This document shows positions 1 through 45,628 of a DNA stretch of 45,628 bases, in pieces. The DNA lies in contig MGWR01000036.1 in assembly GCA_001801085.1 (NCBI GenBank), forward strand, positions 1-45,628. Direction: 5' to 3'. The stretch is from Gallionellales bacterium GWA2_60_142. GTDB lineage: Bacteria; Pseudomonadota; Gammaproteobacteria; Burkholderiales; Gallionellaceae. A program made the position numbers and the translations under genes. The notes under the pieces are model-generated. The model was not told the origin of the DNA and did not search any database. It saw only the letters and a program-made list of their open reading frames with translations. Each line of letters opens with the position of its first letter. Position 1 is the first letter of the stretch.

Positions 1-50
1 CGGTGAAGACTCATATCGGCTTTGCCGATGTGATGTCGGAACCAAAGTAG
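1..50 (+). CDS. 3' end of an unidentified gene (partial)
   Basis: The third reading frame is open from the window edge and ends with TAG at 48-50. It encodes about 15 C-terminal residues ending in FADVMSEPK. The fragment is too short to assign to a family. A strong terminator follows 20 bp later, which agrees with this being the end of a transcription unit. A beta-oxidation partner of the downstream thiolase would be a natural guess from position, but nothing in these residues shows it. Confidence 0.4.
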   Translation, partial: VKTHIGFADVMSEPK

Positions 51-70
51 GTCATCGTCAGACTCTTTAC

Positions 71-109
71 AAACAACCCTCAGGTGCCCCCTGAGGGTTG
101 TTTGTTTTT
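71..109 (+). terminator. Rho-independent terminator
   Basis: A perfect 13-bp stem is formed by AAACAACCCTCAG (71-83) and CTGAGGGTTGTTT (91-103), with a 7-nt loop. A T-rich run follows. It separates the upstream partial gene from the thiolase gene. Confidence 0.9.
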
Positions 110-157
110 GCGGTTCGGGGTATCCTCGCGGACGACATCCAGCCACGGGAGAGCCGC

Positions 158-1360
158 ATGACCAGACAGATTCAGGAAGCCTACATCGTCGCCGCGACGC
201 GCACGCCGGTCGGCAAGGCGCCGCGCGGTATGTTTCGCAACACGCGGCCGGACGATTTGCTGGCGCATGTGCTGAAGAGCGTGCTGATGCAATGCCCGAA
301 CCTGGAGCCGGGAGCGGTGCAGGATGTGATCGTCGGCTGTGCGATGCCCGAGGCGGAGCAGGGCATGAACGTGGCGCGCATCGGTTTACTGTTGGCCGGT
401 TTGCCGAATTCAGTGCCGGGCATGACCATCAATCGCTTCTGTTCTTCCGGTGTGCAGGCCGTGGCGCTGGCCGCAGACCGCATCCGTCTCGGCGAGGCGG
501 ATGTGATGATTGCGGCGGGTACCGAGAGCATGAGCATGGTGCCGATGATGGGCAACAAGGTTGCCTTTAACCCGGGAATCTTCGAGCGGGACGAGCGCTA
601 CGGCATCGCTTATGGAATGGGGCTGACGGCGGAAAAGGTAGCGGAGCGTTGGAAGGTGTCGCGCGAAGCCCAGGACGAATTTGCGCTGCAGAGTCATCAG
701 CGCGCCATCGCAGCGATCAACAACGGTCAGTTCGAGGACGAAATCACGCCGTTTAGCATCGTGGAGCATGTGCCGGACATGGCGAGTCGCACCGCGAGCG
801 CCAAGGTGCGTGAGGTGAAACAGGACGAGGGGCCGCGCGCCGAGACTTCGCTGGAAGCGCTGGCGAAACTCAAGACGGTGTTCGCGCAAAAGGGTTCGGT
901 GACGGCGGGCAACAGTTCGCAGATGTCGGACGGGGCGGGAGCAGTTCTGCTGTGTTCCGAGGTGGCGTTGAAGCGTTATAACCTCACTCCCATCGGCAAA
1001 TTTCATGGCTTTAGCGTGGCGGGCGTGCCGCCGGAGATCATGGGCATCGGCCCGAAGGAAGCAATTCCGCTGGTACTGAAGCAGGCTGGCTTGTCGTTGA
1101 ACGACATGAGTTGGATCGAACTCAACGAAGCCTTCGCCGCGCAATCGCTCGCGGTGATCAGCGAGATCGGCCTCGATCCGGCCATCGTCAATCCGCTCGG
1201 AGGTGCGATCGCCTTGGGCCATCCGCTCGGCGCGACCGGCGCGATCCGCACGGCGACCCTGTTGCACGGCCTGCGCCGCCGCAAACAGAAATACGGCATG
1301 GTGACCATGTGCATAGGCACGGGCATGGGCGCTGCCGGAATCTTCGAGGCGTTGTACTAA
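158..1360 (+). CDS. Acetyl-CoA C-acyltransferase (thiolase, FadA/FadI-like)
   Basis: This thiolase-family enzyme cleaves 3-ketoacyl-CoA with CoA (last step of beta-oxidation) or runs the reverse condensation. The 400-residue length is typical. The nucleophilic cysteine is in the motif NRFCSSG (Cys95), the NEAF motif is present, the catalytic histidine is in GHPLGATGA (about His355), and the second active-site cysteine is in CIGTGMGAAG (about Cys385). I chose the ATG at 158 because it has a GGAG-like site just upstream; an open extension back to 98 would run into the terminator. No fatty-acid hydratase/dehydrogenase gene is visible next to it, so degradative FadA, FadI and a biosynthetic acetyl-CoA acetyltransferase cannot be told apart with certainty. 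The FadA/FadI type is favoured by the motif context. Confidence 0.9.
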   Translation: MTRQIQEAYIVAATRTPVGKAPRGMFRNTRPDDLLAHVLKSVLMQCPNLEPGAVQDVIVGCAMPEAEQGMNVARIGLLLAGLPNSVPGMTINRFCSSGVQAVALAADRIRLGEADVMIAAGTESMSMVPMMGNKVAFNPGIFERDERYGIAYGMGLTAEKVAERWKVSREAQDEFALQSHQRAIAAINNGQFEDEITPFSIVEHVPDMASRTASAKVREVKQDEGPRAETSLEALAKLKTVFAQKGSVTAGNSSQMSDGAGAVLLCSEVALKRYNLTPIGKFHGFSVAGVPPEIMGIGPKEAIPLVLKQAGLSLNDMSWIELNEAFAAQSLAVISEIGLDPAIVNPLGGAIALGHPLGATGAIRTATLLHGLRRRKQKYGMVTMCIGTGMGAAGIFEALY

Positions 1361-1384
1361 GCTCCGTCGAGCCAGAGCCATTTC

Positions 1385-2572
1385 ATGGCAGACGAACCAG
1401 AAAACAAAGCCCTGAGCCGCATCCCCCGCGGCGTGTGGGTGCTCGGCTTCGTCAGCATGCTGATGGATGTCTCCTCGGAGATGATCCACAGCCTCCTCCC
1501 GCTGTTCATGGTCACGGCGCTGGGTGCGAGCGCGTTGGCGGTCGGGCTGATCGAAGGCTTGGCCGAATCCACTGCGCTGCTGGTGCGCGTGTTCTCGGGC
1601 CTGCTGAGTGACTACCTGGGCAGACGCAAATGGCTGGCCGTGTTCGGCTACGCGCTGGGCGCGTTGACCAAGCCACTGTTCGCCATCGCCACCAGCACCG
1701 GCATGGTGCTGACCGCGAGGCTGCTGGATAGAGTCGGCAAGGGCATCCGCGGTGCGCCGCGAGATGCGCTGATCGCCGACATCACGCCGGAGGCAGTGCG
1801 CGGCGCGGCCTTCGGTCTGCGCCAGTCGCTGGATACCGTGGGTGCGTTCCTCGGCCCGCTGCTGGGCGTAGGCCTGATGTTGCTGTGGGCGAACGACTTC
1901 CGCGCGGTGTTCTGGGTGGCGCTGATTCCTGGCTTGCTCGCCGTCCTCTTGCTGGTGTTCGGCGTGCGCGAGCCGAAGCGTCGCGACGGAGAAAAGTCGG
2001 TCAACCCGATTCGGCGCGAGAACCTGACGCGCCTCGGCGCGGCCTACTGGTGGGTGGTCGGCATCGGCGCGGTGTTCACCCTCGCGCGTTTCAGCGAAGC
2101 CTTCCTCGTGCTGCGGGCAGACCAAGGCGGCATCCCCCTCGCGCTGGTGCCGCTGGTGATGGTCGCGATGAACGTGATCTACGCCGCGACGGCCTATCCG
2201 TTCGGCAAACTCTCCGACGGCATGAGCCACATCAAGCTGCTGGCGCTGGGGCTGCTGGTGTTGATCGCCGCCGACCTGGTGCTAGCCACCGACGACCACT
2301 GGACTACGGTGCTGCTCGGCGTCGCGTTGTGGGGCGTGCATATGGGCATCACGCAGGGTCTGCTGGCGAGGATGGTCGCTGACACCGCTCCAGCCGATCT
2401 GCGCGGTACTGCCTACGGTTTCTTCAACCTGATGAGCGGGATTGCGATGCTGGTGGCCAGCGTGCTGGCCGGGCTGCTGTGGGACCAGCTCGGCGCGTCG
2501 ATTACCTTCTATGCGGGCGCGACTTTCTGCATCATTGCCTTGCTGGGCCTGCTCTGGCGGCCTACGGCATAG
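1385..2572 (+). CDS. MFS transporter
   Basis: A 395-residue integral membrane protein with about twelve hydrophobic segments, as expected for a major facilitator. The N-terminal stretch MLMDVSSEMIHSLLP and the loop DRVGKGIRGAPRDALI match a widespread proteobacterial MFS subfamily of unknown substrate. The cytoplasmic loop DYLGRRKW is a version of the MFS A-motif. The gene starts 24 bp after the thiolase stop and may be co-transcribed with it, but the substrate cannot be inferred from this. No strong Shine-Dalgarno is visible before the ATG at 1385. Confidence 0.85.
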   Translation: MADEPENKALSRIPRGVWVLGFVSMLMDVSSEMIHSLLPLFMVTALGASALAVGLIEGLAESTALLVRVFSGLLSDYLGRRKWLAVFGYALGALTKPLFAIATSTGMVLTARLLDRVGKGIRGAPRDALIADITPEAVRGAAFGLRQSLDTVGAFLGPLLGVGLMLLWANDFRAVFWVALIPGLLAVLLLVFGVREPKRRDGEKSVNPIRRENLTRLGAAYWWVVGIGAVFTLARFSEAFLVLRADQGGIPLALVPLVMVAMNVIYAATAYPFGKLSDGMSHIKLLALGLLVLIAADLVLATDDHWTTVLLGVALWGVHMGITQGLLARMVADTAPADLRGTAYGFFNLMSGIAMLVASVLAGLLWDQLGASITFYAGATFCIIALLGLLWRPTA

Positions 2573-2594
2573 CCGGCTGCGGTATCATGCAGCC

Positions 2595-3986
2595 ATGAAT
2601 ATTTCGCATCCATCTTCTCCTGCGGATGAGTCCGCGCATCAAACATCCCCTCTCTTTGACGTCGATCACGCGCTGATCGAACACGTGAACGGCGAATGCC
2701 ACGACTGGGCAGGCATGGACGACGATGCGCTGCAGCGGTCGCTACGGGTGCAGGGCGACGCATGGTATGAGCTGGTAAAGGAACGCTGCCCGCACCTGTT
2801 CGCCGCCGCACCGCTTTTCGTCACTACTGCGCAGTTGTGGCAGATGCAGGTGGTCATCGCGGCGGTGGAGCGGGTGGTGAAGCTGCCGGCTTGGTTGAGT
2901 GGCAGCCCTTTCCCTAACCCTGATGAAACAACTAGCCATTCGACTAAGCCCGCAAGCGGGCAAGTCGCTGGTTATCTCCCACAAGTGGGAGAGGGGACGA
3001 ACGCCGCGCCTTCGGCGCAAGATTATTCTCTCGGCGTGTTCTATGGTTATGACTTCCATCTCAACGATCAGGGCGCGCACCTGATCGAGATCAACACCAA
3101 TGCGGGCGGTGCATTCATCAATGCGCTGCTGATAGCCAGCCAGCGCGAGGCCGGACTGTACGGCGCGGAGGTGGCGGAAGAAAATCTGGAGCAGCAGTTC
3201 CTCGCGATGTTCCGCAACGAATGGCGGCTCGCGCGAGGCGATGTGCCGCTGGCATCCGTTGCCATCGTGGATGAGGCGCCGGAGTCGCAATATCTCTATC
3301 CCGAATTCCTGCTGGCGCAGCGCATGTTCGAGCGCGCGGGCATCGTTGCGCATATCGGCGACCCGTCGGCGTTGCAGATGCAGGATGATGGACTGTATCT
3401 CGACGAGCAGAAGATCGATCTCGTGTACAACCGCCTGACGGATTTCTCGCTGCAACATCATCCCGCGTTGCGGCAAGCGTATCTCGACGGCAATGCGGTG
3501 GTGACGCCCGCCCCCGCGCACTATGAGCGCTATGCCGACAAGCGCAACCTCGCGCGACTGAGCGACGCAGAGACATTGCGCGCACTGGGCGCGAGCGAGG
3601 CCGATATTGCGACGCTGCTCGCAGGCGTGCCGCAGACCCGGCTGGTGGCGGGCGCGGATCACGATCAGTGGTGGCAGGAACGCAAGCAGTGGTTCTTCAA
3701 ACCGGCGGAAGGTTACGGCAGCAAGGGCAGCTACAGCGGCGCGAAGCTGACCAAGCGGGTATTCGAAGAGATCATGCAGGGCGGCTATGTCGCGCAACGC
3801 ATTGCCGCACCCGACGAGCGCAAGGTGTGTCTGCCGGAGGCGGAGCCGCAAATGCTGAAGTACGACGTGCGTTGCTACGTCTACGATGGGCAGGTGCAAC
3901 TGGTCGCCGCGCGCCTGTATCAGGGGCAGACCACCAACTTCCGCACGCCGGGGGGCGGCTTCGCGCCGGTGCGCGTGGTCGAGTAG
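2595..3986 (+). CDS. ATP-grasp-like protein of unknown substrate, with an in-frame repeat insertion
   Basis: A 463-residue soluble protein. The segments YGYDFHL, LIEINTNAGGAF, PAEGYGSKGSYSG and KYDVRCYVYDG resemble the nucleotide- and metal-binding parts of ATP-grasp ligases such as glutathione synthase-like enzymes. The substrate is unknown and I assign no pathway. The ATG at 2595 is chosen because upstream codons overlap the MFS gene. Residues about 108-143 are a low-complexity insert encoded by a hairpin-rich repeat (2918-3025) lying between the conserved LPAWL and LGVFYGYDF segments. The insert has no obvious fold and is probably a surface loop. The gene ends 9 bp before crcB. Confidence 0.6.
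   Translation: MNISHPSSPADESAHQTSPLFDVDHALIEHVNGECHDWAGMDDDALQRSLRVQGDAWYELVKERCPHLFAAAPLFVTTAQLWQMQVVIAAVERVVKLPAWLSGSPFPNPDETTSHSTKPASGQVAGYLPQVGEGTNAAPSAQDYSLGVFYGYDFHLNDQGAHLIEINTNAGGAFINALLIASQREAGLYGAEVAEENLEQQFLAMFRNEWRLARGDVPLASVAIVDEAPESQYLYPEFLLAQRMFERAGIVAHIGDPSALQMQDDGLYLDEQKIDLVYNRLTDFSLQHHPALRQAYLDGNAVVTPAPAHYERYADKRNLARLSDAETLRALGASEADIATLLAGVPQTRLVAGADHDQWWQERKQWFFKPAEGYGSKGSYSGAKLTKRVFEEIMQGGYVAQRIAAPDERKVCLPEAEPQMLKYDVRCYVYDGQVQLVAARLYQGQTTNFRTPGGGFAPVRVVE
2918..3025 (+). repeat. Hairpin-rich intergenic-type repeat inserted in frame in a coding region
   Basis: Three short palindromes lie in a row: GCCCGCAAGCGGGC (2948-2961), CTCCCACAAGTGGGAG (2976-2991) and GCGCC-TTC-GGCGC (3006-3018). 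The sequence resembles the 'CTCCCAC..GTGGGAGAGGGG' repeats usually found between proteobacterial genes. Here it is translated (residues about 108-143 of the ATP-grasp-like protein) without breaking the frame. Confidence 0.7.
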
Positions 3987-3995
3987 AATGCCTGC

Positions 3996-4385
3996 ATGTT
4001 GATTTATTCCTTTTTTGCTATCGGCATCGGCGCGGCGCTCGGCGCATGGGCACGCTGGGGGCTGGGGCTGTGGCTCAATCCGTCGTTGCCTGAACTGCCG
4101 TTAGGCACGCTGTCGGCCAACTTGGTCGGCGGCTATCTGATTGGGCTGGCGATTGCGTTCTTTCTGCAGCACCCGAGTATCTCGCCGGAGTGGCGCTTGT
4201 TCATCATCACCGGCTTTCTGGGTGGGTTAACGACCTTCTCGACATTTTCGGCGGAGACTGTCACGCTGTTGTTGCGCGGGCAGTATGCGTGGGGCGTCGG
4301 CATCATCGTGGCGCACCTCGGCGGCTCGCTGCTGATGACCGTAATGGGAATTCAAACCGTTAAGTGGTTACAAGGAGCGCAATGA
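3996..4385 (+). CDS. crcB: CrcB/Fluc fluoride channel
   Basis: A 129-residue protein with four hydrophobic helices, the normal size for a CrcB (Fluc) subunit. These proteins form dual-topology dimers in the inner membrane that let fluoride leave the cell. The signature [15 protein letters not shown] contains the phenylalanines and Thr/Ser that line the pore, and the N-terminal GAxxRW segment is present as GAWARW. The stop codon overlaps the start of the next gene as ATGA, so the two are probably translationally coupled. Only 9 bp separate it from the upstream gene, leaving no room for a fluoride riboswitch directly upstream. Confidence 0.93.
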
Positions 4386-4690
4386 TGAATGCACTAACTT
4401 TCTATGTTGGCGAGAAACAGCATCACGATGGGATGCCGTTATACGAATGGTTGTTGAAGGAAGCGCGGGAGCTGGGTGTGCACGGCGGATCGGCGTTCCG
4501 CGCCATCGCGGGCTTCGGGCGGCACGGGCGGCTGCATGACGATATGTTCTTCGAACTGGCCGGGGAACTGGCGGTGAAGGTGGAGTTCATCCTTGACGAT
4601 ACGCTGACCGGGCAGATGATGCAGCGCGTGGAAGCCCAGAATGCGAAAGTGTTCTACACGCGCCACGAGATTCAGGCCGGGATACTCTGA
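4382..4690 (+). CDS. DUF190 family protein, coupled to crcB
   Basis: A 102-residue soluble protein of the DUF190 (PII-like fold) family, recognised from the pattern [40 protein letters not shown] and VEFILDD. Members are often found beside crcB, which supports a role with fluoride export, but the molecular function is not established. The start at 4382 has AAGGAG upstream and overlaps the crcB stop by ATGA. A bidirectional terminator follows. Confidence 0.85.
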
Positions 4691-4740
4691 GTTTCCGGAT
4701 TCCTGTCGTTGCCGCACTTTGCTTGTGCGGAATGCCAGAA

Positions 4741-4780
4741 AACAAAACCCCTCGCGGTTCGCACAGCGAGGGGTTTTGTT
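4741..4780. terminator. Bidirectional Rho-independent terminator
   Basis: A perfect 15-bp stem pairs AACAAAACCCCTCGC (4741-4755) with GCGAGGGGTTTTGTT (4766-4780) around a 10-nt loop. The A-rich left side and T-rich right side suit termination on both strands. It lies between the convergent DUF190 gene and metG. Confidence 0.92.
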
Positions 4781-4796
4781 CGTAATGATTGCGGAG

Positions 4797-6842
4797 TTAT
4801 TTGATGCGCATGCCGGGCTGAGCACCCTCATCCGGCGACAAGACGAACAGTCCCGGCGTTTCTCCCGATGCAGCCAGCACCATGCCTTCCGACATGCCGA
4901 ACTTCATCTTGCGCGGTGCGAGGTTGGCGACCATCACCGTCATACGGCCCTTCAGCTTCTCAGGATCGTATGCCGACTTGATGCCGGCGAACACCGTGCG
5001 CGGTTGAGCTTCGCCGATGTCCAATGTCAGCTTCAGCAGCTTTTCTGCTCCTTCCACATGCTCGGCATTGACGATGTGTGCGACGCGCAGATCGACTTTC
5101 ATGAAGTCGTCGATGCTGATGGTTTCGGCGATGGGGACTATGGCGGGCTTTGCTGCTGTTTGCGTTTCGGTCATGGGTTTCAGGCTTTCCTGGTTGGCGG
5201 CGACCATGGCTTCGATCAGCTTGGGATCGAGGCGGGTCGCCAAATGTTGATAAGCATTGATGCGAGTGGGCAATACGGCAAGGTCCGCCCAAGAGAAGTC
5301 GCGGTCCAGGCCGAACAATTCGCGCGCAACGCGTGAAGTCAGCGCCGGCAGCACGGGACTCAGCAAAATCGAGAGTACATAGAAGCCGTGCAGGGCGCGT
5401 GAGCAGATGTCGTGCAAGGCCTCGCGTTGGGTCTCGTCCTTGGCCAGCGTCCACGGGGCGGCAGCGGCGATATCGCCATTGATGCGATCGGCGAGCGCCA
5501 TGATGTCGCGTAGCGCACGGGCAAAGTCGCGGTTTTCGAACGAATCGGAAACGACTTGGCCATTGGCAATCGCACTATCCAGCAGGGGCTTGCCATCGGC
5601 AAAGGCGAGCTTGCCGTCGAAGAACTTGGTCAGGAACCCCGCGCAGCGGCTCGCGATGTTGATGTACTTGCCGATCAGGTCGCTGTTCACCTTCGCCACG
5701 AAGTCCTCGAGGTTGAGGTCGAGGTCTTCCATCGTGCCGTTGAGTTTTGCGGCGTAGTAGTAGCGCAGGTATTCGGTGTTCTTGATGTGATCGACGTAGC
5801 TGCGCGCGGTGATGAAGGTGCCGCGCGACTTGGACATCTTCTCGCCGTTGACGGTGAGGAAGCCGTGGGCGAACAGCTTGGTCGGCGTACGGAAGCCGGC
5901 GTGTTGCAGCATCGCCGGCCAGAACAGCGCGTGGAAATACAGAATATCCTTGCCGATGAAATGGTAGAGTTCGGCGTCCGAATCCGGCTTCCAGTAGTCG
6001 TCGAAGTTCAGGCCCTTGGCCTTGCACAGTTGCTTGAAGCTACCCATGTAGCCGACCGGCGCATCCAGCCACACGTAGAAATACTTGCCGGGCGCATCGG
6101 GGATCTCGAAGCCAAAGTAGGGCGCGTCACGCGAAATGTCCCAGTCGGAGAGTTTGTTCTCGCCTTCCGCACCCAGCCATTCCTGCATCTTGTTGGCCGC
6201 CTCCGGCTGCAACGAGCCGCCGCGCGTCCACTGGCGCAGGAACTGCTGGCATGAGTCGGCGGAAAGCTTGAAGAAATAATGGTCGGAGTTGCGCAGTTCC
6301 GGCGCAGCGCCCGACACCGCGGAGAACGGCTCTATCAAATCGGTCGGCGCATAGGCCGCGCCGCAGACTTCGCAATTGTCGCCGTACTGATCCTTGGCGT
6401 GGCACTTCGGGCATTCACCCTTGATGAAACGATCCGGCAGGAACATGTTCTTCACCGGGTCGTAGAACTGCTCGATGGAGCGCACCTCGATCAGGCCATT
6501 TGCCTTGAGCGTGCGGTAGATGTCCTGTGCGCATTCCTTGTTCTCGATCGAGTTGGTCGAGCCGTAGTTGTCGAACTCGATGTGGAATGCGGAGAAGTCG
6601 TCGAAATGCTCCTGCCACACGCGGGCGATCAGCTGTTCCGGCGTGACGCCTTCTTTCTCGGCGCGCAGCATAATGGGCGTGCCGTGGGTGTCGTCGGCGC
6701 AAACGTAGTGGCATTCATGGCCGCGCATCTTCTGGAAGCGTACCCAGATGTCGGTCTGGATGTATTCGACCAGATGGCCGAGATGGATGCTGCCGTTGGC
6801 ATAGGGCAGCGCGGAGGTGACGAGTATCTTGCGCGTGGTCAT
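4797..6842 (-). CDS. metG: Methionyl-tRNA synthetase
   Basis: Cytoplasmic class I aminoacyl-tRNA synthetase that charges tRNA-Met. It has 681 residues, as in E. coli-type enzymes. The HIGH signature appears as HLGH (residues 20-23), the KMSKS loop as [11 protein letters not shown], and a zinc knuckle as [17 protein letters not shown]. The last ~110 residues form the dimerising, tRNA-binding Trbp111/EMAP-like domain ([14 protein letters not shown] to GMVLAAS). A Pro/Ala-containing linker precedes this domain. The gene is divergent from moaA, sharing a 118-bp upstream region, and convergent with the DUF190 gene. Confidence 0.98.
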
Positions 6843-6960
6843 GGGATGTTGCCGAAAGCTGAAAGAGGGCGGATTTTATCAAATCGCGGGGGGCGGCTGC
6901 GAATTGTTTGCCCCCATGCGGGGGATTGTGGAACGGGGCCGACTCCTGCAACATGGTTTC

Positions 6961-8058
6961 ATGGCAATTCCATTCGAAACGATCATTCCGCCGGCCATGC
7001 CGGGAACGGATGCTATTTCCGTCGTCGATACGCCCGTCGTTGATGTGATGGGGCGGCCGTTGCGCGATCTGCGTATCTCGGTCACCGATCGCTGCAACCT
7101 GCGCTGCACTTATTGCATGCCGCGCGCGGTGTTCAACGAGAATCACAGCTTCCTGCCGCGCGCCGAATTGCTGAGCTTCGAGGAGATTGAGCGGCTGGCG
7201 CGACAGTTTGTCAGGCTCGGCGTGCGGAAGATACGCCTGACCGGCGGCGAGCCGCTGTTGCGGCGCGGCATTGAGCAACTGGTCGAGCGTCTCGCGCGGT
7301 TGCAGACTACGGCCGGAGCGCCGGTAGAGATCGCGTTGACCACCAATGGCGTGCTGCTGGCCAGAAAGGCCCGGGCGCTGAAGGATGCCGGGCTGGCGCG
7401 CATCACCGTCAGTCTGGACGGTTTGAGCGAGGCCACTTTCCGCCGCATGAGCGATACTGATACGCCGGTGCGGACGGTATTGGATGGCATCGCGGAGGCG
7501 CAGCGCGTCGGGCTCGCACCGGTCAAGGTCAACATGGTGGTCAGGCGCGGCGTGAACGACCACGAGATCGTCGCGATGGCCGGACATTTCCGCAATAGCG
7601 GTATGGTGTTGCGCTTCATCGAATATATGGACGTCGGCTGCAGCAACGGCTGGCGCATGGACGAGGTAGTTCCGGCGCGCGAGATGCTGGATCGCATCGC
7701 CGACCGCTATCCGCTGCGTCCGGTCGATCCCAACTATGCCGGCGAGGTCGCGGTGCGCTGGCATTATGCCGACGGCAGCGGCGAGATCGGCGTGATCGCC
7801 TCGGTCACCCAGGCGTTCTGCCACGAATGCACCCGCGGCCGGCTGTCCACCGACGGTCGACTCTACACCTGCCTGTTCGCTACCGAGGGGCTGGATCTGC
7901 GCGCGCCGCTGCGCGCCGGGGTGGCGGAAGATCGGTTGGCTGCGCTGATTGCGGCTGGCTGGCAACGGCGCAACGACTGCTATTCCCAACAGCGCCAAGC
8001 CATGGCGGGCGCCGGGGCGGCGGCGAAAAAGATCGAAATGTCCTATATCGGCGGATAG
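6961..8058 (+). CDS. moaA: GTP 3',8-cyclase MoaA
   Basis: Radical SAM enzyme that, with MoaC, converts GTP to cyclic pyranopterin monophosphate, the first step of molybdenum cofactor synthesis. It has 365 residues from the ATG at 6961. The N-terminal [4Fe-4S] motif is CNLRCTYC (Cys45, 49, 52), followed by the SAM-binding [11 protein letters not shown]. The second cluster ligands are in [19 protein letters not shown]. The C-terminus ends in the expected Gly-Gly (SYIGG). Earlier in-frame starts (6817, 6916) are possible, but the first overlaps metG. The other Moco genes lie 1.4 kb downstream behind a porin gene. Confidence 0.95.
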
Positions 8059-8239
8059 TAGACCTGTTCGCTCGGGTTGTTGCAGAAAAGCGACACTTTT
8101 GGCGTAAAACTCACAAACTTGTAACGCTTCCATCAGCGAATAGTGATAATGCCAATCAGAATTCTCTGATGTACCGAGAATTTTCGACAGGCTGGCGATA
8201 CATGCTGGCATAAACGGAAATTTAACTAAGGAGTTTTAC
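8059..8239 (+). promoter_or_regulatory. Leader/promoter region of the porin gene
   Basis: An AT-richer 181-bp gap before the porin. It holds a possible -35 TTGTAA (8119-8124) and GATAAT (8145-8150), but the 20-bp spacing is poor. A 7-bp inverted repeat, AATTCTC..GAGAATT, lies at about 8159-8181. A clear AAGGAG ribosome-binding site precedes the ATG at 8240. The exact promoter is uncertain. Confidence 0.35.
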
Positions 8240-9325
8240 ATGCAAAAGAAAATCATCGCTCTGGCTATCGCCGCAGCAGTATCCGCACCGGCTTTCGCCG
8301 ACAGCAACGTTACGATCTATGGCGTGGCTAACGTGTCTTACGACATGACTCAATCCGGCGCTGTTGCTAATGGCTTCAGCAACAACAAGGTCTCCAGCAA
8401 CACCTCCCGTATTGGCTTCAAGGGCAACGAAGATCTGGGCGACGGCATGTCCGCAGTTTGGCAGATCGAATCGCTGATCCAGATCGACGGCCAAACCGCA
8501 GCCGGTAACACCTTGGCGAACCGCAATACCTTCGCAGGTCTGAGCAGCGCATCCGCAGGCACCGTGCTGATGGGCCGTCACGACACCCCGTATAACATCT
8601 CCAACCGCAAGTACGATATGTTTGCCGACGGCTTGGCCGATAACCGTTCCATCATGGGCGGCGGCACAAGCGCAGCTGCCTCCTTTAATGGTCGTCAGCC
8701 TAACGTTATCGCTTACATTTCGCCGGCGATGAGCGGCTTCACTGGCGCGATCGCTTACGTGGCTGGTGCTGAAGGTCAAACTCTGTCCACTCAGACCAAG
8801 GGTAGCGCATGGTCTATGGCCGCTCTGTACGGCAACGGCCCGATCTCCGCTAACTTCGGCTACGAAGTGCACACAGCAGGTTCCGCTCCCGGCACTCTGG
8901 GCTTGGGCGCTGGCTTGAAGGAAACCGCTTGGACTATCAGCGGCGGCTACAAGGTTGCCGAGTTCGAAATCAACGGCATCTACGAAAAGACCGACGACAA
9001 TTTTGCCGTGGGTGCGAACGCTCTGGGTCATCGTGCTTACTACCTGTCCGGCAAGTACAACTTCGGCAGCAATGCCGTCAAGTTGGCTTATGCTAACGCA
9101 GGTGCAAACGCTGCGGCTAATACCGATGCAGACCAGATCACGGTCGGTTTCGATCACAGCCTGAGCAAGCGTACCACCGTGTATGCACTGTACACGCAGT
9201 TGAGCAATGGCGCGGCCGGTGCTTACGCGCTGTCCGGCAACGGCACTGGTGCTCCGGCTGCCGCCGTTTCGGGTGTTGGTGGCAAGCCTTCCGCCTTCTC
9301 GTTCGGCATGAAGCACACTTTCTAA
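8240..9325 (+). CDS. Gram-negative general porin
   Basis: A 361-residue outer-membrane trimeric porin of the betaproteobacterial type (Porin_4-like). A signal peptide (MQKKIIALAIAAAVSAPAFA) is followed by the mature start DSNVTIYG, typical of neisserial/Burkholderia-type porins. Conserved first strands follow: VTIYGVANVSYD, then SRIGFKGNEDLGDGMSAVWQIE. The protein ends in phenylalanine (MKHTF), the Bam recognition signal. Codon use is biased toward frequent codons and the ribosome-binding site is strong, suggesting high expression. It has its own terminator. It sits between moaA and the rest of the Moco genes, with no functional link evident. Confidence 0.95.
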   Translation: MQKKIIALAIAAAVSAPAFADSNVTIYGVANVSYDMTQSGAVANGFSNNKVSSNTSRIGFKGNEDLGDGMSAVWQIESLIQIDGQTAAGNTLANRNTFAGLSSASAGTVLMGRHDTPYNISNRKYDMFADGLADNRSIMGGGTSAAASFNGRQPNVIAYISPAMSGFTGAIAYVAGAEGQTLSTQTKGSAWSMAALYGNGPISANFGYEVHTAGSAPGTLGLGAGLKETAWTISGGYKVAEFEINGIYEKTDDNFAVGANALGHRAYYLSGKYNFGSNAVKLAYANAGANAAANTDADQITVGFDHSLSKRTTVYALYTQLSNGAAGAYALSGNGTGAPAAAVSGVGGKPSAFSFGMKHTF

Positions 9326-9365
9326 TCTCTGGCATCCGCAAGGGTGCGATGGTTTAGAAATCTAG

Positions 9366-9397
9366 CGGGCCTCTTCGGAGGCCCGTTTTTATTTTTT
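9366..9397 (+). terminator. Rho-independent terminator of the porin gene
   Basis: An 8-bp stem CGGGCCTC / GAGGCCCG closes on a TTCG tetraloop and is followed by TTTTTATTTTTT. Confidence 0.93.
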
Positions 9398-9447
9398 CCC
9401 ATTCGGGCTATTCTTTGCGCGCGATTCTTGCGCTACCCTCACTCATC

Positions 9448-10200
9448 ATGAACGATCAACAACTACAGCGTTACGGCCGCCATATCCTGCTCGACGAGAT
9501 CGGCATCGAGGGGCAGCAGCGCCTGCTGGATGCCCGCGCGCTGATCGTGGGTCTCGGCGGGCTGGGTTCGCCGGTCGCGCTGTATCTGGCCGCCAGCGGC
9601 GTCGGACATCTGACGCTGTGCGACCACGATACCGTGGATATCAGCAACCTGCAGCGCCAGATTGTTCATCGCACCTCGACCGTCGGTCAGCCCAAGGTCG
9701 AGTCGGCGCAGGCTGTATTGGAAGATATCAATCCCGAGGTTGTATGCGTCGCGCTGGCTATCCGTGCCGACGAGGCGCGATTGCGCGAACTGGTCGCGCA
9801 GGCCGACGTGGTGCTGGATTGCAGCGACAATTTCGCGACGCGCTATGCGGTCAATCGCACCTGCATTGTGCAGCGCAAGCCGCTGGTGTCGGGCGCGGCG
9901 ATCCAGTTCTCCGGTCAGGTGGCGGTGTTCGACCATCGCCGGCCGGAGGCTGCCTGCTACAATTGTCTGTTCCCCGAAGATAGTCAGGCGGCCGAGTTGC
10001 GTTGCGCGACCACCGGCGTGTTTGCGCCGCTGGTGGGTATTGTAGGTTCGCTACAGGCGGCGGAGGCGCTGAAGCTGTTGGTCGGCATCGAGCGCGGCCT
10101 GAGCGGCAAGCTGCTGACCATAGATGCTTTGGACATGCGCATCGTGCGCAGCAACCTGAGCCGGGATGAATCCTGTTGTGCCTGCGGCGGGAAAGACTGA
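9448..10200 (+). CDS. moeB: Molybdopterin-synthase adenylyltransferase (MoeB/ThiF family)
   Basis: This 250-residue E1-like enzyme activates the C-terminal glycine of MoaD by adenylation. The nucleotide-binding [19 protein letters not shown] is near residue 32, followed by [10 protein letters not shown]. The crossover-loop cysteine is Cys186 ([13 protein letters not shown]). Zinc ligands appear as CYNC and CCAC pairs. ThiF is the main alternative, but the position directly before moaC-moaD-moaE favours MoeB. The start at 9448 ([15 protein letters not shown]) matches the family N-terminus. Confidence 0.9.
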
Positions 10201-10210
10201 AGATAAACAG

Positions 10211-10711
10211 ATGAATGAACTGAACCATTTTTCCGAGGCAGGGCGGGCTCGCATGGTGGACGTGGGAGATAAGGCCAGCACCCAGCGCGTTGCCATCGTC
10301 AGCGGTATCTTGCGCATGCAGCCCGCGACGCTGCAACGCATCCGTGACGGCAAGATAGCCAAGGGCGATGTGCTGACCGTGGCCGATGTCGGCGCGGTGA
10401 TGGCGGCGAAACGCACGCCCGACATCATCCCGATGTGTCATTCGATCGCGTTGACCGGCGTCGAGGTCGAGTTTTCCGAAATCGTCGAGCCGGACGCGGA
10501 AGGCTGCGTCGGCATCAGGGTGCTCGCGACGGCAAGCTGCGTCGGGCAGACTGGCGTCGAGATGGAGGCGTTGTGCGCCGCGAACGTCGCGCTGCTGACG
10601 ATCTACGATATGTGCAAGGCGATAGACCGTGGCATGCGCATAGAATGCGTGCAACTGGAAGAAAAGCGTGGCGGCAAGAGCGGCGTGTGGCGGCGAGAGG
10701 AACGCGCATGA
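10211..10711 (+). CDS. moaC: Cyclic pyranopterin monophosphate synthase
   Basis: A 166-residue cytoplasmic enzyme that turns the MoaA product (3',8-cyclo-GTP) into cPMP. Family motifs are present: [41 protein letters not shown] and the lysine/glycine-rich KRGGKSG. The ATG at 10211 gives the usual N-terminus ([16 protein letters not shown]). Its stop overlaps the start of moaD by ATGA, implying translational coupling. Confidence 0.96.
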
Positions 10712-10947
10712 TCTCGGTATTGCTGTTCGGGCCGGTCGCCGAGCGCGCAAGGGTCTCGATGCTGCAATTCGAGCACCGGTCTGGCCTGACACTGCAGCAG
10801 TTGCGCGACGAGCTCGCCGCGAGCCATCCCCAGGCATTCGAGATCGTCTGCTTCACCGCGGTGAACGGCGAACAGGCGCGCGATCCGCAATTGCCATTGA
10901 AAGACGGCGACGAGGTCGCGTTCATGGCCAGGTTCTCAGGGGGCTGA
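10708..10947 (+). CDS. moaD: Molybdopterin synthase small (sulfur-carrier) subunit MoaD
   Basis: A 79-residue ubiquitin-fold sulfur carrier. It ends in Gly-Gly (ARFSGG), which MoeB adenylates and which then carries the thiocarboxylate used by MoaE. The DGDEVAFM segment before the tail is typical. It starts inside the moaC stop (ATGA) and ends one base before the moaE start codon. Confidence 0.94.
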
Positions 10948-10948
10948 A

Positions 10949-11383
10949 ATGCAAGACGTCAAAGAAGCAGTGCGCATACAGATGGAAGACTTCTCGCAGG
11001 ACGAGGAGATACGCGCATTGCGTGCCAGTTCGAAGCGCATCGGCGGCATCGCCACCTTTCTCGGCTGCGCGCGCGATTTTTCTGAGGATCGCGAAGTCAC
11101 CCAGCTCGGCTTCGAGGCCTACGGCAGCATGGCGCTGGCGGAAATGAACCGGCTGCGCGACGAGGCGATAATCCGCTTCGGCCTGCTGGACGCGCGCATC
11201 GTGCACCGCATCGGCACGATAGAGGCGGGCGGGCAGATCGTGTTCATCGCCGCGGGCGCGGAACATCGCGGCCCTGCATTCGATGCCTGTCGCTGGATGA
11301 TAGACGAGCTGAAACAGCGCGTGCCGATCTGGAAGAAAGAAGTCTCCCCGCAGGGCGACTCATGGGTCACACCGCATCCATGA
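10949..11383 (+). CDS. moaE: Molybdopterin synthase catalytic subunit MoaE
   Basis: This 144-residue large subunit transfers two sulfurs from MoaD to cPMP, giving molybdopterin. The conserved pieces are GGIATFLGCARDFSED, LGFEAYGSMALAEM, the HRG..F.ACRWMIDELK region and the C-terminal VPIWKKE, which contains the catalytic lysines. The stop overlaps the mobB start codon as ATGA. Confidence 0.95.
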   Translation: MQDVKEAVRIQMEDFSQDEEIRALRASSKRIGGIATFLGCARDFSEDREVTQLGFEAYGSMALAEMNRLRDEAIIRFGLLDARIVHRIGTIEAGGQIVFIAAGAEHRGPAFDACRWMIDELKQRVPIWKKEVSPQGDSWVTPHP

Positions 11384-11877
11384 ACCCGCCCGTCTTCATC
11401 TTTGTCGGCCACTCCGGCTGCGGCAAGACCACGCTGGTCGAAAAACTGATCCCTGAACTGACTCGTCGCGGTCTGCGCGTCGCGACGATCAAACACGCGC
11501 ATCACAAGGTGGTGCTCGACACGCCCGGCAAGGACAGCTGGCGTTACAAGCAGGCCGGCGCGGCTATGAGCATGCTGGTGACATCGAACGAATTGCAGCT
11601 GGTCGCCGAGGCGGTGGACAGGCGCGAGCCGTTGCAGCTGGCACAACGCTTCCTGGGCGAGGCGGACATCGTGCTGGCCGAGGGCTTCTCGCATGCCGCC
11701 GGTGAGAAGATCGAGGTGCTGCGACTAGCCTGCAACAACGAGCCGCGCTGCGCAATAGCAGACGGACTGGTTGCGATGGTGACCGACATGGACGAGGTCT
11801 ATCCGCAGCTACCGCATTTCGCGCTGGACGATGCGGGCGGCATCGTCGATTTCCTGCTGGCGCGTGTGGGGAGATGA
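11380..11877 (+). CDS. mobB: Molybdopterin-guanine dinucleotide biosynthesis protein MobB
   Basis: This 165-residue P-loop GTP-binding protein helps MobA attach GMP to the cofactor. The Walker A motif GHSGCGKTT lies at residues 10-18, and the family segment IKHAHHKVVLDTPGKDSWR follows. The ATG at 11380 overlaps the moaE stop; an in-frame ATG six codons earlier is less likely. It overlaps mobA by ATGA. Confidence 0.94.
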   Translation: MNPPVFIFVGHSGCGKTTLVEKLIPELTRRGLRVATIKHAHHKVVLDTPGKDSWRYKQAGAAMSMLVTSNELQLVAEAVDRREPLQLAQRFLGEADIVLAEGFSHAAGEKIEVLRLACNNEPRCAIADGLVAMVTDMDEVYPQLPHFALDDAGGIVDFLLARVGR

Positions 11878-12461
11878 TCGCCGACTGCACCGCAGTCATC
11901 CTGGCCGGAGGCGATTCGCGCCGCATGGGGCAGGACAAGGCGATGTTGTCGCTGCATGGTCGCACGTTGTTGCAGCATGTGACGGACTCGGTGGGGCAGG
12001 TGTTTTCGCAAGTGATTGTCAGCGTGCGCGAGCCGCGAGCCGGGCTGGCTCTGCCGCAGGTCTGCGATGCATTGCCCGATGGAGGGCCGCTGGCCGGTCT
12101 GGCTGCCGCGCTGGAAAGTATCGAGACGCCGTGGCTGTTCGCGGTCGGATGCGATATGCCGTTTATGTCGTCGGGGGTGATCGAGGCGCTAGGGAGTCGA
12201 CGTGCCGGGCATCAGGCGGTCGTGCCGGTGGTGCAGGGGCATCCGCAACCGCTGGCGGCGTTCTACGCACGCGATTGTCTGGATGCGATACGTGACATCC
12301 AGGCGGGCGGCGGCAAGCGCAGCCTGCGTGCGTTGCTGGAACGGCTGGATGTCTGTTATGTGGATGAGGCGCAGCTGAGGGAGTTCGATCCGCAGCTGCG
12401 CAGTTTTTTCGATCTGGACACGCCGGCGGATGTCGCGGTGGTGTCGAATGGAGTGAGTTGA
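11874..12461 (+). CDS. mobA: Molybdenum cofactor guanylyltransferase MobA
   Basis: A 195-residue nucleotidyltransferase that makes molybdopterin guanine dinucleotide for DMSO-reductase-family enzymes. The GTP-binding signature LAGGDSRRMGQDKAML is at the N-terminus, with CDMPFM further on. Having both mobA and mobB implies that the cell uses bis-MGD enzymes such as nitrate reductase or formate dehydrogenase, though none is in the window. Start and stop both overlap neighbouring genes (ATGA upstream, TGATG downstream). Confidence 0.95.
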   Translation: MIADCTAVILAGGDSRRMGQDKAMLSLHGRTLLQHVTDSVGQVFSQVIVSVREPRAGLALPQVCDALPDGGPLAGLAAALESIETPWLFAVGCDMPFMSSGVIEALGSRRAGHQAVVPVVQGHPQPLAAFYARDCLDAIRDIQAGGGKRSLRALLERLDVCYVDEAQLREFDPQLRSFFDLDTPADVAVVSNGVS

Positions 12462-13714
12462 TGGAATATTTGTCGGTGAGTGCGGCGCAACGCTGCGTAC
12501 TCGAGTCGGTCGCGGCGATGGGTATCGAGACCATCAGGCTGGAGCAGTCGCTGGGGCGGGTGCTGGCGGAGGATGTTCGCGCCAATCGCGATCTGCCGCC
12601 GTATGACGTGTCGGCGATGGATGGTTTTGCTGTGCGCAGCGCCGATCTGGCGGGTGGCTCCGTTGAGCTTGAAGTCGTCGAGGACATCAAGGCCGGCGAC
12701 ATGCCGACCAAGACCGTGCAGGCTGGGCAGTGCGCGCGCATCATGACCGGTGCGCCGGTGCCGCAAGGCGCGGATGCGGTCGTGCGGGTCGAGGATAGCG
12801 AAACGCTGTCCGATGGGCGCGTGCGTTTCGCCAGGCCCGCGCCGTCCGGTATGGATATCCGGCTGCGCGGCGAAGGGATGCGCAATGGAGATGTGGTATT
12901 GGCGGCGGGGACGGAGATTACGCCCGGTGTCGTCGGCGTACTGGCGACCGTTAAGTGCGCGCAGTTAACGGTTTATCGTCGCCCGCGCGTCGCTATCCTG
13001 TCCACCGGGAACGAGCTGGAAGGAATAGACGAGCCGGTCGATCCGAACAAGATACCGGACGCGAACAGTTACGCGCTGCTGGCGCAAGTGCAGGCGTTGG
13101 GCATAACACCGGTGTTGCTCGGCATCGCGCGCGACGATCCGGTGGAGCTTGAACGCTATCTGCGGCAGGGGCTGGAATACGATGTGCTGCTGGTCTCCGG
13201 CGGCACCTCGGTCGGTGTGCACGACTACGTCCGCCCGACCGTAGAGGCGCTCGGCGTACAGATGAAGTTCTGGCGCGTCGCGATGAAGCCCGGCCACCCG
13301 CTGGCGTTCGGCGTGTTGGAGCGTCCGGACGGTACGAAGGCTCGGGTGTTCGGGCTGCCCGGCAACCCGGTGTCCAGCATGGTGTGCTTCGAGGAATTCG
13401 TCCTCCTCGCGCTGCGCAGCATCATGGGCCATGCGCGGTTGCATCGTCGTACCGTGAGCGCGCGCCTCGCGCATCCCGTCAAGATGCGTCCGGGCCGCAC
13501 CGAGTTCGTGCGCGTCGTGCTGAGTCGCGATGGCGAGGGCTATATCGCGACTTCGACCGGCAATCAGAGCAGCGGCGCGCTGCTATCGATGGCAAAGGCC
13601 GACGGCCTGCTGATCGCACCCAGCGACAGCAACGGCCTGGCGGCGGGCGAGATCGTGAGCGTGCAATTTCTCGACGGCGCGGCCTTCCAGGATCAGATAG
13701 GTTTCAGGGAGTAG
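12461..13714 (+). CDS. moeA: Molybdopterin molybdenumtransferase MoeA
   Basis: This 417-residue enzyme inserts molybdate into adenylated molybdopterin. Family segments are DLPPYDVSAMDGFAV, ARIMTGAPVPQGADAVVRVED, STGNEL, the MoCF-like SGGTSVGVHDY and FGLPGNPVSSMVCF. The C-terminal domain IV is complete. The start at 12461 shares an A with the mobA stop (TGATG). A REP-type inverted repeat follows immediately. Confidence 0.96.
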   Translation: MEYLSVSAAQRCVLESVAAMGIETIRLEQSLGRVLAEDVRANRDLPPYDVSAMDGFAVRSADLAGGSVELEVVEDIKAGDMPTKTVQAGQCARIMTGAPVPQGADAVVRVEDSETLSDGRVRFARPAPSGMDIRLRGEGMRNGDVVLAAGTEITPGVVGVLATVKCAQLTVYRRPRVAILSTGNELEGIDEPVDPNKIPDANSYALLAQVQALGITPVLLGIARDDPVELERYLRQGLEYDVLLVSGGTSVGVHDYVRPTVEALGVQMKFWRVAMKPGHPLAFGVLERPDGTKARVFGLPGNPVSSMVCFEEFVLLALRSIMGHARLHRRTVSARLAHPVKMRPGRTEFVRVVLSRDGEGYIATSTGNQSSGALLSMAKADGLLIAPSDSNGLAAGEIVSVQFLDGAAFQDQIGFRE

Positions 13715-13718
13715 CCAG

Positions 13719-13768
13719 GTAGGGCGGGCTCTGCCCGCCACCCAACCGGCGGGCAGAGCCCGCCCTAC
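13719..13768. repeat. BIME-like pair of REP sequences
   Basis: Two 21-nt arms (13719-13739 and 13748-13768) are perfect inverted copies separated by 8 nt. Each arm starts with the GTAG head and contains its own palindrome, GGCGGGC-TCT-GCCCGCC. This is the organisation of a bacterial interspersed mosaic element made of two inverted REPs. It lies between moeA and mogA. Confidence 0.88.
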
Positions 13769-13799
13769 GAATGGTTTATCAATTGGGTAGTAAAAGATC

Positions 13800-14345
13800 A
13801 TGGGCATTGCACGTATAGGCATATTGACGATTTCCGACCGGGCCAGCCGCGGCGAATACGAGGACAAGGGCGGGCCGGCGATCCATGCGTGGTTCGCGCG
13901 CGTGCTGACCTCGCCTTGGGAGGCGGTGGCGCGGGTGATCCCCGACGAGCAGCCGCAGATCGAGGCTGCGTTGCGCGAATTGAGTGATGTCGAAGGTTGC
14001 AGTCTGATCGTCACGACCGGAGGCACCGGTCCGGCGTTGCGCGACGTCACGCCCGAGGCGACCGAGGCGGTGTGCGAAAAGATGATGCCGGGTTTCGGCG
14101 AGCTGATGCGCGCGGCTTCGCTCAAGTTCGTGCCCACCGCTATCCTGTCGCGCCAGACTGCCGGCATCCGCGGCAAGAGCCTGATCGTCAATCTGCCCGG
14201 CAAGCCTTCGGCGATAGATGACTGTCTGAATGCGGTGTTTCCGGCGACCCCATATTGCATCGACCTGATCGAAGGCGCTTATCTCGAATCTGATCCGGAG
14301 CAGTGCAAGGCCTTCCGTCCGGCGCACGCGAAGCCGAAAGCATAG
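13800..14345 (+). CDS. mogA: Molybdopterin adenylyltransferase MogA
   Basis: A 181-residue enzyme that adenylates molybdopterin before MoeA inserts the metal. It shows GILTISDRASRGEYEDKGGP, the TTGGTGPALRDVTPEAT substrate loop and NLPGKPSAIDDCL. The length and DVTPEAT motif fit MogA rather than MoaB. It is set off from moeA by the REP pair but is probably part of the same functional cluster. Confidence 0.93.
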   Translation: MGIARIGILTISDRASRGEYEDKGGPAIHAWFARVLTSPWEAVARVIPDEQPQIEAALRELSDVEGCSLIVTTGGTGPALRDVTPEATEAVCEKMMPGFGELMRAASLKFVPTAILSRQTAGIRGKSLIVNLPGKPSAIDDCLNAVFPATPYCIDLIEGAYLESDPEQCKAFRPAHAKPKA

Positions 14346-14423
14346 GCTGCGGCGCGTATATAATCCCCGGGGAATGCGGCGCAGCGCCGCGAATATTATC
14401 CATAGTCATGTGAGGTCGCTAGT

Positions 14424-14639
14424 ATGAGTCGTCTGTTATTGCTGGTCGTCATTGCGGCGGTCGTCTATTTGCTGATTCGCTCGTATCGCAGGAAGAGCGA
14501 GGCGGCGGACAAGGAGGTGGTCACCGAGGATATGGTGCGTTGCGCGCATTGCGGCGTGCATCTGCCCCGCAGCGAGAGCATCAAGGCTGGCGACAAGTTC
14601 TATTGCAGCGCGGAGCATCGCGATGCTGCGCGCGGCTAG
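14424..14639 (+). CDS. PP0621-family small membrane-anchored zinc-ribbon-like protein
   Basis: A 71-residue protein with one N-terminal transmembrane helix (LLLLVVIAAVVYLLI), a short charged linker and a C-terminal metal-site-like pattern CAHCGVHLP...FYCSAEH. This matches a small conserved family often found just upstream of pilS in beta- and gammaproteobacteria. Its function is unknown. A TATAAT-like box (14359-14364) and a GC-rich hairpin (GCGGCGC-A-GCGCCGC, 14376-14390) lie in the gap before it. Confidence 0.75.
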   Translation: MSRLLLLVVIAAVVYLLIRSYRRKSEAADKEVVTEDMVRCAHCGVHLPRSESIKAGDKFYCSAEHRDAARG

Positions 14640-14660
14640 CATGGTGTTTTTTTTGGCGTG

Positions 14661-16268
14661 ATGGAAGACCGATCGATCCCGGGTTCTCCTGCCGTCGATT
14701 TCTGGCGGTCGCTACGGTATTTCAGCCTGTACCGGCTGGTGCTGACCAGCTTCTTCGTTTTCCTCGCTGGTACGTTCGGCCCCTCGTTGTCGCTGGGTGC
14801 GCGAAACTGGCAGATATTCTTCGATGTTAGCGTGATCTACGCGGCGGCGGCGATGCTTTCCTTCTTGCCGTTATGGCTGCGCTGGCCGCGCTTTTCCTGG
14901 CAGTTGGCCAGCCAGATCGGCGTCGATATCGTCGGGCTGTCGGCGCTGTCCTATGCCAGCGGTGGGATAGAAAGCAACATCGGGCTGCTGCTGCTGGTTT
15001 CGCTGGCGGCAGCGGGGATGATCAGCCGCGGCCGGGTCACGTTGTTTTTCGCCGCGCTGGCTAGCATCGCCGCGTTGTTGGAGCATTCTTATGCGGCGCT
15101 GCATGGCGAGGCTTCTGTGTCTCAGTACGCGCAGGTCGGCCTGCTGTGCGTGTCCTACTTCGCGGTGGCTTGGCTGGCCCATGTGTTGGCGAAATACGCA
15201 GTGGAAAGCCAGCAATTGGCGCAGCGCCGCGCGCTCGAACTGGCCGGCCTGGCGGAGGCCAACCGGCTGGTGATGCGCGACATGCAGGACGGGGTGCTGG
15301 TGGTGGACGAGCACGGGGCGATCATGCAGATGAATCCCGGTGCGGCGCGGCTGTTGCGCAAGGGCGTCGATCCGGGAGCGGTGCTGTCGGAGAGTTTTCC
15401 CATCCTGTACGGCCAGTATGCGCTGTGGCGGCAGAGCGGCAGCGCGTCCCGCGATGTGTTGCAGCTGGGCGGGGGCGCGCAGGCCAGGTTGCGTTTCGTC
15501 GCGATCGATCGCGACGACGCGCGCGGCGTGGTGATCTTCCTCGAAGACATGCGGCGGGTACAGGCCGAGGCGCAGCAGATCAAGCTGGCCGCATTGGGCC
15601 GGCTGACCGCGAACATCGCGCACGAAGTGCGCAATCCGCTGTCGTCGATCAGCTACGCGACGGAGCTGATGCAGGAGGAGTCGGGCGATGCGGGGCAGCA
15701 GCGGCTGCTGCAAATCGTACTGGACAATACCAAGCGTATTAACCGCATCGTGCAGGATGTGATGCAGATCAACCGGCGCGACCGTGCACAGCCCGAGCGG
15801 TTCGGGCTGGATGCGATGCTGCAATCTCTGCGCGACGAGTTCGACGAGACCGAGCGTATCGAGCATGGAGTGTTGACGGCTTCGGGCGAGACGGGCGCGA
15901 TGGTCTCGTTCGACCGGGGCCATCTGCGTCAGGTGCTGTGGAACCTGTGCCGCAATGCATTGCGGCATAGCAGCAGAACTCCCGGCAGTGTGCGGCTCAT
16001 CGCCGGCGAGGAGCAAGGGCGAGTGGTGCTGGATGTGATGGACGATGGCCCCGGCATTCCTGCGGAGCAGCAAGGCAAGCTGTTCGAGCCGTTTTTCACC
16101 ACCGCGAGCGACGGCACCGGGCTGGGGCTGTATATTGCCAGGGAATTATGCGAGGCAAACGGCGCGCAACTGGAATACCGCACGGACGAGCGGTCGGCTG
16201 GCGCTTGTTTTCGGATAACGTTTGCAAGCCCGCGTACCGGCGGGCAGGAGTATGGTCATGGGCAATAA
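14661..16268 (+). CDS. pilS: Sensor histidine kinase PilS
   Basis: A 535-residue inner-membrane kinase. The N-terminal ~170 residues contain about six hydrophobic helices, as in PilS, followed by a PAS-like region (MRDMQDGVLVVDEHGAIMQMN). The kinase core has the H-box AHEVRNPLSSISYA (phospho-acceptor His about 321), N-box NLCRNALRHS, G1 DDGPGIP and G2 GTGLGLYIA. PilS phosphorylates PilR to control sigma-54-dependent pilin transcription in Pseudomonas. The target here is not shown. A GTG at 14658 is an alternative start. The 3' end overlaps pilR. Confidence 0.9.
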   Translation: MEDRSIPGSPAVDFWRSLRYFSLYRLVLTSFFVFLAGTFGPSLSLGARNWQIFFDVSVIYAAAAMLSFLPLWLRWPRFSWQLASQIGVDIVGLSALSYASGGIESNIGLLLLVSLAAAGMISRGRVTLFFAALASIAALLEHSYAALHGEASVSQYAQVGLLCVSYFAVAWLAHVLAKYAVESQQLAQRRALELAGLAEANRLVMRDMQDGVLVVDEHGAIMQMNPGAARLLRKGVDPGAVLSESFPILYGQYALWRQSGSASRDVLQLGGGAQARLRFVAIDRDDARGVVIFLEDMRRVQAEAQQIKLAALGRLTANIAHEVRNPLSSISYATELMQEESGDAGQQRLLQIVLDNTKRINRIVQDVMQINRRDRAQPERFGLDAMLQSLRDEFDETERIEHGVLTASGETGAMVSFDRGHLRQVLWNLCRNALRHSSRTPGSVRLIAGEEQGRVVLDVMDDGPGIPAEQQGKLFEPFFTTASDGTGLGLYIARELCEANGAQLEYRTDERSAGACFRITFASPRTGGQEYGHGQ

Positions 16269-17613
16269 TTCTCGAACCAATAATCGCCGGGTGCTGCTGG
16301 TCGACGACGAACCGGACATCCTGGAGTTGCTGGAGCTCGCGTTGCGCAAGATGGGGCTGGAGGTGGATAGAGCGGCCTGCGTCAGCGAGGCGCTGGATCG
16401 GCTGGCGAAGCGCCGCTACGATCTGTGCCTGACCGATATGCGCATGCCGGACGGCGATGGCCTGCAAGTGGTGCAGCATATCGTGCAGCGCAATCTGGAC
16501 GTGCCGGTGGCGGTGATCACGGCGCACGGCAACATGGAAAATGCCGTTACCGCGCTCAAGGCGGGCGCATTCGACTATCTGGCCAAGCCGGTCTCGCTTG
16601 ACCAGTTGCGTGCGCTGGTGAAGTCGGCGCTGACGCTACCCTTGGTGGCCGCCGCATCGGACAGGGGTTTGCTCGGCTCGTCGCTGGCGATGCAGAAGGT
16701 GCGCGAACTGATTGAGCGCGTGGCGCGCAGCCAAGCGCCGGTGCACATCACCGGCGAATCCGGCAGCGGCAAGGAACTGGCCGCCAGGCTGATCGTGCAA
16801 AGCGGTTCGCGTAGCGACAAGCCGGTGATTGCGGTGAATTGCGGCGCGATCCCGGAGATGCTGATGGAGAGCGAGTTTTTCGGTTATAGAAAGGGGGCGT
16901 TCACCGGGGCGGACAAGGACAGGGACGGCTTCTTCCAGGCCGCCGACGGCGGCACGCTGTTTCTGGACGAGGTGGCCGATCTGCCGCTGACGATGCAGGT
17001 CAAACTGTTGCGGGCGATCCAGGAGAGGCGCGTGCGCAAGGTCGGCGCCACCGCCGAGGATGCGGTGGATACGCGCATCATCAGCGCGACCCATCGCGAT
17101 CTGGGGGAACTGGTGCAGCAGGGTAAATTCCGCCAGGATCTGTACTACCGGCTGAACGTGATCCAGATCCAGATGCCGCCGTTGCGCGAATTGCGCGAGG
17201 ACATCGCCGCGATCGCGCAGCAGGCGCTGGAGCGGCTGCGCGACGGCTCGCCGGTGCGGTTTTCCGAGGAGGCGTTGCGCGCGTTGCGGGTCTACGATTT
17301 TCCGGGCAATGTGCGCGAGCTGGAAAACGTCGTCGAGCGCGCCTTGGCATTGTGCTCGAACGGGCTGATCACTGCGGAGGACTTGCAGCTCACGCCGGTC
17401 GCCCAATCGCGCAATGAGTCTGCGGAACTGGGCGATAAATACCCGCTGCCGGAGTATCTGGATCGCGTCGAGCGACAGGCGCTGCTGGAGGCGTTGCAGC
17501 GCACCAATTTCAACCGCACCGCAGCCGCCAAGCTGCTGGGGCTGACGTTCCGGACGATGCGCTACCGCATGGAGCGGCTCGGCATCAAGGATGCCCATGG
17601 CGATGCGGATTGA
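16258..17613 (+). CDS. pilR: Sigma-54-dependent response regulator PilR
   Basis: A 451-residue NtrC-family activator. The receiver domain carries the phospho-acceptor Asp60 (CLTDMRMPDG) and the lysine in YLAKPVS. The AAA+ domain has Walker A GESGSGKE, the sigma-54 contact loop GAFTGA (about residues 213-218) and Walker B GTLFLDEVADLP. The C-terminal Fis-type helix-turn-helix is NFNRTAAAKLLGLTFRTMRYRM. The start at 16258 is chosen for its spacing from GGAG at 16247-16250; the ATG at 16252 lies too close. It overlaps the pilS end by 11 bp and runs into ampD. Confidence 0.93.
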   Translation: MGNNSRTNNRRVLLVDDEPDILELLELALRKMGLEVDRAACVSEALDRLAKRRYDLCLTDMRMPDGDGLQVVQHIVQRNLDVPVAVITAHGNMENAVTALKAGAFDYLAKPVSLDQLRALVKSALTLPLVAAASDRGLLGSSLAMQKVRELIERVARSQAPVHITGESGSGKELAARLIVQSGSRSDKPVIAVNCGAIPEMLMESEFFGYRKGAFTGADKDRDGFFQAADGGTLFLDEVADLPLTMQVKLLRAIQERRVRKVGATAEDAVDTRIISATHRDLGELVQQGKFRQDLYYRLNVIQIQMPPLRELREDIAAIAQQALERLRDGSPVRFSEEALRALRVYDFPGNVRELENVVERALALCSNGLITAEDLQLTPVAQSRNESAELGDKYPLPEYLDRVERQALLEALQRTNFNRTAAAKLLGLTFRTMRYRMERLGIKDAHGDAD

Positions 17614-18175
17614 TGCCGAAGGCCTGCTGGTCGGCGGAGAATACGTCCCTTCGCCCAATTGCGATCCGCGTCCCGCGGGCGGGATTGACCTGCTGGTGAT
17701 ACACAACATCAGCCTGCCGCCGGGGCAGTTTGGCGGCGACGGCGTGCCTCGCCTGTTCACCAACACGCTGGATGCCGATGCCCATCCCTATTACCGCACC
17801 ATCGCAGGGTTGAAGGTGTCGGCGCATTTCTTCGTGCGCCGCGACGGGCATGTCGTCCAGTTCGTTTCCTGTCTGGATCGAGCCTGGCATGCCGGACTTT
17901 CCTGCTGGCAGGGGCGCGAATGTTGTAACGATTTTTCCATCGGCATCGAACTGGAAGGAACCGACGAGTTGCCTTTCGCCGATGCCCAGTATCTTGCGCT
18001 GGACGAGTTGACCAGAGCGCTGCGCGACGCCTATCCGATCTGCGGCATCGCCGGTCATAGCGATATCGCGCCGCAGCGCAAGACCGATCCCGGTCCCTTT
18101 TTCGACTGGATGCGCTATCTGGCGGGGCTTTCTGCCGAACAGTCGCCGATCCGTCGAATTGGCAGAAATATATAG
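17597..18175 (+). CDS. ampD: 1,6-anhydro-N-acetylmuramyl-L-alanine amidase AmpD
   Basis: A cytoplasmic zinc amidase that cleaves anhydromuropeptides during peptidoglycan recycling and, in some bacteria, controls beta-lactamase induction. The zinc ligands are the histidine in LLVIHNIS, the histidine in IAGHSDIAP and the aspartate in KTDPGPFFDW. The AHFFVRRDGHVVQFV and RAWHAG segments are typical. ATGs at 17591, 17597 and 17603 are all in frame. The one at 17597 has AAGGA five bases upstream and gives 192 residues. It overlaps pilR by 17 bp. Confidence 0.92.
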   Translation: MAMRIDAEGLLVGGEYVPSPNCDPRPAGGIDLLVIHNISLPPGQFGGDGVPRLFTNTLDADAHPYYRTIAGLKVSAHFFVRRDGHVVQFVSCLDRAWHAGLSCWQGRECCNDFSIGIELEGTDELPFADAQYLALDELTRALRDAYPICGIAGHSDIAPQRKTDPGPFFDWMRYLAGLSAEQSPIRRIGRNI

Positions 18176-18188
18176 GCCTTTTTTCTGC

Positions 18189-18253
18189 TTGCAATATTTC
18201 CCTTGGACACTACAATTAGCTCCGCCGCTCAAAAAAAATACTAGATGTAGTGG
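18189..18253 (+). promoter_or_regulatory. nrdA promoter with two NrdR-box-like sites
   Basis: A promoter TTGCAA (18189-18194), 16-bp spacer, TACAAT (18211-18216) lies upstream of nrdA. Two partly palindromic sites sit on it: ACTACAATTAGC (18209-18220, overlapping the -10 box) and ACTAGATGTAGT (18240-18251). Their centres are 31 bp apart, about three helical turns, the usual spacing of paired NrdR boxes. Repression by NrdR is inferred; the nrdR gene is not in the window. Confidence 0.6.
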
Positions 18254-18297
18254 TTTTTCGTTTTTCGGGCTAATCAAGAATTCAAGGGAGTAAGCTT

Positions 18298-21153
18298 ATG
18301 CTGCACGCCGTAGCCACCGAGGGTGTCACCATGTCTCCGATGCATGTCACCGACGTTTCAGATTCCGTTCAGTCTCAACCCAGCACGCTCGACCAATACA
18401 AGGTGATCCGCCGCAATGGCTCGGTGGTTCCGTTCGAGCCCAGCAAGATTTCCATTGCTCTGACCAAGGCGTTCATCGCCGTCAATGGCGCCCAGGGCGC
18501 CGGTTCCGCCCGCGTGCGCGAGCTGGTCGAGCAGTTGGCCGGCGGCGTAGTGTCCGCGCTGATGCGTCGCCAGCCGCACGGTGGCACCTTGCATATTGAG
18601 GACATTCAGGATCAGGTCGAGCTCGGTCTGATGCGTTCCGGCGAGCACGATGTCGCGCGAGCCTATGTGTTGTACCGCGAAGAGCGTTCCCGCTCGCGCG
18701 CCAAGGTCAAGAGTATCGAGCCGGCGCACGTCATCAATGTGACAGGGACGGACGGCGTCGTCCGTCCGCTGGATCTCGATCGTCTCTCTGTGCTGATGCT
18801 GTCGGCTTGCGAGGGACTGGGCGATGCGGTCAGCGCGGATGCGGTGCTCAAGCTGGCGATCAAGGATCTGTACGACGGCGTGTCGCAGCAGGAAGTCAGC
18901 AAGTGTCTGATCCTTGCGGCGCGCTCGCTGATCGAACAGGAGCCGGCCTATAACTTCGTTACCGCGCGCCTGCTGCTCAATAATATGTGCTGCGAGACGC
19001 TGGGCGAGGATGTCGCTCCCGGCGAGATGGCGACGCGTTATGCGGAATATTTCCCCGAGTACATCAAGCGCGGCGTCGCGGCCGAGTTGCTGGACGTGCG
19101 CCTGTCGCAGTTCGACCTGCCGCGCCTCGCCGCCGAACTGGACGCGTCGCGCGATTTGCAGTTCGGTTACCTCGGCTTGCAGACTTTGTACGACCGCTAC
19201 TTCCTGCATGTGCAGGGCAAGCGCATCGAATTGCCGCAGGCCTTCTTCATGCGCGTCGCGATGGGCTTGTCGTTGAACGAGATCGACCGCGAGTCGCGCG
19301 CGATCGAGTTTTATCGCCTGCTGTCCAGTTTCGACTTCATGAGCTCCACGCCGACGCTGTTCAATTCCGGTACGCAACGCTCGCAACTGTCGTCCTGCTA
19401 TCTGACTACGGTGGCGGACGATCTGGACGGCATCTACGAGGCGATCAAGGATAATGCGCTGCTGGCAAAATTCGCCGGCGGTCTGGGCAACGACTGGACG
19501 CCGGTGCGCGCGCTGGGCGCTCACATCAAGGGCACCAACGGCGAGTCGCAGGGTGTGGTGCCGTTCCTGAAAGTGGTGAACGATACGGCGGTTGCGGTGA
19601 ATCAGGGCGGCAAGCGCAAGGGCGCGGTGTGCGCCTACCTGGAAACCTGGCACCTGGACATCGAGGAATTCCTCGATCTGCGCAAAAACACCGGCGATGA
19701 CCGTCGCCGCACGCACGACATGAACACCTCGAACTGGATTCCCGACCTGTTCATGAAGCGCGTAATGGAAGGCGGCGACTGGACATTGTTTTCGCCGTCC
19801 AATGTGCCTGACCTGCACGACAAGTTCGGCGCCGATTTCGAGCGCGCCTACGTGGCTTACGAGGCGAAGGCCGCCAACGGCGAGATCAAGCTGTTCAAGA
19901 AGCTCCCTGCGGCCAGCCTGTGGCGCAAGATGCTGACCATGTTGTTCGAAACCGGCCATCCATGGATCACCTTCAAGGATCCGTGCAACATCCGTTCGCC
20001 GCAGCAGCATGTCGGCGTGGTGCACAGCTCCAACCTGTGCACCGAGATCACGCTGAACACCAGCGACAGCGAAATCGCCGTGTGCAACCTGGGTTCGGTG
20101 AATCTGGCGGCTCACCTGTATCCAAAAGGACACGAGCAGGCTGGGCAGATCGACCACGACAAGCTGCGCCGCACCGTCAACACCGCGATGCGCATGCTGG
20201 ATAACGTGATCGACATCAACTATTACGCGGTGGGCAAGGCGCGCAATTCCAACCTGAAGCATCGTCCGGTCGGCATGGGCATCATGGGTTTCCAGGATTG
20301 CCTGCACGAACTGCGCATTGCTTATTCGTCGCAGGAGGCGGTCGAATTTGCGGATCGCTCGATGGAGGCGGTGTGCTACTACGCCTACTGGGCGTCCACC
20401 GAGCTGGCCGAGGAGCGCGGACGCTATGCCAGCTATCGCGGCAGCCTGTGGGATCGCGGCATCCTGCCTCAGGATTCCTTGGATATGCTGCGCAATGAAC
20501 GGGGCGGTTACGTCGAAGTCGATATGTCGTCCAGCATGGATTGGGACGCATTGCGTGCCCGCATCAAGCAGCATGGCATGCGTAATTCCAACTGCGTGGC
20601 AATCGCGCCGACCGCGACGATCTCCAATATCATCGGCGTATCGGCCTGTATCGAGCCGACTTACCAGAACATCTTCGTGAAATCGAATCTGTCCGGCGAG
20701 TTCACCGTCATCAACGAGCATCTGGTTGCCGACCTGAAGCAGTTGGGGTTGTGGGACGAGGTGATGATCGCCGACCTGAAGTATTTCGACGGGACCTTGG
20801 CCAAGATCGACCGCGTGCCGCAGGAGCTGCGCAGCCTCTATGCGACAGCATTCGAGGTCGAGCCAAGCTGGTTGATCGAGGCGGCATCGCGTCGCCAGAA
20901 GTGGATCGATCAGGCGCAGTCGCTGAATATCTATATGTCGGGCGTGTCTGGACGCAAGCTGGACGAGACTTACAAACTGGCATGGCTGCGCGGATTGAAG
21001 ACGACGTACTATCTGCGCACATTGGGGGCGACTTCCGCCGAGAAATCCACCGGTCGCGCCGGAGCGTTGAATGCGGTGCCGACGCACGGTGGCGTAGTGG
21101 AAGAAACCAAGTTCTGCTCGATTGACAACCCCGAATGCGAGGCGTGCCAGTAG
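18298..21153 (+). CDS. nrdA: Ribonucleoside-diphosphate reductase class Ia, alpha subunit
   Basis: A 951-residue catalytic subunit that reduces ribonucleotides to deoxyribonucleotides. The N-terminus holds ATP-cone regulatory sequence (YKVIRRNGSVVPFEPSKI, and a second cone-like stretch around residues 145-230). The catalytic core shows SSTPTLFNSGTQRSQLSSCYL and SNLCTEI with the thiyl-radical cysteine (Cys581, in N-x-C-x-E). The C-terminal redox pair is Cys947 and Cys950 in ECEACQ. GGGAG stands just before the ATG at 18298. The region after its stop carries repeats that include degenerate copies of its last codons. Confidence 0.97.
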   Translation: MLHAVATEGVTMSPMHVTDVSDSVQSQPSTLDQYKVIRRNGSVVPFEPSKISIALTKAFIAVNGAQGAGSARVRELVEQLAGGVVSALMRRQPHGGTLHIEDIQDQVELGLMRSGEHDVARAYVLYREERSRSRAKVKSIEPAHVINVTGTDGVVRPLDLDRLSVLMLSACEGLGDAVSADAVLKLAIKDLYDGVSQQEVSKCLILAARSLIEQEPAYNFVTARLLLNNMCCETLGEDVAPGEMATRYAEYFPEYIKRGVAAELLDVRLSQFDLPRLAAELDASRDLQFGYLGLQTLYDRYFLHVQGKRIELPQAFFMRVAMGLSLNEIDRESRAIEFYRLLSSFDFMSSTPTLFNSGTQRSQLSSCYLTTVADDLDGIYEAIKDNALLAKFAGGLGNDWTPVRALGAHIKGTNGESQGVVPFLKVVNDTAVAVNQGGKRKGAVCAYLETWHLDIEEFLDLRKNTGDDRRRTHDMNTSNWIPDLFMKRVMEGGDWTLFSPSNVPDLHDKFGADFERAYVAYEAKAANGEIKLFKKLPAASLWRKMLTMLFETGHPWITFKDPCNIRSPQQHVGVVHSSNLCTEITLNTSDSEIAVCNLGSVNLAAHLYPKGHEQAGQIDHDKLRRTVNTAMRMLDNVIDINYYAVGKARNSNLKHRPVGMGIMGFQDCLHELRIAYSSQEAVEFADRSMEAVCYYAYWASTELAEERGRYASYRGSLWDRGILPQDSLDMLRNERGGYVEVDMSSSMDWDALRARIKQHGMRNSNCVAIAPTATISNIIGVSACIEPTYQNIFVKSNLSGEFTVINEHLVADLKQLGLWDEVMIADLKYFDGTLAKIDRVPQELRSLYATAFEVEPSWLIEAASRRQKWIDQAQSLNIYMSGVSGRKLDETYKLAWLRGLKTTYYLRTLGATSAEKSTGRAGALNAVPTHGGVVEETKFCSIDNPECEACQ

Positions 21154-21380
21154 GCAAGCCCCGCATCGGGGTTGCGGTGAAGGCTAACTTGCGGAGCAAG
21201 TTAAGCCCCGAAGGGGGGGGCCGAAACCACAATCCGTTTTGTGAGGCGTGCCAGTAGGCACGACACACGCTCTGGATTACGGCGAAGGCTAACCTGCGTA
21301 GCAGGTTAAGCCCCGAAGGGGCGGCCGTAGCCACAATCCGGCGAAGCATGTCAGTAGGTATGTCGAATCGGGCGGCAGAA
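21124..21380 (+). repeat. Tandem array: nrdA 3'-end copies separated by palindromic elements
   Basis: The last codons and stop of nrdA recur twice downstream. Real tail: 21124-21153. Copy 2: 21228-21257, reading H-N-P-F-C-E-A-C-Q-stop, with 18 identical bases through GAGGCGTGCCAGTAGGCA. Copy 3: 21332-21357, degenerate (CACAATCCG then GTCAGTAGG). The spacing is 104 and 100 bp. Between the copies lie palindromic elements at 21175-21228 and 21280-21332. This explains most of the 304-bp gap between nrdA and nrdB. The remainder (21380-21457) shows only the AGGAG site of nrdB. Confidence 0.85.
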
Positions 21381-21457
21381 TAAAAAATTTGAGTCTGTCC
21401 CATCGCAGACTATGAAATATGGGCAGCAATGTCCGATAAACACAGGAGATGAACAAT

Positions 21458-22597
21458 ATGCTGACATTCGAAGAAGACATCAAGCCGTCCGCGATACCGT
21501 TTGGTGCGATGCATGCGGCTTATGGCGATGCCCCTGCCGGGACGCGTGCGGACAGTCTGCAAATGGATGTCGCGCCTGCTACAGGCCGCGTGCGCGTCGA
21601 GGACAAGGCGATCATTAATTCGCGCGCCGACGTGAACCAGTTGGTGCCGTTCAAGTACAAGTGGGCTTGGGAGAAATATCTCGCCGCCTGCGCGAACCAC
21701 TGGATGCCGCAGGAAGTGAACATGACCGCGGACATCGCGCTGTGGAAAGGCAACAAACTGACCGAGGACGAGCGCCGTCTGGTCAAGCGCAACCTCGGTT
21801 TCTTCACCACGGCGGACAGTCTGGCTGCGAACAATATCGTGCTCGGCACTTATCGCCACATCAGCAACCCCGAATGCCGTCAGTTTCTGTTGCGTCAGGC
21901 TTTCGAGGAGGCAATCCATACTCATGCCTATCAGTACATCGTCGAGAGCCTGGGGCTGGACGAGGGCGAGATTTTCAACATGTATCACGAGGTGCCCAGC
22001 ATCCGCGCCAAGGACGAGTTCCTGATTCCGTTCATCAACGTGCTGACCGACCCGGCATTCAAGACTGGTACGCAGGAGGCGGATCAGGCGCTGTTGCGGA
22101 GTCTGATCGTGTTCGCCTGCATCATGGAAGGCCTGTTCTTCTATGTTGGCTTCGTGCAGATCCTGGCGCTCGGGCGCCAGAACAAGATGACCGGCGCTGC
22201 GGAGCAATACCAGTACATCCTGCGCGACGAATCCATGCACCTGAACTTCGGCGTGGATGTGATCAACCAGATCAAAATGGAAAACCCGCATTTGTGGACG
22301 CCGGAATTCCGCGAAGAAATCCGCGGCCTGTTCCAGAAAGGCGTCGAGTTGGAATATGCTTACGCCGAAGACACCATGCCGCGCGGCGTGCTGGGGCTGA
22401 ATGCCGGTATGTTTAAGGAATACCTGCGCTTTATCGCGAACCGCCGATGCCAGCAAATTGGTGTCGACACCTTGTATCCGGGTGCAACCAATCCGTTTCC
22501 CTGGATGGCCGAAATGATCGACTTGAAGAAAGAAAAGAATTTCTTTGAAACTCGCGTAACCGAGTATCAAAGCGGGGGCGCGTTGTCGTGGGACTGA
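21458..22597 (+). CDS. nrdB: Ribonucleoside-diphosphate reductase class Ia, beta subunit
   Basis: A 379-residue diiron-tyrosyl radical subunit that initiates catalysis in NrdA. The metal/radical motif E-x-x-H-x-x-x-Y is EAIHTHAY (Glu151, His154, radical Tyr158). Further ligands lie in CIMEGLFF and [10 protein letters not shown]. The C-terminal tail GALSWD is the part that docks into NrdA. ATG 21458 has AGGAG nine bases upstream; the ATG at 21449 touches the AGGAG and is less likely. Diverged copies of its 3' end lie downstream. Confidence 0.96.
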
Positions 22598-22862
22598 GGC
22601 TGGAAATTCGTTCGGTGAAGGCTAACCTGCGCAGCAGGTTAAAGACGGCTTTTCCGTCTGGCCGTAGCCAAAAGAAATTTTTCGAACCCGCATTGCTGAG
22701 TATCAGCGCAAAGGCGCTCTGTCTTGGGATTGAGATGACGGAAGAGGAATTTTTGAAGCGCAGGCCTGTAGTGCTCCGACGAAAGTGTGGGCGGAGCGTG
22801 GGAGTTTGCTGACAGACGCGTCACCGTATCAAACGGTGGCGCGTTGTCTTGTGGTCAGACTG
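22534..22862 (+). repeat. nrdB 3'-end copies with an intervening palindromic element
   Basis: The real nrdB tail ends at 22597. After the palindromic element (22613-22669), copy 2 runs 22672-22733. With one missing base restored it reads F-E-T-R-I-A-E-Y-Q-R-K-G-A-L-S-W-D-stop, with mainly third-position differences from the real tail. A more degenerate copy 3 lies at about 22816-22862 (CGCGTCACCG, TATCAAA, GGCGCGTTGTC, GACTG). A possible fragment of the preceding codons lies near 22740-22764, separated from copy 3 by a GCTCCG..CGGAGC hairpin. No gene is supported in 22598-22862. Confidence 0.8.
22613..22669 (+). repeat. Palindromic element shared by the nrdA and nrdB 3' flanks
   Basis: The outer stem is GGCTA / TAGCC. 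Inside are AACCTGC-GCA-GCAGGTT and AGACGG-CTTTT-CCGTCT. The same plan occurs at 21280-21332 (second hairpin CCCC-GAA-GGGG) and at 21175-21228 (first hairpin AACTTGC/GCAAGTT, outer stem decayed). The common opening is CGGYGAAGGCTAAC and the common close is GGCCGTAGCC. One base pair covaries in the first hairpin, and the second hairpin is replaced as a whole. Confidence 0.82.
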
Positions 22863-22908
22863 TTTTAATGGGACGATCAAGATCGCTGGTTAACTAGACA
22901 TGGCCAAT

Positions 22909-22999
22909 CGATCGAGTCAGAAAAATGCTGGCTCGGTCGCTGGTCAATGTTGTATAGCCAATCGACTAGGCTGGAAAAAGACTCCAGCCTAGTCGTTAA
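22909..22999 (+). repeat. Two tandem related stem-loops, possible terminators
   Basis: Stem-loop 1 pairs CGATCGAGTCAG (22909-22920) with CTGGCTCGGTCG (22928-22939) using two G-U pairs. Stem-loop 2 pairs CGACTAGGCTGGA (22963-22975) with TCCAGCCTAGTCG (22983-22995) perfectly. Each has a 7-nt loop starting AAAA and is preceded by GCCAATCGA. No clear T-run follows, so termination is plausible but unproven. Nothing else is recognised in 22863-23090 apart from the AAGGAGG site before 23091. Confidence 0.6.
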
Positions 23000-23090
23000 A
23001 AGGCTTCGGACATGCCGCGGTGCGGTATGCTGGGGGTGGTAGTCGCAGGTGTTGTATTTCGTTAACTTTCATTATCTCAAGGAGGTTGAA

Positions 23091-23774
23091 ATGGCAGCAG
23101 AAAAGAAAACTAAACCAGCAGCAAAGAAGGCGGCAGCTGCAAAGCCGGCAGCCAAGAAAGTAGTAGCCAAGCCAGCCGCCAAGAAGGCAGCACCGGCAGC
23201 GAAGAAAGCCGTCGCAGCCAAGAAGCCTGTAGCTAAAAAGGCGGTAGCAGCGAAGAAGCCAGCGGCCAAGAAGGCAGCACCGGCAGCGAAGAAAGTCGTC
23301 GCCGCCAAGAAGCCTGTAGCTAAAAAGGCGGTAGCAGCGAAGAAGCCAGCGGCCAAGAAGGCAGTACCGGCAGCGAAGAAAGTTGTCGCCGCCAAGAAGC
23401 CTGTAGCTAAAAAGGCGGTAGCAGCGAAGAAGCCAGCGGCCAAGAAGGCAGCACCGGCAGCGAAGAAGGTTGTCGCAGCCAAGAAGCCTGTAGCTAAAAA
23501 GGCGGTAGCAGCGAAGCCGGTGGCCAAGAAGGCAGCACCGGCAGCGAAGAAAGTTGTCGCCGCCAAGAAGCCTGTAGCTAAAAAGGTGGTAGCAGCGAAG
23601 CCAGTGGCCAAGAAGGCAGCACCGGCTGTCGCAGCCAAACCGGCAGCAGCTCCTGCTCCTGTTGTGGTCGCGGCGAAACCGGCAGCTCCAGCACCGGCTC
23701 CTTCTGCGCCAGCTCCTGTGCGTCCGGCGGCTACATGGCCTTTTCCCACACCGGGTATCGGCAAGCCGAACTGA
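23091..23774 (+). CDS. Histone H1-like, lysine/alanine/proline-repeat DNA-binding protein
   Basis: A 227-residue, extremely basic protein made of KPAAKKA/VAAKKPVAKK repeats, resembling the eukaryotic H1 tail and bacterial AlgP/HctB/Bordetella BpH1-like proteins that bind DNA non-specifically in the nucleoid. A 29-residue (87-bp) unit, KKAAPAAKKVVAAKKPVAKK plus AVAAKKPAA, repeats nearly five times with small changes. The C-terminal 45 residues are Pro/Ala-rich and end in WPFPTPGIGKPN. AAGGAGG gives an excellent ribosome-binding site for the ATG at 23091. The number of repeats is likely to vary between strains. The exact function is inferred from composition. Confidence 0.85.
   Translation: MAAEKKTKPAAKKAAAAKPAAKKVVAKPAAKKAAPAAKKAVAAKKPVAKKAVAAKKPAAKKAAPAAKKVVAAKKPVAKKAVAAKKPAAKKAVPAAKKVVAAKKPVAKKAVAAKKPAAKKAAPAAKKVVAAKKPVAKKAVAAKPVAKKAAPAAKKVVAAKKPVAKKVVAAKPVAKKAAPAVAAKPAAAPAPVVVAAKPAAPAPAPSAPAPVRPAATWPFPTPGIGKPN
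23123..23640 (+). repeat. Imperfect 87-bp tandem repeat within the histone-like gene
   Basis: The DNA repeats with an 87-bp period through the KPAAKK region, with shared blocks such as GCTAAAAAGGCGGTAGCAGC and AAGAAGGCAGCACCGGCAGC recurring. The last two units are shortened by one codon. Confidence 0.85.
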
Positions 23775-24189
23775 TCGGGGATGTCGCTGTGGCGGTGCGA
23801 CACCTGGCACGGTGTGGCGCAGCCATCCGATAGTACTGCCAGTCGCGGTCGGGTCGCGGGAGTTTTGGCCTGGTCGATGGTAATGGTGTGCGGGAGGGGC
23901 TGCTTGCCGGCAGCTCCCGCAATCGGGTCGGCTTGATAGTCGTGTCGTGGTTGCTCCCGGATGCATGAGCATTGGGGGAGTTGCCGCACTGCGTTTGTTT
24001 TTCGGGCGCACCGAGTCCGCTTCTGTTTTTCGAGCGCACAGAGTCCGGGTGCGTGCGTTTTTTCGCCAATCGAGTATTGGCGTGTTGTTCTATTCCATCA
24101 CCGCCGCAGGCGCTTGTGATAGGCTTTGTGCCCCTTGAATTCCCGTCGTATTCTGGTTTCCTCGAACTGAATCCGCCCTCGATAACGCG
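23775..24189. other. 415-bp gene-free stretch with a small direct repeat
   Basis: No convincing gene is seen. It contains an imperfect hairpin, GGGGCTGC..GCAGCTCC, at about 23896-23917. It also has two direct copies of GTTTTTCGRGCGCAC.GAGTCCG (23997-24019 and 24025-24047, 28-bp period). The promoter of pabB presumably lies here but I could not place it. Confidence 0.5.
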
Positions 24190-25530
24190 ATGAGCTTCTA
24201 TGCAGTCGAACTAGCCTATTGTAGCGATGCCGGTCATTACTTCGCCGCCATCGCCGATCTGCCATGGGCTGTCTGGCTGGATAGCGGCGGCATGTCGCGT
24301 TACGACATCCTGACCGCTGCGCCGCAGCGCTCCATTGCGTTGAAGGGCGAGGAGGATGGAGATCCGTTTGTGTTGCTTCGTGCCGAACTCGGCGCTTCCG
24401 TTGCTCCCGTCGAGGGAGTGCCGTTCGCGGGTGGGGCGCTGGGCTACTGGAGTTACGATCTGGCGCGGAACATGATGCGTTTGCCGGACAAGGCACGGGA
24501 CCGCGAGCAACTGCCCCTGATGGCCGTCGGGCTTTATGATTGGGCGTTGGTGCTGGATCACCGGAAAAAGACCGCAAGGCTGGTGTCCCACCGGCGTTAT
24601 GCCGAGACCGATGTGTTGTTGCCTCAAATCCTGAAGCGCTTGCAAGATGGCGTCCCTGTGTCGTCCGGCAGCTTCCGGGTGCAGGGCCGTATCGCATCCA
24701 ACTTCGACCGAGAGTCTTACCGCGTCGCATTCGATGCCGTGCAGGGCTATCTGCAGGCGGGCGACTGCTACCAGGTCAACCTCGCGCAACGTTTCAGCGC
24801 GCAGGCCTCTGGCGATGCACTCGATGCGTATCTGGAACTGCGCCGAATCAGTCCGGCGCCCTATGCTGCATTCCTGAGTTTTCCGCATGCGCAGATCCTT
24901 TGTGCTTCGCCGGAACGTTTCCTCAGCGTGCGGGCTGGTCATGTGGAGACCAAGCCGATCAAGGGGACGAGACCGCGTGGCGGAGATGCCGAGAGCGACC
25001 GCCTTCTTGCCGACGAATTGAGGACACATCCCAAGGATAGAGCCGAGAATCTCATGATCGTCGACCTGCTGCGCAACGATCTGGGCAAGAGCTGCGTACC
25101 CGGTTCGGTGCGGGTGCCTAAGCTGTTCGAGGTCGAGAGCTACGCAAACGTGCATCATCTGGTCAGCACCGTGGAGGGCGAGCTGGCGGAGGGGCGCGAT
25201 GCGCTCGACCTGTTGCGCGACTGTTTCCCCGGCGGCTCGGTGACCGGCGCGCCGAAGCAGCGTGCGATGGAGATTATCGAGCAGCTTGAGTCGGATCGGC
25301 GTGGCGTGTATTGCGGGGCGATTGGCTATCTCGGCTTCGATGGCAACATGGATACCAATATCGCGATCCGCACACTTGTTTACTCGGATGGCGTCGTGCG
25401 CTGCTGGGCCGGTGGCGGCCTCGTTGCTGACTCGCAATGTGGTGCGGAATATCAGGAGACGCTGGACAAGGCATCGGCGATGCTTCGGCTGCTGGAATTT
25501 TGTGGCGGTGCGCCCGGCGACTTTGCGTAA
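24190..25530 (+). CDS. pabB: Aminodeoxychorismate synthase component I
   Basis: A 446-residue chorismate-binding enzyme of folate synthesis. It aminates chorismate to aminodeoxychorismate using ammonia from a PabA partner. The C-terminal chorismate-binding domain shows CYQVNLAQRF, PIKGTRPRG (the lysine is typical of PabB, where TrpE has alanine), DLLRNDLG, GGSVTGAPK and YCGAIGYLGFDG. There is no fused PabA or PabC domain. It is convergent with spoT, 65 bp apart, with no clear terminator between them. Confidence 0.93.
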   Translation: MSFYAVELAYCSDAGHYFAAIADLPWAVWLDSGGMSRYDILTAAPQRSIALKGEEDGDPFVLLRAELGASVAPVEGVPFAGGALGYWSYDLARNMMRLPDKARDREQLPLMAVGLYDWALVLDHRKKTARLVSHRRYAETDVLLPQILKRLQDGVPVSSGSFRVQGRIASNFDRESYRVAFDAVQGYLQAGDCYQVNLAQRFSAQASGDALDAYLELRRISPAPYAAFLSFPHAQILCASPERFLSVRAGHVETKPIKGTRPRGGDAESDRLLADELRTHPKDRAENLMIVDLLRNDLGKSCVPGSVRVPKLFEVESYANVHHLVSTVEGELAEGRDALDLLRDCFPGGSVTGAPKQRAMEIIEQLESDRRGVYCGAIGYLGFDGNMDTNIAIRTLVYSDGVVRCWAGGGLVADSQCGAEYQETLDKASAMLRLLEFCGGAPGDFA

Positions 25531-25595
25531 GGGGCAGGGAGCTCGTCCAAGTGCGGAACGGTGGCAGGACGGTCCCTGTGTAAACGAGGAGGGGG

Positions 25596-27710
25596 TTATC
25601 CCGCGTTTTTCACGCGAACGATCCTCACCACTTCGGGGATCTTGCGCAGGCTGCGCATCACATTGGCGAGGTGAAGGCGGTGGTTTACTTCCAGTGTGAA
25701 GTGCAGCGCGGTGTATTCGCCCTCGTTGACGAAGCTGACGTTGCTGATGTTGGACTCCGCCACGGCGATCGCGGCGGCGACCTTGGCCAGCACGCCGCGC
25801 TGGTTGGCGACCATCAGCTTGATGCCGACATCGAAAGAGCGGTTGATGTTCTTGTCCCACACCACGTCCAGCCACTGCTCGCCCGTGCTGTGGCCGCGGC
25901 GCAGTGTCGGACAGTCGTGGGTGTGGATCACCAGTCCCTGCCCGCTCTTGATGATGCCGATGACCGGGTCGCCGGGGATGGGGCTGCAACACTTGGCGAA
26001 CTGCACCGCCATGCCTTCGGTGCCGTGGATCGTGATCACCGCGTTCGGCGCGACTTCGCCCGCTGCGGTCTCGCCGATGTTGGCTAGCTGGCGGGCGACC
26101 ACCATGTTCAGGCGGCGGCCGAGGCCGATGTCGGCGAGGATATCCTGCCGGGTCTTGACGCCGGTGTCGCGCAGCAGCTTGTTCCATTGTGTGTCGCCGA
26201 TGTCCTGCAGCTTGGTGCCGAGCGCGTGCAGCGCCTGGCTGAGCAGGCGCTCGCCGAGCTGGGCGGATTCGCCCGACTGCATGGTCTTCAGGAAATGGCG
26301 GATATGGCCGCGCGCCTTGCTGGTCGCGACGTAGCCCAGCCAGGCCGGGTTGGGTTTCGCATGCGGCGCGGTGATGACTTCGACGCGGTCGCCGTTGCGC
26401 AGCTCGGTACGCAGCGGAACCAGCTCGTGGTTGACCTTGACGGCGATGCAACGATTGCCGATGTCGGTGTGCACGTTATAAGCGAAGTCCACCGCCGTCG
26501 CCCCGCGCGGCAGCGACATGATCTTGCCCTTGGGCGTGAACACGTACACCTCGTCCGGGAATAGATCGACCTTCAGGTGATCCAGGAACTCGGACGAGTC
26601 GCTGCTCTGGCTCAGACTCTCCAGCAGTTCTTGCAGCCACTGGTGAGTCTTCTTGTGCAGGTCGTTGATGGATTCGTGGCCGCTCTTGTACAGCCAGTGC
26701 GACGCGACGCCGGCATCGGCGATGCGGTGCATCTCGTGGGTGCGGATCTGGATCTCGATCGGCGTGCCGAACGGGCCGAACAGCGTGGTGTGCAGCGACT
26801 GGTAGCCGTTCACCTTCGGGATCGCGATGTAGTCCTTGAACTTGCCGGGGATCGGCTTGTACAACCCGTGCAGCGCACCCAGCGCGACGTAACAGGAGGG
26901 CACGTCATCGACCAGCACGCGGAAGCCGTAGATGTCGAGCACCTCGGCGAAGGCCAGCGATTTCGACTGCATCTTCTTGTAGATGCTGTAGATGTCCTTC
27001 TCGCGGCCGGTCACGTCGGCCTGGATATGCTGGTCGCCCAAGCGCTGGTAGATCGCGACGAGTATCTTGCTGACCACCTCGCGGCGGTTGCCGCGCGCGA
27101 CCTTGAGCGCCTTGGACAGCACCGCATAGCGGTTCGGATGCAAGTGCTTGAAGCTCAGGTCTTCGAGTTCGTGATAGATGTCGTGCAGGCCGAGGCGATT
27201 GGCGATGGGCGCGTAGATGTCCATCGTCTCGCGCGCGATGCGCTCGCACTTCTCGCGTTCCATCGATTCCAGCGTGCGCATGTTGTGCAGCCGGTCCGCC
27301 AGCTTGATAAGAATGACGCGCACATCGCGCGCCATCGCCAGCAGCATCTTGCGGAAGTTCTCCGCTTGCGCGTCCTCGCGGGTCTCGAACTGCAGGCGAT
27401 CCAGTTTGCTCAGGCCGTCTACCAGCTCTGCAACAGGTTTGCCGAACTTCGCGGCGATGTCGTCGCCGGTGATGTCGGTGTCTTCGACCACGTCATGCAA
27501 TAACGCGGCGACGATAGCCTGCACGTCGATGTGCAGGCTAGTCAGGATGCGGGCAACGGTGATCGGGTGGGTTACGTAAGGTTCGCCGGACTTGCGCAAC
27601 TGTCCTTCGTGCGCGGCCCGGCTGAATTCGATGGCCTCACGGACGTGTTCGACGTCCTGCGGCTTGAGATAGGCAGAGACTTCTTCGAGCAGTAGATCCG
27701 CGTCGGCCAT
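25596..27710 (-). CDS. spoT: Bifunctional (p)ppGpp synthetase/hydrolase SpoT
   Basis: A 704-residue stringent-response enzyme. The N-terminal HD hydrolase domain is intact (YVTHPITVARIL, LLHDVVEDTDIT, KLADRLHNMRTL). The synthetase domain follows (GREKDIYSIYKKM, YGFRVLVDD, GYQSLHTT, EIQIRT), then a TGS domain (VYVFTPKGKIMSLPRGATAVDFAY) and a C-terminal ACT domain. An intact HD site favours SpoT over RelA. It is the last gene of the minus-strand run yicC-gmk-rpoZ-spoT, 11 bp after rpoZ; rpoZ-spoT adjacency is common in proteobacteria. Confidence 0.96.
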   Translation of the reverse strand: MADADLLLEEVSAYLKPQDVEHVREAIEFSRAAHEGQLRKSGEPYVTHPITVARILTSLHIDVQAIVAALLHDVVEDTDITGDDIAAKFGKPVAELVDGLSKLDRLQFETREDAQAENFRKMLLAMARDVRVILIKLADRLHNMRTLESMEREKCERIARETMDIYAPIANRLGLHDIYHELEDLSFKHLHPNRYAVLSKALKVARGNRREVVSKILVAIYQRLGDQHIQADVTGREKDIYSIYKKMQSKSLAFAEVLDIYGFRVLVDDVPSCYVALGALHGLYKPIPGKFKDYIAIPKVNGYQSLHTTLFGPFGTPIEIQIRTHEMHRIADAGVASHWLYKSGHESINDLHKKTHQWLQELLESLSQSSDSSEFLDHLKVDLFPDEVYVFTPKGKIMSLPRGATAVDFAYNVHTDIGNRCIAVKVNHELVPLRTELRNGDRVEVITAPHAKPNPAWLGYVATSKARGHIRHFLKTMQSGESAQLGERLLSQALHALGTKLQDIGDTQWNKLLRDTGVKTRQDILADIGLGRRLNMVVARQLANIGETAAGEVAPNAVITIHGTEGMAVQFAKCCSPIPGDPVIGIIKSGQGLVIHTHDCPTLRRGHSTGEQWLDVVWDKNINRSFDVGIKLMVANQRGVLAKVAAAIAVAESNISNVSFVNEGEYTALHFTLEVNHRLHLANVMRSLRKIPEVVRIVRVKNAG

Positions 27711-27721
27711 GCAGAATCAAT

Positions 27722-27928
27722 TTAGGCTTGACCGCGGTTCAGGATTTCCTTGCCGACCTTGCCTTCGCTGATTTCACGTAGCGCGATGACGGTGGGCTTG
27801 TCCTTGCTTTCCTCGACCAGATGGGTCGCGCCGTTTGCAAGTTGGCGAGCGCGATAGGCGGCTGCCAAGGTCAGTTCGAAACGGTTGGGGATAAAGGTGA
27901 GGCATTCCTCGATAGTGATACGGGCCAT
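27722..27928 (-). CDS. rpoZ: RNA polymerase omega subunit
   Basis: A 68-residue protein that assists assembly of the beta' subunit and ppGpp binding. The family core is [28 protein letters not shown], and [16 protein letters not shown]. It lies 5 bp after gmk and 11 bp before spoT, the usual gmk-rpoZ-spoT order. Confidence 0.97.
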
Positions 27929-27933
27929 GGTGT

Positions 27934-28551
27934 TTACTCCGGATGCTGTAACTGGTTGATCAATTCCTGATGACGGGACAACTGCGCCGAACCGCGCACT
28001 CTGGCGGCCAGAGCCACCGCGTTCAGCTCGCGCAACGCCTCGTTCAGATTGTCGTTGATAATAACATAGTCGAATTCGGCGACATGGGCGACATCGTCGC
28101 GCACCGCCGCCATGCGCCGCGCGATGACCTCGTCGTTGTCCTTGCCGCGGCCCTTCAGACGCTGTTCCAGCGCTTCCAGCGACGGCGGCAGGATGAAGAT
28201 GCTGATGCAGTGCGGGAACAGGCGGCGCACCTGCGCCGCGCCCTGCCAGTCGATCTCCAGCAGGATGTCTCGTCCCTGTTCGATTTCCTTTTCGATCCAG
28301 CGCTGCGACGTGCCGTACATGTTGCCGTAGACCTCCGCGCTCTCGAGGAACTCGCCGTTCTTCATCATCGCGACGAAGGTCTCGCGGCTGACGAAATGGT
28401 AGTCCCTGCCGTCGGTCTCGCCGGGACGCGGGTTGCGCGTGGTGTAGGAGACGGACAGGTTGATCAGCGGATTGATTTCGAGCAGCGCGCGCACCAGGCT
28501 GGTCTTGCCCGCGCCGGACGGCGCGCTGACGATGAACAGATTTCCGGACAT
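27934..28551 (-). CDS. gmk: Guanylate kinase
   Basis: A 205-residue enzyme that phosphorylates GMP to GDP. The P-loop is [11 protein letters not shown] (residues 9-19). The GMP-binding signature [21 protein letters not shown] is followed by the lid and [11 protein letters not shown]. It lies 5 bp after yicC on the same strand. Confidence 0.97.
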
Positions 28552-28556
28552 ATCTT

Positions 28557-29435
28557 TTACTCCAGGTTTTGAATTTGTTCGCGCATCTGCTCGATCAGGA
28601 TTTTCATCTCCATCGCGCTGCGCGAGACTTCCGCATCGACCGACTTCGAGCCGAGCGTATTCGCCTCGCGGTTCAGTTCCTGCATCAGGAAATCCAGTCG
28701 TTTGCCGACCGCGCCGCCCTGCGCCAGGATGCGGCGCATCTCTGTCAGGTGGCTAGCCAGCCGGGACAGTTCCTCGTCGACATCGATCTTGCTGGCGAAC
28801 AGCGTGATCTCTTGGCGGATGCGTTCGTCGAACAGATCGCTTGCTGGGGTGTTTTGCAGCGCCTCCCGCAGCCTCGCGGTCAGCTTCTGTTCGTAGGCGG
28901 CGATGGCCGCCGGCACATGCGGCATCACGCCTTCGCGCAACGCCTCGATCTTCTCCACGCGTTGCAGCAGGAAATCCTTCAGTTTCTCCCCCTCGCGGGC
29001 GCGGGAGGCCGAGAATTCCTGCAGCGCCTCCTGCAGCAGGCCGAGCAGCGCGCCGCGCAACTCGTCCGCCGAGGCGGAGGGCGTCTCCAGCACGCCTTGC
29101 CACTTGAGCACGTCGGCCACGCTCAAGCTGCGTGCATCCGGCAGCGCGGCCTGCACCTCGCGGTTCCAGTCGGTCAGCTGCTGCAGCAGGTCGCGGCTCA
29201 GCGTCGCGCCGCTTTGCGCCGAGCGCGCCGCGTAATTGATGCGGCATTCCACCTTGCCGCGCTGCAACTGGGCGGAGATCGCCTCGCGCATCGCGCCCTC
29301 GAAGGCGCGCAGCTCGTCTGGCATGCGCAGCTGAATGTCCAGATAGCGGTGATTGACGGCGCGCAGCTCCAGCGTCAGCGAACCGCTGTCGAGTTCCGCG
29401 CCGGTGGTGGCGTAGCCGGTCATGCTAAGGATCAT
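28557..29435 (-). CDS. YicC family endoribonuclease
   Basis: A 292-residue member of the YicC family (YicC-N plus DUF1732 domains); E. coli YicC has been linked to RNA turnover. The start MILSMTGYA is the family N-terminus, and the [24 protein letters not shown] and [21 protein letters not shown] segments are characteristic. An upstream in-frame ATG (29468) would add unconserved residues. It is the first gene of the minus-strand run and is divergent from the PP2C gene. Confidence 0.92.
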
Positions 29436-29530
29436 GGGAAATGCGTCCGAAAAGTGACAGCCAAACAAATGACTGTGCTGAAAGCGCGCATTATATTACG
29501 ATTGGCAACTTTCAATTCATTCCCCGGCTC

Positions 29531-30325
29531 ATGAAGTTCTCGGTTCATCAGGCCAGCCACATTGGCAACCGCAAATATAATCAGGATCGCGTCGCCTACG
29601 CCTATACCGGCGATGCGCTGCTGCTGGTGCTGGCCGACGGCATGGGCGGGCACCTGCACGGCGAGGTGGCGGCCGGGCTGATCATTGATACTTTCGCCGA
29701 GCAGTTCGGGATCGAAGCGCACCCGTGCATCGAAGCGCCCGAGCGATTCATCGGCGAGGCGATGAAACAAGCGAACGAACGCATCATGAAGTTCCCGCAC
29801 GATCCAGCCAAGGGCGGCTTTCCCGGCTCGACCTGCGTGGCCGCACTGATCCAGGACGGCAAGATGTACTGGGGACACGCGGGCGACTCCCGTCTGTACC
29901 TGTTGCGCGACGGCAAGATACAGGCGCGCACCCATGACCATTCGATGGTCTATCAATGGATGGAATGGGGAGTCATCACCCCCGAGGAGGCGCGTGTTCA
30001 CCCTCAGCGCAACCAGATCACCAACTGCCTCGGCGGCCAGAGTGACATGTTCTACATGGAGCCCGGCGAGCCGGTGGCGCTATGCTCGGGCGATGTCCTG
30101 CTGCTCGGCAGCGATGGCCTGTGGGGGCCGTTTCTCGACGATGAATTCATCAAGGCTTTTGCGACAGGCCCCGTTACGGAAGTGCTGGACGGCTTGGTCG
30201 CGCGCGCACTGGAGCGGGAGAGCGGCCACTCCGACAATGTCACCGGCCTTGCGATACGCTGGGGCGACAGCGAGGCCGCGCACGACAGCATCGATCCGGT
30301 CTGTCACATCCTCGAAATTCATTGA
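29531..30325 (+). CDS. PP2C-type Ser/Thr protein phosphatase
   Basis: A 264-residue soluble phosphatase. Metal-binding motifs are NRKYNQDR, ADGMGGH, GDSRLYLLRDG, SDGLWG and the C-terminal DNVTGLAI, covering the standard PP2C/Stp set. These enzymes remove phosphate from Ser/Thr, often opposing a Hanks-type kinase. No kinase gene is adjacent, so its partner is unknown. The ATG at 29531 starts directly before FSVHQASHIGNRKYNQD, the natural domain beginning. No good Shine-Dalgarno is visible. Confidence 0.9.
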   Translation: MKFSVHQASHIGNRKYNQDRVAYAYTGDALLLVLADGMGGHLHGEVAAGLIIDTFAEQFGIEAHPCIEAPERFIGEAMKQANERIMKFPHDPAKGGFPGSTCVAALIQDGKMYWGHAGDSRLYLLRDGKIQARTHDHSMVYQWMEWGVITPEEARVHPQRNQITNCLGGQSDMFYMEPGEPVALCSGDVLLLGSDGLWGPFLDDEFIKAFATGPVTEVLDGLVARALERESGHSDNVTGLAIRWGDSEAAHDSIDPVCHILEIH

Positions 30326-30329
30326 ACGA

Positions 30330-30381
30330 AGGGGTACGAGAAACTTTTGTGCGGGCACCCGCACGGCACGCCGTACCCCTA
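30330..30381. repeat. Palindromic REP-like repeat
   Basis: The outer stem AGGGGTACG (30330-30338) / CGTACCCCT (30372-30380) encloses an inner stem GTGCGGG-CA-CCCGCAC (30349-30364). The right end reads CCCCTAC, an inverted GTAG head. It lies between the PP2C gene and rph. Confidence 0.6.
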
Positions 30382-30409
30382 CATCATTTTATCCGGAGTA
30401 TTTAAGAAC

Positions 30410-31126
30410 ATGCGTCCAAGCGAAAGACAATCCAATCAGTTGCGCGACATCCGCATCACCCGCCGCTACACCAAACACGCCGAAGGCTCGGTGCTGATCG
30501 AATGCGGCGACACCAAGGTCATCTGCACCGCCAGCGTCGAGGAGCGCGTGCCGCCGCACAAAAAGGGTAGCGGCGAGGGCTGGGTGACCGCCGAATACGG
30601 CATGCTGCCGCGATCCACCGGCAGTCGCATGAGCCGCGAGGCCGCCAAGGGCAAGCAGTCCGGCCGCACTCAGGAGATCCAGCGCCTGATCGGCCGCAGC
30701 CTGCGCGCCGTGGTCGATCTGGGCAAGCTGGGCGAGCGCACCATCCAGCTCGACTGCGACGTGATCCAGGCCGACGGCGGCACGCGCACCGCCAGCATCA
30801 CCGGCGCATTCGTCGCACTGCACGACGCGGTGAGCGGCCTGATGGAACAAGGCCTGGTGAAAGAGAATCCGCTGAAGGATTTCGTCGCCGCGATCTCGGT
30901 CGGCATCTACGAAGGTACGCCGGTGCTCGATCTCGATTACGTCGAAGACTCCGCTTGCGACACCGACATGAACGTCGTGATGCTGGGCAGCGGCCACTTC
31001 GTCGAAGTGCAGGGCACGGCCGAGGGCCATCCCTTCTCGCGAGAAGAGATGGATACGCTGCTGGAGCTGGCGAAGAACGGTATCGCCCAACTGGTCGAGA
31101 TGCAGCGGACGGCGCTGACCGCATAA
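30410..31126 (+). CDS. rph: Ribonuclease PH
   Basis: A 238-residue phosphorolytic 3'-5' exoribonuclease that trims tRNA 3' ends. Family segments are [93 protein letters not shown] and VQGTAEG. The length is standard and the frame intact. The start at 30410 matches the conserved N-terminus. It is followed 4 bp later by rdgB. Confidence 0.97.
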
Positions 31127-31130
31127 CGCC

Positions 31131-31718
31131 ATGCAGAAACTGGTCATCGCCTCCAACAATCAGGGCAAGCTGCGCGAATTCCAGCGCATGCTGGCGCCGC
31201 TCGGCATCGAGGTGCTGACGCAGTCGCAACTGGGCATCTCCGAGGCCGAAGAGCCGCACTGCACCTTTGTCGAGAATGCGCTGGCCAAGGCGCGACACGT
31301 CAGCCGCGAGAGCGGCCTGCCGGCGCTGGCCGACGACTCCGGCATCTGCGTCGACGCGCTGGGCGGCGCGCCCGGTGTGATCTCGGCGCGCTACGCCGGC
31401 GACAACCCCAAGTCCGATGCGCGCAACAACGAGAAGCTACTGCACGAGATGCAGGGCATGACCGACCGCCATGCGCACTACTACTGCGTGCTGGTGCTGG
31501 TGCGCCATGCCGACGATCCGCAACCGCTGATCGCCGAAGGCGAATGGCATGGCATGATCGCGCACGAAGAGCGCGGCGACGGCGGCTTCGGCTACGACCC
31601 GATGTTCTGGCTGCCGGAGCTCGACAGGATGAGCTCCGAACTGGATCACGACGAAAAGGCGCAACTCAGCCACCGCGCCAAGGCGCTGAAGGTGCTGCTG
31701 GAGAAACTGAAGCTGTAG
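31131..31718 (+). CDS. rdgB: XTP/dITP diphosphatase (RdgB/HAM1 family)
   Basis: A 195-residue house-cleaning enzyme that hydrolyses ITP, dITP and XTP to monophosphates. Motifs are IASNNQGKLREFQ, FVENALAKARHV, ADDSGICVDALGGAPGV, SARYAG and GGFGYDPMFW. The TAG stop is part of the GTAGGG head of a REP-like palindrome. Confidence 0.96.
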   Translation: MQKLVIASNNQGKLREFQRMLAPLGIEVLTQSQLGISEAEEPHCTFVENALAKARHVSRESGLPALADDSGICVDALGGAPGVISARYAGDNPKSDARNNEKLLHEMQGMTDRHAHYYCVLVLVRHADDPQPLIAEGEWHGMIAHEERGDGGFGYDPMFWLPELDRMSSELDHDEKAQLSHRAKALKVLLEKLKL

Positions 31719-31766
31719 GGTGCGGTCCGCGCATCCCCAACCATCGGTGCGCGCGGCGCACCTCGC
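31715..31766. repeat. REP-like palindrome whose GTAG head supplies the rdgB stop codon
   Basis: GTAG at 31715-31718 is followed by a hairpin GGTGCG-GTCCG-CGCATCC with one bulged base. A partly complementary arm, GCGCGCGGCGCACC, lies at about 31752-31765. The TAG within GTAG is the stop codon of rdgB. The element fills the gap before hemW. Confidence 0.55.
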
Positions 31767-31769
31767 ACC

Positions 31770-32963
31770 ATGACCACTCATCCCTTACTTCCCGTCGGAC
31801 TCAAATCGCAGTCCGTGAATTTCCAGGCGCTGCCGCCGCTGTCGCTGTACATCCATATTCCGTGGTGCGTGCGCAAGTGTCCCTATTGCGACTTCAATTC
31901 GCACGAGGCTCGTATCGCCTTTCCGGAAGAGCAATACGTCGCCGCGCTGGTGCGCGATCTGGAACTGGCGTTGCCGCAGATATGGGGGCGCAAGGTCTAT
32001 ACGGTGTTCTTCGGCGGCGGGACGCCCAGTTTGTTGAGCGGCGAGAGCGTCGCCGAAATCCTGCGCCAGGTGCGCATGCTGCTGCCGCTAAGCGGTGATG
32101 CCGAGATCACGCTGGAGGCGAATCCGGGCACGGTCGAGGCGGAGCGCTTCGCGGCCTATCGAGATGCGGGGGTGAACCGGCTGTCGCTGGGCATCCAGAG
32201 TTTCGACGATACGCATCTCAAGGTGCTGGGCCGCATCCATTCCGCCGACGAGGCGAAGCGCGCGATAGTCATCGCACAGCAGCATTTCGATAACATCAAC
32301 CTCGACTTGATGTATGCGCTGCCGCAACAGACGCTGGAGCAAGCGTTGCAGGATGTGCAGACCGCGCTGTCGTTCGCGCCGCAGCACCTGTCCTGCTACC
32401 ACCTGACGCTGGAACCGAACACGCTGTTCCACCGCAACCCGCCGCCGCTGCCGGACGACGATGCCAGCGCGGAGATGCAGCAGCGCATCGAGGAATTGCT
32501 GGCGCAGCAGGGCTACGAGCATTACGAGACCTCGGCATTTGCGCGGCGCCGTGCGAAGCACAATATTAACTACTGGCAGTTCGGCGACTATCTAGGCATA
32601 GGCGCGGGTGCGCACAGCAAGCTGAGTTTTCCGGACAAGGTGTTGCGCCAGATGCGCTACAAGCAGCCGCAGGCCTATCTCGATGCCGTGTCGCGCGATG
32701 CGCCGGTGCAGGAGGAGCACGAGGTTGCGGCGGCGGATCTGCCGTTCGAGTTCATGATGAACGCGCTACGCCTGACCGAAGGCTTCGACAGCGCGCTGTT
32801 CCAGGAGCGCACCAGCCTGCCGCTGCTGGTGATACGTCGAGAACTGGAGCAGGCCGAGCAACGCGGGTTGCTGGTGTGCGACGGGACGCGTATCGCACCG
32901 ACGCTGCAAGGACAGCGGTTTTTGAACGATCTGCTGGAAATCTTTCTCAGGGATGCACCGTAG
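31770..32963 (+). CDS. hemW: Radical SAM family heme chaperone HemW
   Basis: A 397-residue HemW (formerly called oxygen-independent coproporphyrinogen oxidase-like). The radical SAM cluster motif is CVRKCPYCDF (Cys33, 37, 40), then FFGGGTPSLL, EANPGT, LGIQSFDD and NLDLMYALPQQT. HemW delivers heme to respiratory enzymes and is distinguished from HemN by its shorter N-terminus, as here. The order rph-rdgB-hemW is common in betaproteobacteria. Its TAG stop is part of a GTAGGG REP-like head. Confidence 0.93.
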   Translation: MTTHPLLPVGLKSQSVNFQALPPLSLYIHIPWCVRKCPYCDFNSHEARIAFPEEQYVAALVRDLELALPQIWGRKVYTVFFGGGTPSLLSGESVAEILRQVRMLLPLSGDAEITLEANPGTVEAERFAAYRDAGVNRLSLGIQSFDDTHLKVLGRIHSADEAKRAIVIAQQHFDNINLDLMYALPQQTLEQALQDVQTALSFAPQHLSCYHLTLEPNTLFHRNPPPLPDDDASAEMQQRIEELLAQQGYEHYETSAFARRRAKHNINYWQFGDYLGIGAGAHSKLSFPDKVLRQMRYKQPQAYLDAVSRDAPVQEEHEVAAADLPFEFMMNALRLTEGFDSALFQERTSLPLLVIRRELEQAEQRGLLVCDGTRIAPTLQGQRFLNDLLEIFLRDAP

Positions 32964-33038
32964 GGCACGGCGGTGTCAATTCCACATCCTGCTTGCTGGA
33001 TAGTGGATTGCCTGACTTTGTTACGCCATGCCCTACGA
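32960..33038. repeat. Inverted GTAGGGCA repeats between hemW and trmL
   Basis: GTAGGGCACGGCG (32960-32972) is the inverted complement, with one mismatch, of CGCCATGCCCTAC (about 33024-33036). The left TAG is the hemW stop. The right CTA is the trmL stop on the minus strand. The intervening 50 bp could serve as a terminator for both genes, but it has no T-run. Confidence 0.55.
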
Positions 33039-33506
33039 TATATCCGCCGCCCCCTCGAATCCGCATTGTCGCCACGCTTCGAACACCGTCACTGCGACGG
33101 TGTTCGACAGGTTCAGGCTGCGGTTGTCCGGCAGCATAGGCAGGCGCAGGCAGTGTCCGGCATCGAACTGTTCCAATACTTCGGCGGGCAGGCCGCGGCT
33201 TTCCGGGCCGAACAGGAAGGCGTCGCCGCGCCGATACTCGACGAGCTGAAACGGTGTCGAGCCCTTGGTGGTGAGCGCGAACACCCGCGTTTCGCCCAGC
33301 GACGCCAGGCAATCCGTCAGGCTGTCGTGTACGCGCAGCGTCGCGAACTCGTGATAGTCCAAGCCGGCGCGGATCAGCTGCTTGTCCTCCAGCGTGAAGC
33401 CCAGCGGTTTGATGAGATGCAACTGGCAGCCGGTGTTGGCGCACAGGCGGATGACGTTGCCGGTGTTGGGCGGAATTTCAGGCTGGTAGAGGATGACGTT
33501 GAACAT
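33033..33506 (-). CDS. trmL: tRNA (cytidine/uridine-34 2'-O)-methyltransferase TrmL
   Basis: A 157-residue SPOUT methyltransferase that methylates the wobble base of tRNA-Leu isoacceptors. The protein shows the N-terminal [24 protein letters not shown] and the knotted C-terminal [10 protein letters not shown] and [22 protein letters not shown], with the family's SLNLSN. It faces hemW convergently and is divergent from mshE. Confidence 0.95.
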
Positions 33507-33597
33507 CGGATTAAAGCTTGTCAGTGTGGATAAAAAAGGCTAACTTCGCCGCCGCATGTCTCTCATGGCAAGAGACGATTCATTTCAGGGAAGAATT

Positions 33598-35301
33598 ATG
33601 GCGCGTCCGGAGAAGGTTCGCTTAGGCGATTTGCTGGTACAGCAACAACTCATCACGCTCGACCAGCTCAAGATGGTACTCGATCAGCAGCGTATCAGCG
33701 GCCGCAAGCTGGGGCGCGTGCTGGTCGATAATAAGCTGGTGACCGAGGAGCAAATCTCTGAGGCGCTCGCCAAGCAGCTCAACATTCCCTACATCAACCT
33801 CAAGTTCTTCAACATCAACCACGATCTGGTGCGGCTGTTGCCGGAGAACCAGGCGCGGCGTTTCCGCGCGATTGTGCTGGAAGAGCGCAACGGCATGTTG
33901 CAGATCGGCATGGCCGACCCGACCGACCTGACGGCTTTCGACCAGATTTCCCATATCGTCAAACGCGACATCAACCTTTCGGTGGTCACCGAGGGGCAGT
34001 TGCTGGAGTGCATCGATCGCGGCTACCGTCGCACCGACGAAATCACCGGCTTGGCGAAGGAGCTGAGCGAGGATCTTGGCGACAGTTATGTGGACTTCGG
34101 CGCGCTGGCCGGCAGCGCCGGGGCCGAGGAAGCGCCGGTAGTGAAGTTGCTGCAAACCATGTTCGAGGATGCCACGCAGATACGCGCGTCCGACATCCAT
34201 ATCGAGCCGCAGGAATCTCGGGTGGTCATCCGTTTCCGCATCGACGGTCTGATGCACTTGCAGATGGAGGCCGACAACAAGATTGCGCCCGCGCTGGTGT
34301 TGCGCCTCAAGCTGATGTCCGGTCTGGATATTTCGGAAAAGCGTCTGCCGCAGGACGGTCGCTTGCATGTGCGGGTGCGCGATCACGGCGTGGATGTGCG
34401 TATCGCCACCTGTCCGACGCAATACGGCGAATCGGTGGTGATGCGTCTGTTGCGGCAGGACAGCGGTATGGTGACGCTGGACAAGTTGGGCATGCCGCCG
34501 GACATGCTGAAGCGCTTCCGCGAACTCATTCGGCGCAGTTCGGGTATGGTGCTGGTGACCGGCCCGACCGGTTCCGGTAAAACCACCACGCTGTATGCCG
34601 CGCTGCAAGAGATCAACACCATCGACCAGAAGATCATCACCGTCGAAGACCCGGTGGAATACCGCCTGCCCGGTATCAATCAGGTGCAGGTCAACGAGAA
34701 GATCGACCTGACCTTTGCGCGAGTGCTGCGTTCCGCGTTGCGTCAGGACCCGGACGTGATTCTGGTCGGCGAAATGCGCGATGCGGAAACCGCGCAGATC
34801 GGCTTGCGCGCCGCGATGACCGGTCACTTGGTGTTCTCCACCTTGCACACCCGCGATACCGCCGGCACGTTGTTCCGTCTGGTGGACATGGGCGTACCGC
34901 GCTTCATGGTGGCCTCCTCGGTGCAGGTTATTCTCGCGCAGCGCCTGTTGCGCCGCGTTTGCAGCAGTTGCGCCCAGCCCTACGAGCCGACACCGCAGGA
35001 AGGCGAATGGTTGCAGTCCGAAGGGGTGACGCCGGATCGTTGGGTCGGGTTCATGAGCGGGCGGGGTTGCTCGTATTGCAACGGCACCGGCTATCACGGG
35101 CGCATGGGCGTGTACGAGATGCTGGAAATGAATCGCACCCTGGCCGAGGCGGCTGCCCATGACAGCTCGGTACACTTCATGAAGGCCGCGCGCGAGCACA
35201 TGCGCGGCAAGTCCATCCTCGATCATGCGATGGAAATGTTGCAGCAGGGACGCACCTCGGTGCCCGAAGTTATGCGCGTCAGCAATCAGGTCGAGGATTA
35301 G
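33598..35301 (+). CDS. mshE: MSHA-type pilus extension ATPase MshE (GspE/PilB family)
   Basis: A 567-residue cytoplasmic assembly ATPase. The N-terminal MshEN domain has two tandem motifs, RLGDLLVQQQLITLDQL (from residue 8) and KLGRVLVDNKLVTEEQI (from about 36), matching the pattern that binds cyclic di-GMP in Vibrio MshE. The ATPase core shows Walker A GPTGSGKTTT (residues 322-331), EDPVEYRL, the Walker B-like ILVGEMRDAETA and STLHTRD. The C-terminal zinc-type tetracysteine is CSSC..CSYC. I chose ATG 33598, which has GGGAAG upstream, over the in-frame ATGs at 33556 and 33565. It opens the msh locus; genes mshI-N are not in the window. Confidence 0.9.
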   Translation: MARPEKVRLGDLLVQQQLITLDQLKMVLDQQRISGRKLGRVLVDNKLVTEEQISEALAKQLNIPYINLKFFNINHDLVRLLPENQARRFRAIVLEERNGMLQIGMADPTDLTAFDQISHIVKRDINLSVVTEGQLLECIDRGYRRTDEITGLAKELSEDLGDSYVDFGALAGSAGAEEAPVVKLLQTMFEDATQIRASDIHIEPQESRVVIRFRIDGLMHLQMEADNKIAPALVLRLKLMSGLDISEKRLPQDGRLHVRVRDHGVDVRIATCPTQYGESVVMRLLRQDSGMVTLDKLGMPPDMLKRFRELIRRSSGMVLVTGPTGSGKTTTLYAALQEINTIDQKIITVEDPVEYRLPGINQVQVNEKIDLTFARVLRSALRQDPDVILVGEMRDAETAQIGLRAAMTGHLVFSTLHTRDTAGTLFRLVDMGVPRFMVASSVQVILAQRLLRRVCSSCAQPYEPTPQEGEWLQSEGVTPDRWVGFMSGRGCSYCNGTGYHGRMGVYEMLEMNRTLAEAAAHDSSVHFMKAAREHMRGKSILDHAMEMLQQGRTSVPEVMRVSNQVED

Positions 35302-35303
35302 CG

Positions 35304-36557
35304 GTGGCGGTATTTACCTACAAGGGACGCGACCGCTCCGGAGATCTGGTGAAGGGCACGCTGGAGGGCGACGACAGCGGCTCGATTGCCGAGCAATTGA
35401 TGAATTCCGGCATCACTCCGCTGGAGATCGCGGTGTCGCGCGCCAAGGCCGCAAGCGCCACCGAGAAGGTGTCGGGCAGTGCGCTTGACCGGCTGCGGCA
35501 TCGGCTCACCGACCAGCCGGTCACAGCACTGGACCTGATGCTGTTCAGCCGCCAGATGTATACCCTGCTCAAGGCCGGCGTGCCGATACTGCGTGCGCTG
35601 TCCGGCCTGCAGGAATCCACCCAGAAGCCGGCTTTCGCCGCAGTGATAAAGGATCTGCGCGAGAGTCTGGACAGCGGTCGCGAGTTGAGCTCGGCGATGC
35701 GGCGTCATCCCGAGGTGTTCTTTCCGTACTATCTCAGCATGGTCCAGGTCGGCGAAATGACCGGCATGCTCGACGATACCTTCATGCGCCTGTACGAACA
35801 CATGGAGTTCGAACGCGAGATAAACGAACGTATCAAGACCGCGCTGCGCTATCCCAGCTTCGTAATAATGGCGATGGGCATCGCGATCGTGATCATCAAC
35901 CTGTTCGTGATTCCCGCCTTCGCCAAGGTGTTCGCCGGATTCAAGAGCGAACTGCCGCTGATGACCAAGATGCTGATTGGTTTTTCCAATTTCATGGTGA
36001 ATTACTGGATGCTGCTGTTGGCGCTGGGGGTTGGCGCGGTGGTCGTGTTTCGCGCATGGATCAACACCCCGGCCGGCCGCTACACCTGGGATCGCTACAA
36101 GCTTCGCCTGCCGATTGCAGGAAAAATCATCTTCAAATCCACGCTGGCTCGCTTTGCGCGCAGTCTCGCGCTGTCGTTCAAGAGCGGCATGCCGGTGCTG
36201 CAGGGCATGGATGCGGTCGCGCTGGTGGTGGACAATGCCTATATGCGCAGCCGCGTCGAGGAGATGCGCGCCGGAATAGAGCGCGGCGAGAGCATCCTGC
36301 GCACCGCGATGGCCGCAGGGGTTTTCAATCCGGTGGTGCTGCAGATGATCGCCGTGGGCGAGGAGACCGGCGATCTGGATGGCTTGATGTTCGAGGTGGC
36401 TGACATGTACCAGCGCGAGATCGAATACGAGGTGAAGACCCTGAGCTCGCAGATCGAGCCCATCCTGATCGTGTTCCTCGGAATTCTGGTGCTGATCCTG
36501 GCGCTCGGCGTATTCATGCCGATGTGGGATCTGGGCAAGGCGGCGATGCACAAATGA
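35304..36557 (+). CDS. mshG: MSHA-type pilus inner-membrane platform protein MshG (GspF/PilC family)
   Basis: A 417-residue integral membrane protein with two GspF domains and three main hydrophobic helices. It starts with the family N-terminus AVFTYKGRDRSGDLVKGTLEG. Conserved segments are LFSRQMYTLLKAGVPILRAL and FARSLALSFKSGMPVLQGMD. The start codon is GTG (35304), two bases after the mshE stop, so the genes are probably coupled. It overlaps the next prepilin gene by ATGA. Confidence 0.9.
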   Translation: MAVFTYKGRDRSGDLVKGTLEGDDSGSIAEQLMNSGITPLEIAVSRAKAASATEKVSGSALDRLRHRLTDQPVTALDLMLFSRQMYTLLKAGVPILRALSGLQESTQKPAFAAVIKDLRESLDSGRELSSAMRRHPEVFFPYYLSMVQVGEMTGMLDDTFMRLYEHMEFEREINERIKTALRYPSFVIMAMGIAIVIINLFVIPAFAKVFAGFKSELPLMTKMLIGFSNFMVNYWMLLLALGVGAVVVFRAWINTPAGRYTWDRYKLRLPIAGKIIFKSTLARFARSLALSFKSGMPVLQGMDAVALVVDNAYMRSRVEEMRAGIERGESILRTAMAAGVFNPVVLQMIAVGEETGDLDGLMFEVADMYQREIEYEVKTLSSQIEPILIVFLGILVLILALGVFMPMWDLGKAAMHK

Positions 36558-37183
36558 AGATTGTTTCAACGAGAATTGCTTCAATGCGGACCGAAGCTCG
36601 CGGATCGCAACCTGCTCCCCTCGCCCGCTTGCGGGAGCGGGGCCGGGGGAGAGGACAGCCCTTCGTGCCGCCATCCTCCAAAGGCTTCACCCTGATCGAA
36701 CTGATCGTTGTCATCATCATCGTGGTGGTGCTCGGTGGGACATTCCTGGATCGAGCGCTGTATTACCAGGAGCGCGCAGAGAAGGCCGCAATGGAAGGCG
36801 TGGCGGCTGCGTTGCAGAGCGCGTTGACGCTGCAGTACGCCCAACTCATGACGCGCGGCAAGCCGTCCGATATGCCCGCGATGGCCTATGCCAACCCGAT
36901 GGATTGGCTGCAGAAAAAACCGCACAACTATGTCGGAGAGTTTTACGATCCGCAGCCTTCCAGCGTGGCGCCGGGCAACTGGGCGTTCGACCTCAAGTCG
37001 CGCAACCTGATCTACGTGCCCAACAACGCCAACTATTTCAGTCCGGGCAAAGACGGCAAGAAGTGGGTGCGTTTCCATGTCGTCCTCGATTATCAGCCGC
37101 CGCTCGCCCCTTCGTTGCAGCAGGAGCCGGCCAGCTTGAGCGGTGCGTTGTTTGCGCCGGTCGAACCTTATTCGTGGTTCTGA
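36554..37183 (+). CDS. Prepilin-like protein (mshF/mshB position) with an abnormally long leader
   Basis: A 209-residue type IV prepilin-like minor subunit. The processing site is KG|FTLIELIVVIIIVVVLGG with Phe+1 (residue 45) and Glu+5, followed by one hydrophobic helix and an unrecognised ~140-residue periplasmic domain. Position after mshG fits MshF or MshB, but I cannot assign it firmly. The leader is 44 residues long because a hairpin-rich repeat (about 36611-36660) is translated as PAPLARLRERGRGRG. The start overlaps the mshG stop by ATGA. Confidence 0.7.
   Translation: MKIVSTRIASMRTEARGSQPAPLARLRERGRGRGQPFVPPSSKGFTLIELIVVIIIVVVLGGTFLDRALYYQERAEKAAMEGVAAALQSALTLQYAQLMTRGKPSDMPAMAYANPMDWLQKKPHNYVGEFYDPQPSSVAPGNWAFDLKSRNLIYVPNNANYFSPGKDGKKWVRFHVVLDYQPPLAPSLQQEPASLSGALFAPVEPYSWF
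36611..36660 (+). repeat. Intergenic-type repeat translated within a prepilin leader
   Basis: The stretch CTCCCCTCGCCCGCTTGCGG, continuing as GAGCGGGGCC and GGGGGAGAGGAC, is a known style of proteobacterial intergenic repeat (CCCGC-TT-GCGGG core, flanked by CCCCTC/GAGAGG arms). It lies in frame in the leader of the prepilin gene. Confidence 0.7.
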
Positions 37184-37226
37184 GCATACAATGCACGCAG
37201 TGAACATTTTTCGAGAGAAGTGAATC

Positions 37227-37853
37227 ATGGTCAGCAACCCGGTGGTGGACTTCATTTTGTGGCGCTCGCTCGCCATCTTCCTGCTGATCGGGGCGCTGGC
37301 CGGCATCGCCATTGCGCTGTCGCTGATCTATCGCCCGGATATCTACGAGCGCATCAGCCGTGCAGCGAACCGCTGGGTATCGACTCGCCACTTCACCCGG
37401 ACGGCGGATCGGATGCTGAGCCTGGAGTCCTGGTTTTATCGGTATCACCGGGTGCTGGGGATGCTGGTTTGTGCGGCCGCCGCTTACCTGCTGGTGCATT
37501 TCGGTTTGTTGTTCGACAAAGCGGCGGCGATGCAGCAGCTTCCGCATATGTTGCCGCTCAAGCTCAAGTTGCCGGTGGTGGAATGGCTGCTGGACGCGCT
37601 GGTGCTGGTCTCGCTGACCGGTGCTGCGGCAGCGCTGTTCGTCGGCCTGCTGCTGTGGCTGCGTCCCAGCCTGTTGCGCGGCATCGAGGAAGCCTCCAAC
37701 CAATGGATATCCTCACGCCGCGCAGAGCGCCAGCTGGATATCCCGCGCGACGGAGTGGAAGTATTTGTCGCCCGCCACGCCCGGCGGGTCGGCTGGCTGC
37801 TGTTGCTGGGCAGCCTGTCCCTGCTGCTGCTCGTGTTGCGTGCGTTGGCATAG
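37227..37853 (+). CDS. Unknown membrane protein in the msh locus, internally duplicated
   Basis: A 208-residue protein with about four hydrophobic helices. I do not recognise the family. The two halves look alike: 'RPDIYERISRAANRWVSTR' then 'RYHRVLGMLV' in the first, and 'RPSLLRGIEEASNQWISSR' then 'RHARRVGWLLLLGS' in the second. This suggests an internal duplication of helix, amphipathic segment, helix. It has its own GAGAAG ribosome-binding site and sits between the prepilin gene and mshA, so a pilus-related role is possible but unproven. Confidence 0.7.
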   Translation: MVSNPVVDFILWRSLAIFLLIGALAGIAIALSLIYRPDIYERISRAANRWVSTRHFTRTADRMLSLESWFYRYHRVLGMLVCAAAAYLLVHFGLLFDKAAAMQQLPHMLPLKLKLPVVEWLLDALVLVSLTGAAAALFVGLLLWLRPSLLRGIEEASNQWISSRRAERQLDIPRDGVEVFVARHARRVGWLLLLGSLSLLLLVLRALA

Positions 37854-37857
37854 TCGC

Positions 37858-38007
37858 TTGCATGCGATCCGATGGGGGGCTATAGTGAATTGCCCAAAAA
37901 ACTTGCAGCGGCAAGATTGGCGGGTTCGGTGAAATTGCCGATAATGCTGTAAGGGCTGCGGCCCTGTGACGAGGTCGGGAACGACCTCAACTTTAAGGAG
38001 AATGGAA
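37858..38007 (+). promoter_or_regulatory. Promoter and structured 5' leader of mshA
   Basis: TTGCAT (37858-37863), a 17-bp spacer and TATAGT (37881-37886) form a good sigma-70-type promoter. The ~115-nt leader contains hairpins AGGGC-TGCG-GCCCT (37952-37965) and GAGGTCG-GGAA-CGACCTC (37971-37988). The latter ends six bases before the AAGGAG site (37995-38000). Confidence 0.55.
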
Positions 38008-38409
38008 ATGAAGAAGCAAGCGGGTTTTACGCTGATCGAGTTGATTATGGTGATTGTGATTCTGGGTATTTTGGCGGCGACCGCGTTGCCGAAGTTCGTG
38101 GATTTGTCTTCTGATGCTGAAGCGGCTGCTGTTAAGGGCGTTGCAGGTGGGTTGGCGTCGGCCAATTCGATTAACGTTGCCGGTTGTTCGATTACGGGTA
38201 ATTCGGCAGTGGCTGGAAAGTGTGTAACGGTGAATAGTTGCGCCGATCTTGGCGGTCTTATGGATCCCGCTCTTACGCTTGGAACGACTGTCATTACTAC
38301 GGGTCCTTATCTGTCGGCGGATACTGCCGTATCTCAAAATGCTTCTGCATCTTGTACCCTTAACCAAGGTGCCGCGAGTGCGGTATTTACGGTAACAGGT
38401 GCTGGTTAA
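38008..38409 (+). CDS. mshA: MSHA-type major pilin
   Basis: A 133-residue type IV pilin with a six-residue leader (MKKQAG|FTLIELIMVIVILGILAATALPKF), Phe+1 and Glu+5, and the continuous N-terminal helix. The C-terminal domain contains four cysteines. The position, strong ribosome-binding site, own promoter and own terminator identify it as the likely major subunit. The gene uses more AT-ending codons than its neighbours, as often seen in exposed pilins. ATG 38008 is preferred over 38002 because of its spacing from AAGGAG. Confidence 0.85.
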   Translation: MKKQAGFTLIELIMVIVILGILAATALPKFVDLSSDAEAAAVKGVAGGLASANSINVAGCSITGNSAVAGKCVTVNSCADLGGLMDPALTLGTTVITTGPYLSADTAVSQNASASCTLNQGAASAVFTVTGAG

Positions 38410-38455
38410 TCAAGCGTAGGATGGGTTGAGCCTGCGATACCCATCGCTGCCAACT

Positions 38456-38487
38456 AAAACAGGGGAGCTTCGGCTCCCCTGTTTTTT
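38456..38487 (+). terminator. Rho-independent terminator after mshA
   Basis: A 13-bp stem AAAACAGGGGAGC / GCTCCCCTGTTTT closes on a TTCG tetraloop, with six Ts on the 3' side. It would make an mshA transcript independent of mshC-P. Confidence 0.95.
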
Positions 38488-38515
38488 GTCCGTCGTTAGT
38501 GCATTTTGCTACACT
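38486..38515 (+). promoter_or_regulatory. Possible promoter for mshC and downstream genes
   Basis: TTGTCC (38486-38491), an 18-bp spacer and TACACT (38510-38515) lie directly after the mshA terminator. A promoter here would be needed for the downstream msh genes if termination is complete. The match is moderate. Confidence 0.4.
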
Positions 38516-38556
38516 GTCAGCCGATTCCCCTCATAGATATCTGTTGCCATAGCCCG

Positions 38557-39030
38557 ATGCCTAGTCCTTTCCGTCGAATCGAAGCGCCCTCATTGCAGTT
38601 GCAGCGAGGCTTCACCATGGTCGAGCTGATTATGGTGATCGTCATCGCCGGTATTCTTGCTGCGGTCGCGGCACCTCGCTTTTTCGAGGTGGATGTTTTT
38701 CGCTCGCGCGGTTTCGCCGATGAGGTCAAGGCATCGTTGCGCTATGCGCAGAAAACCGCGATTGCGCAGCGCCGTTTCGTTTGCGTGGCCTTCACCGCGA
38801 ATAGGGTTACGTTGACGACGGGGCCCACGGTGGACTGCGGCACCGATTTGCAATCGCCGACCGGCGAGGCAAGCTATGTGATTAATGCGCCGGCCAATAC
38901 GGCCTTCGCGGTGACTCCCGCGAACTTCAATTTCAATGCGCTGGGCAGGCCTTCGGCTGGGCAAGTCATCAATGTCACCGGCGCGACCAATGCCATCACC
39001 ATTGAGGCGGAGACGGGCTATGTGCATTGA
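38557..39030 (+). CDS. MSHA minor prepilin MshC-like (GspH-type)
   Basis: A 157-residue prepilin. The leader MPSPFRRIEAPSLQLQRG precedes FTMVELIMVIVIAGILAAVAAPRFF, with Phe+1 and Glu+5. The body (VKASLRYAQKTAIAQRRFVCV) resembles the GspH/FimT pseudopilin domain. Order after mshA suggests MshC. No clear Shine-Dalgarno precedes the ATG at 38557. The next gene begins 33 bp later and is unrelated to pili. Confidence 0.75.
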   Translation: MPSPFRRIEAPSLQLQRGFTMVELIMVIVIAGILAAVAAPRFFEVDVFRSRGFADEVKASLRYAQKTAIAQRRFVCVAFTANRVTLTTGPTVDCGTDLQSPTGEASYVINAPANTAFAVTPANFNFNALGRPSAGQVINVTGATNAITIEAETGYVH

Positions 39031-39063
39031 GCCTTTGAGAGCTGCCCCATCGGAGAGGCTGAC

Positions 39064-39564
39064 ATGAAAACTGCCGAGCTTCTTAGCGCCCTATCGGAAG
39101 GGCAAGTCGAGTATGTGCTGGTCGGCGGGCTGGCAGTGCAGTTGCATGGATACATGCGCTCGACTTTTGATATCGATCTGGTGCTGGCCATGAATGACGA
39201 GAATCTTGTGCGGTTTATCGATGTGGCCAAACGATTCGGGCTGACTCCTTCGATCCCGGTGTCGATAGACTCATTGCGGAATGCGGGTCAGATCGAGCAA
39301 TGGCATCGCGAAAAAGGAATGCTGGCATTTGCCTTGAGAGAGCCCCAGATTGGCGGCGGCGTGGTGGATGTGCTGGTGCGCCCGGAGGTTTCATTCGAGC
39401 AACTCAAGCGCAATGCTGTGGCGGGTGCGTTATTCGCACAGCAGGTCTGGATTGCATGCATTGACGATTTGCTGGTCATGAAGCGCGCTGCGAACCGCTC
39501 CAAGGATCAGCTCGACATTGCGGCGCTGGAGAAAATCAAGCGCGGGGAAGATCCAAATGTCTGA
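39064..39564 (+). CDS. Nucleotidyltransferase-fold protein (AbiEii/DUF6036-like) inserted in the msh locus
   Basis: A 166-residue protein with the start of a minimal nucleotidyltransferase fold: VEYVLVGGLAVQLHGYMRSTFDIDLVL contains the GG and the DxDL metal-site pattern, and VVDVLV could hold the third acidic residue. The C-terminal DDLLVMKRAANRSKDQLDIAAL is typical of AbiEii/DUF6036-like stand-alone nucleotidyltransferases, some of which are toxins paired with a small partner. It starts 33 bp after mshC and its stop overlaps an ATG at 39557 that opens a small frame running into mshD. It has no evident role in pilus assembly and looks like an inserted cassette. Confidence 0.75.
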   Translation: MKTAELLSALSEGQVEYVLVGGLAVQLHGYMRSTFDIDLVLAMNDENLVRFIDVAKRFGLTPSIPVSIDSLRNAGQIEQWHREKGMLAFALREPQIGGGVVDVLVRPEVSFEQLKRNAVAGALFAQQVWIACIDDLLVMKRAANRSKDQLDIAALEKIKRGEDPNV

Positions 39565-39766
39565 AGTCTCCGTGCGCGCGACCATACCCGAGGCGGTGAT
39601 GCTGGCCCGTTTGGCTCAGTCCGAGCAAATGCGGGAGTTCTGTATTCAGATGTGGCTGCAAAATCCCGTGCTGGCAAAACAGGGTGGGGCAAAAGTGCGA
39701 AGTTTGTTGTCCCCGTTGGAGCGCGGTGTGTCGGGCGAGCCGACTCGCGCACCATCGGGTGCGGGC
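39557..39766 (+). pseudogene. Probable remnant of a small partner gene, open into mshD
   Basis: The ATG at 39557 overlaps the nucleotidyltransferase stop (ATGTCTGA), as expected for a coupled second gene. It encodes about 55 residues (MSEVSVRATIPEAVMLARLA...) and then a low-complexity stretch (LLSPLERGVSGEPTRAPSGAG) derived from a hairpin-bearing sequence. No stop intervenes before the mshD start at 39767, so the frame could be read as an N-terminal extension of MshD. I interpret it as a gene that lost its stop by insertion of a repeat. The family is not recognised. Confidence 0.45.
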
Positions 39767-40240
39767 ATGGCAAAGCAGCGCGGCGTCAGTCTGATCGAGT
39801 TGATTATGTTCATCGTGATCGTCAGCGCCGCGCTGGCGGGCATTATGTCGGTGATGAACGTCACGACCAGAAACAGCGCCGACCCGCTGGTACACAAGCA
39901 GGCGCTGGCGATTGCGGAATCGTTGCTGGAAGAGGTTGCGTTGCAAGACTTCGTTTCGGCATCGGGTGTGACTAATGCCGTGACGAAGGAGAATCGCTCG
40001 ACGGGATACCACATCGTGAGTGATTACAACGGATTCAATATGGCTGCCGCGTCGGGGATTTTTGCGCTAAATGATTCCGTCACCCCTGTTACAGGGCTGA
40101 CTAGCTATAGTGCGAGTGTGACGGTAGGTGCGCCGGTCAATATTGGCGCCCCTGCCGCGAGCGCCGTGCTCATTACAGTGACCGTTACCGACCCGCAGGC
40201 GAACCAGATTCAAATCTCCGGCTACAGGACCCGATACTGA
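39767..40240 (+). CDS. MSHA minor prepilin MshD-like
   Basis: A 157-residue prepilin. The six-residue leader MAKQRG precedes VSLIELIMFIVIVSAALAGI, with Glu+5. The segment NSADPLVHKQALAIAESLLEEV matches MshD-type proteins. The ATG at 39767 is the natural start because it gives a normal leader, though the frame is open upstream to 39557. The stop overlaps the mshO start (TGATG). Confidence 0.8.
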   Translation: MAKQRGVSLIELIMFIVIVSAALAGIMSVMNVTTRNSADPLVHKQALAIAESLLEEVALQDFVSASGVTNAVTKENRSTGYHIVSDYNGFNMAAASGIFALNDSVTPVTGLTSYSASVTVGAPVNIGAPAASAVLITVTVTDPQANQIQISGYRTRY

Positions 40241-41106
40241 TGAGCTCGCTACGCAAAAATCACAAGGGATTTACGTTGGTCGAGATGATTATGGTGATCG
40301 TTATCACCGGCATCATCGGCGGTATGGTCGCGGTGTTCTTGCAGGCACCGATCCAGCAATATATGGATGTGGCGCGCCGCGCCGAACTGACGGATATCGC
40401 CGATACGGCTGTGCGACGTATTTCACGGGATGCGCGTACTGCGGTGCCGAATAGCGTGCGTGTTACGGGGTGTGGCGGAACGCCATGCTTTGAATTTCTG
40501 CCAACTAAAGATGGGGGGAGATATCGATCTGCCGGCCCGGGCGATGTCTTGGATTTCGATGGTGTTGATACGTCTTTTGATTTGATTGGAACGGCGGCTG
40601 TCGCAGTAAGTGATGTTGTGGTTATCGGCAGTACGCAGTCGAGCAGCATTGCCTACGATGATACTCAGGCCGGAAGATTGCGTGAGGTAGCGGCGGTGAG
40701 CGGTGTGTCGCCAGCCGTGACGGGGATTACTCTTGTTGCGGGCTTCCCATCGCCTGCGGAAGTCGAGGCGCACCGTTTTGCTGTCGTGGATGGCGGTCCG
40801 GTTACTTATGCATGCATCGCGCCGGGTGGGGGGGCGTGCGCCATCTCCGCCGGCGGAGATGGGACATGTCAGTTGGTGCGATATTCCGGTTATGGGGTTA
40901 ATTCGGCGCAAGCTCTTCCCGCGACAGCAAATCCGCCGATTCTTGCCGACAAGGTGAGCGCTTGTCAGATCGAATACGAAATTCCAGCGACGCCTTCTAC
41001 GGCTGTTTTTCCGCGCTTTGGTTTGTTGGTGGTGAGGTTGACGCTGACTAGCGGCGGCGAAAGCGTGAGCTTGTATAACGAAACACATGTGATTAACCCG
41101 CCATGA
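40240..41106 (+). CDS. MSHA biogenesis protein MshO-like
   Basis: A 288-residue prepilin-like protein. The leader MSSLRKNHKG precedes FTLVEMIMVIVITGIIGGMVAVF, with Glu+5. The segment QYMDVARRAELTDIADTAVRRISRDAR is characteristic of MshO. The C-terminal part is a large periplasmic domain with several cysteines. It overlaps mshD by one base and mshP by ATGA. Confidence 0.85.
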   Translation: MSSLRKNHKGFTLVEMIMVIVITGIIGGMVAVFLQAPIQQYMDVARRAELTDIADTAVRRISRDARTAVPNSVRVTGCGGTPCFEFLPTKDGGRYRSAGPGDVLDFDGVDTSFDLIGTAAVAVSDVVVIGSTQSSSIAYDDTQAGRLREVAAVSGVSPAVTGITLVAGFPSPAEVEAHRFAVVDGGPVTYACIAPGGGACAISAGGDGTCQLVRYSGYGVNSAQALPATANPPILADKVSACQIEYEIPATPSTAVFPRFGLLVVRLTLTSGGESVSLYNETHVINPP

Positions 41107-41564
41107 CAAAATCTAATTCGGCTGGAGAGGCTTTTCAGCGAGGCTTTAGTCTCATTTCCGCCATTTTCTTGCTGGTGGTGATCGCGGCGCTGGGGGCATT
41201 CGCGGTGACGCTTTCCACCACGCAACACCAGAGTGCTGCGCTCGATGTAATGGGGTCGCGCGCTTATCATGCCGCTCGCACCGGCGTCGAGTGGGCGGCC
41301 TTTCAGGTAATAAGCAGCCCATTCAATGCGCCAGCCCCTGCAACGTGCGCTACAAATTTTGCAGCGGGAACGTTGGGGGGGGCGCTGGCACCATTTACTG
41401 TGAATGTGACTTGTGGTGCCGTTTCTCACCCCGAGGGTACGGACGCGCTCGGGGCTACTAATTACGTGTGGGTATATGAAGTGAGCGCGAGTGCGGTGAC
41501 TGGTGGCAATCCTGGGGATTCCAGTTACGTTGAGCGCGTCATCAGCGTGACGCTGGCTAAGTGA
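41103..41564 (+). CDS. MSHA biogenesis protein MshP-like
   Basis: A 153-residue protein with one N-terminal hydrophobic helix after a leader-like MTKSNSAGEAFQRG (then FSLISAIFLLVVIAALGAFAV). It has Phe+1 but serine in place of Glu+5, resembling GspK/PilX-type tip pseudopilins. The motif SRAYHAARTGVEWAAFQV (residues about 58-75) is typical of MshP. It ends the visible msh locus; no mshQ follows. Confidence 0.82.
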   Translation: MTKSNSAGEAFQRGFSLISAIFLLVVIAALGAFAVTLSTTQHQSAALDVMGSRAYHAARTGVEWAAFQVISSPFNAPAPATCATNFAAGTLGGALAPFTVNVTCGAVSHPEGTDALGATNYVWVYEVSASAVTGGNPGDSSYVERVISVTLAK

Positions 41565-41646
41565 CTGCGATTGCCAAAGACCAATGGCTCTAAAAATGAC
41601 GTAACCATCGCCCCGTAACGCCATTTTCCGGGCGTCAAAATTCAGG

Positions 41647-41675
41647 TTGTGGCGACTGACTTGTTTTGCTAGAAT
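41647..41675 (+). promoter_or_regulatory. Probable rpsU promoter
   Basis: TTGTGG (41647-41652), a 17-bp spacer and TAGAAT (41670-41675) lie 37 bp before the rpsU start. The spacing is ideal and the -10 box has five of six consensus bases. Confidence 0.55.
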
Positions 41676-41711
41676 CGCGCCCTCAATTTTTTGGTAGAAG
41701 GTAGTTCGTCC

Positions 41712-41924
41712 ATGACAACCGTACGTGTTAAAGAGAATGAGCCGTTTGAAGTTGCAATGCGTCGTTTCAAGCGCTCCGTGGAAAAGACCGGTCTGCTGAC
41801 CGATCTGCGTGCCCGCGAGTTTTACGAGAAGCCGACCGCAGAGCGCAAGCGCAAGCTGGCTGCGGCTGTTAAGCGTCACTACAAGCGTCTGCGTAGCCAA
41901 ACCCTCCCTCCGAAGATGTACTAA
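41712..41924 (+). CDS. rpsU: 30S ribosomal protein S21
   Basis: A 70-residue basic ribosomal protein of the small subunit that helps initiation near the anti-Shine-Dalgarno. It has the family sequence [21 protein letters not shown] and [14 protein letters not shown]. The ATG at 41712 has GAAGG upstream. It leads the rpsU-yqeY-dnaG-rpoD locus. Confidence 0.98.
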
Positions 41925-41957
41925 GTCATATCCCTTGTGGGTATGGGTAGTTTCGGC

Positions 41958-42404
41958 ATGAGTCTCAAGCAACAGATTACCGATGACATGAAAGCTGCGA
42001 TGCGCGCCAAGGAAGCGGCGCGTCTCGGGGCTATTCGTCTTTTGCTCGCGGCGATGAAGCAGCGCGAGGTGGACGAGCGCATTGAGCTGACGGATGCGGA
42101 CGTGGTCGCCATCATCGAAAAGATGATGAAGCAGCGCCGCGATTCGATCAGTCAGTACGAGGCGGCAGGCCGTCAGGATTTGGCCGATGTCGAGAAGTTC
42201 GAGATGACTGTGCTGCAGGCCTACATGCCGCAGCAGTTGAGCGAAGACGAAATCAATGCCGCAGTCGCCGAGGCAGTAACTGCGACCGGCGCCGCCGGCC
42301 CGCAGGATATGGGCAAAGTGATGGGTGTGCTCAAGGCCAAGCTGGCCGGTCGCGCCGACATGGGTAAAGTCTCCGCGCTGATCAAGGCGCAACTCGCCAA
42401 GTAA
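41958..42404 (+). CDS. yqeY: GatB/YqeY domain-containing protein
   Basis: A 148-residue helical protein related to the tRNA-binding tail of GatB. It shows MSLKQQITDDMKAAMRAKEAARLGAIRLLLAAMKQREVD and QAYMPQQLSEDEI. Its function is not firmly established. Presence between rpsU and dnaG is common in proteobacteria. The ATG at 41958 gives the conserved N-terminus. Confidence 0.93.
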   Translation: MSLKQQITDDMKAAMRAKEAARLGAIRLLLAAMKQREVDERIELTDADVVAIIEKMMKQRRDSISQYEAAGRQDLADVEKFEMTVLQAYMPQQLSEDEINAAVAEAVTATGAAGPQDMGKVMGVLKAKLAGRADMGKVSALIKAQLAK

Positions 42405-42461
42405 TTCCAATCCGGTTGGACGCCTTCCGGTTTTTGCCGGGCGGTATTAAGAGGTGCTGAC

Positions 42462-44186
42462 TTGATTCCAAAAAGTTTCATTCAGGATCTGCTCAACCGC
42501 CTCGACATCGTGGATGTGGTCGAGCGTCATGTGCCGCTGAAAAAGGCCGGCGCGAACTACGTCGCCTGCTGTCCGTTCCACAACGAAAAATCCCCCTCGT
42601 TCACCGTCAGTCAGTCCAAGCAGTTTTACCATTGCTTCGGTTGCGGCGTGCATGGCACGGCCATCGGCTTTGTGATGGAGCATCTCGGGTTGGGTTTCGT
42701 CGAGGCGGTGGAGGAGCTGGCGCGCGGCGCGGGCATGGAAGTGCCGCACGAGCGTTCGCCCGCCGGCGAGTATTTTCAGAAGGTTGCGCCCGACCTGTAC
42801 GAAGTGATGCAGACGGCGACGCGCTTTTATCGCGAGCAACTCAAGCAGTCGCCGCGCGCGATCGATTACCTGAAGCGGCGCGGCCTGTCCGGCGAGATTG
42901 CCGCACGCTTCGGTATTGGCTATGCGCCGGATGGCTGGCAGAGCCTCGCCGCCGCGTTTCCTGATTACCAGAGCGAAAGCTTGAGTGAGACCGGGCTGGT
43001 GATCGTCAATGAGGAAGATCATAAGCGCTACGACCGCTTTCGTGATCGCATCATGTTTCCCATCGTCAACGTGCGCGGTCAGGTTATCGGCTTCGGCGGG
43101 CGCGTGCTGGACAAGGGCGAGCCGAAGTACCTCAATTCGCCGGAGACGCCGCTATTCGAGAAGGGGCGCGAGTTGTACGGCCTGTTCCAGGCGCAGAAAT
43201 CGATACGCGGGATGCAGCGGGTGCTGGTGGTCGAGGGTTACATGGATGTGGTGGCGCTCGCGCAGCTCGGTGTGGAATACGCCGTCGCCACGCTGGGTAC
43301 GGCGACCACGCCCTATCATGTGCAGAAGTTGCTGCGCATGGTCGATCACATCGTGTTCAGTTTCGATGGTGACAAGGCCGGGCAAAAAGCGGCCTGGCGT
43401 GCGCTGGAAAATGCGTTGCCGCAGTTGCAGGACGGCAAGCGCATCAGCTTTTTGTTTTTACCGGTCGAACACGATCCGGATAGTTTCATTCGCGAGTTCG
43501 GCAAGGAAGCATTCGAACAGCGGGTGCAGGAAGCGATGCCGCTATCGGCCTATCTGTTGCGCGAAATCGGCGCGGGGCTGGATTTGCGTAGCCCGGAGGG
43601 GCGCAATCAACTGTTGCAGCGTGCCAAGCCTTTGTTGACGGCGATCACCGCGCCGGCGACGGCGCTGCTGTTGCGCAAGGAAGTCGCCGCGCTCGCTGGC
43701 GTGAGTCAGGGGGAACTGGAAGAGCTGTACGAGATCAGTCCTGTGGCGCGCGCGTCGCGTCCGTCGCCGAGGAAAGCCGGGCGCCCCGCACCTTCGGGGA
43801 ATCGGTTGTTGCTGCAATGCCTGATCGCGCAGCCTGCGCTGGGGGCGCAGTTGCCAGTCGAATGGCAGGGCGACGGGGCGGAGGGCGAGGCGGTTCTGGC
43901 ATTGCTGGCGGCGTTGCGTGAAGCGGATGGGACGTTGAGCGGGCCGGCGCTGGCGCAGTATTTTCAGGGCACGATGCATGAAAGAACGCTGGCCGCGGCG
44001 GAGGCGGACATGCTGAGTTGGGGCGAGGAGTTCGATGTGGAGGGCGAATTTGCCGGTCTGATGAACAGTTTCGAGCGGGATCGGCGCCGCCAGGAGTTTC
44101 AGGCGTTGCAGGTCAAGGTCGTACAGGGCGGTGCGTCCAGTCTGACAGATGCGGAACTGGAGCTTTACCGTCGGGGCGGGCGTTGA
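42462..44186 (+). CDS. dnaG: DNA primase
   Basis: A 574-residue primase that makes RNA primers for replication. The N-terminal zinc finger has Cys37, His40, Cys58 and Cys61. The TOPRIM core shows VLVVEGYMDVVALAQLG and FSFDGDKAGQKAA, and the RNA polymerase domain shows GFGGRVLDKGEPKYLNSPET. A C-terminal helicase-binding region is present. The start codon is TTG at 42462 (MIPKSFIQDLLNRLDIVDVV), preceded by AAGAGG; no ATG fits the conserved N-terminus. Confidence 0.97.
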   Translation: MIPKSFIQDLLNRLDIVDVVERHVPLKKAGANYVACCPFHNEKSPSFTVSQSKQFYHCFGCGVHGTAIGFVMEHLGLGFVEAVEELARGAGMEVPHERSPAGEYFQKVAPDLYEVMQTATRFYREQLKQSPRAIDYLKRRGLSGEIAARFGIGYAPDGWQSLAAAFPDYQSESLSETGLVIVNEEDHKRYDRFRDRIMFPIVNVRGQVIGFGGRVLDKGEPKYLNSPETPLFEKGRELYGLFQAQKSIRGMQRVLVVEGYMDVVALAQLGVEYAVATLGTATTPYHVQKLLRMVDHIVFSFDGDKAGQKAAWRALENALPQLQDGKRISFLFLPVEHDPDSFIREFGKEAFEQRVQEAMPLSAYLLREIGAGLDLRSPEGRNQLLQRAKPLLTAITAPATALLLRKEVAALAGVSQGELEELYEISPVARASRPSPRKAGRPAPSGNRLLLQCLIAQPALGAQLPVEWQGDGAEGEAVLALLAALREADGTLSGPALAQYFQGTMHERTLAAAEADMLSWGEEFDVEGEFAGLMNSFERDRRRQEFQALQVKVVQGGASSLTDAELELYRRGGR

Positions 44187-44205
44187 GACGAAGTCTCGGG
44201 AAAGA

Positions 44206-44235
44206 TTGGGAAAAATCGGTTGGGTCGGGTATAAT
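44206..44235 (+). promoter_or_regulatory. Probable rpoD promoter
   Basis: TTGGGA (44206-44211), an 18-bp spacer and a perfect TATAAT (44230-44235) lie 42 bp before the rpoD ATG. A small hairpin, GAGAC-GAA-GTCTC, sits just after the dnaG stop. Confidence 0.65.
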
Positions 44236-44276
44236 TCGCCGCTTTTCTGCGGCATTACGCAATTGGGAATCTGGAT

Positions 44277-45628
44277 ATGGCAAAGCCTAGCGACAAGAAA
44301 AAACAGGACAAGAAATCGGCCGAGATGATCGCGCAGCCGGTGGTTGACCCGCAGCAGGACATCGAGGCGCGCCGCACGCGCCTGAAGTCGCTGATTGTGC
44401 TGGGCAAGGAGCGCGGCTACCTGACCTATGCCGAGATCAACGACCACCTGCCGGACATGCTCGAAGTCGAGCAGATCGAGGGCGTGGTCAGCATGATCAA
44501 CGACATGGGCATCCAGGTGTACGACGTCGCACCCGACGCCGAGACGCTGATCATGACCGATGCCGCGCCCGCGGTCGCCGATGAGGATGCTGCCGCCGAG
44601 GCCGAGGCCGCGCTGTCCACGGTTGACTCCGAATTCGGCCGCACCACCGACCCGGTGCGCATGTACATGCGCGAGATGGGCACGGTCGAGCTGCTGACGC
44701 GCGAAAAAGAAATCGAAATCGCCAAGCGTATCGAGGAAGGCCTGAAGCACATGATTCAGGCGATCTCCGCGTGTCCCACGACGATCTCCGAAATTCTGGG
44801 GCTGGCGGCCAAGGTCGAAGCCGACCAGATGCGCATCGACGAATTGATCGATGGTTTCGTCGATAGCGAGCCGGAAGAGGTGATCGACGAAGAAGAGGAA
44901 GAAGAGGAAGAAGTCGAGGAAGAAGAGGAAGAAGTCGACGAAGAGGAAGACGAGGCCGCGACCGCCGCCGCCGCCGCCGCCAATCTGGCGCAGTTGAAGG
45001 CAGACGCGCTGGCGCGTTTCGCGGTTATCGCCGATCAGTTCACCAAGATGGGCAAGGCGTACGAAAAGCACGGCTATCGCAGCAAACCGTACGACAAGTG
45101 CCAGAGCATCATTTCCGACGAATTGATGAACTTCCGCTTCACCGCCAAGCAGGTGGATGCGTTGTGCGACACCATGCGCGGGCTGGTCGAGGAAGTGCGT
45201 CGCTGCGAGCGCGGCATCCAGGATATGTGCGTGACCAAGGCCAAGATGCCGCGCCCGCACTTCATCAAGACATTCCCGGGCAACGAAGAAAACCTGGAGT
45301 GGGTCGCGCAGGAACTGAAGGCGAAGAAGCCTTACGCCGAAACGCTGGCGCGTTACCAGCACGCCATCGTGGAGCAGCAGCAGAACCTGTTGAATCTGGA
45401 AGCGCGCGTCGGCATTCCGATCAAGGATCTGAAGGACATCAACAAGCAGATGACCAACGGGGAAGCCCGTGCACGTCGCGCCAAGCGCGACATGATCGAG
45501 GCCAACCTGCGTCTGGTGATCTCCATCGCGAAAAAGTACACCAACCGCGGCCTGCAGTTCCTCGACCTGATCCAGGAAGGCAACATCGGCCTGATGAAGG
45601 CGGTGGACAAGTTCGAATACCGTCGCGG
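44277..45628 (+). CDS. rpoD: RNA polymerase primary sigma factor sigma-70 (partial, 3' end cut by the window)
   Basis: 450 codons from the ATG at 44277 are visible and the frame is open to the window edge. Region 1.1 ([21 protein letters not shown]) and region 1.2 ([31 protein letters not shown]) are present. A non-conserved region with a long Glu-rich tract (about residues 200-223) and an eight-Ala run follows. Region 2 begins ([42 protein letters not shown]). The housekeeping sigma factor directs most transcription. The neighbours rpsU and dnaG confirm the assignment. Confidence 0.98.

Follow-up and report, generated by a model that had tools for sequence, protein, structure and literature searches.

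A duplicated nrdB tail in Gallionellales bacterium GWA2_60_142 as a candidate member of a family of small, tail-replacing insertion units

Why is the 3' end of a ribonucleotide reductase gene followed, some seventy nucleotides on, by a second and diverged version of itself? The question is raised by contig MGWR01000036.1 of Gallionellales bacterium GWA2_60_142 (45,628 nt, the whole stretch analysed and hereafter the window); its own genome is labelled G000, while relatives and loci carry numbers prefixed by G and L, respectively. The parts of nrdA and nrdB and the hairpin beyond them that are given with coordinates below lie on the forward strand. The gene nrdB, encoding the beta subunit of ribonucleotide reductase, occupies 21449..22597 with its body and working tail (open reading frame list; NCBIfam NF005550, 1.4e-206), and beyond its body the DNA carries, in this order, T1 (the working tail including its stop), Trc (the beginning of T1 copied in inverted orientation), E (a folded element) and T2 (a second tail). 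T1 (22533..22597; sequence and alignment) is the last 65 nt of the gene, with AAAA at its start and TGA at its end, and T2 (22670..22733; alignment, its native place being taken from comparison with G035) is a displaced and decaying copy which terminates in ...RIAEYQRKGALSWD-stop and is one base shorter. The 72 nt separating them (22598-22669) consist of 15 nt including Trc (22602..22612, GGAAATTC.., directly before E), followed by the 57-nt E (22613..22669), in which two variable stems are held within a conserved closing stem, as located by pattern, alignment and covariance model. Trc is weak in the window, scoring 8 to T1 and 6 to T2. An earlier, sequence-only reading of this DNA had placed the tail copy at 22672-22733 and was silent on both the folded element and the inverted copy preceding it.

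The duplication of the tail after nrdB is real. The alignment test which that reading had named was run and the likeness persisted, with a local alignment score of 28 between T1 and T2, far above the maximum of 14 over 688 other 260-nt stretches of the window on both strands and the maximum of 19 in 300 shuffles. With the missing base treated as a gap, the 21 codons comprise 7 synonymous and 5 nonsynonymous differences (N/K, V/I, T/A, S/R and G/K) and 1 codon with the gap; by codon position, the differences number 5, 1 and 10 at positions 1, 2 and 3. An excess at third positions had been taken to mark a coding tail still under selection. The excess itself holds across the pairs of the wider family and is weak in the window (10 of 16 differences), and since T2 has lost one base and changed five residues, it is not a selected tail any longer. 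Likewise, functional consequences had been foreseen from a swap of the NrdB tail; none is expected, because T1 encodes an NrdB ending also present in relatives, among those listed. T1 of the window is 0.89 identical to the tail of G035, the nearest relative fetched, as against 0.65 for T2, and the best match of T2 among 40 relatives is only 0.68. The proposal that T2 is the former true tail of the gene is supported as to place, judged from the flanks of unit-free relatives; in sequence, T1 looks the more native. This T2 may be either the tail of a donor or the former tail.

A third, more decayed tail copy had also been proposed at 22816..22862. Its likeness to T1 exceeds chance (score 25, with 0 of 500 shuffles as high, a significance that is overstated as the stretch was preselected for likeness), and this shuffle test lends no support to the view of the stretch as a mere terminator. 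In its present state it is nevertheless a terminator-shaped hairpin, folding stably as CGCGTCACCG..CGGTGGCGCG, with similar hairpins found 3' of nrdB in G035 and G044, and it was not among the predictions of a terminator scan. It may be an old displaced tail copy turned terminator, or a product of convergence. Beyond it, at 22883-22990 of the window, stands another palindromic repeat (GCCAATCGACTAGGCTGG...CCAGCCTAGTCG), like sequence occurring in L026 and L028.

The neighbouring gene upstream, nrdA for the alpha subunit (18298..21153; open reading frame list; NCBIfam NF005544), has two further copies of E and two extra tails, which were absent from the sequence-only reading. Its working tail T1 (21125..21153, NPECEACQ-stop) is followed by Trc (21162..21173, an inverted copy of the tail start), a first E (21175..21228), T2 (21229..21257, NPFCEACQ-stop), a second E (21280..21332) and a shortened tail copy T3 (21333..21358, EACQ-stop).

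E measures about 50-70 nt and holds no gene. Five copies were found in the own genome by pattern and a sixth by a looser pattern, and the six align as CGGYGNAGGCTAA - stem 1 - TTAA - stem 2 - GGCCGNARCC - ANAA. Stems 1 and 2 covary: on a structure drawn by hand on those same six copies, 98.1% of cells are paired and 14 double changes occur against 3.4 in shuffles, and 60 distinct copies, in an alignment fitted to the covariance model itself, give 97.8% paired cells and 122 double changes against 29.2. The conserved closing stem (GGY..GGC/GCC..RCC) belongs to this fold and may or may not correspond to the terminal inverted repeats of a miniature inverted-repeat transposable element (MITE). No Rfam family matched up to E=1 in the stretch searched (21000-23100).

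It can be deciphered from the model searches that E is common in the family. The covariance model found 21 matches in the own genome at E<=1; at E<=0.01, it matched in 117 of the 150 family genomes sampled and in 15 of 15 genera, own genome included. A class-wide draw gave E in 2 of 229 genomes at E<=1e-8, one of them being the window's own; as the limits differ (0.01 and 1e-8), the two rates are not directly comparable. The exact pattern of E was found in 78 stretches of the genome collection, whose titles include Gallionella, Sideroxydans, Thiobacillus, Dechloromonas, Azonexus, Propionivibrio, Ideonella and Paucibacter, these names being record titles and unreliable as taxonomy.

In related bacteria, many conserved genes show the arrangement of nrdB at their ends. 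A model search of 147 loci (69 + 78), most of them chosen for a high E score and 40 for holding nrdB, returned 177 matches, or 163 after removal of exact duplicates. In 133 of the 163, a long open frame had its end within a range from 150 nt upstream of E to 20 nt inside it; for 71 of the 133, the gene end was repeated behind E at a score above 9, the 95% level of swapped controls, scoring being by nucleotide identity and not by amino acids. In an untargeted nucleotide alignment across E, 22 of the 163 exceeded 39.5, the 99% level of the swapped controls; same-gene pairs inflate this control, and the gene-anchored version is the more sensitive. Among 46 of the 78 titled stretches, which include members of the window's family such as Ferriphaselus, T2 was recovered at a score of at least 11 for 25 of 60 copies of E, a count that has no separate control. 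The ftsW genes of Dechloromonas sp. CZR5 and Azonexus fungiphilus are among the loci with both E and T2. At ftsW loci such as L122, L126 and L155, an ATGA lies within T2 and is apparently the next gene's overlapping start, and part of this T2 may be kept for the translation start of that gene.

Fourteen host genes were named by NCBIfam: nrdA, nrdB, argF, metK, glmS, smpB, ftsW, acs, dnaJ, ccmE, tktA, proB, pstB and a relative of aspartate transaminase, with the tktA and transaminase hosts being partial proteins below the curated cut-off. One further host protein had no NCBIfam hit; we take it to be VWA-like.

From the 71 tail pairs, we kept 64 distinct ones with a T1 that fitted any of 15 gene-end motifs; the other 7 were dropped as misframed, unrecognised or duplicate. 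Over 902 codons these 64 pairs show 390 synonymous and 122 nonsynonymous differences, for which random placement predicts 97 and 412, and their differences at codon positions 1, 2 and 3 number 159, 76 and 434. At most one nonsynonymous difference is seen in 41 of the 64, and 23 have at least three synonymous codon differences and no nonsynonymous one. The pairs are non-independent, since the same unit may enter the count through several species, and the members of arrays enter it singly. With the same reservation, third-base G+C is lower in T1 than in T2 in 36 of the 64 pairs, higher in 15 and equal in 13, a pattern which fits a separate history of T1.

The arrangement is also polar. Across 87 repeats spanning E at a score of at least 17, an outward frame of at least 120 codons stands on the 5' side only in 49, on both sides in 27, on the 3' side only in 4 and on neither in 7, frames on either strand being taken and chance frames included. 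Trc scores better with T1 in 51 of 63 pairs, with T2 in 4 and equally in 8, a few misframed pairs having been left in this count. Because of this polarity and of the match between Trc and T1, the working tail, its stop, Trc and E behave as one unit, apart from T2. Over 15 genes, the insertion place has the gene sequence G|AMAA; the A in positions one and three of AMAA is partly built in, T2 having been located by a CCANA pattern, and the preceding G, the choice of A or C and the fourth base were not imposed by the search.

Which of the two tails is native can be asked of place and of sequence separately. As to place, the nrdB of unit-free G035 (compared with the window) and of unit-free G105 (compared with G084) has a single working tail followed by DNA like that after T2. 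For argF, the DNA after the single tail of G084 matches the T2 flank of G105, and that of G054 matches the T2 flank of G037 over a short flank only; the pair G125/G096 gave no flank match and G027/G019 no clear one. A flank match was thus found in 4 of the 6 aligned pairs (2 nrdB, 4 argF). Since the single tail of the unit-free relatives sits where T2 sits, we conclude from these alignments that T2 holds the native place in the cases given.

As to sequence, the answer varies. Compared with G105, the nrdB of G084 is 0.95 identical over the last 150 nt of the gene body, 0.78 in T1 and 1.00 in T2; over seven nrdB carriers, T1 is the more native-looking in five (G000, G139, G094, G032 and G010), T2 is favoured only in G084, and G122 is tied. 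The argF sample comprised 50 genomes (15 with unit and T2, 32 unit-free and 3 with E and no T2). Here, the mean identity to the nearest unit-free tail is 0.807 for T2 and 0.770 for T1 over the 15 carriers, against a unit-free baseline of 0.819, and T2 is closer to the nearest unit-free relative in 8 of 15, T1 in 5, and the two are equal in 2. Another script, which took the nearest relatives of any kind, had T2 closer in 10 of 19 rows, T1 in 7 and equality in 2; its rows were 15 argF and 4 metK (12 of 30 metK loci and 0 of 41 nrdB loci used), the metK row of G000, with a gene-body identity of 0.38, being clearly misaligned. Where gene bodies are at least 0.86 identical, the T1s of carriers are 0.848 alike (19 pairs) against 0.795 for unit-free tails (99 pairs), and their T2s, at 0.787 (19 pairs), are not above unit-free tails. 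These tests of tail origin are weak because tail identities are near saturation. A foreign origin of T1 in every case is made less likely by argF (8 of 15 for, 5 against, 2 ties), and nrdB speaks mostly against it; which copy has the native sequence varies. In argF of G105 and G114, T1 and T2 have identical middles and differing starts and ends, mosaics which would be the expected trace of crossovers inside tails. We conclude that T1 and T2 often have different histories, of which the simplest common cause would be recombination between carrying and non-carrying alleles.

The likeness among copies of E points to a gene-bound pattern. It averages 0.745 between copies at the same gene in different genomes (991 pairs), 0.696 within one genome (111) and 0.695 between unrelated places (6863). 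The nearest neighbour of an E sits at the same gene in 95 of 127 cases, while same-gene pairs make up only 991 of 7965 (12%); for 2 of the 127 it lies in the same genome, approximately the 1.4% share of such pairs. As likeness and neighbours within genomes are only at background, these comparisons give no sign of recent copying of E within genomes. The surroundings of PF01797 matches were searched at 30 loci of about 3 kb, some of them truncated at contig ends and all taken from a longer list of matches in 41 genus genomes; up to E=0.1, no match to E was seen there. No machinery, be it a recombinase or of another kind, came to light in a search that covered Y1 transposases only.

On balance, the nrdB feature probably belongs to a family of small insertion units that replace gene tails. 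This reading builds on what is observed, namely the anatomy of the insertions, their folding, their gene-bound distribution, the native place of T2 in the cases listed and the match of Trc to T1. Its components would be T1, a gene end complete down to the stop that replaces the native one; Trc, which could fold back on T1; and E with its 50-70 nt or so. The unit would lie among the final codons of a conserved gene, where the sequence resembles G|AMAA. The gene would stay intact through T1, and the native end, pushed downstream as T2, would then be free to decay. The units would be bound to particular genes and were probably passed between lineages by ordinary homologous recombination, with the gene body and T1 as the left arm and T2 and its flank as the right one; T1 and T2 would thereby have served as working tails in separate histories, from which their synonymous divergence would follow. 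On the birth of a unit we can only speculate: the 3' end of E could be joined to the AMAA side of a nick, T1 could then be copied from the exposed 3' end of the gene, and a template switch to the displaced strand could have Trc copied back up to the foot of E. This scheme, speculative as it is, would account for the polarity, for the place and direction of Trc and for the AMAA joint. A stronger proposal, that the units form a gene-less mobile class of about 60 nt which folds as a single strand, is guided by Trc to that same gene and codon in other cells, preserves the function of the gene through the recoded tail attached to it and depends on a trans-acting enzyme, appears improbable to us.

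The tail-replacing unit has to be weighed against duplication in situ, in which E would insert and duplicate the gene end over a long stretch, much as in an extended target-site duplication, T1 then drifting synonymously and T2 decaying neutrally. Near-identical pairs fit this at least as well and speak against the favoured reading (L142 with 55/55 nt, nrdB at L077, argF of G032 at 0.94 and of G091 at 0.90), and the decayed T2s of G094 and G010 and a tandem nrdB tail with no E between in G065 point the same way. Neutral decay predicts many nonsynonymous changes, however, which sits badly with the 23 of 64 pairs having at least three synonymous differences and none that is nonsynonymous, and a simple duplication does not predict frames on the 5' side only in 49 of 87 repeats and on the 3' side only in 4. 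We regard it as rather unlikely, though a serious contender, the more so since the argF flank pairs that lack a clear match and the nrdB tally count against the favoured reading. Both tails could instead be under selection if cells alternated between a unit-bearing and a precisely excised state, by DNA excision or by RNA splicing from AMAA to AMAA. In 14 of the 15 argF carriers, which span several genera, T2 can still be read as the tail of that gene, and the like motifs at both boundaries would restore the frame; yet several T2s, that of the window included, are frameshifted, stopped or heavily changed, and splicing of T1-E from RNA is disfavoured because units occur antisense at gene 5' ends (L021, L159). 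Such alternation is the least probable of the explanations considered here. These same two loci also tell against the preferred tail-replacing reading, as the phenomenon is there not a matter of 3' ends alone.

That E is an ordinary palindromic repeat of the REP or MITE type, with the tail copies as by-products of local amplification, would suit its small size, its structure, its 21 matches in G000 and the tandem arrays at metK and nrdA. It is hard to reconcile with the likeness of the copies, which within a genome (0.696) does not exceed that between unrelated loci (0.695), and with the lack of an E match in the 30 Y1-transposase loci, and we hold it to be quite unlikely. With REP/BIME sequences and their RAYT transposases, E shares being short, structured, repeated and intergenic, and a short conserved hairpin is indeed repeated in the genome; an identity with them was rejected as none of the 30 loci had a repeat-flanked Y1 transposase, nor did E lie near any of them. 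REPs are not known to us to carry a copy of a neighbouring gene end. As for MITEs, the repeated gene ends (about 20-90 nt and usually diverged) are unlike a short identical target-site duplication, and spread within genomes is not seen, likeness staying at background and copies grouping by gene. E resembles MITEs and the Rickettsia palindromic elements in being a small palindromic repeat at genes; the latter are small, tolerate positions in or at genes and form in-frame gene fusions (PMC10969869), unlike the units with E, where the gene ends at T1, before the element.

The closest likeness is to prophage e14 in the icd gene of Escherichia coli K-12, where the gene end upstream of the element has remained intact, its changes being mostly silent, and part of it is repeated on the far side (PMC11148124, PMC6379469). 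That copy, icdC, has 165 bp with 12 nucleotide exchanges and 2 conservative replacements, and e14 itself has 15,204 bp with an integrase and att sites (PMC11148124, PMC6379469). Common to both are insertion at the end of a housekeeping gene, an intact end on the body side and a copy on the far side; our units have the intact end on the body side and a displaced native end, with the flank matched in 4 of 6 pairs. They differ from e14 in that E has only about 50-70 nt, is gene-less and is preceded by an inverted tail copy, and in that it occurs at 14 named host genes, each with its own tail; no integrase is present, the stretch from T1 to T2 at nrdB being 72 nt. Two further candidates were rejected by eye: an integron attC site, suggested by the TAAC...GTTA stem base, for its far too short spacing, and a diversity-generating retroelement, since the differences between T1 and T2 run in all directions. 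The arrangement was not found described in the open literature searched.

A gene-less folded element with an end custom-made for each gene would be a compact natural way of inserting without breaking an important gene, and the units offer many test cases for the exchange of gene ends between species. Their sharing gene by gene could make cross-species recombination at housekeeping genes measurable. As the units plant false gene tails, stops and starts in 3' regions, annotation can be misled by them.

Some minor observations were made on related repeats. At L022 (1301-1924, contig C25 of G000), a short E occupies the start of the gene for RNase P RNA, with the match to Rfam beginning right after E, and a second copy of the 5' head of this RNA was seen by eye before E; the RNA may be interrupted or duplicated there. 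At L021 and L159, an antisense E lies at the 5' end of a gene, presumably a transporter, whose first codons (MNRGFY..) are repeated two or three times, with synonymous changes between the repeats of L021. A larger repeat family of about 250 bp, GTAGCGAGCGG ... CGCAGTAG, which holds a short form of E, was recognised by eye in L023, L026, L028, L031, L032 and L033. In the window itself, an alanine/lysine-rich gene at 23049-23774, which we take to be histone-like, contains an 87-bp internal repeat.
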